The translations under genes were made by a program, and so were the position numbers. A stretch of 64,000 nt of DNA. Origin: Tubulanus polymorphus (Eukaryota; Nemertea; Palaeonemertea; Tubulaniformes; Tubulanidae). This document shows positions 1 through 64,000 of this stretch, piece by piece (within the stretch, counting starts at the first letter, position 1; each line of letters opens with the position of its first letter). Where the stretch lies: contig NC_134027.1 of assembly GCF_964204645.1 (NCBI RefSeq), positions 26,958,485 to 27,022,484 on the forward strand, written 5' to 3'. The notes beneath the pieces were generated by a model. That model was not told the DNA's origin. It ran no database searches and saw only the letters and a program-made list of their open reading frames with translations.

Positions 1-73
1 GTGGAATTTCCTATATTAATTGATATAAACTGACTCCAGTCTGTGGGCAGCGAAGGGTGCTACTTCATTTTAT

Positions 74-237
74 CGGGAGGTGCTGCCGCTATGTCCATCG
101 TTAGCGGATTTTTTATACACTAACACAAACCGCCTCTGGCAATCAAAGCACATCTAAATACTGTAGATTGCCAGGGTCGATTCCTGTTAGTGTATGAAAA
201 TCCCGCTAACGATGAGCATAGCGGCAGCACCTGACGG
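74..237. repeat. Foldback (MITE-like) element, family F1
   Basis: Two arms of about 72 bases (about 74-144 and 166-237) are near-perfect reverse complements around a loop of about 20 bases. The arms share the core GGTGCTGCCGCTATG and the segment CATCGTTAGCGG with only a few mismatches. No coding potential is seen. It lies in the LDHD intron that opens the window. This is the structure of a short non-autonomous inverted-repeat transposon. A diverged relative may sit at 22228-22372. Confidence 0.7.
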
Positions 238-510
238 TGGATCAGCCAGTCTCCATTATAATGAATAAACTAAGTATTTTGATCAGAAATAATCAGTTAA
301 AAACATCAATTATCTCTTGTCAACGGAGACTTTACAGCAATCAGGTAAACAGCAGCATTTAGCAACATATGATGATTCAATATGATCGTCCAGATGAGAG
401 TGTCATCATTCATATCGTGTAATTGAATGGTCCATAAATTGAAATTCTGAAATTCGTTGTTTAGTTTTGTTGATAAACAGATAATGGTTTATTTCTGTAG
501 ATATGTTCAG

Positions 511-3006
511 AATGTGATGGGGCATTCATACAGAGATTGCGGCATATAATCGGTGATAAGAATGTATCGACTGGATTAGCAATACGTGAACAACATGGCA
601 AAGATGAATCATTCTCCAGGTTTGCGTCTGTCTGAGGTGACAGCGTGAGATCTTCTCCCTCCTATTCTTCACTGACTGTTCGTGATTCTGTTGTTGTTTC
701 AGATTGTATCCTCCTGATGTTGTCGTATTCCCGCAATCGACTGAACATGTCAGTCGTTTAATGAAAACCTGCTACGAATCGCGAGTTCCGATAATTCCTT
801 TCGGTACGGGGACCGGACTGGAAGCTGGTGTTAGTGCAGTTCAGGTGCGTCGATCTATTTCAATCCAATCAAGAGAAATATTCACTCGTTTAAACGGAAT
901 GTTAATAATGTAGTTCTATTTGTTGAATATAGGGCGGAGTTTGTTTCGATTTGATGAGGATGAATAAGATTAATGCGTTGTACGCTGAGGATTTCATGTG
1001 TACAGTTGAACCAGGTGTTACTAGAAAAACACTGAATTCTTATCTACGAGATACAGGACTCTGGTTCCCAGTTGGTTAGTATACATTTCTCTCTGTCTGT
1101 CCCATTCTGTCCAAGAAGCCGATATTAGGGGCACTATCGCACCGAAATGCACCAATTGAATTATCTTTGTTGACAAAATGAAAAATGGCGCCTAAAAAAA
1201 TGTTACAGATTTGTCTCACAAATCCCCCTGGATCTGTGGAGAACACTGACCAAATAACATAATATTCACTGGTCATTAAACTTATAACCTCTCAGTTGTG
1301 AGTCGTCCAACACCTTCCCGAAAACTGTTGGGATTCAGACTACTTACTTACCAAACCATGAAGATAGGAATATTCATTTAATCATTAACTATATTTGATA
1401 GTTCACGGAATGAAGAATGTGTGATGAACTGATTGATTTTCTAGATCCGGGAGCTGATGCTTCATTATGTGGTATGGCAGCGACGAGTGCGTCGGGAACT
1501 AATGCAGTACGTTATGGAACAATGAAAGATAATGTGATTAATTTAGAGGTGGTTTTAGCTGACGGAACCATCATTCACACACAGGGACAAAATAGAAGAT
1601 CAAAGTAAGTATTATTATTCATAAGCCAATTTCATCTAAACTTTAAAACATTTTTTATGTTTGTTATTTTTGTTTTCCTAGGAAATCAGCAGCTGGTTAC
1701 AATTTGACTAATTTATTTGTCGGATCTGAAGGAACTTTAGGGATGATAACTCAGGCCACGTTGAAACTTCACGCGATGCCAGAAACTGTGAGTTTCCTGT
1801 TACACATTTTAATTTCAAGTCAATTTCTCGTTTATATGAAAACTATTTAAGTGTTTTACTTAATATTTAGATGGTATCAGCGGTTTGTCAGTTTCAATCC
1901 GTACAAGAAGCTATCGATACTGCAGTTCAGTGTTTACAAGTATCTCTTCCTATTGCGAGAATAGGTAATCTATTCTATTCTACAGTCAGATTTCTCCATT
2001 CATCAACCTTCGAAAGTCAATCTATTTCTGTTTTGTTTCATTGAATTTTCAGAATTTCTAGACGAAGTTATGATGGAAATGTCGATTAACTACAGCAGTC
2101 TGGAAGGATACGAAAAACTACCGTCTTTATTCGTGGAATTTCACGGTTCTGAAAATACGATTCAGAATCAGGTCGACGTATTCCGTAAGTTGAAACAATT
2201 ATTTGTATCTCGTATTATTTATGATAGATAAAGATTGATTTGATTAGTTTGTTATTTTCAGAGGAAATTGCTTCCAATAACAACGGCTCGTCATTTCATT
2301 GGGCAAAAGAACTAGAGAAAAGAAATATTTTATGGAAGGCTAGGCATGATGCATGGTACGCAGTATTAGCATCTAGACCTGGTTGTAAGGTATTTATAGT
2401 TCTCAGACTCGGTATCTTTCATTAAATAATGAACTTATTATGAGTAAATCAGTGAACGTGTTTAATACAGGCTAAATCTACAGATGTATGTGTGCCTATA
2501 TCCCTCCTTCCTGAGGCTATTAGACAAACACGTCTGTTACTGAATCAAAGTAAACTTCTAGGTAAGACTTTATTTGAATGATTCACCCCTGGGGTAACTA
2601 TGAAACTGGGCCTTAGTTTTTGATGATTTTGTGTTCGTTAATTGTAGGACCTATCGCCGGACATGTAGGCGATGGAAACTTTCACGTGGCTATAGCTTTC
2701 GATCCAGAAAACTCGGATGAAGTCGCGGAGCAGCATTACCTTACAGAATCAATCGGAGAGTAAGTTGTGAAACCAGTTGAATCATTGCCGATTATTTCTG
2801 TTTATTTTGAAATTGGAATTTTCTGTTATTGCAGGATTGCGTTGAATCTAAATGGTACATGTACAGGAGAACATGGAATAGGTCATGGAAAGAGAGAGCT
2901 ACTGGTAAAGGAAATGGGAACGAACTGTATCAACACGATGAAATCAATTAAAACCTGTTTAGATCCACTGAATTTAATGAATCCCGCTAAAGTATTTCTT
3001 GAATGA
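511..3006 (+). CDS. LDHD: D-lactate dehydrogenase, mitochondrial (partial, 5' end outside window)
   Basis: FAD-linked oxidase that converts D-lactate to pyruvate in mitochondria (role known from the family). Exons: 511(or 501)-619, 703-844, 933-1074, 1445-1604, 1682-1787, 1871-1964, 2053-2184, 2262-2389, 2471-2561, 2648-2759 and 2835-3006, ending in TGA. All junctions are GT-AG and keep frame. Visible hallmarks are the FAD-binding [14 protein letters not shown] loop, [42 protein letters not shown], the C-terminal HVGDGNFH segment and [15 protein letters not shown], all typical of FAD-binding type 4 / GlcD-family enzymes. The N-terminus with the expected mitochondrial targeting signal is missing; bases 1-510 are intron. 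The gene converges on CNBD1, with 544 bases between the two stop codons. No broken exon is seen. Confidence 0.95.
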
Positions 3007-3333
3007 ACTGAGATCAACGACAAGATATTGTTTTTGATTATATTACAATGTATTTTAAAAAGACATAATGTTTATAATTATGGACATCTAAAAATATAAA
3101 TAATATCACAGTTTAATTTTAACATCTACACAAATGAAACATGGCATTTTACATGTAAAAACAACAAATGTAAATATACCCGATTTTGATAATTCAAATG
3201 ATTACAGACTTTTATATATTCTGTTGTTAATGATCTGAAGGTGCTCAAATAAATTATTTATTGCGATACGTGCCATAAAACTGTTGTTGTTTTTGATATT
3301 ATGAACATTGATTTCTTTTGACATTTCACATAA

Positions 3334-3603
3334 AACATGATTAGACACAGAGTTAGAATCATGATTGAACATTATTTCCCTGTTCTCTGTCTTTGTTTTC
3401 TGTCCCGGACTGGTTTTATAAAGAACATGATTAGACAGAGAGTCTGAATCATGATTAAACATTATTTCCCCGTCCTCTATCTTTGTTCTCTGTCCCGGAC
3501 TGGTTTTATATAGAACATGATGTTCAGGGAGTTTGTTTTACGATTGAACATCATTTCGCCCATTTTCCGTGTCCCGGACGAATACCGCGACCGTTTATAA
3601 CGT
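3334..3603 (-). repeat. 90-bp tandem repeat derived from the CNBD1 stop-codon region
   Basis: Three copies with an exact 90-base period begin at 3334, 3424 and 3514 (shared start AACATGATTAGACA or a variant). The copy nearest the gene contains the real end of the CNBD1 coding sequence, with a CGTCCGGGACA-type motif, the stop and the first 3' UTR bases. The other two copies lie downstream on the minus strand and repeat the same segment with substitutions. Tandem duplication of the last codons plus proximal 3' UTR is the simplest reading. Confidence 0.75.
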
Positions 3604-6600
3604 CTACTACTATTGAATGTTTAAATTCATTCCATTCTCGTTTTAGTTCTTGTTTCATGTATTCATCGTGTATTTCTTCCTGAAATCATCAATATAAATC
3701 AATGTCAATTAATTCTCTCATCTGAATGATTATTCTATTGAAAACAGACCATTCATTAAGTACGTATACTTGGGCGAGTGGAGTGAAAATTTGACAAATT
3801 TTCCGCCTGTGAGGATCAGCAAAATTTTACCTAGTATATGAACAGCCCGTAATTCCTCTGAACCTACCTGTGTGACCTGACCGAAAGTTTTTTGGCTTGA
3901 TTGTAGAAGCAGTTGCCTGGTTATATCATTGAGCTCTGAAAAACATTTCAAAGGAGTTAGTGAGTTCTGAATTATATCTAGTTTCAGGACTGTATGAATA
4001 TGAAGAGTTATTGCTTACCTGATAATCGAGCTGGAAATATAACTCCAATAACAGTTGATTTAGCAGTAACTATTGAACAAGTAATCGGCTCGTCATTGAG
4101 TACACTGATTTCTCCAAACGATTCTGACGGCCCCAAATTTCCCATTACAACTTGTTTAGTTCGACGCTCCTGGAAAGAGAGAAGCAAACAATGTTTTTAT
4201 TCATCAATTACAAACATTGATTCAGATTTAAAGTTTTGAAGTTCTGTAATAAAAAATCTGACACTAGAAAATAGAATCCAAAATTTTTCTTCGAGCAAAT
4301 GGTTTATGCAATATTGCGACTAAATCCTAACCATCATCTTCAGGAATTTAATATACTTGTTACAACATCAATGATTATTTTGAACTGTACCTTTTTACCA
4401 TTTCGTAATGTGTGAATAGTTTCTGCTTGTCGTAGAACGTGACACATTCCAGATTTTATATATCCAAGAAAAGGTGCTTTGAATCCTTCAGTAACAATCA
4501 CTGAAATCAATTCACATTCAGTTATTTCTATGAAACGGTTAATAATAGTAAGAAAGAATGATAGTATATCTTTCCTACTTGTATTAGCAGGACATGTTTT
4601 CCTACTTGTAATAGCAGGGAATGTTTTCCTACTTGTATTAGCAGGGAATGTTTTCCTACTTGTATTAGCATGGAATATTTTCCTACTTGTATTAGCAGGG
4701 AATGTTTTCCTACTTGTATTAGCAGGGAATGTTTTCCTACTTGTATTAGCAGGGAATATTTTCCTACTTATATTAGCAGGGAATGTGTTCCTACTTGTAT
4801 TAGCAGGGAATGTTTTCCTACTTGTATTAGCAGGGAATGTTTTCCTACTTATATTAACAGGGAATGTTTTCCTACTTGTATTAGCAGGGAATGTTTTCCT
4901 ACTTGTATTAGCAGGGAATATTTTCCTACTTATATTAGCAGGGAATATTTTCCTACTTATATTAGCAGGGAATGTTTTCCTACTTATATTAGCAGGGAAT
5001 TTTTTCCTACTTGTATTAGCAGGGAATGTTTTCCTACCTGTATTAGCAGGGAATGTTTTCCTACTTATATTAGCAGGGAATATTTTCCTACTTATATTAG
5101 CAGGGAATGTTTTCCTACTTGTATTAGCAGGGAATGTTTTCCTACCTGTATTAGCAGGGAATGTTTTCCATGTAATCAGATTTCCGACGGCTAATAACGG
5201 TTGTCTAGTCCACATTTTATAACTTGGACACGACTGCAGTAAATTAACTTTTTCAGTTTGATCTCTGGTATTCATTTGCTGAAAGGTAGATATAATAAAT
5301 ATCAGTTTGATAAGAACCTCTAGAACGGCACAGTCCGCTAGACCCAATTCCACAGTTGTGAGTTAAGATTTGACTGAGAGTTTATTCATTCAAAATGAAC
5401 TGATTTAACTCTAATTCATAACTGAGGATCCTGGATCTTAAAGCCATTACCCAGTTGTGAATTAAAGTTAACTCGAAGTTGAAATTAGTTCAGTTTCAAT
5501 CAGTTCATTCTCAGTCAAATCTTAACTCTGGATCTGGATCCAGACCGAAGAAATAAAAGGTTGCCTAATTTTTACCTCCATCGTTCTGTGGAAATCTGAG
5601 GCTGAAATTTTCAGTAGTTCAACAGGTTCCGAAGTGACGACTGATAGAACGCGAGTATTCGTAGCTCTACCTTCAATCTTCTTTAAAGTTCCGAAACAAT
5701 CGCCTACTTTCAATTTCGGCTGAAAACAGATAAAAATGATAATTTTTAAATTACTGTAAATATTGATGTATGTTTCAATGTAAATGAAATTTGAACTTTT
5801 TTCTTACCAAATTTTCATTATCGGTCTCGCGATCGAACGGCACCGGACTCGTAAAACCTAATTCTGATTCGTGTAATAATCGATAATACTGATGTGATAA
5901 AGCACGCACTGATCCTTTCAGTATGAGGTGAAATCCGCTATTACCAAATACTGCAATTTAATATATCTCATTATCATCTATTTACATATAACATTTACTA
6001 TAATGATAATTGCAGAATGATGATAATTCAGAGTCTATTTCTCTGGTAGTTTCCAGAGATTTATCTAAATCCCATCTTTGGAGAAACAGTAATTACCATA
6101 AGCTTCAATACTGTTTCTGTAAAAATAGATTTAGATAGAAACTATTCATGTTCTACATCACTGAGAATACAAATCAGTTTATCAGTGATTCGACATTCAG
6201 TGTTTATTACAGTCAAATCTTACTGGTAAATTCGGGTGTTTTCCAAGTCTCCAGTTGCGCTACCATACACAATTCTTTCAATTGATCATCGTTCACTTGT
6301 TTACTCAACATAGGATAAGACTTCAGTATGTTGAATAATGTATGATTCTCACTCACATTTCTATCAAATGGCCTACACAATAAAAATGAAATATTTCATC
6401 TTTTTATGTTAGTGAACTGTAAGATATATTCAAACTCATGCTGTATTCGTAGATGACTTTTACTTAAATATTTGAAAAATAACTAGACATGATTTAGGTA
6501 TTGTAACGACCTAAACTAGTTCCATTGTATGAAGAAACAGTTTAAACTTACAACTTGCGTAGAATTTTTCTCATATTTTTGATTCCATCACGTTTTATGG

Positions 6601-8108
6601 CTTCAGGTTTTTCACTCTTTCTCTGTCGATGCAGACGGATTAAATAGTCCGATATATTATGTGTAAATGTCTCCTGTAGCGGTTCACCCGTCTGATCTCT
6701 CGGCGTTGATTGGTCGATCGTTAATAAACTCCCAGCTAAGCAAAAACAGTTATTCAGAGTTAATTATAAGAGCGATAATTATACAGTTAACTTTTGCTTA
6801 ATTGATATTATGCTGATGACTTCCAAAAGATTTCTCTTACACTCAAGAAGAATAGGAACTCAGAAATTGAGATCCATCTCAATAAACATTTTAAACTGCT
6901 GTATATTACGTATTTTACCTGCAACTGATTTCGATGTTGAATTTGAATGTAAACTTGTTTCTGACAGAACGTTTTTGGCACTAAAATCAAACGTAACCAA
7001 ATTACATCAATACCTACGAACATATGAATTTTAAATTCAGACTATGTTTATTTGTGCACGCACCTGGATTTTGATATGGCGTACTGTGGTAGTGGTTTTG
7101 GTTTAGAATTCGGTAGTAACATCCGCTTATAATTATTCATAAATGTAGAATGTGCTTCATCAGTTGAACAAAGTCTATTGTATCTACAATCAGAGAATAC
7201 AGTTAACAAATACGCCTACCGTTTACTGAAATATAAATAATAATTTTGCGGCTTTGAATCCATGGGTCAGAAATTTGTCATTTCATTTCATCATAGTTGT
7301 GCATACTTTTGTTGAATAATGACCCTTGATTCCATCATATTTAAAAATAAAACTTACCCATCGCTGAGTCCGTCTAGTTGAACTAACCAGTTTAGTGTCT
7401 GGTAATCAACTGTATTATGGTGAACTGGAGGATGACCTGAAATCAATATCATTTTATTTATAGGTTGGGTTTGATGGTTAGGGTCCAGAGCCCAGGGTTG
7501 GGCTATTAAGACTGGGGAGGGTTGAGGGGCTAGAGAGACTTGAGTAGAGAGTCAGAAGTCGTAGATGATACCAGTGTCAGTGAAAGAGCCACATTTCCAT
7601 CCGGCCAGCCGTCTTATTCTCATTGAATTAACTTCCTAGTTCTTCTGTACTGTCCATGTCAGGGTTTATAGTCAGTAACGTCAGTTGGTTTAGTTTCACG
7701 ATCAGATATTTAAACAAGCCCATCTGATTTTAAAAGCTTAATCCCACCCACGATTAGGATCTATATCAGGAACAAGGGTCAAGTCAGCATCAGAATAGAT
7801 CAACTTTTCTTTTTCTAGTATTGACTATTATTGTCATATTGATGATTAGTCAGTAACCTGTCTGTGGTTTAGTTTCACAATCGGATATTTTCACAAACCA
7901 CATAAGCCCATCCGATTATAAAAAGCTTACCACCAACGATTAGGTAACTAACTAATTCTAATTGATGATGTGAATGATGAATTTCAGACACCACAGTTTT
8001 TGGGTGAAACTTACGATCATGGTGGCATTTATAATGTCTCCCCAGTTTTCTGACTTGCTCTTCCTCGGTTAGCAAGGAAGGAACATCTTCAATTCGAGCG
8101 AGGGACAT
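3551..8108 (-). CDS. CNBD1: Cyclic nucleotide-binding domain-containing protein 1
   Basis: Thirteen coding exons on the minus strand, in order: 8108-8015, 7436-7358, 7183-7064, 6980-6919, 6735-6552, 6372-6224, 5950-5808, 5719-5576, 5278-5146, 4500-4391, 4169-4019, 3935-3868 and 3679-3551. All junctions keep frame, giving about 521 residues. An in-frame ATG at 8150 could add 14 residues. The middle (SGFHLILKGSVRA) and the C-terminal part (WKTFPANT then VIVTEGFKAPFLGYIKSG, and SFGEISVLNDEPITC) form cNMP-binding-type folds and match vertebrate CNBD1 in order. The phosphate-binding cassette lacks the usual arginine, as I recall for CNBD1 generally, so cNMP binding is doubtful. The function is poorly known. 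Two arrays made from its own exon sequence (27-bp at 4572-5165, 90-bp at 3334-3603) lie within or beside the gene. Confidence 0.9.
4572..5165 (-). repeat. 27-bp minisatellite built from a CNBD1 exon end and its splice donor
   Basis: About 22 units with an exact 27-base period and no indels (the motif TTCCTAC on the + strand recurs every 27 bases from 4572 to 5139). On the minus strand the unit reads GGAAAACATTCCCTGCTAAT then ACAAGTA. The exon that ends at 5146 finishes with the same sequence, so a unit is 24 exon bases plus the first 3 intron bases. Nearly every unit repeats an AAGTAGG or CAGGTAGG donor-like site. The full intron (4501-5145) is 645 bases, has no stop in the CNBD1 frame, and would encode about 21 KTFPANTSR-like repeats if retained. 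Confidence 0.9.
5341..5540. repeat. MITE-like palindromic element, family F3 (two abutting copies)
   Basis: A CNBD1 intron carries CCACAGTTGTGAGTTAA at one side and its partial reverse complement, followed by a second unit in inverted order. The same palindromic sequence occurs at 28884-28993, 35291-35409, 48070-48190 and, degraded, at 62885-62975. The terminal motif is close to CAGGATCCAGTTCCACAGTT. It is non-coding and about 110-120 bases per copy. Confidence 0.6.
7672..7945. repeat. Direct duplication in CNBD1 intron 1
   Basis: A segment of about 80-90 bases near 7672-7765 (TTGGTTTAGTTTCACGATC through CACGATTAGG) recurs near 7860-7945 with few changes. The spacing is about 185 bases. It lies in the intron between the first two CNBD1 coding exons and looks like a local tandem duplication. 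Confidence 0.55.
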
Positions 8109-9144
8109 TTTAAAAGTAGAAAACTTCGATTTATCCCAATATAACAGCACTCATATCCTCCATGTTGTTTACAGGTTGTCAAGAATAATGATAGTAAAAC
8201 CGATAAACGAAACGAGTAGTAAGATAAAATGTATACTTTGAGTATAAATCATCTCAATCGTAAAAGGGCACATATGCCATGAGATAAAAATAACATATAT
8301 TGAATATCTTAATTACTTTTTTGTATTGCATGTGTAGATTTCTCGTCGAAATTGGTGTTCAATGATGTACAACGCTCCGCTAAACGGTTTACAACTTATG
8401 ATAACCCTAATTGGTTACTCGCGTTCCAGTGCTAGCTTCATACTCAACTGCCAGTGCTGGAATAAGTGTATCAATTCAATTCAATTCTAACATATTTATC
8501 AAGTCAGTCGAGGGGTCTTACCCGACTCACGTACTGGCAAGATCCACCGCGTGCGACGGGATGTATTCTGTCATTGCGATGTCATTGATTACAAAGACAC
8601 TGGGGTACTAAGCACCAGCTGTCTCAACATGATTGGATTGGAGACCAATACCCCCGGCCGGGCGGGCGACCTTAATCCGGCCACGCCGAGGAGGACTTTT
8701 ACTGTCAAACTCCCAAACTCCGAGACCCAGGTTTCGACTCACGACTTGGGTGCAGCTCTTCATGAGCATATCTCAGGTGTGGGATGCTCTAACTCGCCTG
8801 CGCGGTCGGTCCGAATGAACTCGAGAAAACTAATGGTTGACATCACTCATAGCTTTATTCACAGATCGCACTAACTAATTCAGAAACGTCCAGCGTGATC
8901 GACACTGCGACAGAAATAAGGTAGTTCCAACATTTATAAAATAAGAAAAAAATATATGTATAGAAGCAAACTATACGGAACAAAAACGGACCATAAATAT
9001 GGAGGTTCCTATTAACGCGCCGGGCAGCGGCCGTCATCGGGTTCCACCACTGAACAACTAATGGTTACAGTAAAGCACTATCTGTTGCTGCTGCCCATCT
9101 CACATTTATACGTCATGTTTCTGCTATACGGAGTTTCTATTATT
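8109..9144. other. Intergenic between CNBD1 and the dispanin gene
   Basis: This stretch holds the CNBD1 upstream region, a segment at about 8480-8830 that is clearly richer in G and C than its surroundings, and the 3' side of the dispanin gene. The GC-rich segment has open frames of up to 107 codons on the plus strand, but I recognise no domain in any frame. It may be a transposon remnant. No gene is supported here. Confidence 0.4.
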
Positions 9145-9778
9145 TTAACCGTGATAGTTTGATGTGGTGCTTGCGATATACGACGCGAAGAAAATCAGAT
9201 AAATAATCAAAACGGCGATCCACAAAACATGTAAGGCGATACCGCAGCCTAGAGTTATCATACACCATCGACGAGCTTCCCTGGAGAGCTGCTGAGCTCC
9301 GGGTCCATCTCCTCGCCTTATAGCATCCCTAACTTCTGTAGACTTTATAACAGCCACGATACCTAACGGCCAAAAACAACACAATAAAACTAAAATCGCC
9401 ATCACCAGATAATCCGACGGTGGATTAGCGAGAGGGGCTGCCTGGGCGACGATAATCTGTTGATTACCAGGTGCGTAATATCCAACAGGTTGGGCGGCGT
9501 ATTGGACACCTTGAGGTGGATATTGTCCACCTTGAGGTGGATACTGTCCACCTTGAGGTGGATATTGTCCACCTTGCTGTGGTGGATATCCACCCGGTGG
9601 TCCACCATACTGAGGGGCCCCTGAAACAGAAAAATACAAATATTTTATCTACAGCGGGGAACTCTATATTGAAAACCTTGTTGAATTAATTATAGAGGAT
9701 TGTTTGGAATATCAATTAGCGGACTGTACCTGGTGGAGGCTGGTTGTACGGTGGAGGTGGTTGCTGTTTATCCGACAT
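9145..9778 (-). CDS. CD225/dispanin family proline-rich transmembrane protein
   Basis: Two coding exons, 9778-9730 and 9620-9145, give a 174-residue protein. The N-terminal third (about residues 1-70) is proline-, glycine-, glutamine- and tyrosine-rich, with a PPPPY motif (a candidate WW-domain ligand) and repeats of QYPPQGG encoded by a 21-bp minisatellite. The second half shows the CD225 fold: a segment with CCFWPLGIVAVIKS, a conserved loop (EVRDAIRRGDGPGA, LSREARRW), then a long hydrophobic helix ending near YLIFFASYIAS. The paired cysteines beside the first membrane segment are a possible palmitoylation site, as known in the IFITM/PRRT relatives. The family acts at membranes, in trafficking and fusion control; this member's role is unknown. 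A 5' UTR intron is likely, with an acceptor at 9801-9802. Confidence 0.9.
9502..9580 (-). repeat. Coding 21-bp minisatellite in the dispanin gene
   Basis: Three to four copies of a 21-base unit (CCTTGAGGTGGATATTGTCC plus one base on the + strand) encode the QYPPQGG repeats of the proline-rich tail. The unit length is a multiple of three, so copy-number change would keep the frame. Confidence 0.8.
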
Positions 9779-11803
9779 GTTTACTATTGATTTATATCAA
9801 CCTGAAATACAAAACAAAAGAAGATAACAATTTCATAACTGGCTATGGAAAGAGACAGAGCGTGGTAAATTATTGCTGGTTATTCTAGATGCTCAGATAA
9901 TTGTCCATTTCTTCGGATTCTCTTAGGACTGGACACCAAAACGCCTTTTAAAGGCTTCACGGACTAGACCTAGGAAGTAATTGCCCCCTAACCCCCCCCC
10001 CCCCCCACCACATACTCTCAGCTTCCGGGATCCGCCTCTGTAACTTACCCTTAATTAGAGAATCGAAACGTGACATTTGGGGTGACGGTTTATATATACA
10101 AATGATAAGAACACTTCAGCTTTATATTATCAGAGTTGTCATGGATACTGCAAATATTATTCAGTCCCCTAGCGAGCCGAGCACTGGTCATAGAGATTAA
10201 TAAATACATGGTACCGTGTTTAGAAAATTGAGTTTTGTGGTTGTATTTTTCATTATATTGTTCACTAGAATATCTATGAACTCGTTCATACATTAAATGT
10301 ATCAAATGTATTTTCTAAAACTACGTGTGCTGTGTGTAAAAAGTGAATTTATAAAATGTTTAGACTACACTTTATGTATTTTAGTTATGTTTTAAAATAA
10401 TGTCATTCATTATTACATCAAACGATTAAATGGGAGAGATAGGGAATAATGGATTTAATTTTCATGCGCTTATATTACAGATACGGTTACTCCAACACGT
10501 ACATCTTGGATACTTACATCAAGATCGAAGCATAAAAATCTCATTGATTTTATTGACGCTTTTCTGATCAAGTAATTTCTTAACTTCCTCTGCGAAGATT
10601 CGATTTTATTCCGAAAGAATAGCGATATCATTCAAGTGTTGCTCTAAACATAGCATTCCTCGTATAAATAATTCCGTTTTGGATGTGTTTTATATCTAGC
10701 GACGGTCGTCGTTCTCTCGACTCATGTGCGCTGTAGATCACGGTATTCGCCACAGCTACCAGCAGTGCCGCGACAGATAGTGAGTACAGCTGCCGAGACG
10801 GGGAGTTGTGCGGCTGCTATCACAGCTTGGGAAGCTTTTGATAACTTGATATAATATGACTAATCAGTGGTTGACGGTTGTTTTGTATATTGCCCCATGT
10901 TTCTTAAAAACCAACTGTTGAATCTAGATGTTTATGTTATAGATTTCCGACCCTGCAGGGAACAGCTCCTGACAGCGGCCAATCGTATCTGAACAGTGCC
11001 GTCGCTCTGTCGGGTTGTCATAGTAACAAATATGTGCGTTCATCTTTTTATCAAGTGGATTGTGCGAGTAGTAAACTCAATTGTGCTTGAGGAACGTGAA
11101 ATCCCATAATCGTGGAGAACAGACTTCACAACCCGGCATCATGCACTGACGATGTGTTAAATAACGGCTAAATGGTCTTACGGGTATTCCTAACGTGATT
11201 GAAAGGGTCCAGTACGAAATGTATCGATCTTGAGTTGAGGATTTGGTCTCCAGGCCGAGAGACAGACTGGTTGGGTCATCCACGAGACGACACTAGACAC
11301 CACTGAGTCAAGAGGACACGGGCCGTGGTGTCACTGATCTGTTATCGGGAATTGAACCAGGGAACATACATGCAACCAAAGCAACTCTACTCCAAGGTCT
11401 TGAAATTACTTGTAGTTTTATTAAATGGACCCCCTGAACTACGACCCGCCTGTGCTTGTTGAGTTGGAGGCTCGTGAGTCAAACTGCGAGTTCCAATGTT
11501 TTCATTTTAGACAAATTCAAATCATAACTGTGGAACTGTATCCGGATCCCGGTGTTTTGGATGAGCTTTATTTTTCTAATCAGTTTGTGTATATTTTTGA
11601 TGTGAGGATCTGATGACTGCGGCGAGTTTCAGCAGCCCGCCAGAACCCCGCAGGACGTTCAGGCCTCCAGCTGGTGCTGCCACGATCCCAGCCGCGGCAT
11701 TCAATCGGGGTTCCAGCTAGTGCTGCCACATACACGTTGCTATTTGTAAACAACATGGCGGATCATACCGATTGAGATATTTGTAAATAAATGCTCGTTA
11801 AAC
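9779..11803. other. Intergenic: upstream of dispanin (-) and coiled-coil gene (+)
   Basis: A divergent region of about 2 kb. It contains a run of 16 or so C residues near 9991-10007, possible 5' UTR exon material for the dispanin gene (a donor-like site on the minus strand near 10040), a segment of higher GC near 10690-11000, and a tRNA-like segment near 11339-11392. The last 170 bases before the coiled-coil gene hold two similar copies of CCAGCTRGTGCTGCCAC (11659 and 11714). No conserved coding exon is recognised. Confidence 0.4.
11339..11392 (-). repeat. Possible tRNA-derived (SINE-like) segment
   Basis: On the minus strand the sequence GGTTCAATTCCCGATAACAG resembles a tRNA T-arm / Pol III B box. 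It is preceded by TAGAGTTGCTTTGGTTGCATG, which is weakly A-box-like. No complete cloverleaf can be drawn, so this is at best a degenerate tRNA or a SINE head. Confidence 0.25.
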
Positions 11804-14544
11804 ATGAATAGATCACGCCAAGGTAGTGCAAGTTCTGAGACAATGCAAGATATCGTACTCTTACAAGATGAACTATCCAAGAGTAAAATTGAAAATCAGA
11901 AATTGAACAATCAACTGGCTTGTTTGATATCTCTTGTCCGCAAGTAAGCAAATCAATTCGATTCGATCAGTCATGATTATTTGACTGAGATCTTCAAATA
12001 ATTGTTTTTTTTCACATCACAGAGCATGGACTGGAGACAAGGAGTCAGCTGTACATGTAGCTAATATTGTAGGTAAGCATTCACCACAAACTCAAACTCA
12101 GCTGCTGCCTGAGCCTGAGGAGGACTGACTGAATCTGAGCGAATTCCTTTCTGAAATAAATTTCCACCACAATAATGATTTATATTTCCAGGTGTGGCTC
12201 CACCAGATTTAAACATGGAAGAAATTGACGGATCGAAAGTAGCTTTAACGGCAAAACCAAAAGTAAGAAGTAAACCATGATTTAAATCAAATGTGAATTC
12301 ATCTAAACTAAATTCTACCTTTCCTACAGCAGGACTTTTCAAGTTGGCCCTTCTCAAGTAGGACCTTTAGAAACCGTAAAAATATGTCCGACTTGAGACA
12401 TATCCGTAAATTGGATGTGATGTATTTCATAAAAGTTGAACGTTTATCTGTGTTGATAGGATCAGACTTGAGCATAGTCACTGTATTCATCAATTGAGTC
12501 TGGAGTTTATATTCATTTTAATTAGATACCTGTAGGCCCTATATACTACTTAACCCTTTCAGTGCTGACTAATTAATACCCAATAGCGCTGGAGATAATT
12601 TGAAAATTTTTAAGAATTCCACCCTAGTGTGTTGAATAACGGAAATACCACTATAGTGCGTCTACACCGCAGTGAGGTCTATCGTTAGTTACTAGTATTT
12701 CACTATGTTTGACAGATGCTGCCATTTTTCAAGAGAGATAATTACTAATTACAACAATACAGTGCAGTGTACTAGCAAAATCTATAACTGATTTATACAC
12801 CGCACTGCGGTGTAGACACACTGAAAGGGAATACAGATTTTGTGATTTTGTTTCAGCCTCAAGCTCTGAATCACTGGGCTCGGTTAACTATTGGTTTACT
12901 CAATCGTCAATACAAACAACTGGAAGATGATTTACAGATCCATCAGTATCAGTATTTAGAAGATAGAAACGATTATTTAAACGATCAAATTTACGAACAT
13001 CAACAAATGATGACGAGACCAAATACGGCTAATCGTAATCGATATCAGGATGTTATGGATCGAATAATGCGTCCTCAACGACCTGTAAGTCATCATCTTA
13101 TTAGTCATCTATATTTTTGAGTCATAAGGACTCTGCAGTGGCGATCTAGGATTCCACTCGTAGCCCGATCCACCAGGTGTCACTAGTCTGTATTCAGACA
13201 TCAATGCCAGATTTCTTCTGAGATTCAATTATAGTTGTTCTATATTTGAATCCTAAAGTTAAATTTGATTTCATCAAGATGTTTTATTTGGAGGAGGTTA
13301 AAAATCTAGATAAGTTAACCAAGTTTTGATTAAGTTGTCCTGTTGAGACCAACAACAATCTCATTCAAAAGTCCCAGCTACAACTGCTTAGACATGTTTT
13401 ACTGTAATATTGTTATCTGTATTAAAATTTCAGCCTACTGCAACCGCTGGGTCAATAGAACGTCCAGTATCTGGAACAGTTAATAAGAAAAAAGGGGTGA
13501 TAGGACATCTGTATCGACAACCTAAACCCCCCGACAGTCAAAATGACGTCACCTGGGGAGATTTATTTATCAATGGTGGAAAAAGCCCATCGCAGAAAAC
13601 TAATGTGAAGGTTTGTTTAGCGATGAGTAATTTCTGATTGTTAACAGAACTGATTGTTAACAGAACTGATTGTTAACAGTTTTAATTTTGAATTACAGAC
13701 ATTTGAATTCCGTCCAGTGAATCATCACAATTACAGCAGTTTCACTCCCGACACCGATCAATACAGTTACAATGATCCCGATAGATATTCTAAGGTAATT
13801 AAAACAACAACTTCCCTGATTCTGTCTAAAGATAAGGATATCTGTTATATATTTTTTACGACTGTTTTGTTGTTTTTTAGGTCGATTTATTCGCGTTGGA
13901 TTCGATTTTATCCGAAAGCAATCGCAAAGTATCGAACCTCAGTCAAAAAACTTTGCAAAATAACGACAACAAGAGATCGAGACCAAAAAGTTCAGGTCAG
14001 TTTTAAACCTTCAAATCATTGAATTTAACAATAAATTGGTCTTGTTTCTCATTTCTGCTGCGCTTAAAAGTTGACCCGGCCGGTCGCATATATCTACCCC
14101 ATACATTACTTTTTTGAAATCATGATGAAACTAAAAATCCAGAACCGGCAAATTTTTTTGCAGTTTACAAAATGACACTTGACAGATTAGGAGAATTTCA
14201 TTTTAGTCTAGAACAAAAACATCTATAATCTATCTTGTATTTTAGTTATCATCCGACCGAAATCCGGGCGACCGTTGAAATACGAGACAACTCGTCCGGT
14301 AACATCTCACCCCGGTAACAGAGTCCATTTCAAAGCCGACGATGAAACCGATCACAATACACCGCCTAGTGGCGTAACGCGGAAACAGAGAGCTCAATCG
14401 GCGATCACGAGAACGCGGCCGGTTGAAATCGATGAATTCGAACAAGATCAAGAGAATCTGGCTACGATGGAAGAACAGTTCCGCAACACAGCTTTTCAGT
14501 TACAGAAAAAAATCGGCATTCGCGATAACGGATTAGTTTTATGA
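11804..14544 (+). CDS. Uncharacterised coiled-coil protein
   Basis: Eight coding exons: 11804-11943, 12023-12072, 12192-12262, 12857-13084, 13434-13610, 13699-13794, 13881-13995 and 14246-14544. Every junction is GT-AG and in frame, giving about 391 residues. The N-terminus (MNRSRQGSASSETMQDIVLL then DELSKSKIENQKLNNQLACL) is heptad-like. A further helical segment (LNRQYKQLEDDLQIHQYQYL) lies around residues 100-125. The middle and C-terminal parts are polar and basic with low complexity (RPKSGRPLKYETTRP, ITRTRPVEIDEFEQDQ), probably disordered. No membrane segment or enzyme motif is seen. I do not recognise the family; a centrosomal or ciliary scaffold is a guess from composition only. It converges on DNAJA2. 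A poly(A) signal lies at 14920. Confidence 0.8.
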
Positions 14545-14919
14545 GCTGTTCACGAAAAAAACAGTTAGTAATTAGTGCTAAAGATCAGCAGCAGCTTTAA
14601 CTGATCAGATCCGGCCATGAATAATTACATGTAATGTTAGACTATAAAACTCGGTGCTAGGTATCAGTCACCAGACAATAGCCAAACTTTACCTGAACTT
14701 TACCATGTTCAGAGTGATATTTGTATCATAAATAATCAATAGTTGTTTTAGCCAGATATATTTCTACGTAAAATGCCAAAATTTTACTATTTATTTTTAA
14801 GATAATTACTGTATTGCGCAGTCCAGTACACGGCGAAGTTCTGTTTAAGTCTTCTATTTATGCATTTTGTAACCATTGCTTCTAATTGTGTGTACGTGTA
14901 TTTCACATTAGTGAATTTA

Positions 14920-14925
14920 AATAAA
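14920..14925 (+). terminator. Poly(A) signal of the coiled-coil gene
   Basis: A canonical AATAAA lies 376 bases after the TGA at 14542-14544, inside an AT-rich 3' UTR, and no other match lies closer on this strand. It is the likely cleavage signal. Confidence 0.55.
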
Positions 14926-16604
14926 TATCACTTGCATAAAAACTTTTTTTACGTTGTTCATCACAGGACTTTCATTCTAGAGCATCATGGATATTAATCT
15001 AATTAATACAGAGGACTTGAATTAATTGGAGCCAATTGTTTCAGTTAATTATAAGTTATGTTAGTTCAGGTAGACCATCAGTAACCATAAATTAGGGCCT
15101 AAACAAATTTTCTCCAAAAACGTAGCACTTGCGTAGACTTGCTACAAACCAGGTTAGACAATAGAATTTAATTCACGTTCTGTTGCAAAGGTTCTAAGAT
15201 TTGTGTCCGAGTTTAGAGATATTTCGAGTTGAAAACAAAAGTTTAAGACAAGTCAGAAGTCTACTGTCACTGAAAACTTGCCATGTTACAAGTCATCATA
15301 GTTGAAACTCAATCATACGACAAAAACTTAGAAAATTCAATCAAAATACAAGTGAAGTAGAGACGACTTATCGGTTGCAAGTTTGTCTAATTACATTCAC
15401 GCATCGTCACACCAGCAAATAAATCCTAAACGTTTAAACGAATGAAGCAGGAAATTGAAAATCTGTTGTTCAATACCTTGTTTATTAATCGATCATTTAT
15501 ACAAATAACACGTGTTTAAGATTTACGCGTAAAACTCGACCCTAATCATTGACAATATGTCGCAATCCAGTCTCAGCATTGATTAACAAAGTATTCACTT
15601 TGTAAAACGAAGTGTGTCTATATAATGTTCTTTAAGGTGGAAAAAAATAAAATCACAAATTACAGTTAAAATAGTAAATGGTGTATGATTCATAAAGTCG
15701 AACACAACCCGTGTCCGAACAGCAATCTAGTTTTATCATAGTTCCGTTTATCTTGTCATTTAACATTTCAAATAACTTCGATCTATCGTAATTTTATATT
15801 AGGATAGTTCAGAATGTTTACCGTTACTAAGCCACGATCACACAGAGACTATTTGACCCGGCCTTTTCAGAGAGAGAGAGAGAGAGAGTGCGTTCACATG
15901 TAAATCACTCAGTACTTATTCTAAAATGCTATCACAGAATGAATGATGCTGTGTGAGGGCCACGAGTTAGCATTTACACGTAATAATTCAATCTGTGCGA
16001 ACAGTTGGCCCGGGCCAAAAATACTCGCGTGACCGTCGCCGTAGAGAATCATGAGCTCAAAACAGCAACACAACTATTGCACAAACATGGCGATCACTGA
16101 GGGCACTAGGTCTAGCGGAACAAACCAATGTCTTTTTTACCCATTGTATAAAATATTAGTTCAGAGCGATATTTCAACTGTACAATGCCCCTGACGATTC
16201 AACCTGTTTCTACTGTGTAACTGAGGAAACCTGAATTTGATTTAAGATATGGATATTCATTTTGAGGAGCACATATCACTGTCGTACAGAGAGGCAACAC
16301 GCCCGCCGAGAGCCGATTATCGTCCATCAACGCAAGATACTTTACAAATTTTGTTCAAAGATTTACATTATGTAAACGGACACAATATGCACAACATACA
16401 TTAAACTTACACAGTTAGGAAATCATCTTCCCCTCACGACCTCATCTCCCCTCACGACCTCATCTCCTCCCCTCACCTCATCGGGGAACATTGAAGTGAA
16501 CAATGTCTGGTGTTGTCGTCGGGGAGGGATTTGTTTTTGAAGTTTTCTCACCGATTTATACTTAAATATTGTTACTATTAATGTTTAATTGAATTTATTG
16601 AATC
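14926..16604. other. Intergenic between convergent coiled-coil gene and DNAJA2
   Basis: No exon is recognised. It contains a short (GA)n tract at about 15871-15888 inside a family F4 element, the probable DNAJA2 3' UTR, and duplicated CTCATCTCCCCTCACGACC strings near 16430-16480. Confidence 0.4.
15830..16042. repeat. MITE-like element, family F4
   Basis: One end reads AGCCACGATCACACAGAGAC then TATTTGACCCGG. The other end, on the opposite strand, reads CTACGGCGACGGTCACGCG and then a TATTTTTGGCCCGGGCCAA-like arm. The same terminal sequence bounds a larger copy at 45120-45414. The interior has a GA tract and no open frame. Confidence 0.6.
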
Positions 16605-19600
16605 CTACTGATGAGCGCATTGTACGCGAGGTCCGTGCGCTCCTTCGTCATCGTCGTCTTCATCATACGCGTTTCCTCCTCCTCGTCGGTCGTCGGTATG
16701 AGGATCGTAGTCGTCTAAATCGACCTCTTCCACGTGTTCTCCTTCTGGCATCTCAAATTTCGGTCGATTCGGTAACAATTTTTCCAAAGCCTGAAATAAA
16801 ACGTTTAAATGTAGATCAATGTGATTAATACCCAGCGTGGTAGAACAAGTCAAATCTACAGGAGAAATAGAGGTTTAACTTGGTTACAATAAATCAGAGG
16901 TTCCTTAGATGTAAATTCATCAGTTAGAATCAGTACATCAAAATTATCCATCATTTTTAACCGTGTGTCCCACCCCCAGTGCAACATTAGATTTCAAATG
17001 AATTCTAAAGAATTCTATCAATTCAAATATTTTACAAGAATCATGGCAGTTTTCAGAGGTTCCTTAGATGTAAATTCATCATAGAATCAGTACATCAAAA
17101 TTATGCATCATTTTTCACCATGTGACCCACCCCCAGTCCAACATTAGATTGTAGATGATAGATTTTTAAGAATTCTATCAATTCAAAAGTTTTACAAGAA
17201 TTATGGCAGTTTTCAGAGGTTCCTTAGATGTAAATTCATCATAGACTCAGTACATCAAAATTATCCATCATTTCTACCAGTTGCCGCATCCCGCTCCAGT
17301 TTTTAGAAAATATATATTCATAAATTTCAATAATTCATAGATTTAAAAGAATCATGGCAGTTTTCAGAGGTTCCTTAGATGTAAATTCATCAGTTAGAAT
17401 CAGTACATCAAAATTATCCATCATTTCTGCCATGCGTTGATACCGAGACTTGCCCTTAAAATCAATATGAAATATATTTTGCGTACCTTCAGATTTTTTG
17501 AATCGGTGAAATTCTTCGCCGGAAAAACTATTGAGAATTTGATATAAAGATTTCCTTTTTCGAATGGGTTTCGATGAATTGGCATACCTTCTCCTTTTAC
17601 CATTTTAACAGCACCTAAAACATTGTTGTCAGAACAGAGTTAAAATGAAGCATGTAATATGGGCAGCTGTCGGCTTACACTGTTATCTGCCTAGTGTTAG
17701 GGGTCATGATATGGCAGTTTTCAGAGATTCCTTAGATGTAAATTCATCAGTTAGTATCAGTACATCATAATTATCCATCATTTCTACCAGTTGCCCCACC
17801 CCACTTCAGTTTTTAGAACATAAATATTCATAAATTTTATATAATTCATATGTTTTAAAAGAACCATGGCAGTTTTCAGAGGTTCCTTAGATGTGAATTC
17901 TTCATTAAGAATCAGTACATCATAAATATCCATCATTTTTCACCATGTGTCCCACCCCCAGCCCAACATTAGATTGTAGATGATAAATTTTAAAGAATTC
18001 TACCAATTCCAATATTTCAAAAGAATCATGTTAGTTTTCAGAGGTTCCTTAGATGTAAATTCATCAGTTAGAATCAGTACATCAAAATTATCCATCATTT
18101 CTACCAGTTGCCCCACCCCACTTCAGTTTTTAGAACATAAATATTCATAAATTTTCAATAATTCGAAATTTTTAAAGAATCATGGCAGTTTTCAGAGGTT
18201 CCTTAGATGTGAAATCTTCATTAAGAATCAGTACATCATAAATATCCATCATTTTTCACCATGTGTCCCACCCCCAGCCCAACATTAGATTGTAGATGAT
18301 AGATTTTAAAGAATTCTATCAATTTAAATATTTTACAAGAATCATGGCAGTTTTCAGAGGTTCCTTAGATGTAAATTCATCAGTTAGAATCAGAACATCA
18401 AAATTATCCATCATTTCTACCAGTTGCACCACCCCACTTCAGTTTTTAGAACATAAATATTCATAAATTTTCAATAATTCGAAATTTTTTAAGAATCATG
18501 GCAGTTTTCAGAGGTTCCTTAGATGTAAATTCATCATAGAATCAGTACATCATAAATATCCATCATTTTTCACCATGTGACCCACCCCCAGCCCAACATT
18601 AGATTGTAGATGATAGATTTTAAAGAATTTTATCAATTTAAATATTTCACAAGAATCATGGCAGTTTTCAGAGGTTCCTTAGATGTAAATTCATCAGTTA
18701 GAATCAGTACATCAAAATTATCCATCATTTCTACCAATTGCCCCACCCCACTTCAGTTTTTATAACATAAATATTCATAAATTTTCAATAATTCGAAATT
18801 TTTTAAGAATCATGGCAGTTTTCAGAGGTTCCTTAGATGTGAAATCTTCATTAAGAATCAGTACATCATAAATATCCATCATTTTTCACCATGTGACCCA
18901 CCCCCAGCCCAACATTAGATTGTAGTTGATAGATTTTAAAGAATTCTATCAATTTAAATATTTCACAAGAATCATGGCAGTTTTCAGAGGTTCCTTAGAT
19001 GTAAATTCATCAGTTAGAATCAGTACATCAAAATTATCCATCATTTCTACCAATTGCCCCACCCCACTTCAGTTTTTATAACATAAATATTCATAAATTT
19101 TCAATAATTCGAAATTTTTTAAGAATCATGGCAGTTTTCAGAGGTTCCTTAGATGTGAAATCTTCATTAAGAATCAGTACATCAAAATTATCCATCTTTT
19201 TTCACCATGTGACCCACCCCCAGCCCAACATTAGATTGTAGATGATAGATTTTAAAGAATTCTATCAATTTAAAAGTTTTACAAGAATCATGGCAGTTTT
19301 CAGAGGTTCCTTAGATGTAAATTCATCAGTTAGAATCAGTACATCAAAATTATCCATCATTTCTACCATTTCTATCATCTCTATAAAGTGAACTAACCTG
19401 GTTCTATTACATCTCCTGGAGGTGATTTAATAACTAGATCTCGTCCGTCAAGATGTTTGATCACAAATTGGAATCCGCATAAAGCCTCGGTGAGACCTAG
19501 ATTATATGTACATGAAAGATCGCAACCATTTCTTGTGTAAGTATCATTTTCTTTCTGTTGTAAAACGATGATTACGTCACCAGCTTCCATCCCAGGCTAG

Positions 19601-22028
19601 AAATATAACAAGTACATGATTTATTTACCGATCTGCAGGTAATCTGGAATCCCCTGGAAATTCATCAGGGTGGTCACTTATATTTGAATTGCTTTTTCCT
19701 TAAATTTTCCCTCACGTTGTTTCCCTGACTTGGTCTACTAAGAATCCAATCAATGAACGCAGCCAAATATGTGAAACATAGACCGAAACTAATTGATTTT
19801 ACGCCATTCTAGCGATCTCAACATATATGACAGACTGCAAGAAAATTCTTTGATTTCCCTGAACCACACTAAGGAACATACAAGTGGTCGCTCGACTGAT
19901 TGAGATGCGGTAGTATTTACCTGCTGATCACCCTCCCCGGGGAATGGTATCTTCTGTCCATCTCTCATTCCTTTGTCAACGTGAACCTCCAATATTTTTG
20001 TTTCCTGCGTAACTTTAGCTCCTTTGCATTCTTTGCATTTGTCTTTTTCGTTGATTACCTCTCCTACAAAACAGTGAATTATAGATCAGTCTATAGTGTG
20101 TGTGTGGGTACACAACACTAAACAGACTTCATTTCATGAAGATGATTGTGGATTTCTGGAAATTTTACAAATTTCACTTCATTACAATTAACTTTTTTCC
20201 ATATATTTCACGTCAAGGAACGATTACATAAGCAGTTCACTGATCACAATCTGGACAGATTCAAATAAAATTTCTTAAACTTTTAACACAACATGAAATT
20301 CTGAGCTCTGTAGAATACGCCATAAAAAGGGGATCGAAATATTTATTAGACAGTTTTCTTGACATTTTTCACACATTTCCAAGTTTTTTTTTTCGAAATC
20401 CTTTTCATTCAGTGGAATGGAGATACTTACGTTCACCGTGACACTGAGAACAAACAGATTGCACCTGTTGAACTAAACCACCTCCTAACTGACGAAATGA
20501 AACTTTGATTCCACGACCGTTACAAGCTCTACACGAGTGATTAGACCCTGCTTTACCACCAATTCTACCAAACAAAAAAATAAACAACCGTTTTTATGAT
20601 TTGCATTTAAAATGAACAATATCTTAATCTTATCCCAATGTTCTCTATTTAGAGGGGCAGCAACCAGTCATTCATTCAAACAGTTAAGAATGAAAATCCT
20701 TTCTGTGGCTTCTTTTTGTCTCCGATATCTATCAATATAACTCATTACTGTATAAAGCTATTGTCAGCGTAAATATTGATAGAATATTGACATCAACTCA
20801 AGGGGCATTAGATATTCTAACAGGTTGACTTTCAGAGGGGAAGGTGTTTAATTGAAAGGGCTGGCGAAACCTCTGGTGGAGACCACTGTAAAACAGTCAA
20901 AGCCAATTTGTAATACACAACTTACCCATTACACTTTTTACAAATAACAGTTTTCTTTAATTGTAACTTTGCAGTTTTTCCGTTATAAAGATCTTCTAGC
21001 GTGACCCTGTAATTCAGTATCACATTTAGTTAGTTACACAGTGCATCAGGCGCTGAGTTTTAACTGATGATAATCCACGACCTGTTGTGGAAATATTCTA
21101 TACCTCAGAGGGTGATATGTATCTTCACCTTTACGTTGACGCGATCCACGCCTTCCACCTCCACCCATTCCACCGAAAAATCCACCGAATAAATCAAATA
21201 TATCCGCACCAAATCCTCCTAAAAAAACAAACACAATTCGATTTAACAAGCCATTCATGAATAGGTATTCAACGTGTAAATTGTTTAAAATCACGTACCT
21301 GCTCCACCCCCTCCTGCTCTCTCTTTTAAACCTTCCATGCCATACATGTCATAAGTCTCACGTTTCTCGGGATTCGATAGGACCTCATATGCGAAGCTGA
21401 TTTCCTTGAATTTTTCTCCGGCCGATGGGTTTTTATCGGGATGATATTCCTTTGCCAATTTGTAATAAGCCTGAAAGTTTAGAAAATCATGAAATAATAA
21501 TCGATAAAAAACCAAATTGGTAAATATAGATCTCAACCAGTGGATATTATTGATGCCACAAACTCCAATGATATCCAATGACTCCTGTGGACATGGAATG
21601 CAGTGAGTGGCGTGAGCTTTTTTAATCCTGACCGCTGGGCTTAACCCTTTATTTCTCAGTTCATTTATAGTAGGTCACTTGATCTTGTCACACATATTCA
21701 ATTTAAAATATTCCATCTTAAAAGTCAGTAAATTTTGCAAGAGCATGTGCTACGGTTATAAAATCTAAATGTGATACTAAAGTACAGGTTAATTGACATG
21801 AAGAATAGTCAGTTAAAAAATCGTTCAAAATTTCGGACACAGCATCGGTTTTCAGATGCAATTTCTGAATGAATGAACCGGTAAATATACAGGTATCCAA
21901 CTCTAATTACACTAGATATATATAAACATTCGAAATAACGATTTAAGAAATAACTGAACCTTTTTAATTTCGCTGTCCGATGAATTTTTGGTCACGTTCA
22001 AAACGTCGTAAAGCCTTGTGTCGTCCAT
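16605..22028 (-). CDS. DNAJA2: DnaJ homolog subfamily A member 2 (type I Hsp40)
   Basis: Hsp70 co-chaperone (family knowledge). Nine coding exons on the minus strand: 22028-21960, 21470-21299, 21218-21104, 21006-20926, 20564-20431, 20063-19921, 19596-19398, 17614-17487 and 16790-16605. They give 408 residues, and all phases agree. The J domain has [15 protein letters not shown], with the HPD triad near residues 33-35. A Gly/Phe-rich linker follows ([20 protein letters not shown]), then four zinc-finger cysteine pairs (CKKCNG, CRACNG, CSQCHG, CKECKG), then the substrate-binding region ([34 protein letters not shown]). The C-terminus VQCAHQ is a farnesylation CaaX box identical to the one I recall for vertebrate DNAJA2, which separates it from DNAJA1/A4. 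An AATAAA on the minus strand lies within about 10 bases of the stop. Exon 8 sits between two blocks of one satellite array. Confidence 0.96.
16890..17440. repeat. Satellite array block 1 (DNAJA2 last intron)
   Basis: Four copies of a monomer of about 150-162 bases, with the shared core CAGAGGTTCCTTAGATGTAA followed by TTCATC and ACATCAAAATTATCCATCAT, starting near 16895, 17055, 17215 and 17366. It ends just before DNAJA2 exon 8 (17487-17614). The same repeat resumes on the other side of that exon. Confidence 0.85.
17710..19380. repeat. Satellite array block 2 with dimeric higher-order unit (DNAJA2 intron 7)
   Basis: Eleven copies of the same monomer, with TTTTCAGAG at about 17719, 17874, 18036, 18190, 18352, 18506, 18666, 18820, 18982, 19136 and 19298. 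From 18040 on, spacings alternate between 154 and 160-162. Two monomer types therefore alternate: one carries CCACCCCCAGCCCAACATTA, the other CCCCACCCCACTTCAG. The higher-order unit is about 316 bases. Confidence 0.85.
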
Positions 22029-22559
22029 GATGATGAGAAATGAAAGAATGACGTCACGGACGATAACAACGACATCTAGTAACCAAAGCAAACATTAATC
22101 CCTTAATTCCTTATCCTCGCCTGCCATATGTTAAATCAATTTCACCTTTTTTCTTAGAATGACTAATTAGTACTTTATCGGTAAGATAAATGTGTTGTAT
22201 TTGAATCAATAATGACCCGCTTCTACCACACAATCGGGTCGGTGCCAGACACCCCTACAAACGTAAATGTTTCTTTTCGGTCAGTTCTAAGACTCTGGCA
22301 TGCGAGTAATAAGATAGTTCGCGCTTTCACCGCTACTGTTATATATAGGGGCAGCACCGGACGGTACACTAGAGATATCCACCAAAATTCATCTGCCAAA
22401 TCTCAATATACCAATCTAATGACCATCGAATCGAATTTGAAATACCAATTGATCTGACTGAGCCGTAAAAACGCCTTTAAAAAGAACTGACAATAGATTT
22501 CATTTCATTACCTTTAATTATAAATCTTAATTAAACAAACAAATTATCATTTACAAACA
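22029..22559. other. Intergenic between RARS2 (3') and DNAJA2 (5')
   Basis: Two same-strand genes are separated by 531 bases. The region holds the DNAJA2 5' UTR and promoter, a possible diverged F1 element at 22228-22372, and the RARS2 3' UTR. No TATA box is evident near the DNAJA2 start. Confidence 0.45.
22228..22372. repeat. Possible diverged F1 foldback element
   Basis: The right side (CCGCTACTGTTATATATAGG then GGCAGCACCGGACGGTA) aligns with the right arm of the element at 74-237. The left side (ATCGGGTCGGTGCCAGACAC) aligns loosely with its left arm. Similarity is partial, so the call is tentative. Confidence 0.3.
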
Positions 22560-25500
22560 TCACATAGATTTCAATGGTTTCAATCCCAACAACTTCATTC
22601 CATTTGACAGAATAATTCTAGCACACACGAACAGAAATAAACGATCCTACAAACAGAAAATATAAAATCCATAATATTGATTTTTACAATCTTTCAAATG
22701 ATTCTGTCCACATTCGTGCTTACCTCAGCAACAGTTTTAGGGGATCCTTTAACGGACAAACCATGTATTGCTGCATTTGATAAATGCCTAAAATCAATAG
22801 AAAATGGTTCAACAACTAAAGCATAGTTTTTTGTATCAAAAAGTTAAATATTTCAGAAAAATAGCATATTGAATAGTATATCTGGTTAAACATATCATAG
22901 TTTTATATATCTGTTTTATGTTCAATATACTATCATCCTATGTATTTGTCCAATGTTTCATATCTATAATTTGTAAAGTCTTTTTGAGATATTTTACATA
23001 ACAGACTGTAAAAAGATATATCATAATCATAAATCATAATTATTATTATAATTATCAAATGCCATTGAACTTACACTAATTTGAATAAATAGGTGACAAG
23101 AGAATGAGCTTCTAATGTACTGTAACATTCATTGACTATTTCATCAAATCTGTAATGAAAATATAACAGTGATCAATTCAGATGCTTTCTGAGGATTTTT
23201 GATGTTTGTATCTGAATAATTTACTTTGCTAAATGTAAAGTCAATCTGATCGCTTCAGCTTCAGTCAAACTTTCTAATGCGCTACATAAATTCATTTCTA
23301 TCCCGCAATTTTTCTCTATACTGAAAAAATAGAAAAGAGGAGTGAGTTTTGTAGAGGAGACGAGTTTAACCTGATGTCAAATCAATAAACAGGAAAACAG
23401 TTACTATTGTCTTGTGTAGGGAAACTCGAGTTTATGAGAAGTAGAAGTACAAGTTTTCACTACTAGTGTATTGAGTAGCTTCATTGGGTAGCTTTACTCA
23501 TTTACCCGATGATGCTACTATGATAGTGAAGCTACTGATGAAGCTTCTCAATGCACTAATAACGAAAGCTCATCCTCAGATTTCTAATTGAGAAAAAGTT
23601 TAACTACCAAATACTAACTACCTGTCTTCATATTTACTAGAAAAATCAACGAATGAATATCGAGGGCATAAATAAGACTGAAAAACTGGATGGATATTTC
23701 AATAATTCACCTGTAAAGTCTAGCATGGTTATACTGTAATGAAACACCAGTATCTCCGCGATTATCTAACATTCGATCCCAGTCAAAATCGTAATCCCGA
23801 TTTTTACGCTGTTTTAAATCCTGCACGATCACTGCACTCATACCCAGAATATCAGCCGTTTCTTCTACACTTTCAGCAGCTTTAGTACCTTAAAAATCAA
23901 TATGACAACATCATAGATATTTGTGCTGGTATATATGAAATATTTGAGTGAAGATGCCTACAGTCTCCCCCATTGATTTGACAAGTTCAAACTAAGCAAA
24001 TACAGATTGCCTCCGTCCTGAGAAACAACCTGGCATTTAGATTGCAGGGGTGGCTGTTTATTGGGGCTTGTCCATACATACTTTGTTTAGAAGACATAAT
24101 TTTCAGCATTCTCAATTTTGCTTCATCTAAGATGTCAGATAGAAACACAACATTTCCCTGTCTGGTGCTCATACCCTGTACACGACCGAACCCTATGTGT
24201 AAATTATCACAGCTGAAATTGAATACAGTTACAGAATTTCAAATTTCAGGCCTCTCTATAGATTAACATTGAATGCATCAACAACCTACTTATTGATCCA
24301 TTGGTGGCCGAGTTTTTGCAGGATTGCAACCATTTGTTTAAAATGGAGATTCTGCCCTTGTTCAACCTACAAAAAAAATTCAAACGACTCAAGTAGAATC
24401 TACCCCTTTTTTTTCTATAAACGAATTACTCAATAATAATTACTTACAACGTAATGAATTCTATTGAACTGGTATTTTCTATACCGGTCTAGAATAGCAG
24501 CCAAATCTCTGTAAGATATAACAGAAAATATTTTACCGCATAATATGTTTAAAACGACAGAATTGAAGTAAAACGCTCAAACCTTGTGATATACAGCGTG
24601 GATCCATCACTTTTCAGCAGATTAGCAGATACTGATTGACCACCGAATGATTCACTGAGATCAATGAATTTTATTCCTTTACTGAAAAATTCATCAAACA
24701 AATTATTTTTTCAGACAAAAATGAATGGAAGATCCCCGAGATGATTGGATGATGTGTGGTCTACCTGTTCGTACTTAGTATTCCAGCTAATTCAGCTTCA
24801 TTTAAAACATCATGAGCCGATTTATAATACATAGATTCACCGTGATATTCATCGAAATGAATTCCTAATCTCTGAAATTACAACCATCTACAATAAACTC
24901 CTACTACAATAACTAGAATCAATTGGGACCAGTGATTTTTGTTCGACAAAGTGAGATAATGAAATGAATTCACATTCTGTTGTTCAATGGTTCTATAGGG
25001 TGGCCACTTTCATACAACCCTGTGGTTTTAAGATTTGTGTTCAAGTATGATAAACCGACTTAGAGTTAAGTGGAGTTGATTGTATGAATGTATTAACAAA
25101 TCTTAGAGAAAGAGAAGCACAAACCTTGTATACAGCTGAATAACTATCAATACTTGAATCACGAAATAACTTCCATTCATCGTGAAGATCACCATCATCT
25201 GAATATATTATGAAGATTGATTGTAAAACTAAAAACAGAAAATATATCTTTCAAACCTGGTTTTTACTCACCAGTTTCCATGCGTGTTAAATGTTGAAGA
25301 GCTAGTTGACGAGTTTTAGAGACACCGGAATCTTTTTCTTCCGATTCCACATCTTTATTGACAGCGACATAAACCTTAAATTGACAATTGACAATTTAAA
25401 ATCGCAGAAGTGGATGTAGTTGAAGTGGAGAAATCAGAAACATGTCCTTACTTCGAATAAGTGTTTCATTGCGTCAGATTTTAATCGATTGTGACATCCA

Positions 25501-26695
25501 TATTTCTTAAACCCAACAGACAAAATACCTAGTATGATAATCAATAAGAATTAGATATATCAGGATATATCAGAATATTTCTAACACTTCAATATTTAAA
25601 TAGAATCACTACAGTAGATTGTGTTTACCCCAGAGTTCAAATCCTCCGATTATCGCGTGCCGCACCCAGCTTAGACTAACGGTACCCCAGAATTTACTGG
25701 TCCCGATAGATCCGAGTCTACTCACCAAATTGAGTTCCCCAATCTCCAAGGTAATTAATTCGCGTTACATTGTTGTTTAAAGCTTCGTTGATATTGGCGA
25801 CAAAGTTTCCAATGATTGTCGATCGGAGATGACCGGCGTGAAATGGTTTAGCTATATTCGGTGAACTGAATTCAACTATGACGTTTTCTGGAATCACTCT
25901 AGCAACGAGCTGTCCTCCATTCTTCTTATAAAATCGATGTAACTGACTGTTTAAACCGGCCCTACTATTCTCACTGATGATTTCTTTTAGCACCTTCTAC
26001 AATAAGAAATGATTCATGAAATAAGATACTTATTGCTTAGATTGAAGATAAATCAGTCTTTGGGATGGAACTAGGATATCAAAAGGGGCTGGTTTCACTG
26101 CAATGAGAAGGGCAACCTTCCAAATCAAGCATCGTAGGTATGAAGCAGTATAAATGAGGGTGTAAGCAGTGTCAAGTCAAAATATCTCGCGATATATCCC
26201 AATCAACTTGTCTGGTTATCATCAGAGATTTTTGAAAGGTCACTCAGCCAATAAAGACAGGGTTCCTGGATCCACCATTGAGTTATGAAATGATAGTTTT
26301 GATGAAATACCTTAGTAAAATACTTGGAATCATATTTAATCGCGATCTCTTTCTTTCCGCGTATGAATTCTAAATCTTCATGATTTTCTGTAGCAGCAGC
26401 AGCAGGTGAAACGCTTGAGTCAATGTGAATTCCATTCTTTTTCATCACAGTCTCTGATATCTTCATATTTGGTTTATCAATGCTATAGAAATAAAAAGAG
26501 CATTGATTCATCTGCAAACAGTAATTCTCCGAAGTCTCATGATTTGTCGACTTACCATGATTTTTTAGATACATCATTCATTTGTATCGAACAGGCAACT
26601 TTATCCAAAAACTGGTCAGTAAATTCAGTGCGGCCTTTCTGATTGCAAACTGATAACAGTTTCTTCGCGACGTGTCTCCTGATTTGATATGCCAT
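22560..26695 (-). CDS. RARS2: Arginyl-tRNA synthetase, mitochondrial
   Basis: Class I synthetase that charges mitochondrial tRNA-Arg (family role). Seventeen coding exons run from 26695-26556 to 22646-22560: 26482-26311, 25996-25726, 25528-25452, 25374-25272, 25198-25125, 24871-24765, 24681-24583, 24508-24448, 24366-24290, 24212-24082, 23888-23711, 23320-23225, 23149-23075 and 22787-22724 lie between. They give about 603 residues, slightly longer than the vertebrate protein. The HIGH-like motif reads HAGH in [15 protein letters not shown], followed by [11 protein letters not shown]. The KMSK-region equivalent is GMSTRQGN. The anticodon-binding end has [17 protein letters not shown] and finishes [14 protein letters not shown], both typical of RARS2. 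Exon 2 has a short Ala run from a GCT repeat. Introns carry three MITE-like elements. It is head-to-head with the MGH1-like gene. Confidence 0.95.
23457..23570. repeat. Hairpin-forming palindromic element in a RARS2 intron (family F8)
   Basis: The left half (ACTAGTGTATTGAGTAGCTT ...) and the right half read as a reverse complement (ATTAGTGCATTGAGAAGCTT ...) with few mismatches, over arms of about 50 bases. They meet near 23512 with almost no loop. It is non-coding. A near-perfect palindrome of this size is typical of a MITE. Confidence 0.65.
24889..25085. repeat. MITE-like element, family F6 (copy 1)
   Basis: It starts TACAATAAACTCC and ends with AGTGGAGTTGATTGTATG, the approximate reverse complement. 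The same terminal motif bounds 31068-31289. It lies inside a RARS2 intron. Confidence 0.5.
25611..25722. repeat. MITE-like element, family F7, abutting a RARS2 splice donor
   Basis: It begins ACAGTAGATTGTGTTTACCC and holds GATTATCGCGTGCC and CCCCAGAATTTACT. Compared with 32728-32912 it is the same family in the opposite orientation, shortened internally and at one end. Its right end reaches the intron's first bases: the minus-strand donor GTGAGTAG at 25725-25718 runs straight into element-like sequence. Confidence 0.45.
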
Positions 26696-27219
26696 CTTAT
26701 TCAATCAATTAATTTGGATTTGAGTTGATTTGTAATTTTGTGGAAATAAAATGCCGTATTTCACTATGTTCTAAAACTAGTTTAACCTGTAATCTTGTAA
26801 ATACATTGTATTGATCGGATTATTAACTTTTCCAAATGGGGGATTTATCATTCATTCGCTCATTGGGATATTAGAGACACTTTTAGAGATGTTTTATTTC
26901 AATCAACCGGTCGAATCGATCAGTGCGCCATCTAGAATGCGGAAGTGATTTTAGGGAAAACCCAACTTCAATTCAAAGTCACCCGACTTTATTGTCAAGA
27001 TTTCAATGTCACCTGTAAATGTGTTATTTAGCCCGATTTCGTCAATACGGTAAACGCACAACTCAAGTAGCAGTAAAATTATTACGTTATTAATGCTAAT
27101 GTTTTATTTTTTCTTACTTAGAAATCTCTTAATTGTAACTACCGCTCGTTAAATCTGTGAATACCGATACTGAATAAATCAATCTTCATGATGGTCATCT
27201 CTTATAGGGACTGAAGACT
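26696..27219. promoter_or_regulatory. Divergent promoter region between RARS2 and the MGH1-like gene
   Basis: The two start codons (26695 minus, 27220 plus) are 524 bases apart, so both promoters must lie here or overlap, unless 5' UTR introns extend further. No TATA box is placed convincingly. Control elements cannot be assigned by eye. Confidence 0.5.
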
Positions 27220-30200
27220 ATGGAACTGCATGTAAGCATTACAGAGACTCCAGATAGTTCACCTACCGATAATATCACTGATGACATCGCCTGGAGACAG
27301 TGGGGACCATATTTACCGGAACGTCAATGGGGCACTATTCGTGAACAGAAGTTTCAACCATTTACTGACGTGTAAGTGAAAGTGAAAGTCTCGTTGTTAG
27401 TATTTTATTTATTGTGTTATTATCTGATAGATGAAACATTGTGAAAATCTAACACAATGAATAAAAATATAGTCCGAAAAGATTTTAATTGAGCGATGAG
27501 TTTTTTCATTGGCTTAATCTGGGGCTATAGCAAAAGTTGGTAAAAGATAACCAGCGGATAGATACCACAGTACTCAAGAACTTTTAATTGTCACTATATC
27601 AACTATGCACTGGTTAACTCTAATCAACTTTTAATGCGCAACTAACCTCAGATTGTCATCTTCAGGAATACTCTATTTTACTCTCCAATCTTTTACTCTC
27701 ACTCAATTGCTCATTCTCAATTTGGGAATTTTTATCATCTGTTGTTTATTGTTTGTAGTTGGACATCGTTTACATTTCATGACAGTAAACACAAAGTTTA
27801 CGATTGGAGTGAAGATGGATTATTAGGAATATGTGATGAAGAAGGTTATTTATGCTTAGCTGTCGCATTGTGGAATGAAAGAGATCCGATATTAAAGGAA
27901 AGACTGTTCGGTCTTATTCCATATGAGGTACTGCATTACTGATTTTATCATATAACATATCCATATCGGTCCTAAGTGCAGTGCAGCAGGATCTCTTCAA
28001 CTCACTGAGGAAAATTCAGAGCATTATTGTCAACAAGTGCAAGATTTCTTTTTTCCTGATTAAGGGATGACAGGGTTGTGAAACACCTTCGATTTAAAAG
28101 ACTTAACTGCCTTGATGAGGGACCACCAGTTAGTAATGGTTACTCCAATTTTATAATGGAATCGCTGATCATTTTAATACGTTGTTATTTCAGGGAAATC
28201 ATGGAGAAGATGTAAAAGAGAATTAGTATTACACGATTAATACACCTGATCATTCTTATATGAAATCGTTGTATAAATATCCGCAAACTGAATTCCCTTA
28301 TAAACAACTCATCAAACACAATCAAAACAGAAGGAAAAACCAACCTGAATATGAGATAAATGATACAGGTAACAAATATTTCATTTTCTCTAAATGTTCT
28401 CCCAAGATTTTTACGCTGAGATGTTAAGTAAATATTGTATTTTTCTAGGTGTGTTTGATGAGAGTAAATATTGGGATATCGATGTAGAATTTGTGAAAGT
28501 GAAACCCAGACATATTCTATGCCGATACACCGTGCACAATAGAGGTTTAGATACAGAATCAATACATGTTTTACCTACGATCTGGTTCAGGTACGGAAAC
28601 TGATATTCTAATGAACGAATGTTGATTAGATATAGAATTTTAGTTTATACAATCTCTATTATTTTAGAAACACTTGGAACTTTGAAAAGTCAAGTAAATC
28701 ATTTGTGGAGAAACCTACATTGGAAAAGATTAGTGATCATGAAGTGAAAGCATCGCACGCCAAACTGGGTTAGTGTGACATGTAACTTCACTATGAATTA
28801 CAGTTCCATCCACAGTTCTGGGCTGAATTTGATTCAAGATTTAAAACATAAATAATGAATGAATCCTTAAAGCTAACTCAGTACTCGATCCTGGACCCAG
28901 TTCCACAGTTCTGAGTTAAGATTTGACTCATTGAAAATGAAATGATTTTAACTTAGATTTAACTCTGACTCACAACTGTGGAACTCGATCCTGAAGAAAT
29001 ATCAGGGCTCATGTATTAATCTGTTTTTTTTTAGGTAGTTATACGTGGAAAGTTGATGCATATGACAGTAGTAATCCTGCACTAATATTCACTGAGAATG
29101 AATCTCGTCATGAAGATAATTTTCTATCCAAAGATGCTTTTCATGATTTTCTCATTAAAGGTCAGTAAATAACACTTCGAATTCATAGTTTTCTGTCTAA
29201 TTCCCTTCTGATCTATTTGTGTTTTAATGTTTTGATATATTCAGGCGATGAAACGGCAGTATTATCGGACCAGGGAACGAAATGCGCCGCTCATTATAAA
29301 CTGACATTAGATCCCGGTTCTAAAGCCGTCATTAATTATCAACTGTTTCATGAAGATGAAACTGAAGAGATTCCTTTCGCCGAATTTCAGCGAATATTTA
29401 CCCAAAAAGAAGCGAATGCTGCTCAATTTTACAACCAGGTGCGACAGTTTTTACAATCAGGGTTCTTACAGATCAGGCAAATCAGGGAATTCTGACTCTG
29501 TTCTTGAAAATCAGATTGAAGTCAGGGAATTGGTGGAATTTTTGGTGTCTTGCTGATGACAAGTGGCACAAGGAACCTCTTGAGAAGAAACAGCCTCCAC
29601 TGAGGATATCTCATAATTCTATCAAGATATTTTCGGTCTAGGGTCAAGAAAATATCAGGGTTTTTTGAATTCCCTGATCTGTAAGAACCCTGTTCAATGA
29701 TGAATTGGACAGCAATTTATATATGTAGTTATATTTCTGTATTTTGTATAGAATTTACCGAGTGAAATGCCGTATCAAATGAAGAATGTATGTATTCAAG
29801 CTTATGCCGGATTATTATGGAATAAAATGTTTTATCATTATCCCGTGAAAGACTGGATGAATCACTCGGGTAGGTTTACTAGACACGTATGATGATACAT
29901 TCATTGAATTTATGGGGGTGTTTTAATACGTGTCTTCATTTTGTTTTTAGAGACTAGAAATGAAAAAGTTCAGAAAACATTTGGAGTTAATTCTCGTTGG
30001 ACACATCTGGAATGTTGCGATGTTTTATCTGTACCTGATAAGTGGGAATTTCCTTGGGTATGTCGGTGTCAGCGTGTCGATTTATTTTGTAATAATTAGT
30101 TTATTTTCTAACTAGGCGTTTTACAATCTCTTACAGTTTGCTGTATGGGATCTTGCTTTTCATATGATTCCAATGGCTGAAATTGATATCGATTTTGCCA

Positions 30201-32525
30201 AAAATCAACTGCTTTTATTTCTAAGTCATCGCTATCTGAGCATGGATGGTAAAGTAAGTATTCACTGTGTCTGCAATTTACTTACGTTTCGTTGAATTTC
30301 TGATTTAAATGATTTGTTTGTTTTCCTACGTAGCTTCCGGCATATGATATGAATCTAAGCGATCAGAATCCACCGGTACACGCCTGGGCTTGCTGGAATA
30401 TCTATCAGAGAACCATAGATCGAGGAGAACCGGATGATGAATTTTTAGAGAAAGCTTTTCTCGGATTATTGCCGAATTATACGAACTGGGTCGGTCAGTC
30501 TATCGATAATAGTGGTCTTTACGCCGGTGGATTCCTAGGATTTGATAACATAAGCGCGGTTAACAGGTCTTCACCCGGTGTTCATAGAATCTATCAGGCT
30601 GATGGAACTGGATGGGTCGCTTTCTTTAGTATTCACATGTTGAAGATTGCATTGATATTGTGCAAGAAGAACCACAACTACGAGGAGTACGCAATCAAAT
30701 TTCTCAAACATTTCTTTTCAATCAAGAATGCTATTAATGAATCGAGTGATATTTCTGGTAAGGAATCCATGATCGAGTAAAGTAAGTAAAGTAAGATTGA
30801 AATTATCTGAAAGATTCAGGAAATTTTGTTTGGCTTATTTCAGTCGGTTTATGGAATGAAGATGATCGGTTTTATTACGATAAAATACAGCGTCAATACG
30901 GAGACAATATTGAAACATTACGAGTGAGATCTTTAGTTGGAATTGTGCCGTTGTTTGCTCAATGCATTCTCTATAAAACTGATATAGAAGAATTTCCATG
31001 GCTTAAAGAAATACTTTCTGATAATTTCAGCAGCTGTGAGGTGAGTGTCATTCAGTGAAGAAAACCATTACAATAAACTCCACTCGTGTAAGATCTCTTT
31101 GGACCATGAAAATATGTAAATCTTGAGTGATATTCGAGACAGATGGTATATTAGATTGATTTAACGGATTGCAAAATATTTCAACAAACTATCAAATTAC
31201 AAGGTTATCTCCGAGTTAAACGCCTATCTCTGAGATTCAATGGTTCTAGGCTGAGTTGATCAATCTGACCCGAGTGGAGTCTACTGTAATTAGAATACAT
31301 TGTTTGAGATATTGTAAATTCCTATATAGGAAGAGTCGTTGTTGTTAAGTTTGGTGAATGAAGATAAATTAAGAAATATCCTGCGATATCTACTTGATGA
31401 AACAGAGTTTTTATCTCCGTATGGAATACGATCATTGTCCAAGGTATTTATTTATCCATCGTTTTATAAATGAGTTTTGATTCATGGTATCCACAGGTGA
31501 GTAAAGATATATGTATTTGTTTCAGTTTCATGATGATAATAGCTATATCCTGAAAGGTGCTGAATCATTGAGTCAATGGTTTAATTTGCTGTGGTGGCTG
31601 TTAGGGTTAACACCGCCTCATTCTCAAACTGGTCGCTCTGTTAAATATGCTGCTGGTAATGCAAGGTCTGATGATTGTTATGGAGGAAACAGTAACTGGA
31701 GAGGTCCAATCTGGATTTGTAGTAAGTTTACTATATCTTATTAGAAATGTAATTGAAAGGTTAAAAATGAAAATGAAATATTATACTGTAGTCAAATTTG
31801 TCATAGCTGGTGGTATGATCGTTATGTTGACAACTTATCTAAATGACAACTTACACTTAGTAAATTGAATTGGAAATAGAACTTCAGACTAAAAATCAAG
31901 AGATGACTTCCGTAATGAGATGAATTATCCAAATAATGAGTTAACCAAGTTTAACTGGTGAATATTTACTTGTCTTTTTGCAGTCAATTATCTGATCATT
32001 GAAACATTAGAAACGCTGTATCTTTACTACGGTGACACGATGAAATTAGAGTGTCCAGTTGGTTCGAATGTGTTCATGAATCTAGATGAAGTATCTCAGG
32101 AATTGATAAAACGAGTCACCAGTATATTTCTACTCGATCAGTCAGGTTTTCGCCCCTGTCACGGTCAGTATTTCCTGCTTCCTTCGATGAAATTGAGAGA
32201 TTTTAGATGATTTTCACTTTGAAGTGATGTGTAATAATTTCAGGAACTGATTCGCTTTATGAAACCGATCCAACTTGGTCGAGTTTGTTATTGTTTCATG
32301 AATTTTTCAACGCTGAAACTGGTGAAGGACTCGGAGCTAGGTCAGTTCTGTTTCACGTATCAAAAGACGACTTATTACTCCCTTAGATCTTTAATTAACA
32401 ATAATTTATTGAATTATTTCAGTCATCAGACTGGTTGGACTGCTCTGATTACTACGCTCATCAGAAAACTTGTTCAACATTGGACGAGCGATCCTGGAAA
32501 ACCTGCCGATGAAATCAACAAATAG
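27220..32525 (+). CDS. MGH1-type / GH63-like glycoside hydrolase, with one in-frame stop
   Basis: Nineteen exons, from 27220-27371 and 27759-27927 to 32244-32340 and 32423-32525, with junctions in frame, would give about 903 residues. Others are 28194-28368, 28449-28590, 28668-28768, 29035-29160, 29245-29438, 29752-29869, 29951-30057, 30137-30253, 30334-30757, 30844-31040, 31330-31443, 31526-31721 and 31984-32163. The family, known from fungi (YMR196W-like) and bacteria, has an (alpha/alpha)6 barrel. Matching motifs are [15 protein letters not shown]-like [36 protein letters not shown] and SHQTGWTAL. The acidic residue in QADGT is a candidate catalytic residue by analogy. Exon 3 has TAG at 28224-28226 where relatives have an aromatic residue; the other exons are intact. 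A recent nonsense allele, assembly error or readthrough are all possible. The substrate is unknown. Confidence 0.85.
27521..27645. repeat. MITE-like element, family F2 (copy in MGH1-like intron 1)
   Basis: It contains AAAAGATAACCAGCGGATAG on one side and CTATGCACTGGTTAACTCTA on the other, near inverted repeats of each other. Its ends resemble GGGGCTGCAGTTGCTCAAAA. Other copies lie at 41985-42128, 42165-42280, 43733-43834 and 53442-53571. Confidence 0.6.
28884..28993. repeat. MITE-like element, family F3
   Basis: A compact copy bounded by TCGATCCTGGACCCAGTTCC and, inverted at the other end, CACAACTGTGGAACTCGATC. The middle is GTTAAGATTTGACTCATTG and its inverse. It lies inside an MGH1-like gene intron. 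Confidence 0.65.
31068..31289. repeat. MITE-like element, family F6 (copy 2)
   Basis: The ends TTACAATAAACTCCACTCG and CGAGTGGAGTCTACTGTAA form terminal inverted repeats of 19 bases with two or three mismatches. The interior of about 180 bases is non-coding. It lies in an MGH1-like gene intron. Confidence 0.65.
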
Positions 32526-32727
32526 ATTGTGATTGACATTCATTTTTTATCAAAATGAAACAAAATCCCGTTTACATAATTCAGAAATATGTAATTTTAT
32601 ATGAAACACTCATGGCTGGATTGTTAACTGGCAATTTTGTGGTGGTACAAGAAAATATTGTATATTTAATATATAAATCATTCAGAATGACAAAAATTAC
32701 AGTTTTTGTAGTATAATGAATCTATCG

Positions 32728-32912
32728 TACAGTAGACTGTGTTTGCCTCGGATCTCGTGCGACCAATAGATTTTCTCTTAGACAGTGAGTAAATTCCGGG
32801 GCACCTGGAGTAGAGATAGGGTCTTATCATGTGAATTAGAGTTGGAAAATTGAAAACCTTACATCCTTGCGGGGCACGCGATAATCCAAGGCAGTGTGCA
32901 GTCTACACTGTA
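32728..32912. repeat. MITE-like element, family F7
   Basis: The left end reads TACAGTAGACTGTGTTTGCC. The right end, inverted, reads TACAGTGTAGACTGCACACT then GCCTTGGATTATCGCG. It lies between the convergent MGH1-like and Rab genes, in sequence likely to be 3' UTR or spacer. Confidence 0.6.
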
Positions 32913-33095
32913 TGTTGTTTCGTTTCAATCTCATTTGGTTATGGACGGAATATGGATATTTTTGTGTAAAGCTTTAGATGCAGATCTGGATTTGGTCTTT
33001 TCTTCACTGATTTACAGAATAAAAGGCCACGTACAAAGCACATTATGTATATAATCCACGCAGACTTGATCGAACAACTTTAGAAGGTTTATACA

Positions 33096-35697
33096 CTATC
33101 CACAGTTTATGCAGCCAACTTTAGTCGGTTTACGTTGATCTCGCATGAATAAATCCTCATTTTGACGGTCGATTTCTAAAAACAGAAATAAGTAAAATCA
33201 GTATTGAGTATCTTTCTGAGGGTTGAACTGATCAATGATGATGGTACTCGTTGAGTATTTGGAGGGTTGGACTGATGATACTGAAAGTGATGGTACTCGT
33301 TGAGTATTTGTGTAACTGATTAAACCGGTACTCACTGACTAAATCTGCTCCAATAGTTCGACTCGGAGCATTCTCCGATCTCTCCAGCTCTCTTAAAACT
33401 GCCGATTCAAAAGTCAACGTCGCCAAACGAAAGAAAAAATCTTTCACGTACTCACCTAGAATTTAGAACGGATATTATCAACATACACCTTCAGGGACCA
33501 TTCATGAATTACATACACTTTCATAGGAGAGACAGGTGAAGGTAATACTTGGAATTGTATACTCGGTGATGGCCCCCTTATTGAGTTTAAGGAAGATCAA
33601 TGATTTCGAGACTTACTATCTTTAGAAGAACAAACCCACAGCTCTGCATTGAGTTGTTTACTGATCTCTTTAGCTCTTTCAATCGTTTCTTCAAATACTT
33701 GACCACACTATATAAAGACATGATGAACTGATCATGAATGAACATCGATTGAAATAACCGATGCGTGATTACTGTTTACTTACGACTAAATCTTTCTTTG
33801 TTCCAACCAGAAATTTAAGCGGGTCCGTTGTATTCTCACAAGCGTCGTTCATCCATTTTATAGAATTCTCCAGCGAGAATCGGTTATTCAGTTCAAATAC
33901 AGACACTACAACTATATACAATATCGAACTCATTAACTCAGAAAAGAGTAAGCAGGGGCGGATCTACGGTCTGATTCGGGGTATATCATAATCATAAGGG
34001 CCGAGTACTGCGTAAGGAGGAGTTTATAATATAGTTTCTTTAGTTGGACAAAGATTGTCATTAATAATAATAATAATAATAAAATTTATATAGCGCGATA
34101 ATTCCATGCGATAAAGCAAAGTTCAAATGCGCTCCCCCAGGGTAACATCAAGGTATGCATGGAATAGTTGAGTTTTGATCATGGATTTGAATTCATTCAG
34201 CGTCAAGTTGAGAACAGTGGGTGTAGAGATCATGGCGTTCCAGGTTTGCGGTGCTTGTCTCGAAAAAGCTCGATTAGCGAGGTTGAAGGAGGGTTCAACC
34301 AGTCTGAATCTTTCGGAGGATCGAAGAGAACGTGTTGGTTTGTAGTACTGAAATAGCTCGCTAATATAAAATGTCATGAAGTGCAGATTAGAGATATTTT
34401 TCTATATACCTTGAGCACCGCGATAATAAGAAGCAGCGATACATTTAAATCGTTCCTGTCCAGCAGTATCCCATCTGAAACCATGAATTTAAAGAGATAG
34501 ATAAAACTGTGAGACTCGCGCATCCCTTCATGACGTTGTTGTTTTATTACTTACATTTGTAAATGAAAAGGAATCGTTAAAACACTGAATTTCTCAACTT
34601 CGAAATCGACACCAATCGTTGCTTTATAATCGCGATCGAATTTATCATGAATGAATCTGAAATATTTTAGCAAATAAATGACGTTAAAACAAATCTCAAT
34701 CTTCTGTCCTGACCCCTCCTCATTCACATAATTCTCACTGCGTAGTGTGGATGATCAGATCTTGAAAGTGCACAGATAAAATGTCTGATGTTTGTAGTTC
34801 AATTATAATATTCTAATCAAAAATGGCTCCGATGAAATTCTGAACACATATGAAGAATGGATGATCAGATATTTGAAAAATGGCGATAAAATGTCTAATG
34901 TTCAACAGGGTCCAAGCTGAGAGGGTATGGGGTCCAAGCTGAGAAGGTATGGGGTCCAAGCTGAGAAGGTATAGGGTCCAAGCTGAGAAGGTATAGGGTC
35001 CAAGCTGAGAGGGTACAGGGTCCAAGCTGAGAAGGTATAGGGCCCAAGCTGAGAAGGTATAGGGTTGAGGTAGAGAGGGGGTGTGAGGAAAAGCCAATGT
35101 TATTAAGTCATACAATAAAGCATCTATACCTGTTTACAAGACTTGTTTTACCTACAGCTATATCACCAACTACGACTATCTTCGATATCTTCAATCTAAA
35201 TTCAAAAATCAGATTTTCAGTTTTTCATGTCGAACTCACAAACAGGAAGAGAGATACTAGTGACTCAATGCTGCAGTTATTAAACAAAAAGGGTCCAGTT
35301 CTAAAGTTCATGAGTTAAAATTTTACTCTGAGTTAATAATTCATTGAAAATGAACTAACTTTAACTCACAGAGTTAAGTCTAACTCACAACTGTGGAACT
35401 GAGTCCTGGTTAAAGAACATTTACCCAACAGCACCAGTTTTATCTTGAGAACACGCAGAACGGACTTTCGGGTGAAAGTTTAATCGTGGATATGGAGTAG
35501 CATCGGAATAGAGTGGCTTTATAGAGAAAAACAAGACATCAGCAATATCACTGATCAGTCAATCAAATAGACTTTCTTACTTGATTTTATTTTGTTGCTG
35601 ACCACAATCATTTGACACATGATAAAAGGGTTACCTGTGGATATTTTGAAATTATTCTATCGCTTGCAATAACAGAACTCATTAATTTTGAAGTCAT
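33096..35697 (-). CDS. RAB34: Rab34/Rab36-type small GTPase
   Basis: GTPase of the Rab34/36 branch, which in animals works at the Golgi, macropinosomes and the early cilium (family knowledge). Nine coding exons on the minus strand: 35697-35635, 35516-35425, 35195-35130, 34656-34555, 34474-34410, 33911-33784, 33707-33617, 33455-33336 and 33175-33096, giving 268 residues. An N-terminal extension (FHPKVRSACSQDKTGAVG) is typical of this branch. Motifs: P-loop GDIAVGKTS, switch I with KATIGVDFE, switch II WDTAGQERFKCIAASYYRGA, and a TKKD base-recognition motif in place of NKxD, as in relatives. The tail ends GCINCG, so the two cysteines are separated and followed by one glycine, unlike common CC or CXC prenylation ends. 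The symbol could equally be RAB36. Introns hold a LINE remnant, a minisatellite and an F3 element. Confidence 0.92.
34059..34390 (-). mobile_element. 5'-truncated LINE 3' end (CR1/L2-like) in a Rab34 intron
   Basis: On the minus strand an 84-codon frame (34377-34123) reads YKPTRSLRSSERFRLVEPSF and then RAFSRQAPQTWNAM and FKSMIKTQLFHAYL. This is the conserved C-terminal tail seen in many CR1/L2/Rex-type reverse-transcriptase ORFs. It is followed by GCGCTATATAAATTTTATTA and a TTA-repeat tail (34060-34081), the usual 3' terminus of such elements. Only the last few hundred bases are present, so this is a dead insertion. It is oriented with the host gene. Confidence 0.8.
34908..35063. repeat. 22-bp minisatellite
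   Basis: Seven copies of GGGTCCAAGCTGAGAAGGTA plus two bases, with a constant 22-base period and a few substitutions. It lies in the Rab34 intron between exons 35195-35130 and 34656-34555. Confidence 0.85.
35291..35409. repeat. MITE-like element, family F3
   Basis: It is bounded by GGGTCCAGTTCTAAAGTTC and CACAACTGTGGAACTGAGTC, which are inverted relatives, with AACTCATTGAAAATGAACT-like sequence in the centre. It sits in the Rab34 intron directly beside exon 35516-35425. Confidence 0.6.
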
Positions 35698-35950
35698 ATT
35701 TATATTTACGATATTATTAGAAATATGCAGCGGATCAACGACCTTGAGCGCGGATAGCGAACCGGACGTATACGGGCGACGAACCGGAATGAGTTACAGC
35801 GACGACGCAACAAAATAAACCACAGATTGTCACACTAGTCACGTGTTCGCCCCGGTTGGGTTGAGTGGGCGCGGGAGTCACGCTTGGCACGTGCCGGGAC
35901 ACAATGAGCCGCGTGACTGACTGACCCCGAGACCTTCATTGTATTGTCAC
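35698..35950 (-). promoter_or_regulatory. Rab34 5' UTR and promoter with two CACGTG E-boxes
   Basis: Upstream of the ATG at 35697 the sequence becomes GC-rich and carries CACGTG at 35840-35845 (within GTCACGTGTT) and at 35888-35893 (within GGCACGTGCC). Such paired palindromic E-boxes suit bHLH-zip factors (USF, MITF/TFE type). This is a regulatory guess from motif only. Confidence 0.45.
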
Positions 35951-36684
35951 TGATTGTTATCAGGTAAGAATAATGACAAAATCCCACAAACCAAATCCGC
36001 CGTTACAACAGTCAACACGCCGGGCACGGGTCGTAAAACACTAATTAATTACCTCCTCTGCAACCCAAGGAAAATAAGTGATATTAATTGTCATCATGCC
36101 AGCATCAAACAATGAATACATTTCACTCAGCTCAACAAACATTAATTAGTTCTTATTGAAACAAATATCTATTCTGATAATTAATTCTCATCTAACGCGA
36201 CTCGGATAGTGTCACCTGTAGACTGTAGTCTATAGGTCACCTATAGTCTTTAGGGCTTAATGCAACCAGACACCAATAATGGGCCTTTACTAGGCTTAAC
36301 CATGTGATAGTGATGGTCAGAGTGCTCGCAAGAAACCTGTTCAGATCCCTGACAATACCGGGTAACTTTTTTTACCCCTTGTCATCATATAGGGTGCTGT
36401 GTGTGTCAGGTACCTGTGCTAACAAATTTACTGTAAACTGTAATTTATTATTGATTTTAAGATAGTCATTAGTTAATCCAGCCCTAATGCTTACCTAATT
36501 TTAATAGAATTGAGTTCCAACTCAATTTCTCTTGAGTCTTTTTGTAAATTTTGTCGTATAAAATGTTTTATTTTGGTGCGGCACCAAAACTGAATTTGAT
36601 CTCAACAGCTGACTGAATGGTCACCAGTTAAACGATGACCACACTGACCAGACAATCTTTGTCAATTGCTGTGACTTACTGGAC

Positions 36685-36934
36685 CAGTGGTTAGGATATT
36701 GCACTGGCAAGTGATAGACCCAGGGGCCAGTTGCTCAGTCCAAAAGTGGTCTTAAGTTGTTAGATTGGCTATAGAACTAAGTTTGTCTTAGACTGGTCTC
36801 TGCCATGACCCAGGGGCCAGTTGCTCAGTCGTGACTTAAGTCCAAAAGTGGTCTTAAATCTTAAGACTGGCTTAAGTTGTTAGATTGGCTATAGAACTAA
36901 GTTGGTCTTAGACTGGTCTTATGCAACCGGCCCC
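36685..36934. repeat. tRNA-like SINE head interrupted by family F5 element copies
   Basis: The sequence GGACCAGTGGTTAGGATATT then GCACTGGCAAG (36691 on) resembles a Pol III A-box region. At GACCCAG it is broken by two F5 units, each starting GGGGCCAGTTGCTCAGTC (36723 and about 36815), and the last ends GCAACCGGCCCC. AGGTTCCTGATGG follows directly. The F5 ends are inverted repeats. Confidence 0.45.
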
Positions 36935-38884
36935 AGGTTCCTGATGGCTATAGTTAGTCTTAAGGTTGTTGAATTTTTTGTTCTGTTTTTGCTATAAGAG
37001 CTCACTCCCTTCCTCTTAACGACGATGAGATGGTGTTTTTAAATGGTATATAGTTTATATATAACCGAGGAGCTGAATCCCTGCGCTGCAGTTTTCTCTT
37101 CTCTCTTTGATTTTCAACATGATGTTGGATGTTGATCAATGCTTTTATTCTACTGATGCGAAGTTGTTCTGATGTTTTTTCATTCATTGCTCACTCAATT
37201 TCCGCGACTGCCGCGCGTCTCTAAGTGCTGAGCATTGTGGAAACATAACCTTATGTTTATCGGATATTTGTGTGGTTTGTGAGAATAAGGCGGTCTTACG
37301 CAGCTGTAGTCGTCCTCGTCGATGGGCATCTCAGGTATCAAGAATCTTGCCATAAGATTTTTCAATAATTCGCCCATGTAGCAGACTCTAAATCTATTAA
37401 TGAGGGAAAAACACTTTTTCAACAGATGTAAAAATGTCCATATCAATTTACAAACATGACACTGGATAGATTTATTAGGAATCTTCGTCCGGTGTTTAGT
37501 CGCGAGGCGATCGAACTTTGCTGGTTGATGGAAGACGCGATATTTGCGATAATGGCATAACATCGAGGGGGGGATAAAAAAATGATTTCTCCGTGCGCGC
37601 ATGACTGATGAATTCGAAATCATGTATAAGAATATTCGACGGAAAGTAATAATACCGGTACTGGGAAACGGAATAAAAACTGCATAAAACAAATAATTAA
37701 TTATTTATATAAAACGAGTTGTAGTGAATTTGAAATCCATGCTGAAGATTATTGTTTATAAAAGAGAATGACTGTCTCTGGTTCTCGTTGTTCTGTTAGT
37801 TTTATTAGTTTTGCGTGAGTTATAGTGAAATCTCTACGTCGTATTGAGTTACTAGTCTGCGGTGACAAGCATGCATTTATCTTGCAGAACTTTGAGGACA
37901 CTTGATGAAATTTTTATCAGTGAACTTTTCCATCGTCGAGCAGCTGTACGCGAAATAATTATTGAATTCATCTCAATTAATGATCATCGGATATTAGTGC
38001 AATACCTCGCTAACTCACTCGCGTCCAGTTTCACTGAAATCATTCAAATAAGATTTTTCTTGATATAATATTTTATCAAAAGACCCCTGATAGCTTCCCT
38101 GATCATAACCTCGCACCCTCTTGAATGCTTACCCAAAAACATTCGTCATGAACCCGATTATTGAAAGACTCTAAAACAAAGTTTATCTAAGTGCCTTTGG
38201 ATATCAAATCAGTGAAAATTGTCACTTTATAAATAGTATTTCATCATGTTGAAGAATTGTATAGAAAATTCTCGAATTCAGAAAGAAAAATGAAAATATT
38301 TCCTTCGATTAATGGTTTATATTTCGATGTTTCTGACTAAATCAGAAATAGTTGAGATTGCAACAAAACTATGAGATTCCAAGATTATGAGAAATTATGA
38401 GAACCTTTTCGGACTTTTTGGGATTTTGTTTATTATCGACTGATTAGTTTCTCTCCCCTCCACCAGGTATGAATTTCAGTATTATATACAGTCAGCTTAT
38501 TTTTTGCCCAAACACCCGAAATAGTTAGAAATGAAAGTAAAAAGTTGTATTTCAGTGCGACCACACAACCGCCCGACGCTTCATTCGAGAAATTCATGGG
38601 AAATTCTGCGCTTGTAAGTGAATGTTTCCACTCTTGTTTTATTCATGATGTATTGGTGGTCCAATTAGTGCTATGAGAAATATTAGATTGATTGTGGCTG
38701 GAAGACGCTGGGCGTGAGAACAGAAGTTTCACAGAAAATCTGCGAGCTGTTTGTCTGCTAAACTTTGTCGTTGTATCAGATATAATATGGACAATTGATA
38801 AGCAGTTCGATACTGAAGATTTACACAGATATCTGAACACTAGCGCAGATGGTTTGTTTACCGGTTAATACAGTTTCAACATCT

Positions 38885-39100
38885 TGTATTTGCAGTTCAG
38901 TTTTACTAAGTGTAAGTCGTCATTTGTATAAATCATCACATTACTGAAAGTTGTCTAGTTTTACGTTCTGAATTTATATTTACAATTCATTTTACTAAGC
39001 GGAAAACATTATTTGGATAAGTCGTCACATTATTGAAGTAGTCTCTCGTATTTTTGAGTCCTGATTTGTATTTCTAATTCAATTTACTCAGCGTAAGTCG
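38885..39100. repeat. Diverged tandem repeat of about 92 bp
   Basis: Three degraded copies of a unit containing TATTTNCARTTCANTTTACT and AAGTCGTCA begin near 38888, 38980 and 39073. Confidence 0.45.
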
Positions 39101-39235
39101 TATCAACTTAATGATCGTCCAAACAAATTTGAGATACATAAAATGAATTTCATCATCTGATGTAATATTTCAGTTGAGTTCAGTTTATTTCTCATGTTTT
39201 CCAATGATATTTAATTTTCAGTTTCTTTCTGTTAT

Positions 39236-39263
39236 CGCTGCTGCTGCTGCTGCTGCTGCTGAT
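39236..39263. repeat. (GCT)n microsatellite
   Basis: About eight uninterrupted GCT units ending in GATGCG. Frames across it encode Ala or Ser runs, but no gene context supports translation. Confidence 0.8.
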
Positions 39264-39469
39264 GCGTTTGTGGTATTTTCTAGCAATGTGGACTTGATAA
39301 TTAAACCAGTTACACCTGCCACAACACCTGTACATCTGTACACAGTGATTACATTGATTTTTTTCTACTAATCTCTCTGATAAATACATTGCAGTACTTG
39401 CCCCGGCAAACAGGTGATAAATAAATCCTAATCAGTTTTTTGTATGTCGTTTATTGCAGGACTATTTCC

Positions 39470-39735
39470 ACTGTCCGCCTCACTCCCTTTCCTCACTCCC
39501 TCCCTCCCTCGCTCTTCCCTTCATCCCTCCCTTCTCATTCCCCTTTCTCTCTCCTGCCTCTCCCTCACTCGAGCTTACCACTCCATCAATCTCTCTTCTC
39601 TCCCTCCTCTCCGTCTCTCTCACTCTCCCTGGCCTTCTCACTCCCTCTCCTCACTTTCTCCCCTTCTCTCTCACTCTCCCTGGCCCTCACTCCCTCTCCT
39701 CTCCTCACTCTCTCCCTTTCTATCTCTCTGATCTG
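39470..39735. repeat. Polypyrimidine (CT-rich) low-complexity tract
   Basis: About 260 bases almost purely C and T on the + strand, with internal repeats of CTCACTCTCCCTGG. All three forward frames are open only because of this composition. Such tracts can form triplex or H-DNA. Confidence 0.85.
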
Positions 39736-40302
39736 AGTTTTTCTTACAAATTCGATTTTGAACTGAATTGATTTTTCTCAGCAAATATTCTTATGCAACA
39801 CGAGGATGCAGGCTGTAGGATGATGAAAGGAAGGAGGATAGGAGGAGGAGGAGAAGGCGATTAAATTTTTCGAAGTTACTGTGAGAATGGCCAGCTGTAT
39901 TAGCCTATTGGTGTGAATGAGATTAGCAGTCCAGCTTCATGCTTGGTTACTCATCCGATCGGTTGTGTTAATATGAAGCAATGAGAACGTGACATGTGGG
40001 GGAATTTAACTGGAAATATTTAAACTATTTTAGCGGTTTGCTGCAGTGATACGTGATTGAGACACAATCCAGCACTCACTCACTCACTCGGTCTATTTTC
40101 AAGGAATGAAAAAGAACTCATGAAAAGTGATGTTGATTCCCACAAAAATGAGAAGCCAATTGAATAAATGTGACAATTAGGCTTCTGTCGTTTGTGTCCA
40201 GTTGCACAGTTAAGAATGGTCCAAAGTCAAAGTCGGCTGTGGTACTATATATGATCTCGTCAAAAATTTCGTACCACTGGACACTGGACATGATTTTCAG
40301 GC

Positions 40303-40735
40303 CTGGTTCTGTAGTTCTTAAAGTGGTCTTAGATCAACTGATATGAGCTTAGACTGGTCTCAAGTTATTAGATTAGTTATAGAACCAAAATGAGCTTAGA
40401 CTGGTCTTAAGTTTTGAGATCATTTATAGAACCAAAATGAGCTTAGATTGGTCTCAAGTTGTTAGATTAGTTATAGAACCAAAATGAGCTTAAACTGGTC
40501 TCAAGTTGTTAGATTATTTATAGAACAAAAATGAGTTTAGACTGGTCTTAAGTTGTTAGATTGGTTATAGAACTAAAATGAGCTTAGACTGGTCTTAAGT
40601 TGTTGGATTGGTTATTGTACCAAAATGAACATAGACTGGTCTTAAATTGTTAGATTGGTTATAGAACCAAGATGAGCTTAGACTGGTCTTAAGTTGTTAG
40701 ATTGGTTATAGAACGAATTGGTCTTCAGTGATGAT
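40303..40735. repeat. 47-bp tandem array grown from the interior of an F5 element
   Basis: Eight copies of a unit of about 47 bases with GTTAGATTGGTTATAGAACC and GAGCTTAGACTGGTCTTAAG. Single F5 elements elsewhere (36723-36934, 46252-46529) carry the same string only once, between their inverted ends. The array starts with an F5-like left end (GGCCTGGTTCTGTAGTTCTT) and ends without a clear right end. Confidence 0.75.
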
Positions 40736-41984
40736 TTTGGAGCCGTCCTCCAGAAGTTTGCACTCATTAATCAGACGCCGAATCAATGAATTCTATGAAT
40801 TCAATGAATTTAATTATCGGTTCTCGTTGTAGAATTAAGATCCGTCGCTTTCAAACGAAAATAGACAGAAAAAAGTAATTATCACAAAAATGAAATTGTG
40901 CCTCGTAGAGGAGTTCTCGAGCTTATAGCAATGACTAAGCTTTAGCCTATGATCGGCGTGCATTTTCTAGATAAACAGTAAAACGTTAGTGAATTGTGGA
41001 TCTGTAGTCGTCAGATAGCTGTTTGATTGTAGGTGAAATCACCTCAGATTAACGCAGCAGCCGCAGCCGCAGTCCGTCTCTCCGGTTATGGCTTCCTTCT
41101 TTCTCGTGTCTTGTCACCGATGGTTACAGTAAATCAAGCGCGACCTAATGACAGGTTTTGTCTTCTGCGATATGTTTTTTGAAAGACGTCATATTTTAAA
41201 AATGTTTTCCCCCTCGGAGCGGGATGTGTACAGTTTACAAGGGCGTATCTACGATCTTATGAAGGGGAGACCTGAAAATTGAACTGGGTACTTAATTTGA
41301 AAAGGGCAGATTTGGAAATGTGGCTTTTATGGACTTTTGGACTTACTTGAATTCATTTTTCATATTTCATTTTCTTTGCAAAAAAAATATCTTGACTTTT
41401 TTGGAAGGCAAGAATTATGATGAGGCGGACCAGTCCACCCGGTCCACCCCCTAATTCCACCCTTGGTATACAAGAAAGATACTTGTAGTGAAATATTAAG
41501 ATCATGCCAATTATGGAAAAAGTATCGCACAATTTTAAAGTTTTTTCCTAGTTTTATTTCTGAAGATATTTTCAAACTATTGATCACCGGATAATAACGC
41601 TCGTAAGTCCTCGACGCATAAAACAGTAGTAAAACCGTAATTACCTAGGTGGCGCTGGTGTAGTCGTGTTAACTACGTGGTATAAGACGTTATAATGTTA
41701 TTAGCTCGCATATGTTACCGTACTGATAACAGGCTTAGTAAAGTCAGGCTTACAATAAGAAGATTACGGCATCGTTCATAAATAAACCCATCTGTCTGTC
41801 TTAGCGAGAACCGGTCGCTCGAGAACCGTCCATTTTCTATAAGCTTCATATCGACAACTGACAAGATGATATTACGTGTTTTATGTCCACACTAAACAAC
41901 AAGCGCCTGAAATTCAGAATTGTTTCATTTCAACCGAGAAATTGTCACCCCCTGAATCCACCCATTTTTATGTTCCATTTTTTT

Positions 41985-42280
41985 GTTAAACTGATAAATA
42001 CCGTAGTAACAGTGAACTTTCAATCGTCGCTATATTTGAACTATCCACTGGTTAACTCCAACCATGGACATATAAACTAGTTTATACGACCACGATCTAA
42101 CCAACTTTTGATCGAAAGCAGCCCCCGGGACTAGTATATAAATGACTGTATTTATTTCCAATGTTTACGGGTAACCGGCGGATAAACTGTTGTTACGATA
42201 AAATTTTTAATCGTCACTATATGTCAACTATCCCCTGGTAAAAACTCAGACCAACTTTTCAGCAATTGCAGGCCCAGTTC
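41985..42280. repeat. Two F2 elements in tandem
   Basis: Copy one is about 41985-42128 (CTATCCACTGGTTAACTCCA, AACCAACTTTTGATCGAAAG, GCAGCCCC). Copy two is about 42165-42280 (GGTAACCGGCGGATAAACTG, ATCCCCTGGTAAAAACTCAG, ACCAACTTTTCAGCAATTGC). Both are diverged. Confidence 0.55.
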
Positions 42281-43732
42281 TGTGCTTAGAAGTTTACACC
42301 CAGTTCTATTAGACTCATGATAATTTCACAGTTTCCAGATGCTGCTGCCATCTTCAACTCGATACAGATATTACTGCATTGTGGTTCTCAATCAAAACCG
42401 TAACACCCTCTTAATCCCCTTCACCACTAAATATTAATTGCGATCAGAGAATTGTTTGTCGTGTCAAATACTTCCATGATATTTAATTTTCTTGGACATT
42501 TATTGGAAATATTCAATAATAATAATTCGTAAAGGTTACTCGGTGAAGAAACCTTAATCTGTTTGTTCTTATTAGAAATACTAGTTCATATGAAATACAA
42601 TTAAAGAATTGTGAAGATACATGTATGTATGTGATATGAGAAAGTCAGTGAAGTGTAACTGGTTGACGTGTATTTTTCAGTGTTGTATTTTTGTGATAAG
42701 TTGTATCTTGTTGCGTCCAGCTCGGTTTAAGGTGAGACCGGGGACTGGGTGTGCGTTTTATCAGTCTATAGCACGAGCCGACTGGGGAACGCCGCGTAAC
42801 GTTTACCATCGAAAACAATTAGTTTTTTCACTAGTAGTCGACCAATTTGCTGTGTCTGAGTCGGAGTGATACTGCGGTAGATTCATTGGTGTGAATCGCG
42901 GCTACAACCTCGGGGATACTGCTGGATCGTGTATGATTAGAGATCTAATATACCCGCTGCAACCATCCAGCATCACCCGGGATTTACATCCCATTAAGTT
43001 CATGTCATACACAGGTATTTTACGGAACTGATAACGCGACATTAGAATTATCACTCACCGTGTCACTGCCTTCATTCAAAAGTTCAACGTCTTTTTAGGT
43101 CGATTTTAAAACAAAAATTAAAACTGTTCGATATCTCGATTTCAGATATCTAAGTACGTACCCGTAATTAAAATCATTGTTGCTGATTTTTTCGTGAAAT
43201 TTTATTCATAATTTATTCAGCTTTTTAGTTTAGTTTGTTTAGCTGACTACTTCAACGTGTATGTATTACATACAGCGTATGAATACAACTCCGCTACGTT
43301 GAAGTCATTGTCTCGAAAATAGTCGGTGATATTTTTGGGCGATGATTTTTTCGTTGAATTTATTCCAGTAATTTGTCAAGTTGCATGTGTGCGTATGATA
43401 TGGATGTGTGACTGATAGAAACAGAAGCACCTGCCCCGCCTCGTAGGACTTTCTTCTATCACCTGGTACCAGCTTTCGAGCTTCCGTTTTCAATCACATT
43501 CCCGGACGAAACTACGAGATGTTTTAGAGGAAATAGAATATGAGTGTAATAATAATAAAGCAGCAAGTTTTCATGAAATAGATGTGGAATAACTGGTCTA
43601 TTTAAGGGTATGAATTAGAATTTGATATACATAGCTGAATGGAACCTCAGTCGAACTAACTTCAGGAGAAATCTGTTCATTATAACTGATAGCTTAAAAG
43701 TTAGTTGAAGCATGGACTCTTTATTTTAGAGT

Positions 43733-43834
43733 CCATGGTTAAAGATAACCAGTAGATAGATTCCACAGTAACAATGAACTGTAAATTGTCACTATGTAAA
43801 CTATCCACTTTTGAGCAACTGCAGCCCCTGAACA
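43733..43834. repeat. F2 element, internally shortened
   Basis: It contains GGTTAAAGATAACCAGTAGA and ACTATCCACTTTTGAGCAAC then TGCAGCCCCTG. The usual CTGGTTAACTCTAACCAA segment is deleted. Confidence 0.6.
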
Positions 43835-45119
43835 TTATAATAATGATCCCTTGCTTTAAAGATGTTTACATTTTAAAAAAAATCATTCCTTTGGAGAAAT
43901 GATTGATTCATATGAATATCAATTCCCTTTGTGGATCATTATCTGAATGTTCATTGCTTCATCAAACTCTTTAATTGACTTATTGGCATTCATTATTAGT
44001 TCAGTAATTCCCGATGATCCCAAATCACCCCCCCTCAGGCTGTGGTGCTGTGATACAAAACTGTGCAGTACTCGGTAAACTGAAGCTGGATTCACCCCTG
44101 ATATATCGGAATAAAAAGTTGCTTAATTCATTCGCGATATCGTGCATGCCCTTATAAAGACACCTGCTGATGACTAGTGAGTGTCCTAGTGTACCCATAC
44201 ATCACACACATTCACCTGTCCGATGACGACCGATGCTGTCTATAAATGAATACATCAATCTATGTCAAACTGTGTGCGTGTTAAACTGTACGAGACATTC
44301 CATCAAATACTTCATTAGTTACGCCGATCAAATTCTAAATCCAGACTCATGAATTTACGAATCATTTTTTGATGTAAAGTTTCTTTAGAACGGAAGATAT
44401 TGAAAATATTTTCAAAGTCACATTCACTGTGTGGATTGTGATCTAATTAGAGCAAAACTAATGCTTATATAACTAAAGCGCCCTTTTAAGTTCCTGTCAT
44501 TATTTCGGAACCAATTCTACAATAATATCTGTCAGTGACATCTGCAATTACAACTGCAGTCTATATGACATTTCACCGAGCGTATTGGGCCTGATGCGGT
44601 CACCTGTCAGAGGCCGTAAAAAGTGCCCTGAATAGAATATCAAGGGCCCTTCTAAATATGGAACATAGTTGAAAATAGTTCCTAAATCTGACCCAAGTTG
44701 ATTATGGATCCAGTTCTTCATTTTCTAGAAGTTTCTCTCCTTCTTTTTCTCGGTGATAATTAACTATATAGATGACATTCCGTCGGTGTATTCCCATCCG
44801 GAAATTACCGATATTGACGGAAAAGGGTTAATCCATCATTTTGGATGATTGAATGCAGCATCTTCCATTTATCCGTTGTATCATCAACTGCTGCTTCTCT
44901 GTAGATTAATCAAGATAGATTAATTCCAATGAAATCCCGGGTTTATGTTTAATCAGCTGTCTGATATTCACCATCACTATCAGTCTCAATCAGTCCACCT
45001 CGTATTATAAACCTTGACAACGGCGTTTCGATATTTTTTCCGTAGATTTTCAATTATTTCGTCTTCAATTGACTGAGACTCTCGACGAGCTGTCGTATCT
45101 ATTTTCGTGAAGAGACTAT

Positions 45120-45414
45120 AGCCGCGATCACACGTGCATTTTTGGCCCGGAACAACTGTTCACACGGGTGCCAAATGGGCCCGAGCCTGTTTGGCCCGAC
45201 CAAAAACGTCGGACCAGGCCCGAGCACAAGACAAATGATTGCGTTTGAATTGCAACTGGCACCGGAAATGATCGGCTTTGTTTGAGCATTGTTTAGTATC
45301 GAGTGAATGGTTTGCGTGTGAACGCGCTCTCTAATAAGGCACGGGCCAAATTTGGCCCGAGCCTGATCGGCGCCAATTTGGCCCGGGTCAAATAGTCTCC
45401 GTGTGATCGCGGCT
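45120..45414. repeat. F4 element with terminal inverted repeats and a 3-bp flanking duplication
   Basis: The left end is AGCCGCGATCACACGTGCAT. The right end, read inverted, is AGCCGCGATCACACGGAGAC, with further inverted matches through GGCCCGGGCCAAATTTGG. The trinucleotide TAT flanks both ends (45117-45119 and 45415-45417), consistent with a 3-bp target-site duplication as in Harbinger-like elements. No transposase frame is present. Confidence 0.7.
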
Positions 45415-46251
45415 TATGTATCTCTAGAGTTCTCTGCGCCGGATGCGATGAACCTAAATTCAAAGAGTAATATCTCGTAATGTTGTTTGCGATATTACTC
45501 AGAAGGTCGTCCTCGTTTTTCAAACCGCGCACAACCTTTTTCTTATGACATTACTTCGCGTCGACCCTTTATACAATTCATGCGATGAATTCCCCTTTGG
45601 TCGCGTAGTATAAATGAGTCATTTGATTCATCCCAATCAAGATGCCGGCCGTCTTGCGCTGTTCCCTAGGGTCCACTGTATCAATCTTACAATCAGCCGG
45701 CTCTGATGGAATTATCGCGGACCAGCTGCGGATATGAGGACAATTCTCTCAACCAATCACATTGTATTCTCTAAGGATGCTGATTGTTAGCTAGGGCTGT
45801 TTATATATGTATGACACACCTGATCCCTGACTGTTCGCTCCAGTCAACTCTTCAAAACTCTTCTCCGTTTTAAATTTGGTGTCAACCTCGTGCGTTTAGT
45901 TGAGTCAGCGAGGAGGAGTACAACTCCTGCCCTTCTTGCCCTGGCTATGTATATATATATGTATATATATATATATGTATATGTTTATCAGCAGGGTAGT
46001 TCAAGATTGGAGCAGCATTCTGCTGCCCAAAACTTGGGCCTGTCAAAACTTGGGTGTATACGCTTATATGCACTTGAATGTCGCTCAAGTGCCTGGAAAA
46101 TACATGAACCGGCACTGAGATGAAATGTTTAAATTTTCCAGTTTTCCATTCAGTTTTGGCATCGTCAATACATTTTGACTTCCTCTTTGTAGATACTTGC
46201 CATTTGCAACAGTATGGCCTTTTTATTACTTCGTCTTTCTGTCTAATTCAG

Positions 46252-46529
46252 CCCCAGGACCTCGTTTACGCAGTCTTGACTGAAGTCCAAAAGATGTCTT
46301 AAATCTAAAGACTGGTATTTAGTTGTTAGATTGACTATAGAATCGAGATGGTCTTAAATCCAAGCCTTCGCTATGTAACTGAACCCTGAGCCTGGGCCCA
46401 GTTGCACAGTCGTGACTTAAGTCTAAAAAAGGTCTTAAATCTTAAGATTGGTCTTGTTGATTGCCTATAGAACTAATTTGGTCTTAGACTGGTCTTAAGT
46501 CTAAGCCATGACTATGCAACTGGCTCCTG
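46252..46529. repeat. Two adjacent F5 elements
   Basis: 46252-46388 is diverged. 46391-46529 has good ends: GGGCCCAGTTGCACAGTCGT on the left and, inverted, GGAGCCAGTTGCATAGTCAT on the right. The centre has CTTAAATCTTAAGATTGGTC. Confidence 0.65.
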
Positions 46530-48069
46530 ATAGCAATCCCTGAATTGAAGTGTTTTTTCAATGATTTCAGTATCTGTGTATGTGTGGTGTGTGGTGTGTG
46601 GTGTTGTGTGTGTATATATATAGAATAGTGAAGTGATGTTTAACAGTCGTAGCGCGAAAATCAAATTACATTCGTCGTCATCGAAGACGAGACGTGATTT
46701 GATTGGATTTAAAATTAATCAAAAGCTCGCTGGTTCTGGTTGTTTGATCTCTGAAATGTGACGTGCTGTTGTGAAGTAATGTAATTCTCAGATCTTCAAA
46801 CATGAAAGATAACGGTAGCAGATGGCGCCGCCGAGGTCTCCGGTGATGAGAGTGAGAGAGAACTGATCCGATCTGCCGTTAATTCCGTGTAAGACGACGT
46901 CATTTCGGTTGATTGTGGAAATTACGCGAAAACGAGCCGCAGAAAGTCAACGCGTTCGTCGAGTTTATCGGCCCGAAGGAAAACCGTCTGAAGCGTTAAT
47001 CCAATTTAGGGAGGAATTCGATGGAACGTTGCTCGGTATATGAACCGTCTCCCGCGTCAGTGTCAAATACTGATCACCAGAAACTTTACGACGAGCTTTA
47101 TGAATAATATATAGAAATAACTGTTTTTCTCATGTATATTACCCCCAGTTTGTGTATAACAATTTATCGCTAAATTAGTCTCTTCGTTCTGTTACAATGA
47201 CTCAAAACATCGAATAGAATATTGAGGAAACTTTTCAGACTTTTATTCCTAGGATGGGATTTTATATTATCATTAGTAGTGACCAGGATTTTAAAATGTG
47301 AAATAATATTCATATCCCTTAATGTTATTTTATTATCACTTTTGAACACTGAGTTGATATACGTAATTGATTAAGACTCTTAAACTTATCCAGCAAGTTC
47401 ATGGATTTGAATTAAATGTGCTTAGTAATGATGACTTTACCTATATAGTTTAGGCCCGGGCCCTACAGTGTTATATATTGCCTACGCGCCTGAAACAAGC
47501 AGCATTATAAAGTCCTGTTTTTCAGAGATTGTTGAATATATAAATTGGTTGTAGGTAAAAATCTCAAAATCTTGAATGTTGGCAAGAATCCCCACTTGGC
47601 GATTTTTTCGAGAACATTTCAAAGCAAGATATTTCTCCAATTCTATTCATTTACAATAAAACTGGAGCTGATTATAGATTCTTAGATACTTTTGACAAAT
47701 TACGGATTTTTACCGGTAACCGTATAAATGAAGTTTTAATAACTATAATAAGTTTTGAATCAAAATTTAGGATGTAAAAATTTGTTCTTCTGTTTCGATG
47801 ACAAAACAAAAAAAAAGCTTTAGCTATGATAATGAATTGTTTTGTAGAATGAGGGTCGATTGATCCGTTACAGGTGCCAAGATAAACCCGTTCCACAGCT
47901 GCATTTATATAAATATATAATGGATCCTTAGAGCTGTTACTCGCACACGGACAATATAAATTTCAATTGTCACCGGAGACAGGTGCAATGGATTATTACA
48001 GCACTGCTAGTGCTGCAGATGTAATATACTTAAACTTTGAAATTTTCATGAGAAATGAATTTCACTAAT

Positions 48070-48190
48070 TGAACCGACTCCAGTGGATCCACTTCCACAG
48101 TTGTGAGTTATTAGAGTTAACTCTGAACTCAGGATCCGCTTCCACAGTTGTGAGTTAACTCTGAGATAAACTCAGTTAATCTCCAAGATT
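48070..48190. repeat. F3-related element
   Basis: It contains CTTCCACAGTTGTGAGTTA twice (near 48089 and 48139), with GTTAACTCTGAACTCAGGAT between. It looks rearranged. Confidence 0.45.
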
Positions 48191-50100
48191 TGAGAGTAAT
48201 ATTTAACCCATAACGGTTTGACTGGATCTAGTTATGTATTTCATGAGTTTGAAAACTTCGATGACCTTACAGCTAATGGTATCAGACAATAAGACTGAGT
48301 TTGACTTTGAATTAAACCCCAGAAATGAATCCAAGAGAGTGGTTTATTGATGCTCGAACTCTCTGAATGAATCACTATTTGTATAGTGTAAGGGTTCGAA
48401 CGCTGAAGGACCCGGGTTCAAATTTCGGAAAGTGTTCAGGTTAATGGGGTCTTGGAATTTGCCTGAAAGATGTCAACTGCCCCTAAAATTCCTCAATTTA
48501 CAGCTGGGTTTAGTTTCATGAAAAAATTGAAAGCTTAGAACAAGTTTGAATTGTCCAAATTGTTTGAATTGAAATCATAAACTAAAGCAAAAATTTGAGT
48601 TAAAACTTTTTCGTGGAACTGAATCGTGAATAGTTATTAGTTTAAGATGTTATTCGTAATATATATTAGAATTGAATTGAGATGAGATCTATATATATAT
48701 ATATATATATACATATACCACACACGTGTTTCCATTTCAGACAATAAGAATTTCACAATATATCGATGGTTTTTACTATGAAACAATAGTTCAAATAGAA
48801 TGATTGTAAATTGGCTACAGATGTCGGTGGTCATCTGTTCTCAGTTCATTACCTCTCCCTGTCCTTCCTCTCACTCACTCCTCTCCCTGTCCTTCCTCTC
48901 ACTCCTCTCAAGTCCCTCTCCCCTCTCCTCCTGGTTATTAGAAGATTCTGTTGCGTTTCATTTGTTTCCAATAATGGACACATGTTCCCCATGGGTAAAA
49001 CATGTGTCACCAATTCAACATATGTAAACTTCGATTTTTATCAGTAACAACATGCATTTTGGTAAACATGATTTTGACTATACACGGACTGATTGCCTAC
49101 GTACACATACATTAACGCGTACATTTAGCGTCTTAATTCATGCAGAAGATGATATTAACTTATCAAATATACACCTAACAACTGATATTCGTGACCCCGA
49201 TGAGAAAATAGTTATCGCCGAATAGAAATTCCTAGTTGTCTCGTGAAGTTCCTGCGATACTGTTGAGGTAACCGATACACGCAGCGATATAGCGTAATCA
49301 ATTATTGATATTTTTCTGAAACTATGTATCGCCTGATTGGGTCTGGGTCCCCTAGTGACATTTAATAAATAAATGGTCAGCTGTGGGCCAATTTGTATTG
49401 ATTTTGAGAATATTTCCAGCTGTACAGCTGTCTAGCTATTATTGAATGTGGAAGTTAGATGGGGATCTTGTAGGCCATGTGTTCTGTCCCGCAGATGGTT
49501 TTAAGTATTAAATACGGCATCTGTTTCAATGTTTAAGTTTAATCAATTAATGAATAACAGTATGGACTGATATATGAAAATACATCTGATAGTTTACTAT
49601 AGAATTATAGTCATTCTGAAGACACGAAGAGAATCTTGCAACGAATATTGTATTAAACTTGAATCATGTACAAAAATGAAAAACCAATATGGGTTAAAAC
49701 GATATCTGGCATTTCTATCCCTGGTATTTACTGCCTCAGGCATGGCTGGCGCGCGCCAAATGCACTACCATATAGACTATATAAATTCTATCAATAAAAC
49801 CAAGTGTTCAAGGGCATTGACTAATGTGTTGCGAGGGCCAGTTATACAAAATCTCACTTAAGTCCAAAAACTAATAAACGATCAGTTACTGGTTTTACCA
49901 GCAATCCACTTTTTATTGGTTTGAACCTTAGTGATGACGCGGGTTCTTTTTCCCTCCGGTCCGGAAACAGAAACCTTGAACCCGCTAATAATACTGTAAA
50001 CAGAGCTCAGTGGGTTGAGGATGACCTAAGTGTTGCTGATAATGTCCTGAGTGGAGCTCAATGGATCGAGGGGTGTGTATGGCGCTCTGATGCGCTCTGA

Positions 50101-50136
50101 TGTACCTACGAGCAATTATGTTCAGATAATTGCTCG
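50101..50136. other. Perfect 15-bp stem hairpin
   Basis: CCTACGAGCAATTAT and ATAATTGCTCGTAGG are exact reverse complements separated by the six bases GTTCAG. It is intergenic, with no flanking U-run or gene end. It is too short for an animal pre-miRNA. Origin unknown. Confidence 0.55.
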
Positions 50137-51585
50137 TAGGATGTACAAAAAGAGAGAAATAGATGTCTCTTGGGATTCAATGGTATTAGATTTCAATGTA
50201 TGGGTTTGATTTGTGGTTGGTTGAGTTATTTTCTAGTTTTTAGCAATGATCTCATTCTACGGAACATGTGCGCGTGACGTGTGTACATGTCGCACAAAGA
50301 TTTCAATTATTCTTTAATGTAAATATACAAATATAGTTTGAATATTTTATGTTAAAAAACGTTATGTCGCGATTGTTACGGACTGTGATCAATCTGTTAC
50401 CGAACTGATAGCACATGGTTACAAATGATAACTATTGTTGTTGTTTGACAATATGCTATAAAACAGCTGTTTCATTATTCTACCTTTTCTTACATAGAAA
50501 TTGGATGTGAGTACAGATGTGGAAACCTAGATTATAATTTGGAATTCTCATTTATTGATATCTGATAAGCGATCATTTCCCTTACTATATGATATTCACG
50601 CGGAGCGGTGTCTCAGTCCTGTTACTATACAGTCCTGTATGCCGCCTCTGTCTGGGGGGTGAATATTGGTTATATGGCAGGTAATTTTGAGTGCTGCAGT
50701 TCTGCCCCGCCCAGGAAAGTTTTAGACACATTGCACTGCTAAGTGAATATTCCATGTACAAAAATAGAAAAGTAATTGGAATCACTGGTTTTGGCAGGAA
50801 AATCAGTGATGGAAAATGAAGTCTAGATATTCTCTGGAATTTTGCAAGGGGGGTGTCTGGGAGTTTGTTCGCACCCCTCCCCCTGGTTATGGGCCTACTA
50901 TAAAGAATTATGAGTTTGAGATCAATAGCAGATAGAAACCAATTAACTACAAAACCTGGTGATGTTCTAACGAGAGTTTGAAACGTTTTTGTGGTCTGTT
51001 TTTAATTTTAAGGTTTTATGAATCATAATTTTGTTTCTAAATTTGTGCGTAGTTGGTTTTACTCATTTTATCACCACGTTTAGGTATTCAGACTATTCTA
51101 CTATTAATAGCATTATATCTGTGTTGAAACTCCAAAACCAGATTTGAATTCACTAATCATTGATTTGAAAAGGCAGTTACAAATCATTATCCAACATAAA
51201 TAAAACTCAAAATTCGTTTGTATCTATATAAATATAGTGAACTTGTGAACGATTGAAGTTGAAACGACTGAATTTGATAAAAGTAGAAATAAGCTGATGT
51301 TCGCAGCAGTTGCGGTCGTTTACTTAACGCCTAATGAATTGTATGAGAGCACCTGCTCCTCCTGTGAGCGTAGCCAATCAGGTTAGCCGATCCCCAGACA
51401 CAAAGAGATAATTGTATTTGGTTAAAACTGGTGAAATTCTCAGCTGAACTCTGCGTGGAACGTTCCGCACCATCCACGTGGAATTGCGGGGAATATTCAA
51501 TCCACGAGGAATCTCTGTAAATCAATGCTATTTGTCGCTATCGGCATTCATCTGTTCCCTGTTTGGGAACAGTTACTCCCGCCTT

Positions 51586-52065
51586 ATACCCCAGTTACAG
51601 GGTTAACTATCATCCAGCCCACCCCATACCCCAGTTACTGGGTTAACTATCATCCAGCCCACCCCATACCCCAGTTACTGGGTTAACTATCACCCAGCCC
51701 ACACCATACCCCAGTTACTGGGTTAACTATCACCCAGCCCATCCCATACCCCAGTTACTGGGTTAACTATCACCCAGCCCACCCCATACCCCAGTTACTG
51801 GGTTAACTATCATCCAGCCCACCCCATACCCCAGTTACTGGGTTAACTATCACCCAGCCCATCCCATACCCCAGTTACTGGGTTATCTATCACCCAGCCC
51901 ATCCCATACCCCAGTTACTGGGTTAACTATCATCCAGCCCACCCCATACCCCAGTTACTGGGTTAACTATCACCCAGCCCATCCCATACCCCAGTTACTG
52001 GGTTAACTATCACCCAGTCCATCCCATAACCCAGTTACTGGGTTAACTATCAGCCCTGCAGCCTG
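51586..52065. repeat. 40-bp minisatellite with a dyad in each unit
   Basis: Twelve copies at a constant 40-base period: ATACCCCAGTTACTGGGTTA then ACTATCATCCAGCCCACCCC. Each unit holds CCCAGT-T-ACTGGG (a perfect 6+1+6 inverted repeat) and GTTAAC. Variation is limited to a few positions. Confidence 0.9.
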
Positions 52066-53220
52066 CCCGAGTTACTGGATAAACTGTCCAGATAGACACA
52101 GAAAAAGTGCACAGAAGGGCGGTTAGCGGACCGATAAAAATTGTTCTATGTTATTATGCCCATGGAACCACATACTGTAAAGATTCAGAAAATATTTTTG
52201 AAGAAGATGAAGATCCTCTGAACCAATGCATCAGGTCATTAAAGTTATGTAGAAGTTATATTTAAGAGTGTTGATTTAATGATGTGTCTGAATATTTGAC
52301 ATGTATCAAATACACTCAAGTATCATTCACTTTTACCAAATATTGTATTTACATTCGCCTACTCACTCACTACACTCTGTTCCCGAGTCATTCAAACATC
52401 GGTATCAGTTACAGCGTCCGATGGATGTATTTGAATTGAGAGAAAAATTCTTTAAAACGATGATAAGATGTTAGTGAATGAGAATGGGTTAAAGCACGGA
52501 GGTATCTTCGGGCGGCGTTCGTCAGCTGTGTCCATCGCATTAATGTATTTGTATGAGTTTATACCAGCTAAACTAATAAACCCTGAACATTAATGAAATT
52601 ACCTCACACATAATTGTTTTGATACTCGCAGGAAAATGAGTGGTGTCTATTAGTGTGTCATAAGCACCTGCGCTCAGCTCGCGCTGTGTGTTTGAGGTAA
52701 CTGAAAATTAAGACACAGTTGTGTGTGTATGACAGCGCCGGTGTTGTCTGTTGATGCTAATAGGGACATACTGGACGTTTCGTAATTTCGTAATTGGTTG
52801 TCTCGTCCTACGGTTGCATTGTGGGTAGAGGTGTCAAGTACAGATCGGGTGGATTAATACGTGAAGTCAGATTGAAGTGACGTGTCGGTGTTAGTGTTCG
52901 TGACAGGGTAACTCGTCCCGTGTCCCTGCGAGTCAGAAATAGGCCGATGGTTTAATGAAGTTTCACCAACAGACGTCTTTCTCCTTTCAACGTGAATTTA
53001 TCGTTTAATCAGAGTTTTTATAGACGACGACAATTCTGTCGAAGGCCTACAGGTGTATCCTTCAATATACCACCATCTGAACCAGGTCTTACCTATCTCA
53101 ATGTTATTGAGAACTTATTCTCCTATGACAGAAAAAAATACCATTTTTAATTGTCAACATTTTGATATAAAGGGTCATTCTTGATGCAAATGTGGCATTC
53201 AAAACTTAACGGCAGTCTAA

Positions 53221-53366
53221 GAGAACCCTGGATCTACCAACCCAATTAGAGAACCCTGGATCTACCAAACTACTCGGAGAACCCTGGATCCACCAAACAA
53301 TTTAGAGAACCCTGATCTACCAAACCACTTAGAGAACCCTGATCTACCAAACCACTTAGAGAACCA
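53221..53366. repeat. 27/28-bp minisatellite
   Basis: Five and a quarter copies of GAGAACCCTGGATCTACCAA plus seven or eight bases. The last two full copies lack one G. Confidence 0.8.
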
Positions 53367-53441
53367 TAACCCTATTTTTACTGAGGGGATTTTGACCGCT
53401 AACCAGATCCACCAAATAGGCAAAACCTGAACTTGTAAATC

Positions 53442-53571
53442 TGGGGTCGGTTGCTGAAAAGTTGGTTAAAAGATAACCAGCGAATGAATACCATAGTAAC
53501 AATGAACTTTTAATTTTCACTATCTCAACTATTCACTGGTTAACTTTGACCCGAGTCAACTGCAGCCCCTG
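53442..53571. repeat. F2 element, best-preserved copy
   Basis: The left end is GGGGTCGGTTGCTGAAAAGT then TGGTTAAAAGATAACCAGCG. The right end is CACTGGTTAACTTTGACCCG then AGTCAACTGCAGCCCC. The ends are inverted relatives, and the length is about 130 bases. Confidence 0.65.
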
Positions 53572-54119
53572 ATGCCATGTTGTTTAACTTCATTCTGTAG
53601 TTCTCATAATTGTCATAGAGTGCACTACTGTAGTTTGTTATTATTAAAAACAATTAATTAGTGGCCTGAATAAAACTTGTTGAACACATGTTATTTATTA
53701 TTCAAGTAATGTCAGACTTTTTCCCTTAGAATTCTTTTCTTCCCTGAATCAACATAACATTAGTTTGTTCATTATTTGTGTTCTTGTTTAATCACCTGGA
53801 ATCAACGATCTATAGAAATCTCTTAGAAATTAGGATCATGGATGCAAGTTTGTTGTGGTGGAAAATTGTGGATCCAACCTGTACCAGCCGCCTATATCAG
53901 AGATAATGATACCGGGGGCAAGAACTCTAAGGATCTTACCAATAAGTTGCTGTCTTTAGGACCGGAATGATATCCTTTTGCCAGAATTTTGTGGACCCAG
54001 TTCTATAGAGTTTGTAAAGATTCAAATTGAGAAAAATTTCATAATAGTTTGAGATGATAGCTGTCTACCCTGTGACCCTTGGTGGCACTGTTGGGTGAAT
54101 GTACATGTAGTAATATTTT

Positions 54120-54122
<3 letters not shown>

Positions 54123-54174
<52 letters not shown>
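54123..54174. repeat. (AT)n microsatellite
   Basis: About 26 uninterrupted TA/AT dinucleotides. Confidence 0.9.
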
Positions 54175-54186
<12 letters not shown>

Positions 54187-54569
54187 TAGATCTCTTATCG
54201 ACAGCTGACAATCTTAACAAGGCATGATTATAAAAACAGCTGTGATTATCAAACTATCAGCTGTCTGATATTCTATACTGATATATCGATATCTCATTTT
54301 CATGTTGTATTATTATATATTTGCCGTTGCATATTTTATTAAAGTCGTCTCTTTGTTCCATCAATTCTTATTCATTTCTTTATTGAAGTATTGAAATTGT
54401 ATCGTAATCAATGTAGTCTTGATTTATTATTTTTTTGTAAAGTGCTAAAATCCGGTTCCCATTTTCTGAGTTGTGATGAATGTTTTATATTTGTATAAAT
54501 ATTTTTTTTTCAAATAGCAATAAACTAAATAAATTTTGTTCCACAAATATGAGCTTCCTCTGAAAAGTC

Positions 54570-55460
54570 GTGTGCGAGCTGAGGTCATTCGGGATGAGGT
54601 CATTGATGGTTAGGATGAGGTCATTGAGGATGAGGTCGTTGGCGGTGAGGATGAGGTCCTTGAGGGTGAGGTTGTTGAGGATGAGTTTATTGAGGATGAG
54701 GTCGTTGAGGATGAGTTTATTGAGGATGAGGTTGTTGAGGATGAGGTTATTGAGGATGAGGTCGTTGAGGATGAGTTCATTGAGGATGAGGTTGTTTAGA
54801 GTTGGGTCATTGAGGATGAGGTTATTTAGGGTGAGGGTGATGATGAGGTCATTGACAGTAAGGATGAGGTCCTTGAGGATGAGGTCATTGAAGGTGAGGT
54901 TGTTGAGGAGGATGAGGTTATTATGGATGAGGTCGTTGAGGAAGATGAGGTCATTGAGGATGTCATAGAGGGTGAAGTTATTTAGGATGAGGTTATTGAG
55001 GGTGAGGTTATTTAGGATGAGGTTATTGAGGGTTAGGTTATTGAGGGTTAGGTTATTGAGGGTTAGGTTATTTAGGATGAGGTTATTGAGGGTTAGGTTA
55101 TTGAGGGTTAGGTTATTGAGGGTTAGGTTATTGAGGGTTAGGTTATTGAGGGTTAGGTTATTGAGGGTTAGGTTATTGAGGGTTAGGTTATTGAGGGTTA
55201 GGTTATTGAGGGTTAGGTTATTGAGGGTTAGGTTATTGAGGGTTAGGTTATTTAGGAAGAGGTTATTGAGGGTTAGGTTATTGAGGGTTAGGTTATTGAG
55301 GGTTAGGTTATTGAGGGTTAGGTTATTGAGGGTTAGGTTATTGAGGGTTAGGTTATTGAGGGTTAGGTTATTGAGGGTTAGGTTATTGAGGGTTAGGTTA
55401 TTGAGGGTTAGGTTATTGAGGGTTAGGTTATTGAGGGTTAGGTTATTTAGGATTAAGTCC
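54570..55460. repeat. G-rich 15-bp tandem array
   Basis: The first part (54570-54970) is a degenerate mix of GATGAGGTYRTTGAG units. The second part (54975-55455) is an almost perfect 15-base repeat GGTTATTGAGGGTTA of about 32 copies. All three forward frames stay open over long stretches, giving Leu/Arg/Val repeats; this follows from a stop-free unit whose length divides by three. G-runs every few bases on one strand give potential for G-quadruplexes. Confidence 0.9.
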
Positions 55461-55835
55461 TTGATGATGTAAAATGGGATATTGGCGTTTTATTGCATTA
55501 CCGAAAATGTATTATTAAAAGTGGAGAATGAAAAATGAATTAAAAGTAATTAATTATACAAACAATAAATTTTAAACTGCTGACATCGCACTAAATATGA
55601 GTTCACTAAATATAAAAATACAAATAATAATCGATAGTTTCATTAAACCACGAGACAAAAAATTATCAAATCTATTCAACACGAGAAATAATTGAATATG
55701 TCATTATTTTCTATAGGCGACAATATGTGCATTTTATTGCGTGAAATAGTTGATCATAGTCGTCGTCGGCTGGTCCAGATGTTTTTACTCCAAACATGTA
55801 CTGTGACAGAGTGAAGCATTATTGATTGCTGTCAG

Positions 55836-55843
55836 TATATAAA
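55836..55843 (+). promoter_or_regulatory. TATA box of the small-protein gene
   Basis: TATATAAA lies about 30 bases before a likely transcription start near 55866. A 5' UTR exon ends at a strong donor (GTAAGGTAAG, about 55930-55936), and the next exon starts at 56184 after TTGTAATTGTAG. The spacing fits a focused TATA promoter. Confidence 0.6.
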
Positions 55844-56204
55844 CTCGGGCTACAGTACTGACGAGACAAGCTGGACAAATATGCTGCAATTTACCAGCTT
55901 CTTGTGCATATATCATTCGGATACCGCGATGTAAGGTAAGTTTTTTTTACTCTTTTCATATGAGCTATCTAGATTTTTGATGAATTCATTAACGACCGGT
56001 TGAAGTACAGGTGTGACCGCGATGAGTTCAAGTGTTAAGCCGTAATGACCCGACCTGGTTAATGTGCATCACAGATTAATGATAGAAATTGATCAGACAT
56101 CGAAGTCAGTCGTAGTAAATCGGATATTTCGTTTATTCAATAAATGAAGCAGATATTATTTATTCGGATGTTTGTAATTGTAGATTGTTGTAACTGAAGC
56201 GACG

Positions 56205-58681
56205 ATGTCAGAAAATCCAACAGAACAAACGTGTGCCATTAATTTGGCTTTAAAAATGCCTTACGAAATACAAGACAAAGAAAACTCAGAACCAGGTAAA
56301 CACTCTATGATATTCTGGTGGTTGGTTTTTAGTTATTTGTTCATCGTTTTATTGTAGAAGGCAGCAGCAGCGGCAGCAGCAGCAGCAACTCGGTGTTGAT
56401 ACTTCTCCCTTGGTAGTTTGTTAGGCAGGTGCACCGTATTTTCAACTGTCACTTCAATGAAAGTTATTTATTAATTCATGACTTCAGGTTTTGCGAGTAT
56501 CATTATAATCTGCTAATTGTCGCTGCACACCTGGGTTTTTTCCACACGCTTCAAATTTCAGGACAACTAAAACCAGTCGTTCAACGTCGGGAAAAAATCT
56601 CGAAAAAAACTCTCGTTTTCCGGTTAATGAGAAAATTTAAGCATTCGGGTTATATATAATTCTAAAGAGTTTTAGACTAATGCGGAACCGGGCTCATTAT
56701 TAATTCTAAAACAATATGAACAAAAACTTATGAATATCTCTTCAGGAATATAGGTCTAATTATTTTACTATTAGATTAGAACCCGCAACAGGGAGCGCAA
56801 AACATCCTCGGTGTGAGTGATGACGTCATCCTCTATAACCCCTTACCCTCCCAGAAATTGTGATTGATAGATTTGGTTTTTAATCTCAATTTGTATATAG
56901 TGGGTTTTAAACTTATTATCTGTTCTCCGTGTCAGAGTGCACCAGGGCTACTCCCTACCATCATGAATAATCTTCCACCAACTTACTTACATTTAAACAC
57001 AATATAATGTTAATTTGGACGACCGTCCAACTATATTTTAAGATCAAACCTCCTGTTTCGATCCTGGCAGGTTTAGTGGATTTGACACGATAAGTAAAAA
57101 ATTGATTAAGAAAATCATTTTGGAATCATGAGCGGGAGGGCAACATTCCGAATGAGGAAAGAAAAAAAACTAACTGTATTTTTTGCCAGATTTTGTAAGA
57201 TTTTCAAATAAGTTGGTATCATGAGGTAGCAAAAATAATGATATTTAGTAAGGTACACTGAAACCATTATTAACCATGGTCTCCTTTCACTCATTCACTA
57301 TAAACAGGTGTTAAATAAACACGATATATTCTTCATACAATTTAATATCGCGTGAATCCATTTTTATTAAAATATTGATAGAAAAATGCTATTAATTTCT
57401 AAAACTGGCAACAATATGTGCAGCAGTATTCACACAGAGACCTGAGCAGCAGCGACCCTGGGTGTGAAATCAGCTGTGACCCTTTTTATCTAAACCTTGT
57501 CCAGATGTGAATTCACAAAAATGAATAATATTCCAATTTATCCAGTAATAACATTTGTGACTGTTACGAAGTGACCTAGTAACAATTTCGCTAATTAACT
57601 GTCATCAACGGTCGTTATGCGTGTATGAATATTTCGGGTGAATATAAATCAATTCAATAAAGATTTTCCTATTTATTATAGTTTAACAATTAGATCATTA
57701 ATAACTGGACAATTCAGAAAACAGTATAAATCATATTCAATTCATCAATTCATTTGGATCTAAAGCTACCTAAAAATTAAGCGAACACTAAGAGAATTCC
57801 GAACCAGGTAAATGCTCAACGATAGTCTGGTTGAAATGATTCACCAAAATAAAAAACTGTCGGAAATAAAAAGCTCGCGAATATTTCATATCGAAGTCTA
57901 ACAGTCTGTTTTGCATTGATCTCTTAAATTGTGCTATAAATATGAAACAAACATTTTAATGGAAACCATCGAAATGTTGGATTCATCGTAAACAGTAATT
58001 TGATGGGGAAATAGTCACATAAACATATTTATATTGATTTAAATTCATAAATATAGCTTTCTGAAGAGACCACTTAGAAACATATTCACCTCTTCATATA
58101 ATATGCTGTATATAACCAGTTTGGTCTATGGTTAATGCCAAACTAGATATCTGACACTATGCTTCTCGGTCTACCTGAAATCCAGAAGAGAATATTTATT
58201 TTGGCTTATGGAGTGTCCCTTAAATCCCATATCCTTTCTATAACCCCTTTCCTGTTATCCTGCGTGTTCATGCAGATGGTTAGAAGTTAGAAGGCAACCT
58301 ATGGCTCAAAAAACCACTCTGACTTTTATGATGGATTAATATTATTCGTGTTGGCCTGTATCGTTCCCAGCAGGTCGGTTTGTAAGGGATCCAACATTGA
58401 ATCTAATATCTAATAAATAAGAATGACAATTTCCCTATTTCAAAAGAGGGACGCGAAACATTCCAAATAAGGAAAGAAAAACAAACAGTGATTTTTGCCG
58501 CGCGTTGCAGAAGACGTTTGAAATAAGTTGGTATTATGAGGTGTTCAGCTGTTGTCGATGGAAACCGAGATTATTTGGTTGAATGATCGTCTTGGGAACA
58601 GCTGCCGCTACATAACTTGTTTTCACATTCTTTATTTTAGCCGATTTGGACAAACTGCGTCAGCGAGGGAAAATCAATTGA
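56205..58681 (+). CDS. Possible 43-residue protein, unknown family
   Basis: Coding exon one is 56205-56295 (ATG, MSENPTEQTCAINLALKMPY then EIQDKENSEP). It ends at a GTAAAC donor in phase 1. Coding exon two is 58641-58681 after a TTTATTTTAG acceptor (DLDKLRQRGKIN, stop TGA), and the phases agree. A 5' UTR exon with a TATA box precedes it, and an AATAAA lies near 58929. The product is acidic then basic, with no signal peptide or membrane segment and a KEN-box-like DKEN. I do not recognise it. Short length and lack of homology I can recall keep confidence moderate; other exons could be missed inside the 2.3-kb intron, which contains a diverged copy of exon one's 3' end. Confidence 0.45.
57770..58540 (+). 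repeat. Diverged tandem copy of 56250-57260, including an exon end
   Basis: AGAATTCCGAACCAGGTAAA (57798 on) matches AAAACTCAGAACCAGGTAAA at the exon-one donor (56281 on), and similarity continues into the intron (TAGTCTGGTTG). Further on, CGAAACATTCCAAATAAGGA with AAATAAGTTGGTATTATGAG (58454-58540) matches CAACATTCCGAATGAGGAAA with AAATAAGTTGGTATCATGAG (57140-57228). The offset is about 1.3-1.5 kb. The copy of the exon lacks the ATG and is probably inactive. Confidence 0.5.
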
Positions 58682-58783
58682 AATCTGTTTAGGCCATCTT
58701 GTAACATATTTCACCATTCTCAATCCCGAGGGGTCGAAGTTCTTTGATGAAAAAATATCGTCGAATCTACGAAATCTAAACTA

Positions 58784-58876
58784 ATACGACGAGAATCCGG
58801 ATTGCGACGAGAATCCGGATTACGACGAGAATCCGGATTGCGACGAGAATCCGGATTGCGACGAGAATCCGGATTG
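58784..58876. repeat. 18-bp minisatellite
   Basis: Five copies of GACGAGAATCCGGATTGC or its TAC variant, inside the probable 3' UTR of the small-protein gene. Confidence 0.85.
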
Positions 58877-59744
58877 CGTATAAAACGTTTTGTTTCCATA
58901 TCTCTTCAGTTTACGTCGAGTGTGAAATAATAAAACAGATGGTCGGTTAGATTACGTTTTCACGTTTTTTCTAGTTTTAGCGAGATTAGTTTCTCCTCCT
59001 CATCGGGAGTCGAGTGAAAATACTGATTAACATTTAATTTAGTTAAGTACCCGGTGACCATCTGTTTTGTGTCGTCTTACAACCGGGACCGTGTCTTAAA
59101 ACAATGACCGACTGCGCTGCGTGTATTACCCGGAGGTGAAGATTAGTGCAGCTTCATTTAAAACAATGTCACAAACAAAGACTTGTGTTCGTAGAAATTA
59201 CATTTATCAGATTTCATTCGCCATGACACACACATTGTCCGTATCGCACATGAGGCATTGTGAAGATGTAGACTCTTGCAGACTTCAAATTTCAAATACT
59301 TCTGTCAAAATTATGTTTATGATTATGGATTCCTGAAGATGATGAATCGTGCTGCTATAGATTCGAATCTGAATATTTTGTCATTGATTCCGTAGATTCT
59401 AGATATAACCGCAACACTTGAATTAAGAGACTGAATCACTCATTATATTGTAAAGATTCGTTCGATTCACTATATTATGATATTTTAGAAGTATATGACC
59501 CAGATGTTGTGTAAATTAATTGCACGGAGAGTCTGATTCGTTTTGACTTGTATCTTGAATCTGATTAATTGACATCCCTCAACTAATCACGCGCGTGTCT
59601 CTAAGGTATCGTTGTTATAGTTCACATGCTGATCACTAGGGATGAATGACCCATCTGTGCTCCCAATTGACTTCCATCAATCTGTTTAGTTGTTTCTCCT
59701 GTCACTTCTCGGTGTTATAACAACCATTTCCCGTTACGCTGCTC

Positions 59745-59960
59745 GCAGGTACCTCATGCTGATTGCTGATACTCACAGACACCTTATACAGGTACCTCAT
59801 ACTCGCAGGTACCTCATTCTGGTACCTGATACTCGCAGGTACCTCATTGTGGTACCTTATACTCATATTCACCATACTCTTCATACGCGTACCTCATACA
59901 GGCACCTGATACTAACAGTCACCTCACATGTACCCTGCAGATAGTTTTTACAGGTACCTC
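59745..59960. repeat. GGTACCTCATAC-type degenerate minisatellite
   Basis: About eight to nine irregularly spaced copies of CAGGTACCTCATAC or CTGGTACCTGATACTCG, each with the palindrome GGTACC in most units. The period varies between about 12 and 25 bases. Confidence 0.6.
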
Positions 59961-60245
59961 ATACCAAATTGTTAACTGAAAATACACCTGTGAATTAATT
60001 ACAGGCTTGCAGTGAACCCTCTCCCCTCCTGCAGGTGGCCAGGTCAATGAGTTATTATCTTAACCGATAAGGACCACATCATACATAGGATGTTGGACCA
60101 TTAGTGGATAGTTGTGGATGGTGGATAATTGAGGCCCTGGTGGATATTGGACAGCGAGATGGATAACTGATCATCATTCAAGTTTAAAATGAAATCAAAT
60201 GAATTTTTGTGATAAGGAATTCATAATTTTTGCGGTTAGTTGAGT

Positions 60246-60486
60246 GATGATAATTGAGGATATAGTGGATGATTGAGGGTACAGTGGATTATTGAGGGTA
60301 TAGTTGATGATTGAGGGTACAGTGGATGATTGAGGGTACAGTGGATGATTGAGGGTACAGTATATTATTGAGGGTATAGTGGATGATTGAGGGTACAGTG
60401 GATTATTGAGGGTACAGTGGATGATCGAGGGTACAGTGGATGATTGAGGGTACAGTGGATGATTGAGGGTACAGTGGATGATTGAG
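60246..60486. repeat. 19-bp minisatellite
   Basis: About 12-13 copies of GATGATTGAGGGTACAGTG at an almost constant 19-base period. Confidence 0.85.
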
Positions 60487-61617
60487 GTTTGACTATAAAC
60501 ATATCAAGTGTTGATTCTTATGGTTACACGTTACATTGATAGGTGGCAGCGCTATACGTTCAATGATAAGGATAAGTTTTTTTGGATTATCGTTTATCAT
60601 ACCAGATATCTACGGTCAAATACCGTCTGGTTTCTACCTGGAAAAATGTTATTTTTGGAACAAATACTCAGGGTAGATTAAAAAAACAACGTTTATAAGT
60701 GAGACTGGGGGTTCCTGTAATAAGTTGTCAGGTCCCCGGTGACGGACATAGCAACATAATCCGCTTTAATCCACTTTAGCGAATTAGATAATACAGTTAT
60801 ACACTTTACTCGCGGAATAAAAACATTCCGACAGTCGCAGAACATCTGTAGACAAATCTTCAGAACATGAGGCAGCGAGATAAGTGTGTTTTTTTGTTGC
60901 TATGCTTGAACTTCTAATTTTAAGATTGACGTCTAAACGTTTCACCGATTTCACCGTTTTTTGTGTTCAGTAAAAACCTCACAATTCACTCGCGAGGTTC
61001 TGTTGAATATATTCGAACCAGTTGTCTTCGCGTTTTCATATTATTCGAATGCTCGAATTTTTTTGGATAAAATCTGAAAGAAATTAGATAAGCAAATTGC
61101 TTACAGGATTCCTGAAATGCAAATTTGATAGTTTGTAAGGTATGGGTTTGATGTAGAGGGGGTACCCAGTGGTTAACTGGTGTAGCACAGGTGTATGACA
61201 TACAGTTAGGTGTTAGAGAGATATAGTACAGCTGCAGATGCCGAACTGGCGCCGTAAAGACTGCAGACAATCTGGAAGAATGAAGAGTATTATAGACAGC
61301 TGGACCAAAACTTTCCTCTCCCCCTAAACACAGGTGTTAAATATCTAACCATCCTTTAAATATTTATTCTTTCATCTTTGGATGAATTATTAAAATGTGA
61401 AATTTGAGATTTAAATGCGGCCCGCGAGATCTCGAGATCTCGCGCTGGATGTTTTAAAGTCTGATACGACATTAAAACCTAGCTTTCTGTTTGAACTCAT
61501 GGATAAAAACTGTATGGTTTTGTGGTTAGTTAGTCCTGCTATGTGGTCGGTCTGTAGGGTTAAAAGAGATATTGTATTGTAACCGAAAAGCTCTGAGTTT
61601 GTGTTGTAACAACAACG

Positions 61618-61680
61618 TAAAATGCCGCAATAACATAATGTAAAATGCCGCAATAACATAATGTAAAATGCCGCAATAAC
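61618..61680. repeat. 23-bp tandem repeat
   Basis: Three copies of TAAAATGCCGCAATAACA followed by TAATG. The last copy is incomplete. Confidence 0.8.
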
Positions 61681-64000
61681 AATGAAATTTCCAAATGTCT
61701 CCTCGGACTCAATACTTCATTCAATGGTTTCAGCTTTATCCTAAAATATTCATCTTCGGGAATGTGAGAAGATGACAATTAGGAAGTCATCGAAGCATTG
61801 AATAAAATATGGCCTCAAAGAAACATTTCGGACTCTATTTTCTTATTGTGGTATTTTATGTAAGAAATTAAATCATATTGCTTCCGTAAGCCATTTAAAT
61901 CTTTAGTTTTTTTTTTTGCGTTGCAGCTGGCATACTATCTATTTTGATTTCTTCTATAGATATCCCGCCCGATGTAGGAGATACTATTATAAAATGTACG
62001 ACGGATTTTTTTTTCCTACCTCGAAATTGAAATCTACAGAACAAACAATCTGTTCCATACTAGATATAAATTTATTAACATAACAATGGTGAATAGATAA
62101 GCAGAATTTGTCCAAACCGTTGATTTTCAATCGAACTTTCTGTTTTTCTATGAGTGATTGTTTTCTTTCTTTTTTTTATATCGAATTGTATTTTGTCAAT
62201 GTCATCGGCAAACCGAAGCCCATTTGTCGCAGCTGGTCGGAAATTTACTATTATTATTACAACCATACTAGGACATAATTACAATATATCTAATAATTCC
62301 TATTAAAATGAGTTTATGTACGATTGGTCTATTGTAGTGGTTTGAACAGCTGTAAGACTTCGGGCCTGACACCTGGTGTCACATCTATTAATAATCCCGA
62401 ACGTTCATCCGCGATTATGTATCTTTATTATTAGATTATTTCTGTAAAATTCAATCCAACATTGAGGGCCGTGTTGTTATGGTAATTAGAAGGAAATTGC
62501 TCGATTTGAATAGGGTTTTTTTAGATCCCTAGAAAACAGGTGTCCTCGCCGAGGCCAATAAATATATGATTAAATTCTTAAGTTATAATCGATTTATCTT
62601 TGCTTCTACCATTAAATCGTAGATAGTTCGTACAGTTCAGTTTTTTTTAAACCCCGGATGACGTTCTCGGTTAAAATTTGACTCGTTATAACCAGAAGCG
62701 AATATTGAAGATTTTGTCACATCCCATAAGCTAGTGACTTTGATGTCCAAAAAGACAATATCAAGCGTACTCCCACACACTGAAATGAATCAATTTTCTT
62801 AGTTGACAAAATGAAAAAAAAGGTCATTCAAAATTTGATAGACTCATGCAAGTCTCAAAAGTCCCCCCCCCTGGATTTGCCCCAGATAACATTGAAAATG
62901 AACTTATCTTAACTCTGGAATCAAACGAGATATTGATCAGTATCTCGTTCCGCAGTTCTGGGATCAAATTTGACCCTATAGCGAAAACATCTGAAGCGAA
63001 CGAATTAAGAACTTAGGATCGAGAAACTGCTGTTTCATTGATTGCGTAGAGAAATTGGTAAAAACGACGACCAATTTCATCAGTGAATTCATCAGTGACA
63101 AATATCATATCGATGTATAACACATGTTTACGGTGTTTTTAATTGATACTTTTGTTCCATTCGCGATAAATCATCGTAGATGTTAGTAACAGAAGGGACG
63201 AAGAGACGACGTCGCGTTGTATATAGAGTGAAAGAATATGATGACAAAAGCGCGAAGTAACGTAACAAGCTGCTGCGTCCACAGTCCGACGACCGACCGA
63301 GATGATAACTGACAGTTTATTGTTCCGATGTCTTTATCTATTTCACAGTTACCGGTTATCTCTAAATGCAGCTGGTCCCCGGACGACATTCTCTTCATAA
63401 GTTTTATATTTCGAAATATTGAATTGATTAAAGACATAAGTTAATAGTAATCACACATGTGCGTATAGTCAGTTATAATATGTATCAGGTGGTCGCGTTG
63501 ACTATTGTCAGTACCAGCATTTTACAGAACACCGAATGCAATTTATAGTTGAACATTTTAGATGCGTATTAATACCGGATTGTTGTGGCATACGAATGAT
63601 CCTTGATTTGACGCTCAATTCGGTGAATTTTGGAAATAGTTTTAATTTCTCGATGATAATTCTCAACTCTGACGATACTGAAATATATTATCACGATGCA
63701 TTGAGGAAAAGATATTAGTGAGCATTTGAAGTTCACGATGTCAGGAATGACCTTTTAGTTATATGTTTTTTTGTAAATGTGACATTTAGAATAATGGAGC
63801 GATAAGGACCGGAAGCTAAGAGTAACCACTGTAAACTTGACTGAGCGTTTGAAGAATAGTTTGACGGATATAAGAATTACCAGAGGCCCAGGAATTTTGA
63901 ATAGGAGGGAGGTGGGGCAAAAAATTGGAGACCTACACATAATTGGTACAAGAACGTGAGCGCTGTGGGCATGAGGTCCTTTAGAGGGTTTAGGGGCCCA

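Follow-up and report, generated by a model that had tools for sequence, protein, structure and literature searches.

A 27-bp minisatellite across an exon-intron boundary repeats a splice donor in a CNBD1-like gene of Tubulanus polymorphus

The CNBD1-like gene and its exon junction

The window is the whole 64,000-nucleotide stretch of the Tubulanus polymorphus genome analysed here, and positions given without a contig are counted from its first letter. A CNBD1-like gene lies on the minus strand, from about 6733 to 3551, and its joined exons, including the next exon upstream of the eight listed below, encode an open product of 402 residues. PF00027, the cyclic-nucleotide-binding domain, is found in two stretches of this product (E = 2e-14). 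The parts of the gene that matter for the repeat are as follows, where a slash marks a splice junction.

Eight exons within 3551-6372, minus strand: 6372-6224, 5950-5808, 5719-5576, 5278-5146, 4500-4391, 4169-4019, 3935-3868 and 3679-3551; joined translation open to the stop
5146-5278, minus strand: exon 5′ of the repeat-bearing intron, ending in WKTFPANT and the first base of a Val codon (phase 1), with donor CAG/GTAGG at 5145
4391-4500, minus strand: next exon, beginning (G)TG ATT GTT ACT, or VIVTEG
5951-6223, minus strand: intron in the matching place of the first cNMP domain (WKTPEFT/I), phase 1, without an array

The exon at 5278-5146 has the 3′ end TGG AAA ACA TTC CCT GCT AAT ACA G, and splicing of 5146 to 4500 restores the cyclic-nucleotide-binding domain, with PF00027 spanning the junction (E = 3.8e-10). 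Aligned with human CNBD1, the product is 34% identical over 279 amino acids and gapless at the WKTFPANT/VIVTEG junction. This agreement appears far beyond chance, and the comparison is to be read as a lead rather than as a database test. No paralogue of these exons, and thus none lacking the array, was found in the 268-Mb, 77-contig genome. The 3′ untranslated region of the same gene holds an older repeat of 90 bp (3334-3561), the first copy of which is diverged and begins about ten bases before the stop codon.

Anatomy of the array

The exon boundary at 5146 lies inside a tandem array, which is a minisatellite with a 27-bp unit in 22.2 head-to-tail copies, as seen in one assembly.

4571-5169, minus strand: 27-nt tandem array (Tandem Repeats Finder: 22.2 copies, 94% matches, 0% indels, score 1051)
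4501-5145, minus strand: phase-1 intron of 645 nt (divisible by three), stop-free in the retained frame, with acceptor TTTCAG at 4501
4501-4570, minus strand: unique 3′ part of the intron (70 nt), with a pyrimidine-rich stretch and the acceptor
5035-5061, minus strand: unit 5, the sole internal unit with a strong donor, CAG/GTAGG, whose first intron base is 5037

Unit 1 (5169-5143) consists of the last 24 bases of the exon plus GTA, while units 2-22 are 21 intronic copies that end at 4576 and are followed by a 5-bp partial copy, GGAAA. The donor CAG/GTAGG occurs at 5145 and 5037 only, and the remaining 20 units read CAA/GTAGG or TAA/GTAGG. A 26-base stretch of the unit has no second occurrence in the 268-Mb genome, where the array was found once.

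A sequence-only reading of this stretch had assigned the gene to CNBD1 and joined WKTFPANT to VIVTEG; the PF00027 match and the identity to human CNBD1 agree with the first, and the spliced translation, with PF00027 across the junction, bears out the second. It had also described about 22 units of 27 bases at the boundary, and their coordinates and unit are confirmed, with the count refined to 21 intronic units and the exon's own copy. Its proposal that the array was born from the exon-intron boundary is supported, and its frame arithmetic stands, with an intron of 645 nt that is stop-free in the retained frame. The claim that nearly every unit carries a donor-like site, better at 5145 and 5037, held for these two sites; the refinement is that most copies have A, not G, at the last exon-equivalent base.

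Donor strength and predicted products

Eighteen introns were delimited by hand in the two genes of the window that are best resolved: the CNBD1-like gene and a plus-strand gene at about 600-3006, which from its sequence we take for D-lactate dehydrogenase. Duplex energies with U1 for these 18 real donors range from −4.5 to −11.8 kcal/mol. The authentic donor at 5145 and the unit-5 donor at 5037, identical in sequence, both reach −10.7 kcal/mol, while the other 20 array donors, with A for G at position −1, reach just −4.2 kcal/mol, below all 18 real donors. A position-weight score built from the other 17 donors points in the same direction (4.44 vs 2.16 or 1.46), though it places a few real donors as low as the A-type units. 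With 20 of the 21 intronic donors below the whole set of 18 real donors in strength of U1 pairing, a splice ladder would realistically have two rungs, and the unit-5 donor can be regarded as the one credible internal competitor of 5145.

Use of donor 5037 would add 108 nt, or 36 residues, inserted ahead of the domain's first strand. The PF00027 score is 40.1 bits for the normal product, 39.4 bits for the unit-5 product and 29.3 bits upon full retention, in which the unrelated intron tail lies directly before VIVTEG. Since each unit ends in KTFPANT, nearly every unit's donor would rebuild the KTFPANT-VIVTEG junction. This self-repair of the junction, a point absent from the sequence-only reading, would seem to explain tolerance of the array better than it argues for a function, and no evidence was found in the sequence that the intronic repeats are used.

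It is unlikely that splicing draws appreciably on both 5145 and 5037, so that CNBD1 is made in its normal form and also with an insert of 36 residues immediately ahead of the first strand of the second cNMP domain. Such a pair of products is consistent with the identical local sequence and U1 pairing of the two donors (−10.7 kcal/mol each), with the unit-5 product being in frame with its domain score intact, and with the human ABCA7 repeat, where use of the next donor in the repeat amounts to about 2% (PMC5954066). However, the ABCA7 precedent is one of low use only, and by predicted local structure the unit-5 donor costs more to open than the authentic one (9.7 vs 6.3 kcal/mol). It is very unlikely that the array works as a length-variable in-frame ladder by which individuals or tissues insert 0, 36 or more residues into CNBD1 at the edge of its second domain while keeping that domain.

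The open frame and protein constraint

A stop in the retained frame is created by just 1 of the 81 single changes of the unit, and simulated arrays with 10 to 40 random changes are open in 55-94%. Two antisense frames across the array are likewise open, so the open retained frame is not special and is uninformative. The 75 nt 3′ of the last full unit are also open, a state reached by 10% of shuffles. Amino-acid-changing differences make up 20 of the 21 differences among units and 9 of the 10 distinct changes, where random changes would give 62 to 18.

Three further candidates were set aside. Selection on the array at the protein level was rejected, as nearly all unit changes alter an amino acid. 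The GTAGG donor core is unchanged in 22 of 22 units, yet with about ten distinct changes this is unremarkable (P ~0.16 by our own estimate). Weak matches of the retained translation to DUF7514, Zn-C2H2_12 and others, with no stretch passing alone, are regarded as repeat noise.

Exitrons are coding introns that are in frame and optionally spliced. The CNBD1-like intron resembles them in being stop-free and a multiple of three, and differs from them in that its retention is predicted to disturb the domain and in that the flanking exons and intron ends are ordinary. Frequent retention of the intron, which would place (KTFPANTSR)n in the protein, fits the 645-nt stop-free length and the units without indels. 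This reading is highly improbable: retention would put an unrelated intron tail before VIVTEG and lower PF00027 to 29.3 bits, the intron has a normal donor, pyrimidine tract and acceptor, 20 of the 21 unit differences alter the amino acid, and the two antisense frames are equally open. The sequence-only reading had suggested an exitron or a many-rung splice ladder, and neither is supported, given the weakness of 20 of the 21 intronic donors, the uninformative openness and the mostly amino-acid-changing unit differences. Its own caution that openness alone shows no selection agrees with the single-change count and the simulations above.

Origin and persistence of the array

The array is most likely an intronic minisatellite, neutral or close to it, that was seeded on an old exon-intron junction and grew by tandem duplication. 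With the repeats removed, the sequence reads TGGAAAACATTCCCTGCTAATACAG/GTAGGAAAGATATAC and holds two copies of GGAAA at a spacing of exactly 27 bp. The seed would have been a single-copy ancestor, TGGAAAACATTCCCTGCTAATACAG/GTAGGAAAGATA, with two GGAAA exactly 27 bp apart, where slippage could duplicate the exon end together with its donor; the second GGAAA could instead be the remnant of a partial unit. In an early copy, a G-to-A change at the last exon-equivalent base would have weakened the donor and spread by further duplication. The series of units 5-9 (G; consensus; A7+T22; T22; T7+T22) resembles that of units 1-4 (G; consensus; T22; T7+T22), which suggests that a later block duplication of about four units carried the exon-edge unit to position 5. 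Splicing would run mostly from 5146 to 4500 and give the normal domain, as conservation and site strength suggest, perhaps with occasional and harmless use of the unit-5 donor. A unit that is divisible by three, is stop-free and ends in KTFPANT would make such use tolerable, and this tolerance can explain the persistence of the array without a function. Against the neutral reading stand the 0 indels, which keep frame and length, and the open 75-nt tail, both of which a coding role would also predict, along with a unit-5 donor whose strength equals that of the real donor.

The intron itself is probably older than the array, since the first cNMP domain has a matching phase-1 intron without one. 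It is therefore scarcely likely that tandem duplication of an AGGT-containing exon segment created the intron. New introns have been described as arising by tandem duplication (PMC4974935), and the units do contain AGGTAG or AAGTAG; however, the 70-nt 3′ part is not derived from the unit and has its own acceptor, and an intron in the same phase sits at the corresponding position of the first cNMP domain.

Predicted RNA structure

The authentic donor may pair within a local hairpin.

5141-5158, minus strand: possible hairpin CCUGCU-AAUACA-GGUAGG pairing the authentic donor, predicted at −6.1 kcal/mol

The stem is predicted to recur in each unit as CCUGCU-AAUACA-AGUAGG, with the donor-like site inside it. 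The folding energy of the array gives z = −10.6 against ordinary shuffles and p = 0.13 against shuffles that keep the tandem layout; a single unit gives p = 0.012. From these folding models, the case for a structured array appears weak. It is hardly credible that the array serves U1 snRNP as a sink or docking platform, or that its RNA structure conceals decoy donors and directs splicing to 5146: every unit has the GTAGG core, which can pair within a 6-bp stem, and array donors, with opening energies of 4.5-11.5 kcal/mol, mostly resist opening more than random GT sites do (median 3.9), but U1 pairing is poor in twenty units and the low array energy is largely an effect of repetition, as 13% of tandem-kept shuffled units fold as well.

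Apart from the array's own folding, the intron tail (4501-4578, minus strand) is predicted to pair with the last unit's donor in an 11-bp stem. If the intron were collapsed to a single copy, the authentic donor would lie inside this stem and its opening energy would be 11.3 kcal/mol, against 6.3 kcal/mol now, so the array may have moved the authentic donor out of the stem.

Other arrays in the window and the genome

Tandem repeats occupy about 10% of the window, in about 25 arrays. With array ends placed at random, terminal units would be expected to hold about 2% of donors (two ends x 25 x ~27 bp / 64 kb), a rough figure that ignores selection, and one array-borne donor among 18 is thus unsurprising. 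Elsewhere in the window, an open frame on the minus strand at 9145-9648 has a coding repeat (PPQGGQY) followed by membrane-like segments, and a 21-bp repeat at 9500-9576 lies within its apparent coding sequence.

A narrow scan of the genome for strong donors repeated within 46 nt found two further arrays that copy the end of a coding exon and its donor.

L013, G000:C1:92235-92490 (locus coordinates 1490-1762): biotin-protein-ligase-like (HLCS-like) gene, BPL_N E = 1.6e-10; 31-bp unit, 8.8 copies
L019, G000:C1:519993-520035 (locus coordinates 1473-1554): cytochrome-b5-reductase-4-like (CYB5R4-like) gene, PF00175 E = 1.4e-11, PDB 6mv1 E = 7.8e-17; 35-bp unit, 2.3 copies

L013 has nine donors in a row, all strong (U1 −9.6 to −11.0 kcal/mol), and in L019 the exon end and donor are duplicated, with both donors equally strong. 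As in the CNBD1-like array, the unit of each joins the end of a coding exon to its donor; unlike in that array, the units of 31 and 35 bp are not multiples of three and the donors are all strong (−9.6 to −11.0 kcal/mol). Each L013 donor is preceded by a pyrimidine-rich stretch and CAG, and the units resemble joined acceptor-donor (recursive-splicing) sites. Together with the share of tandem repeats in the window, these two arrays favour the neutral reading of the CNBD1-like array. Most other donor-bearing arrays examined have no recognisable coding exon adjoining them. A long array at G000:C1:30370534-30372458 has another 27-bp unit, with the donor-like AGGTATGT in each copy.

A genome-wide excess of donor pairs at close spacing was considered and rejected, as counts against a reversed control are inconsistent across motifs (CAGGTAAG, 42 vs 65; CAGGTGAG, 360 vs 145; AGGTAAGT, 55 vs 178; AGGTATGT, 200 vs 55) and are dominated by a few large arrays.

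Relation to known systems and significance

The CNBD1-like array is of the same kind as the repeat in intron 18 of human ABCA7, its closest precedent and the sole close case found in the literature on donor-multiplying minisatellites. In ABCA7, the unit is 25 bp long, the donor of exon 18 is part of the repeat, and arrays range from about 12 to more than 400 units (De Roeck et al., 2018; PMC5954066). Every unit starts with a donor GT, a product retaining one unit is found at about 2%, and skipping of exon 19 increases with array length (PMC5954066). The two arrays share a similar unit length, a position directly at the exon's donor and a repeated donor-like GT. They differ in that the ABCA7 repeat starts at the GT, whereas the CNBD1-like unit includes 24 exon bases, and in that 25 bp is not a multiple of three, as 27 bp is, so that retention of one unit in ABCA7 shifts the frame. 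The effect of length on splicing was measured in ABCA7.

Intron gain by tandem duplication offers a second comparison, as in potato RdRp, where a single duplication made a new intron (PMC4974935). In both cases, a tandem duplication that crosses a boundary copies splice signals, but the CNBD1-like intron pre-existed and was lengthened by many copies.

The CNBD1-like array illustrates how donors can be multiplied harmlessly, with a unit that is a multiple of three, is stop-free and re-makes the exon end in each copy. Were the donor of unit 5 or of a unit beyond it used, the length of the protein would be set by a minisatellite through splicing. Since further boundary-born donor arrays exist in this genome, it could serve to test how the spliceosome chooses among near-identical neighbouring donors.
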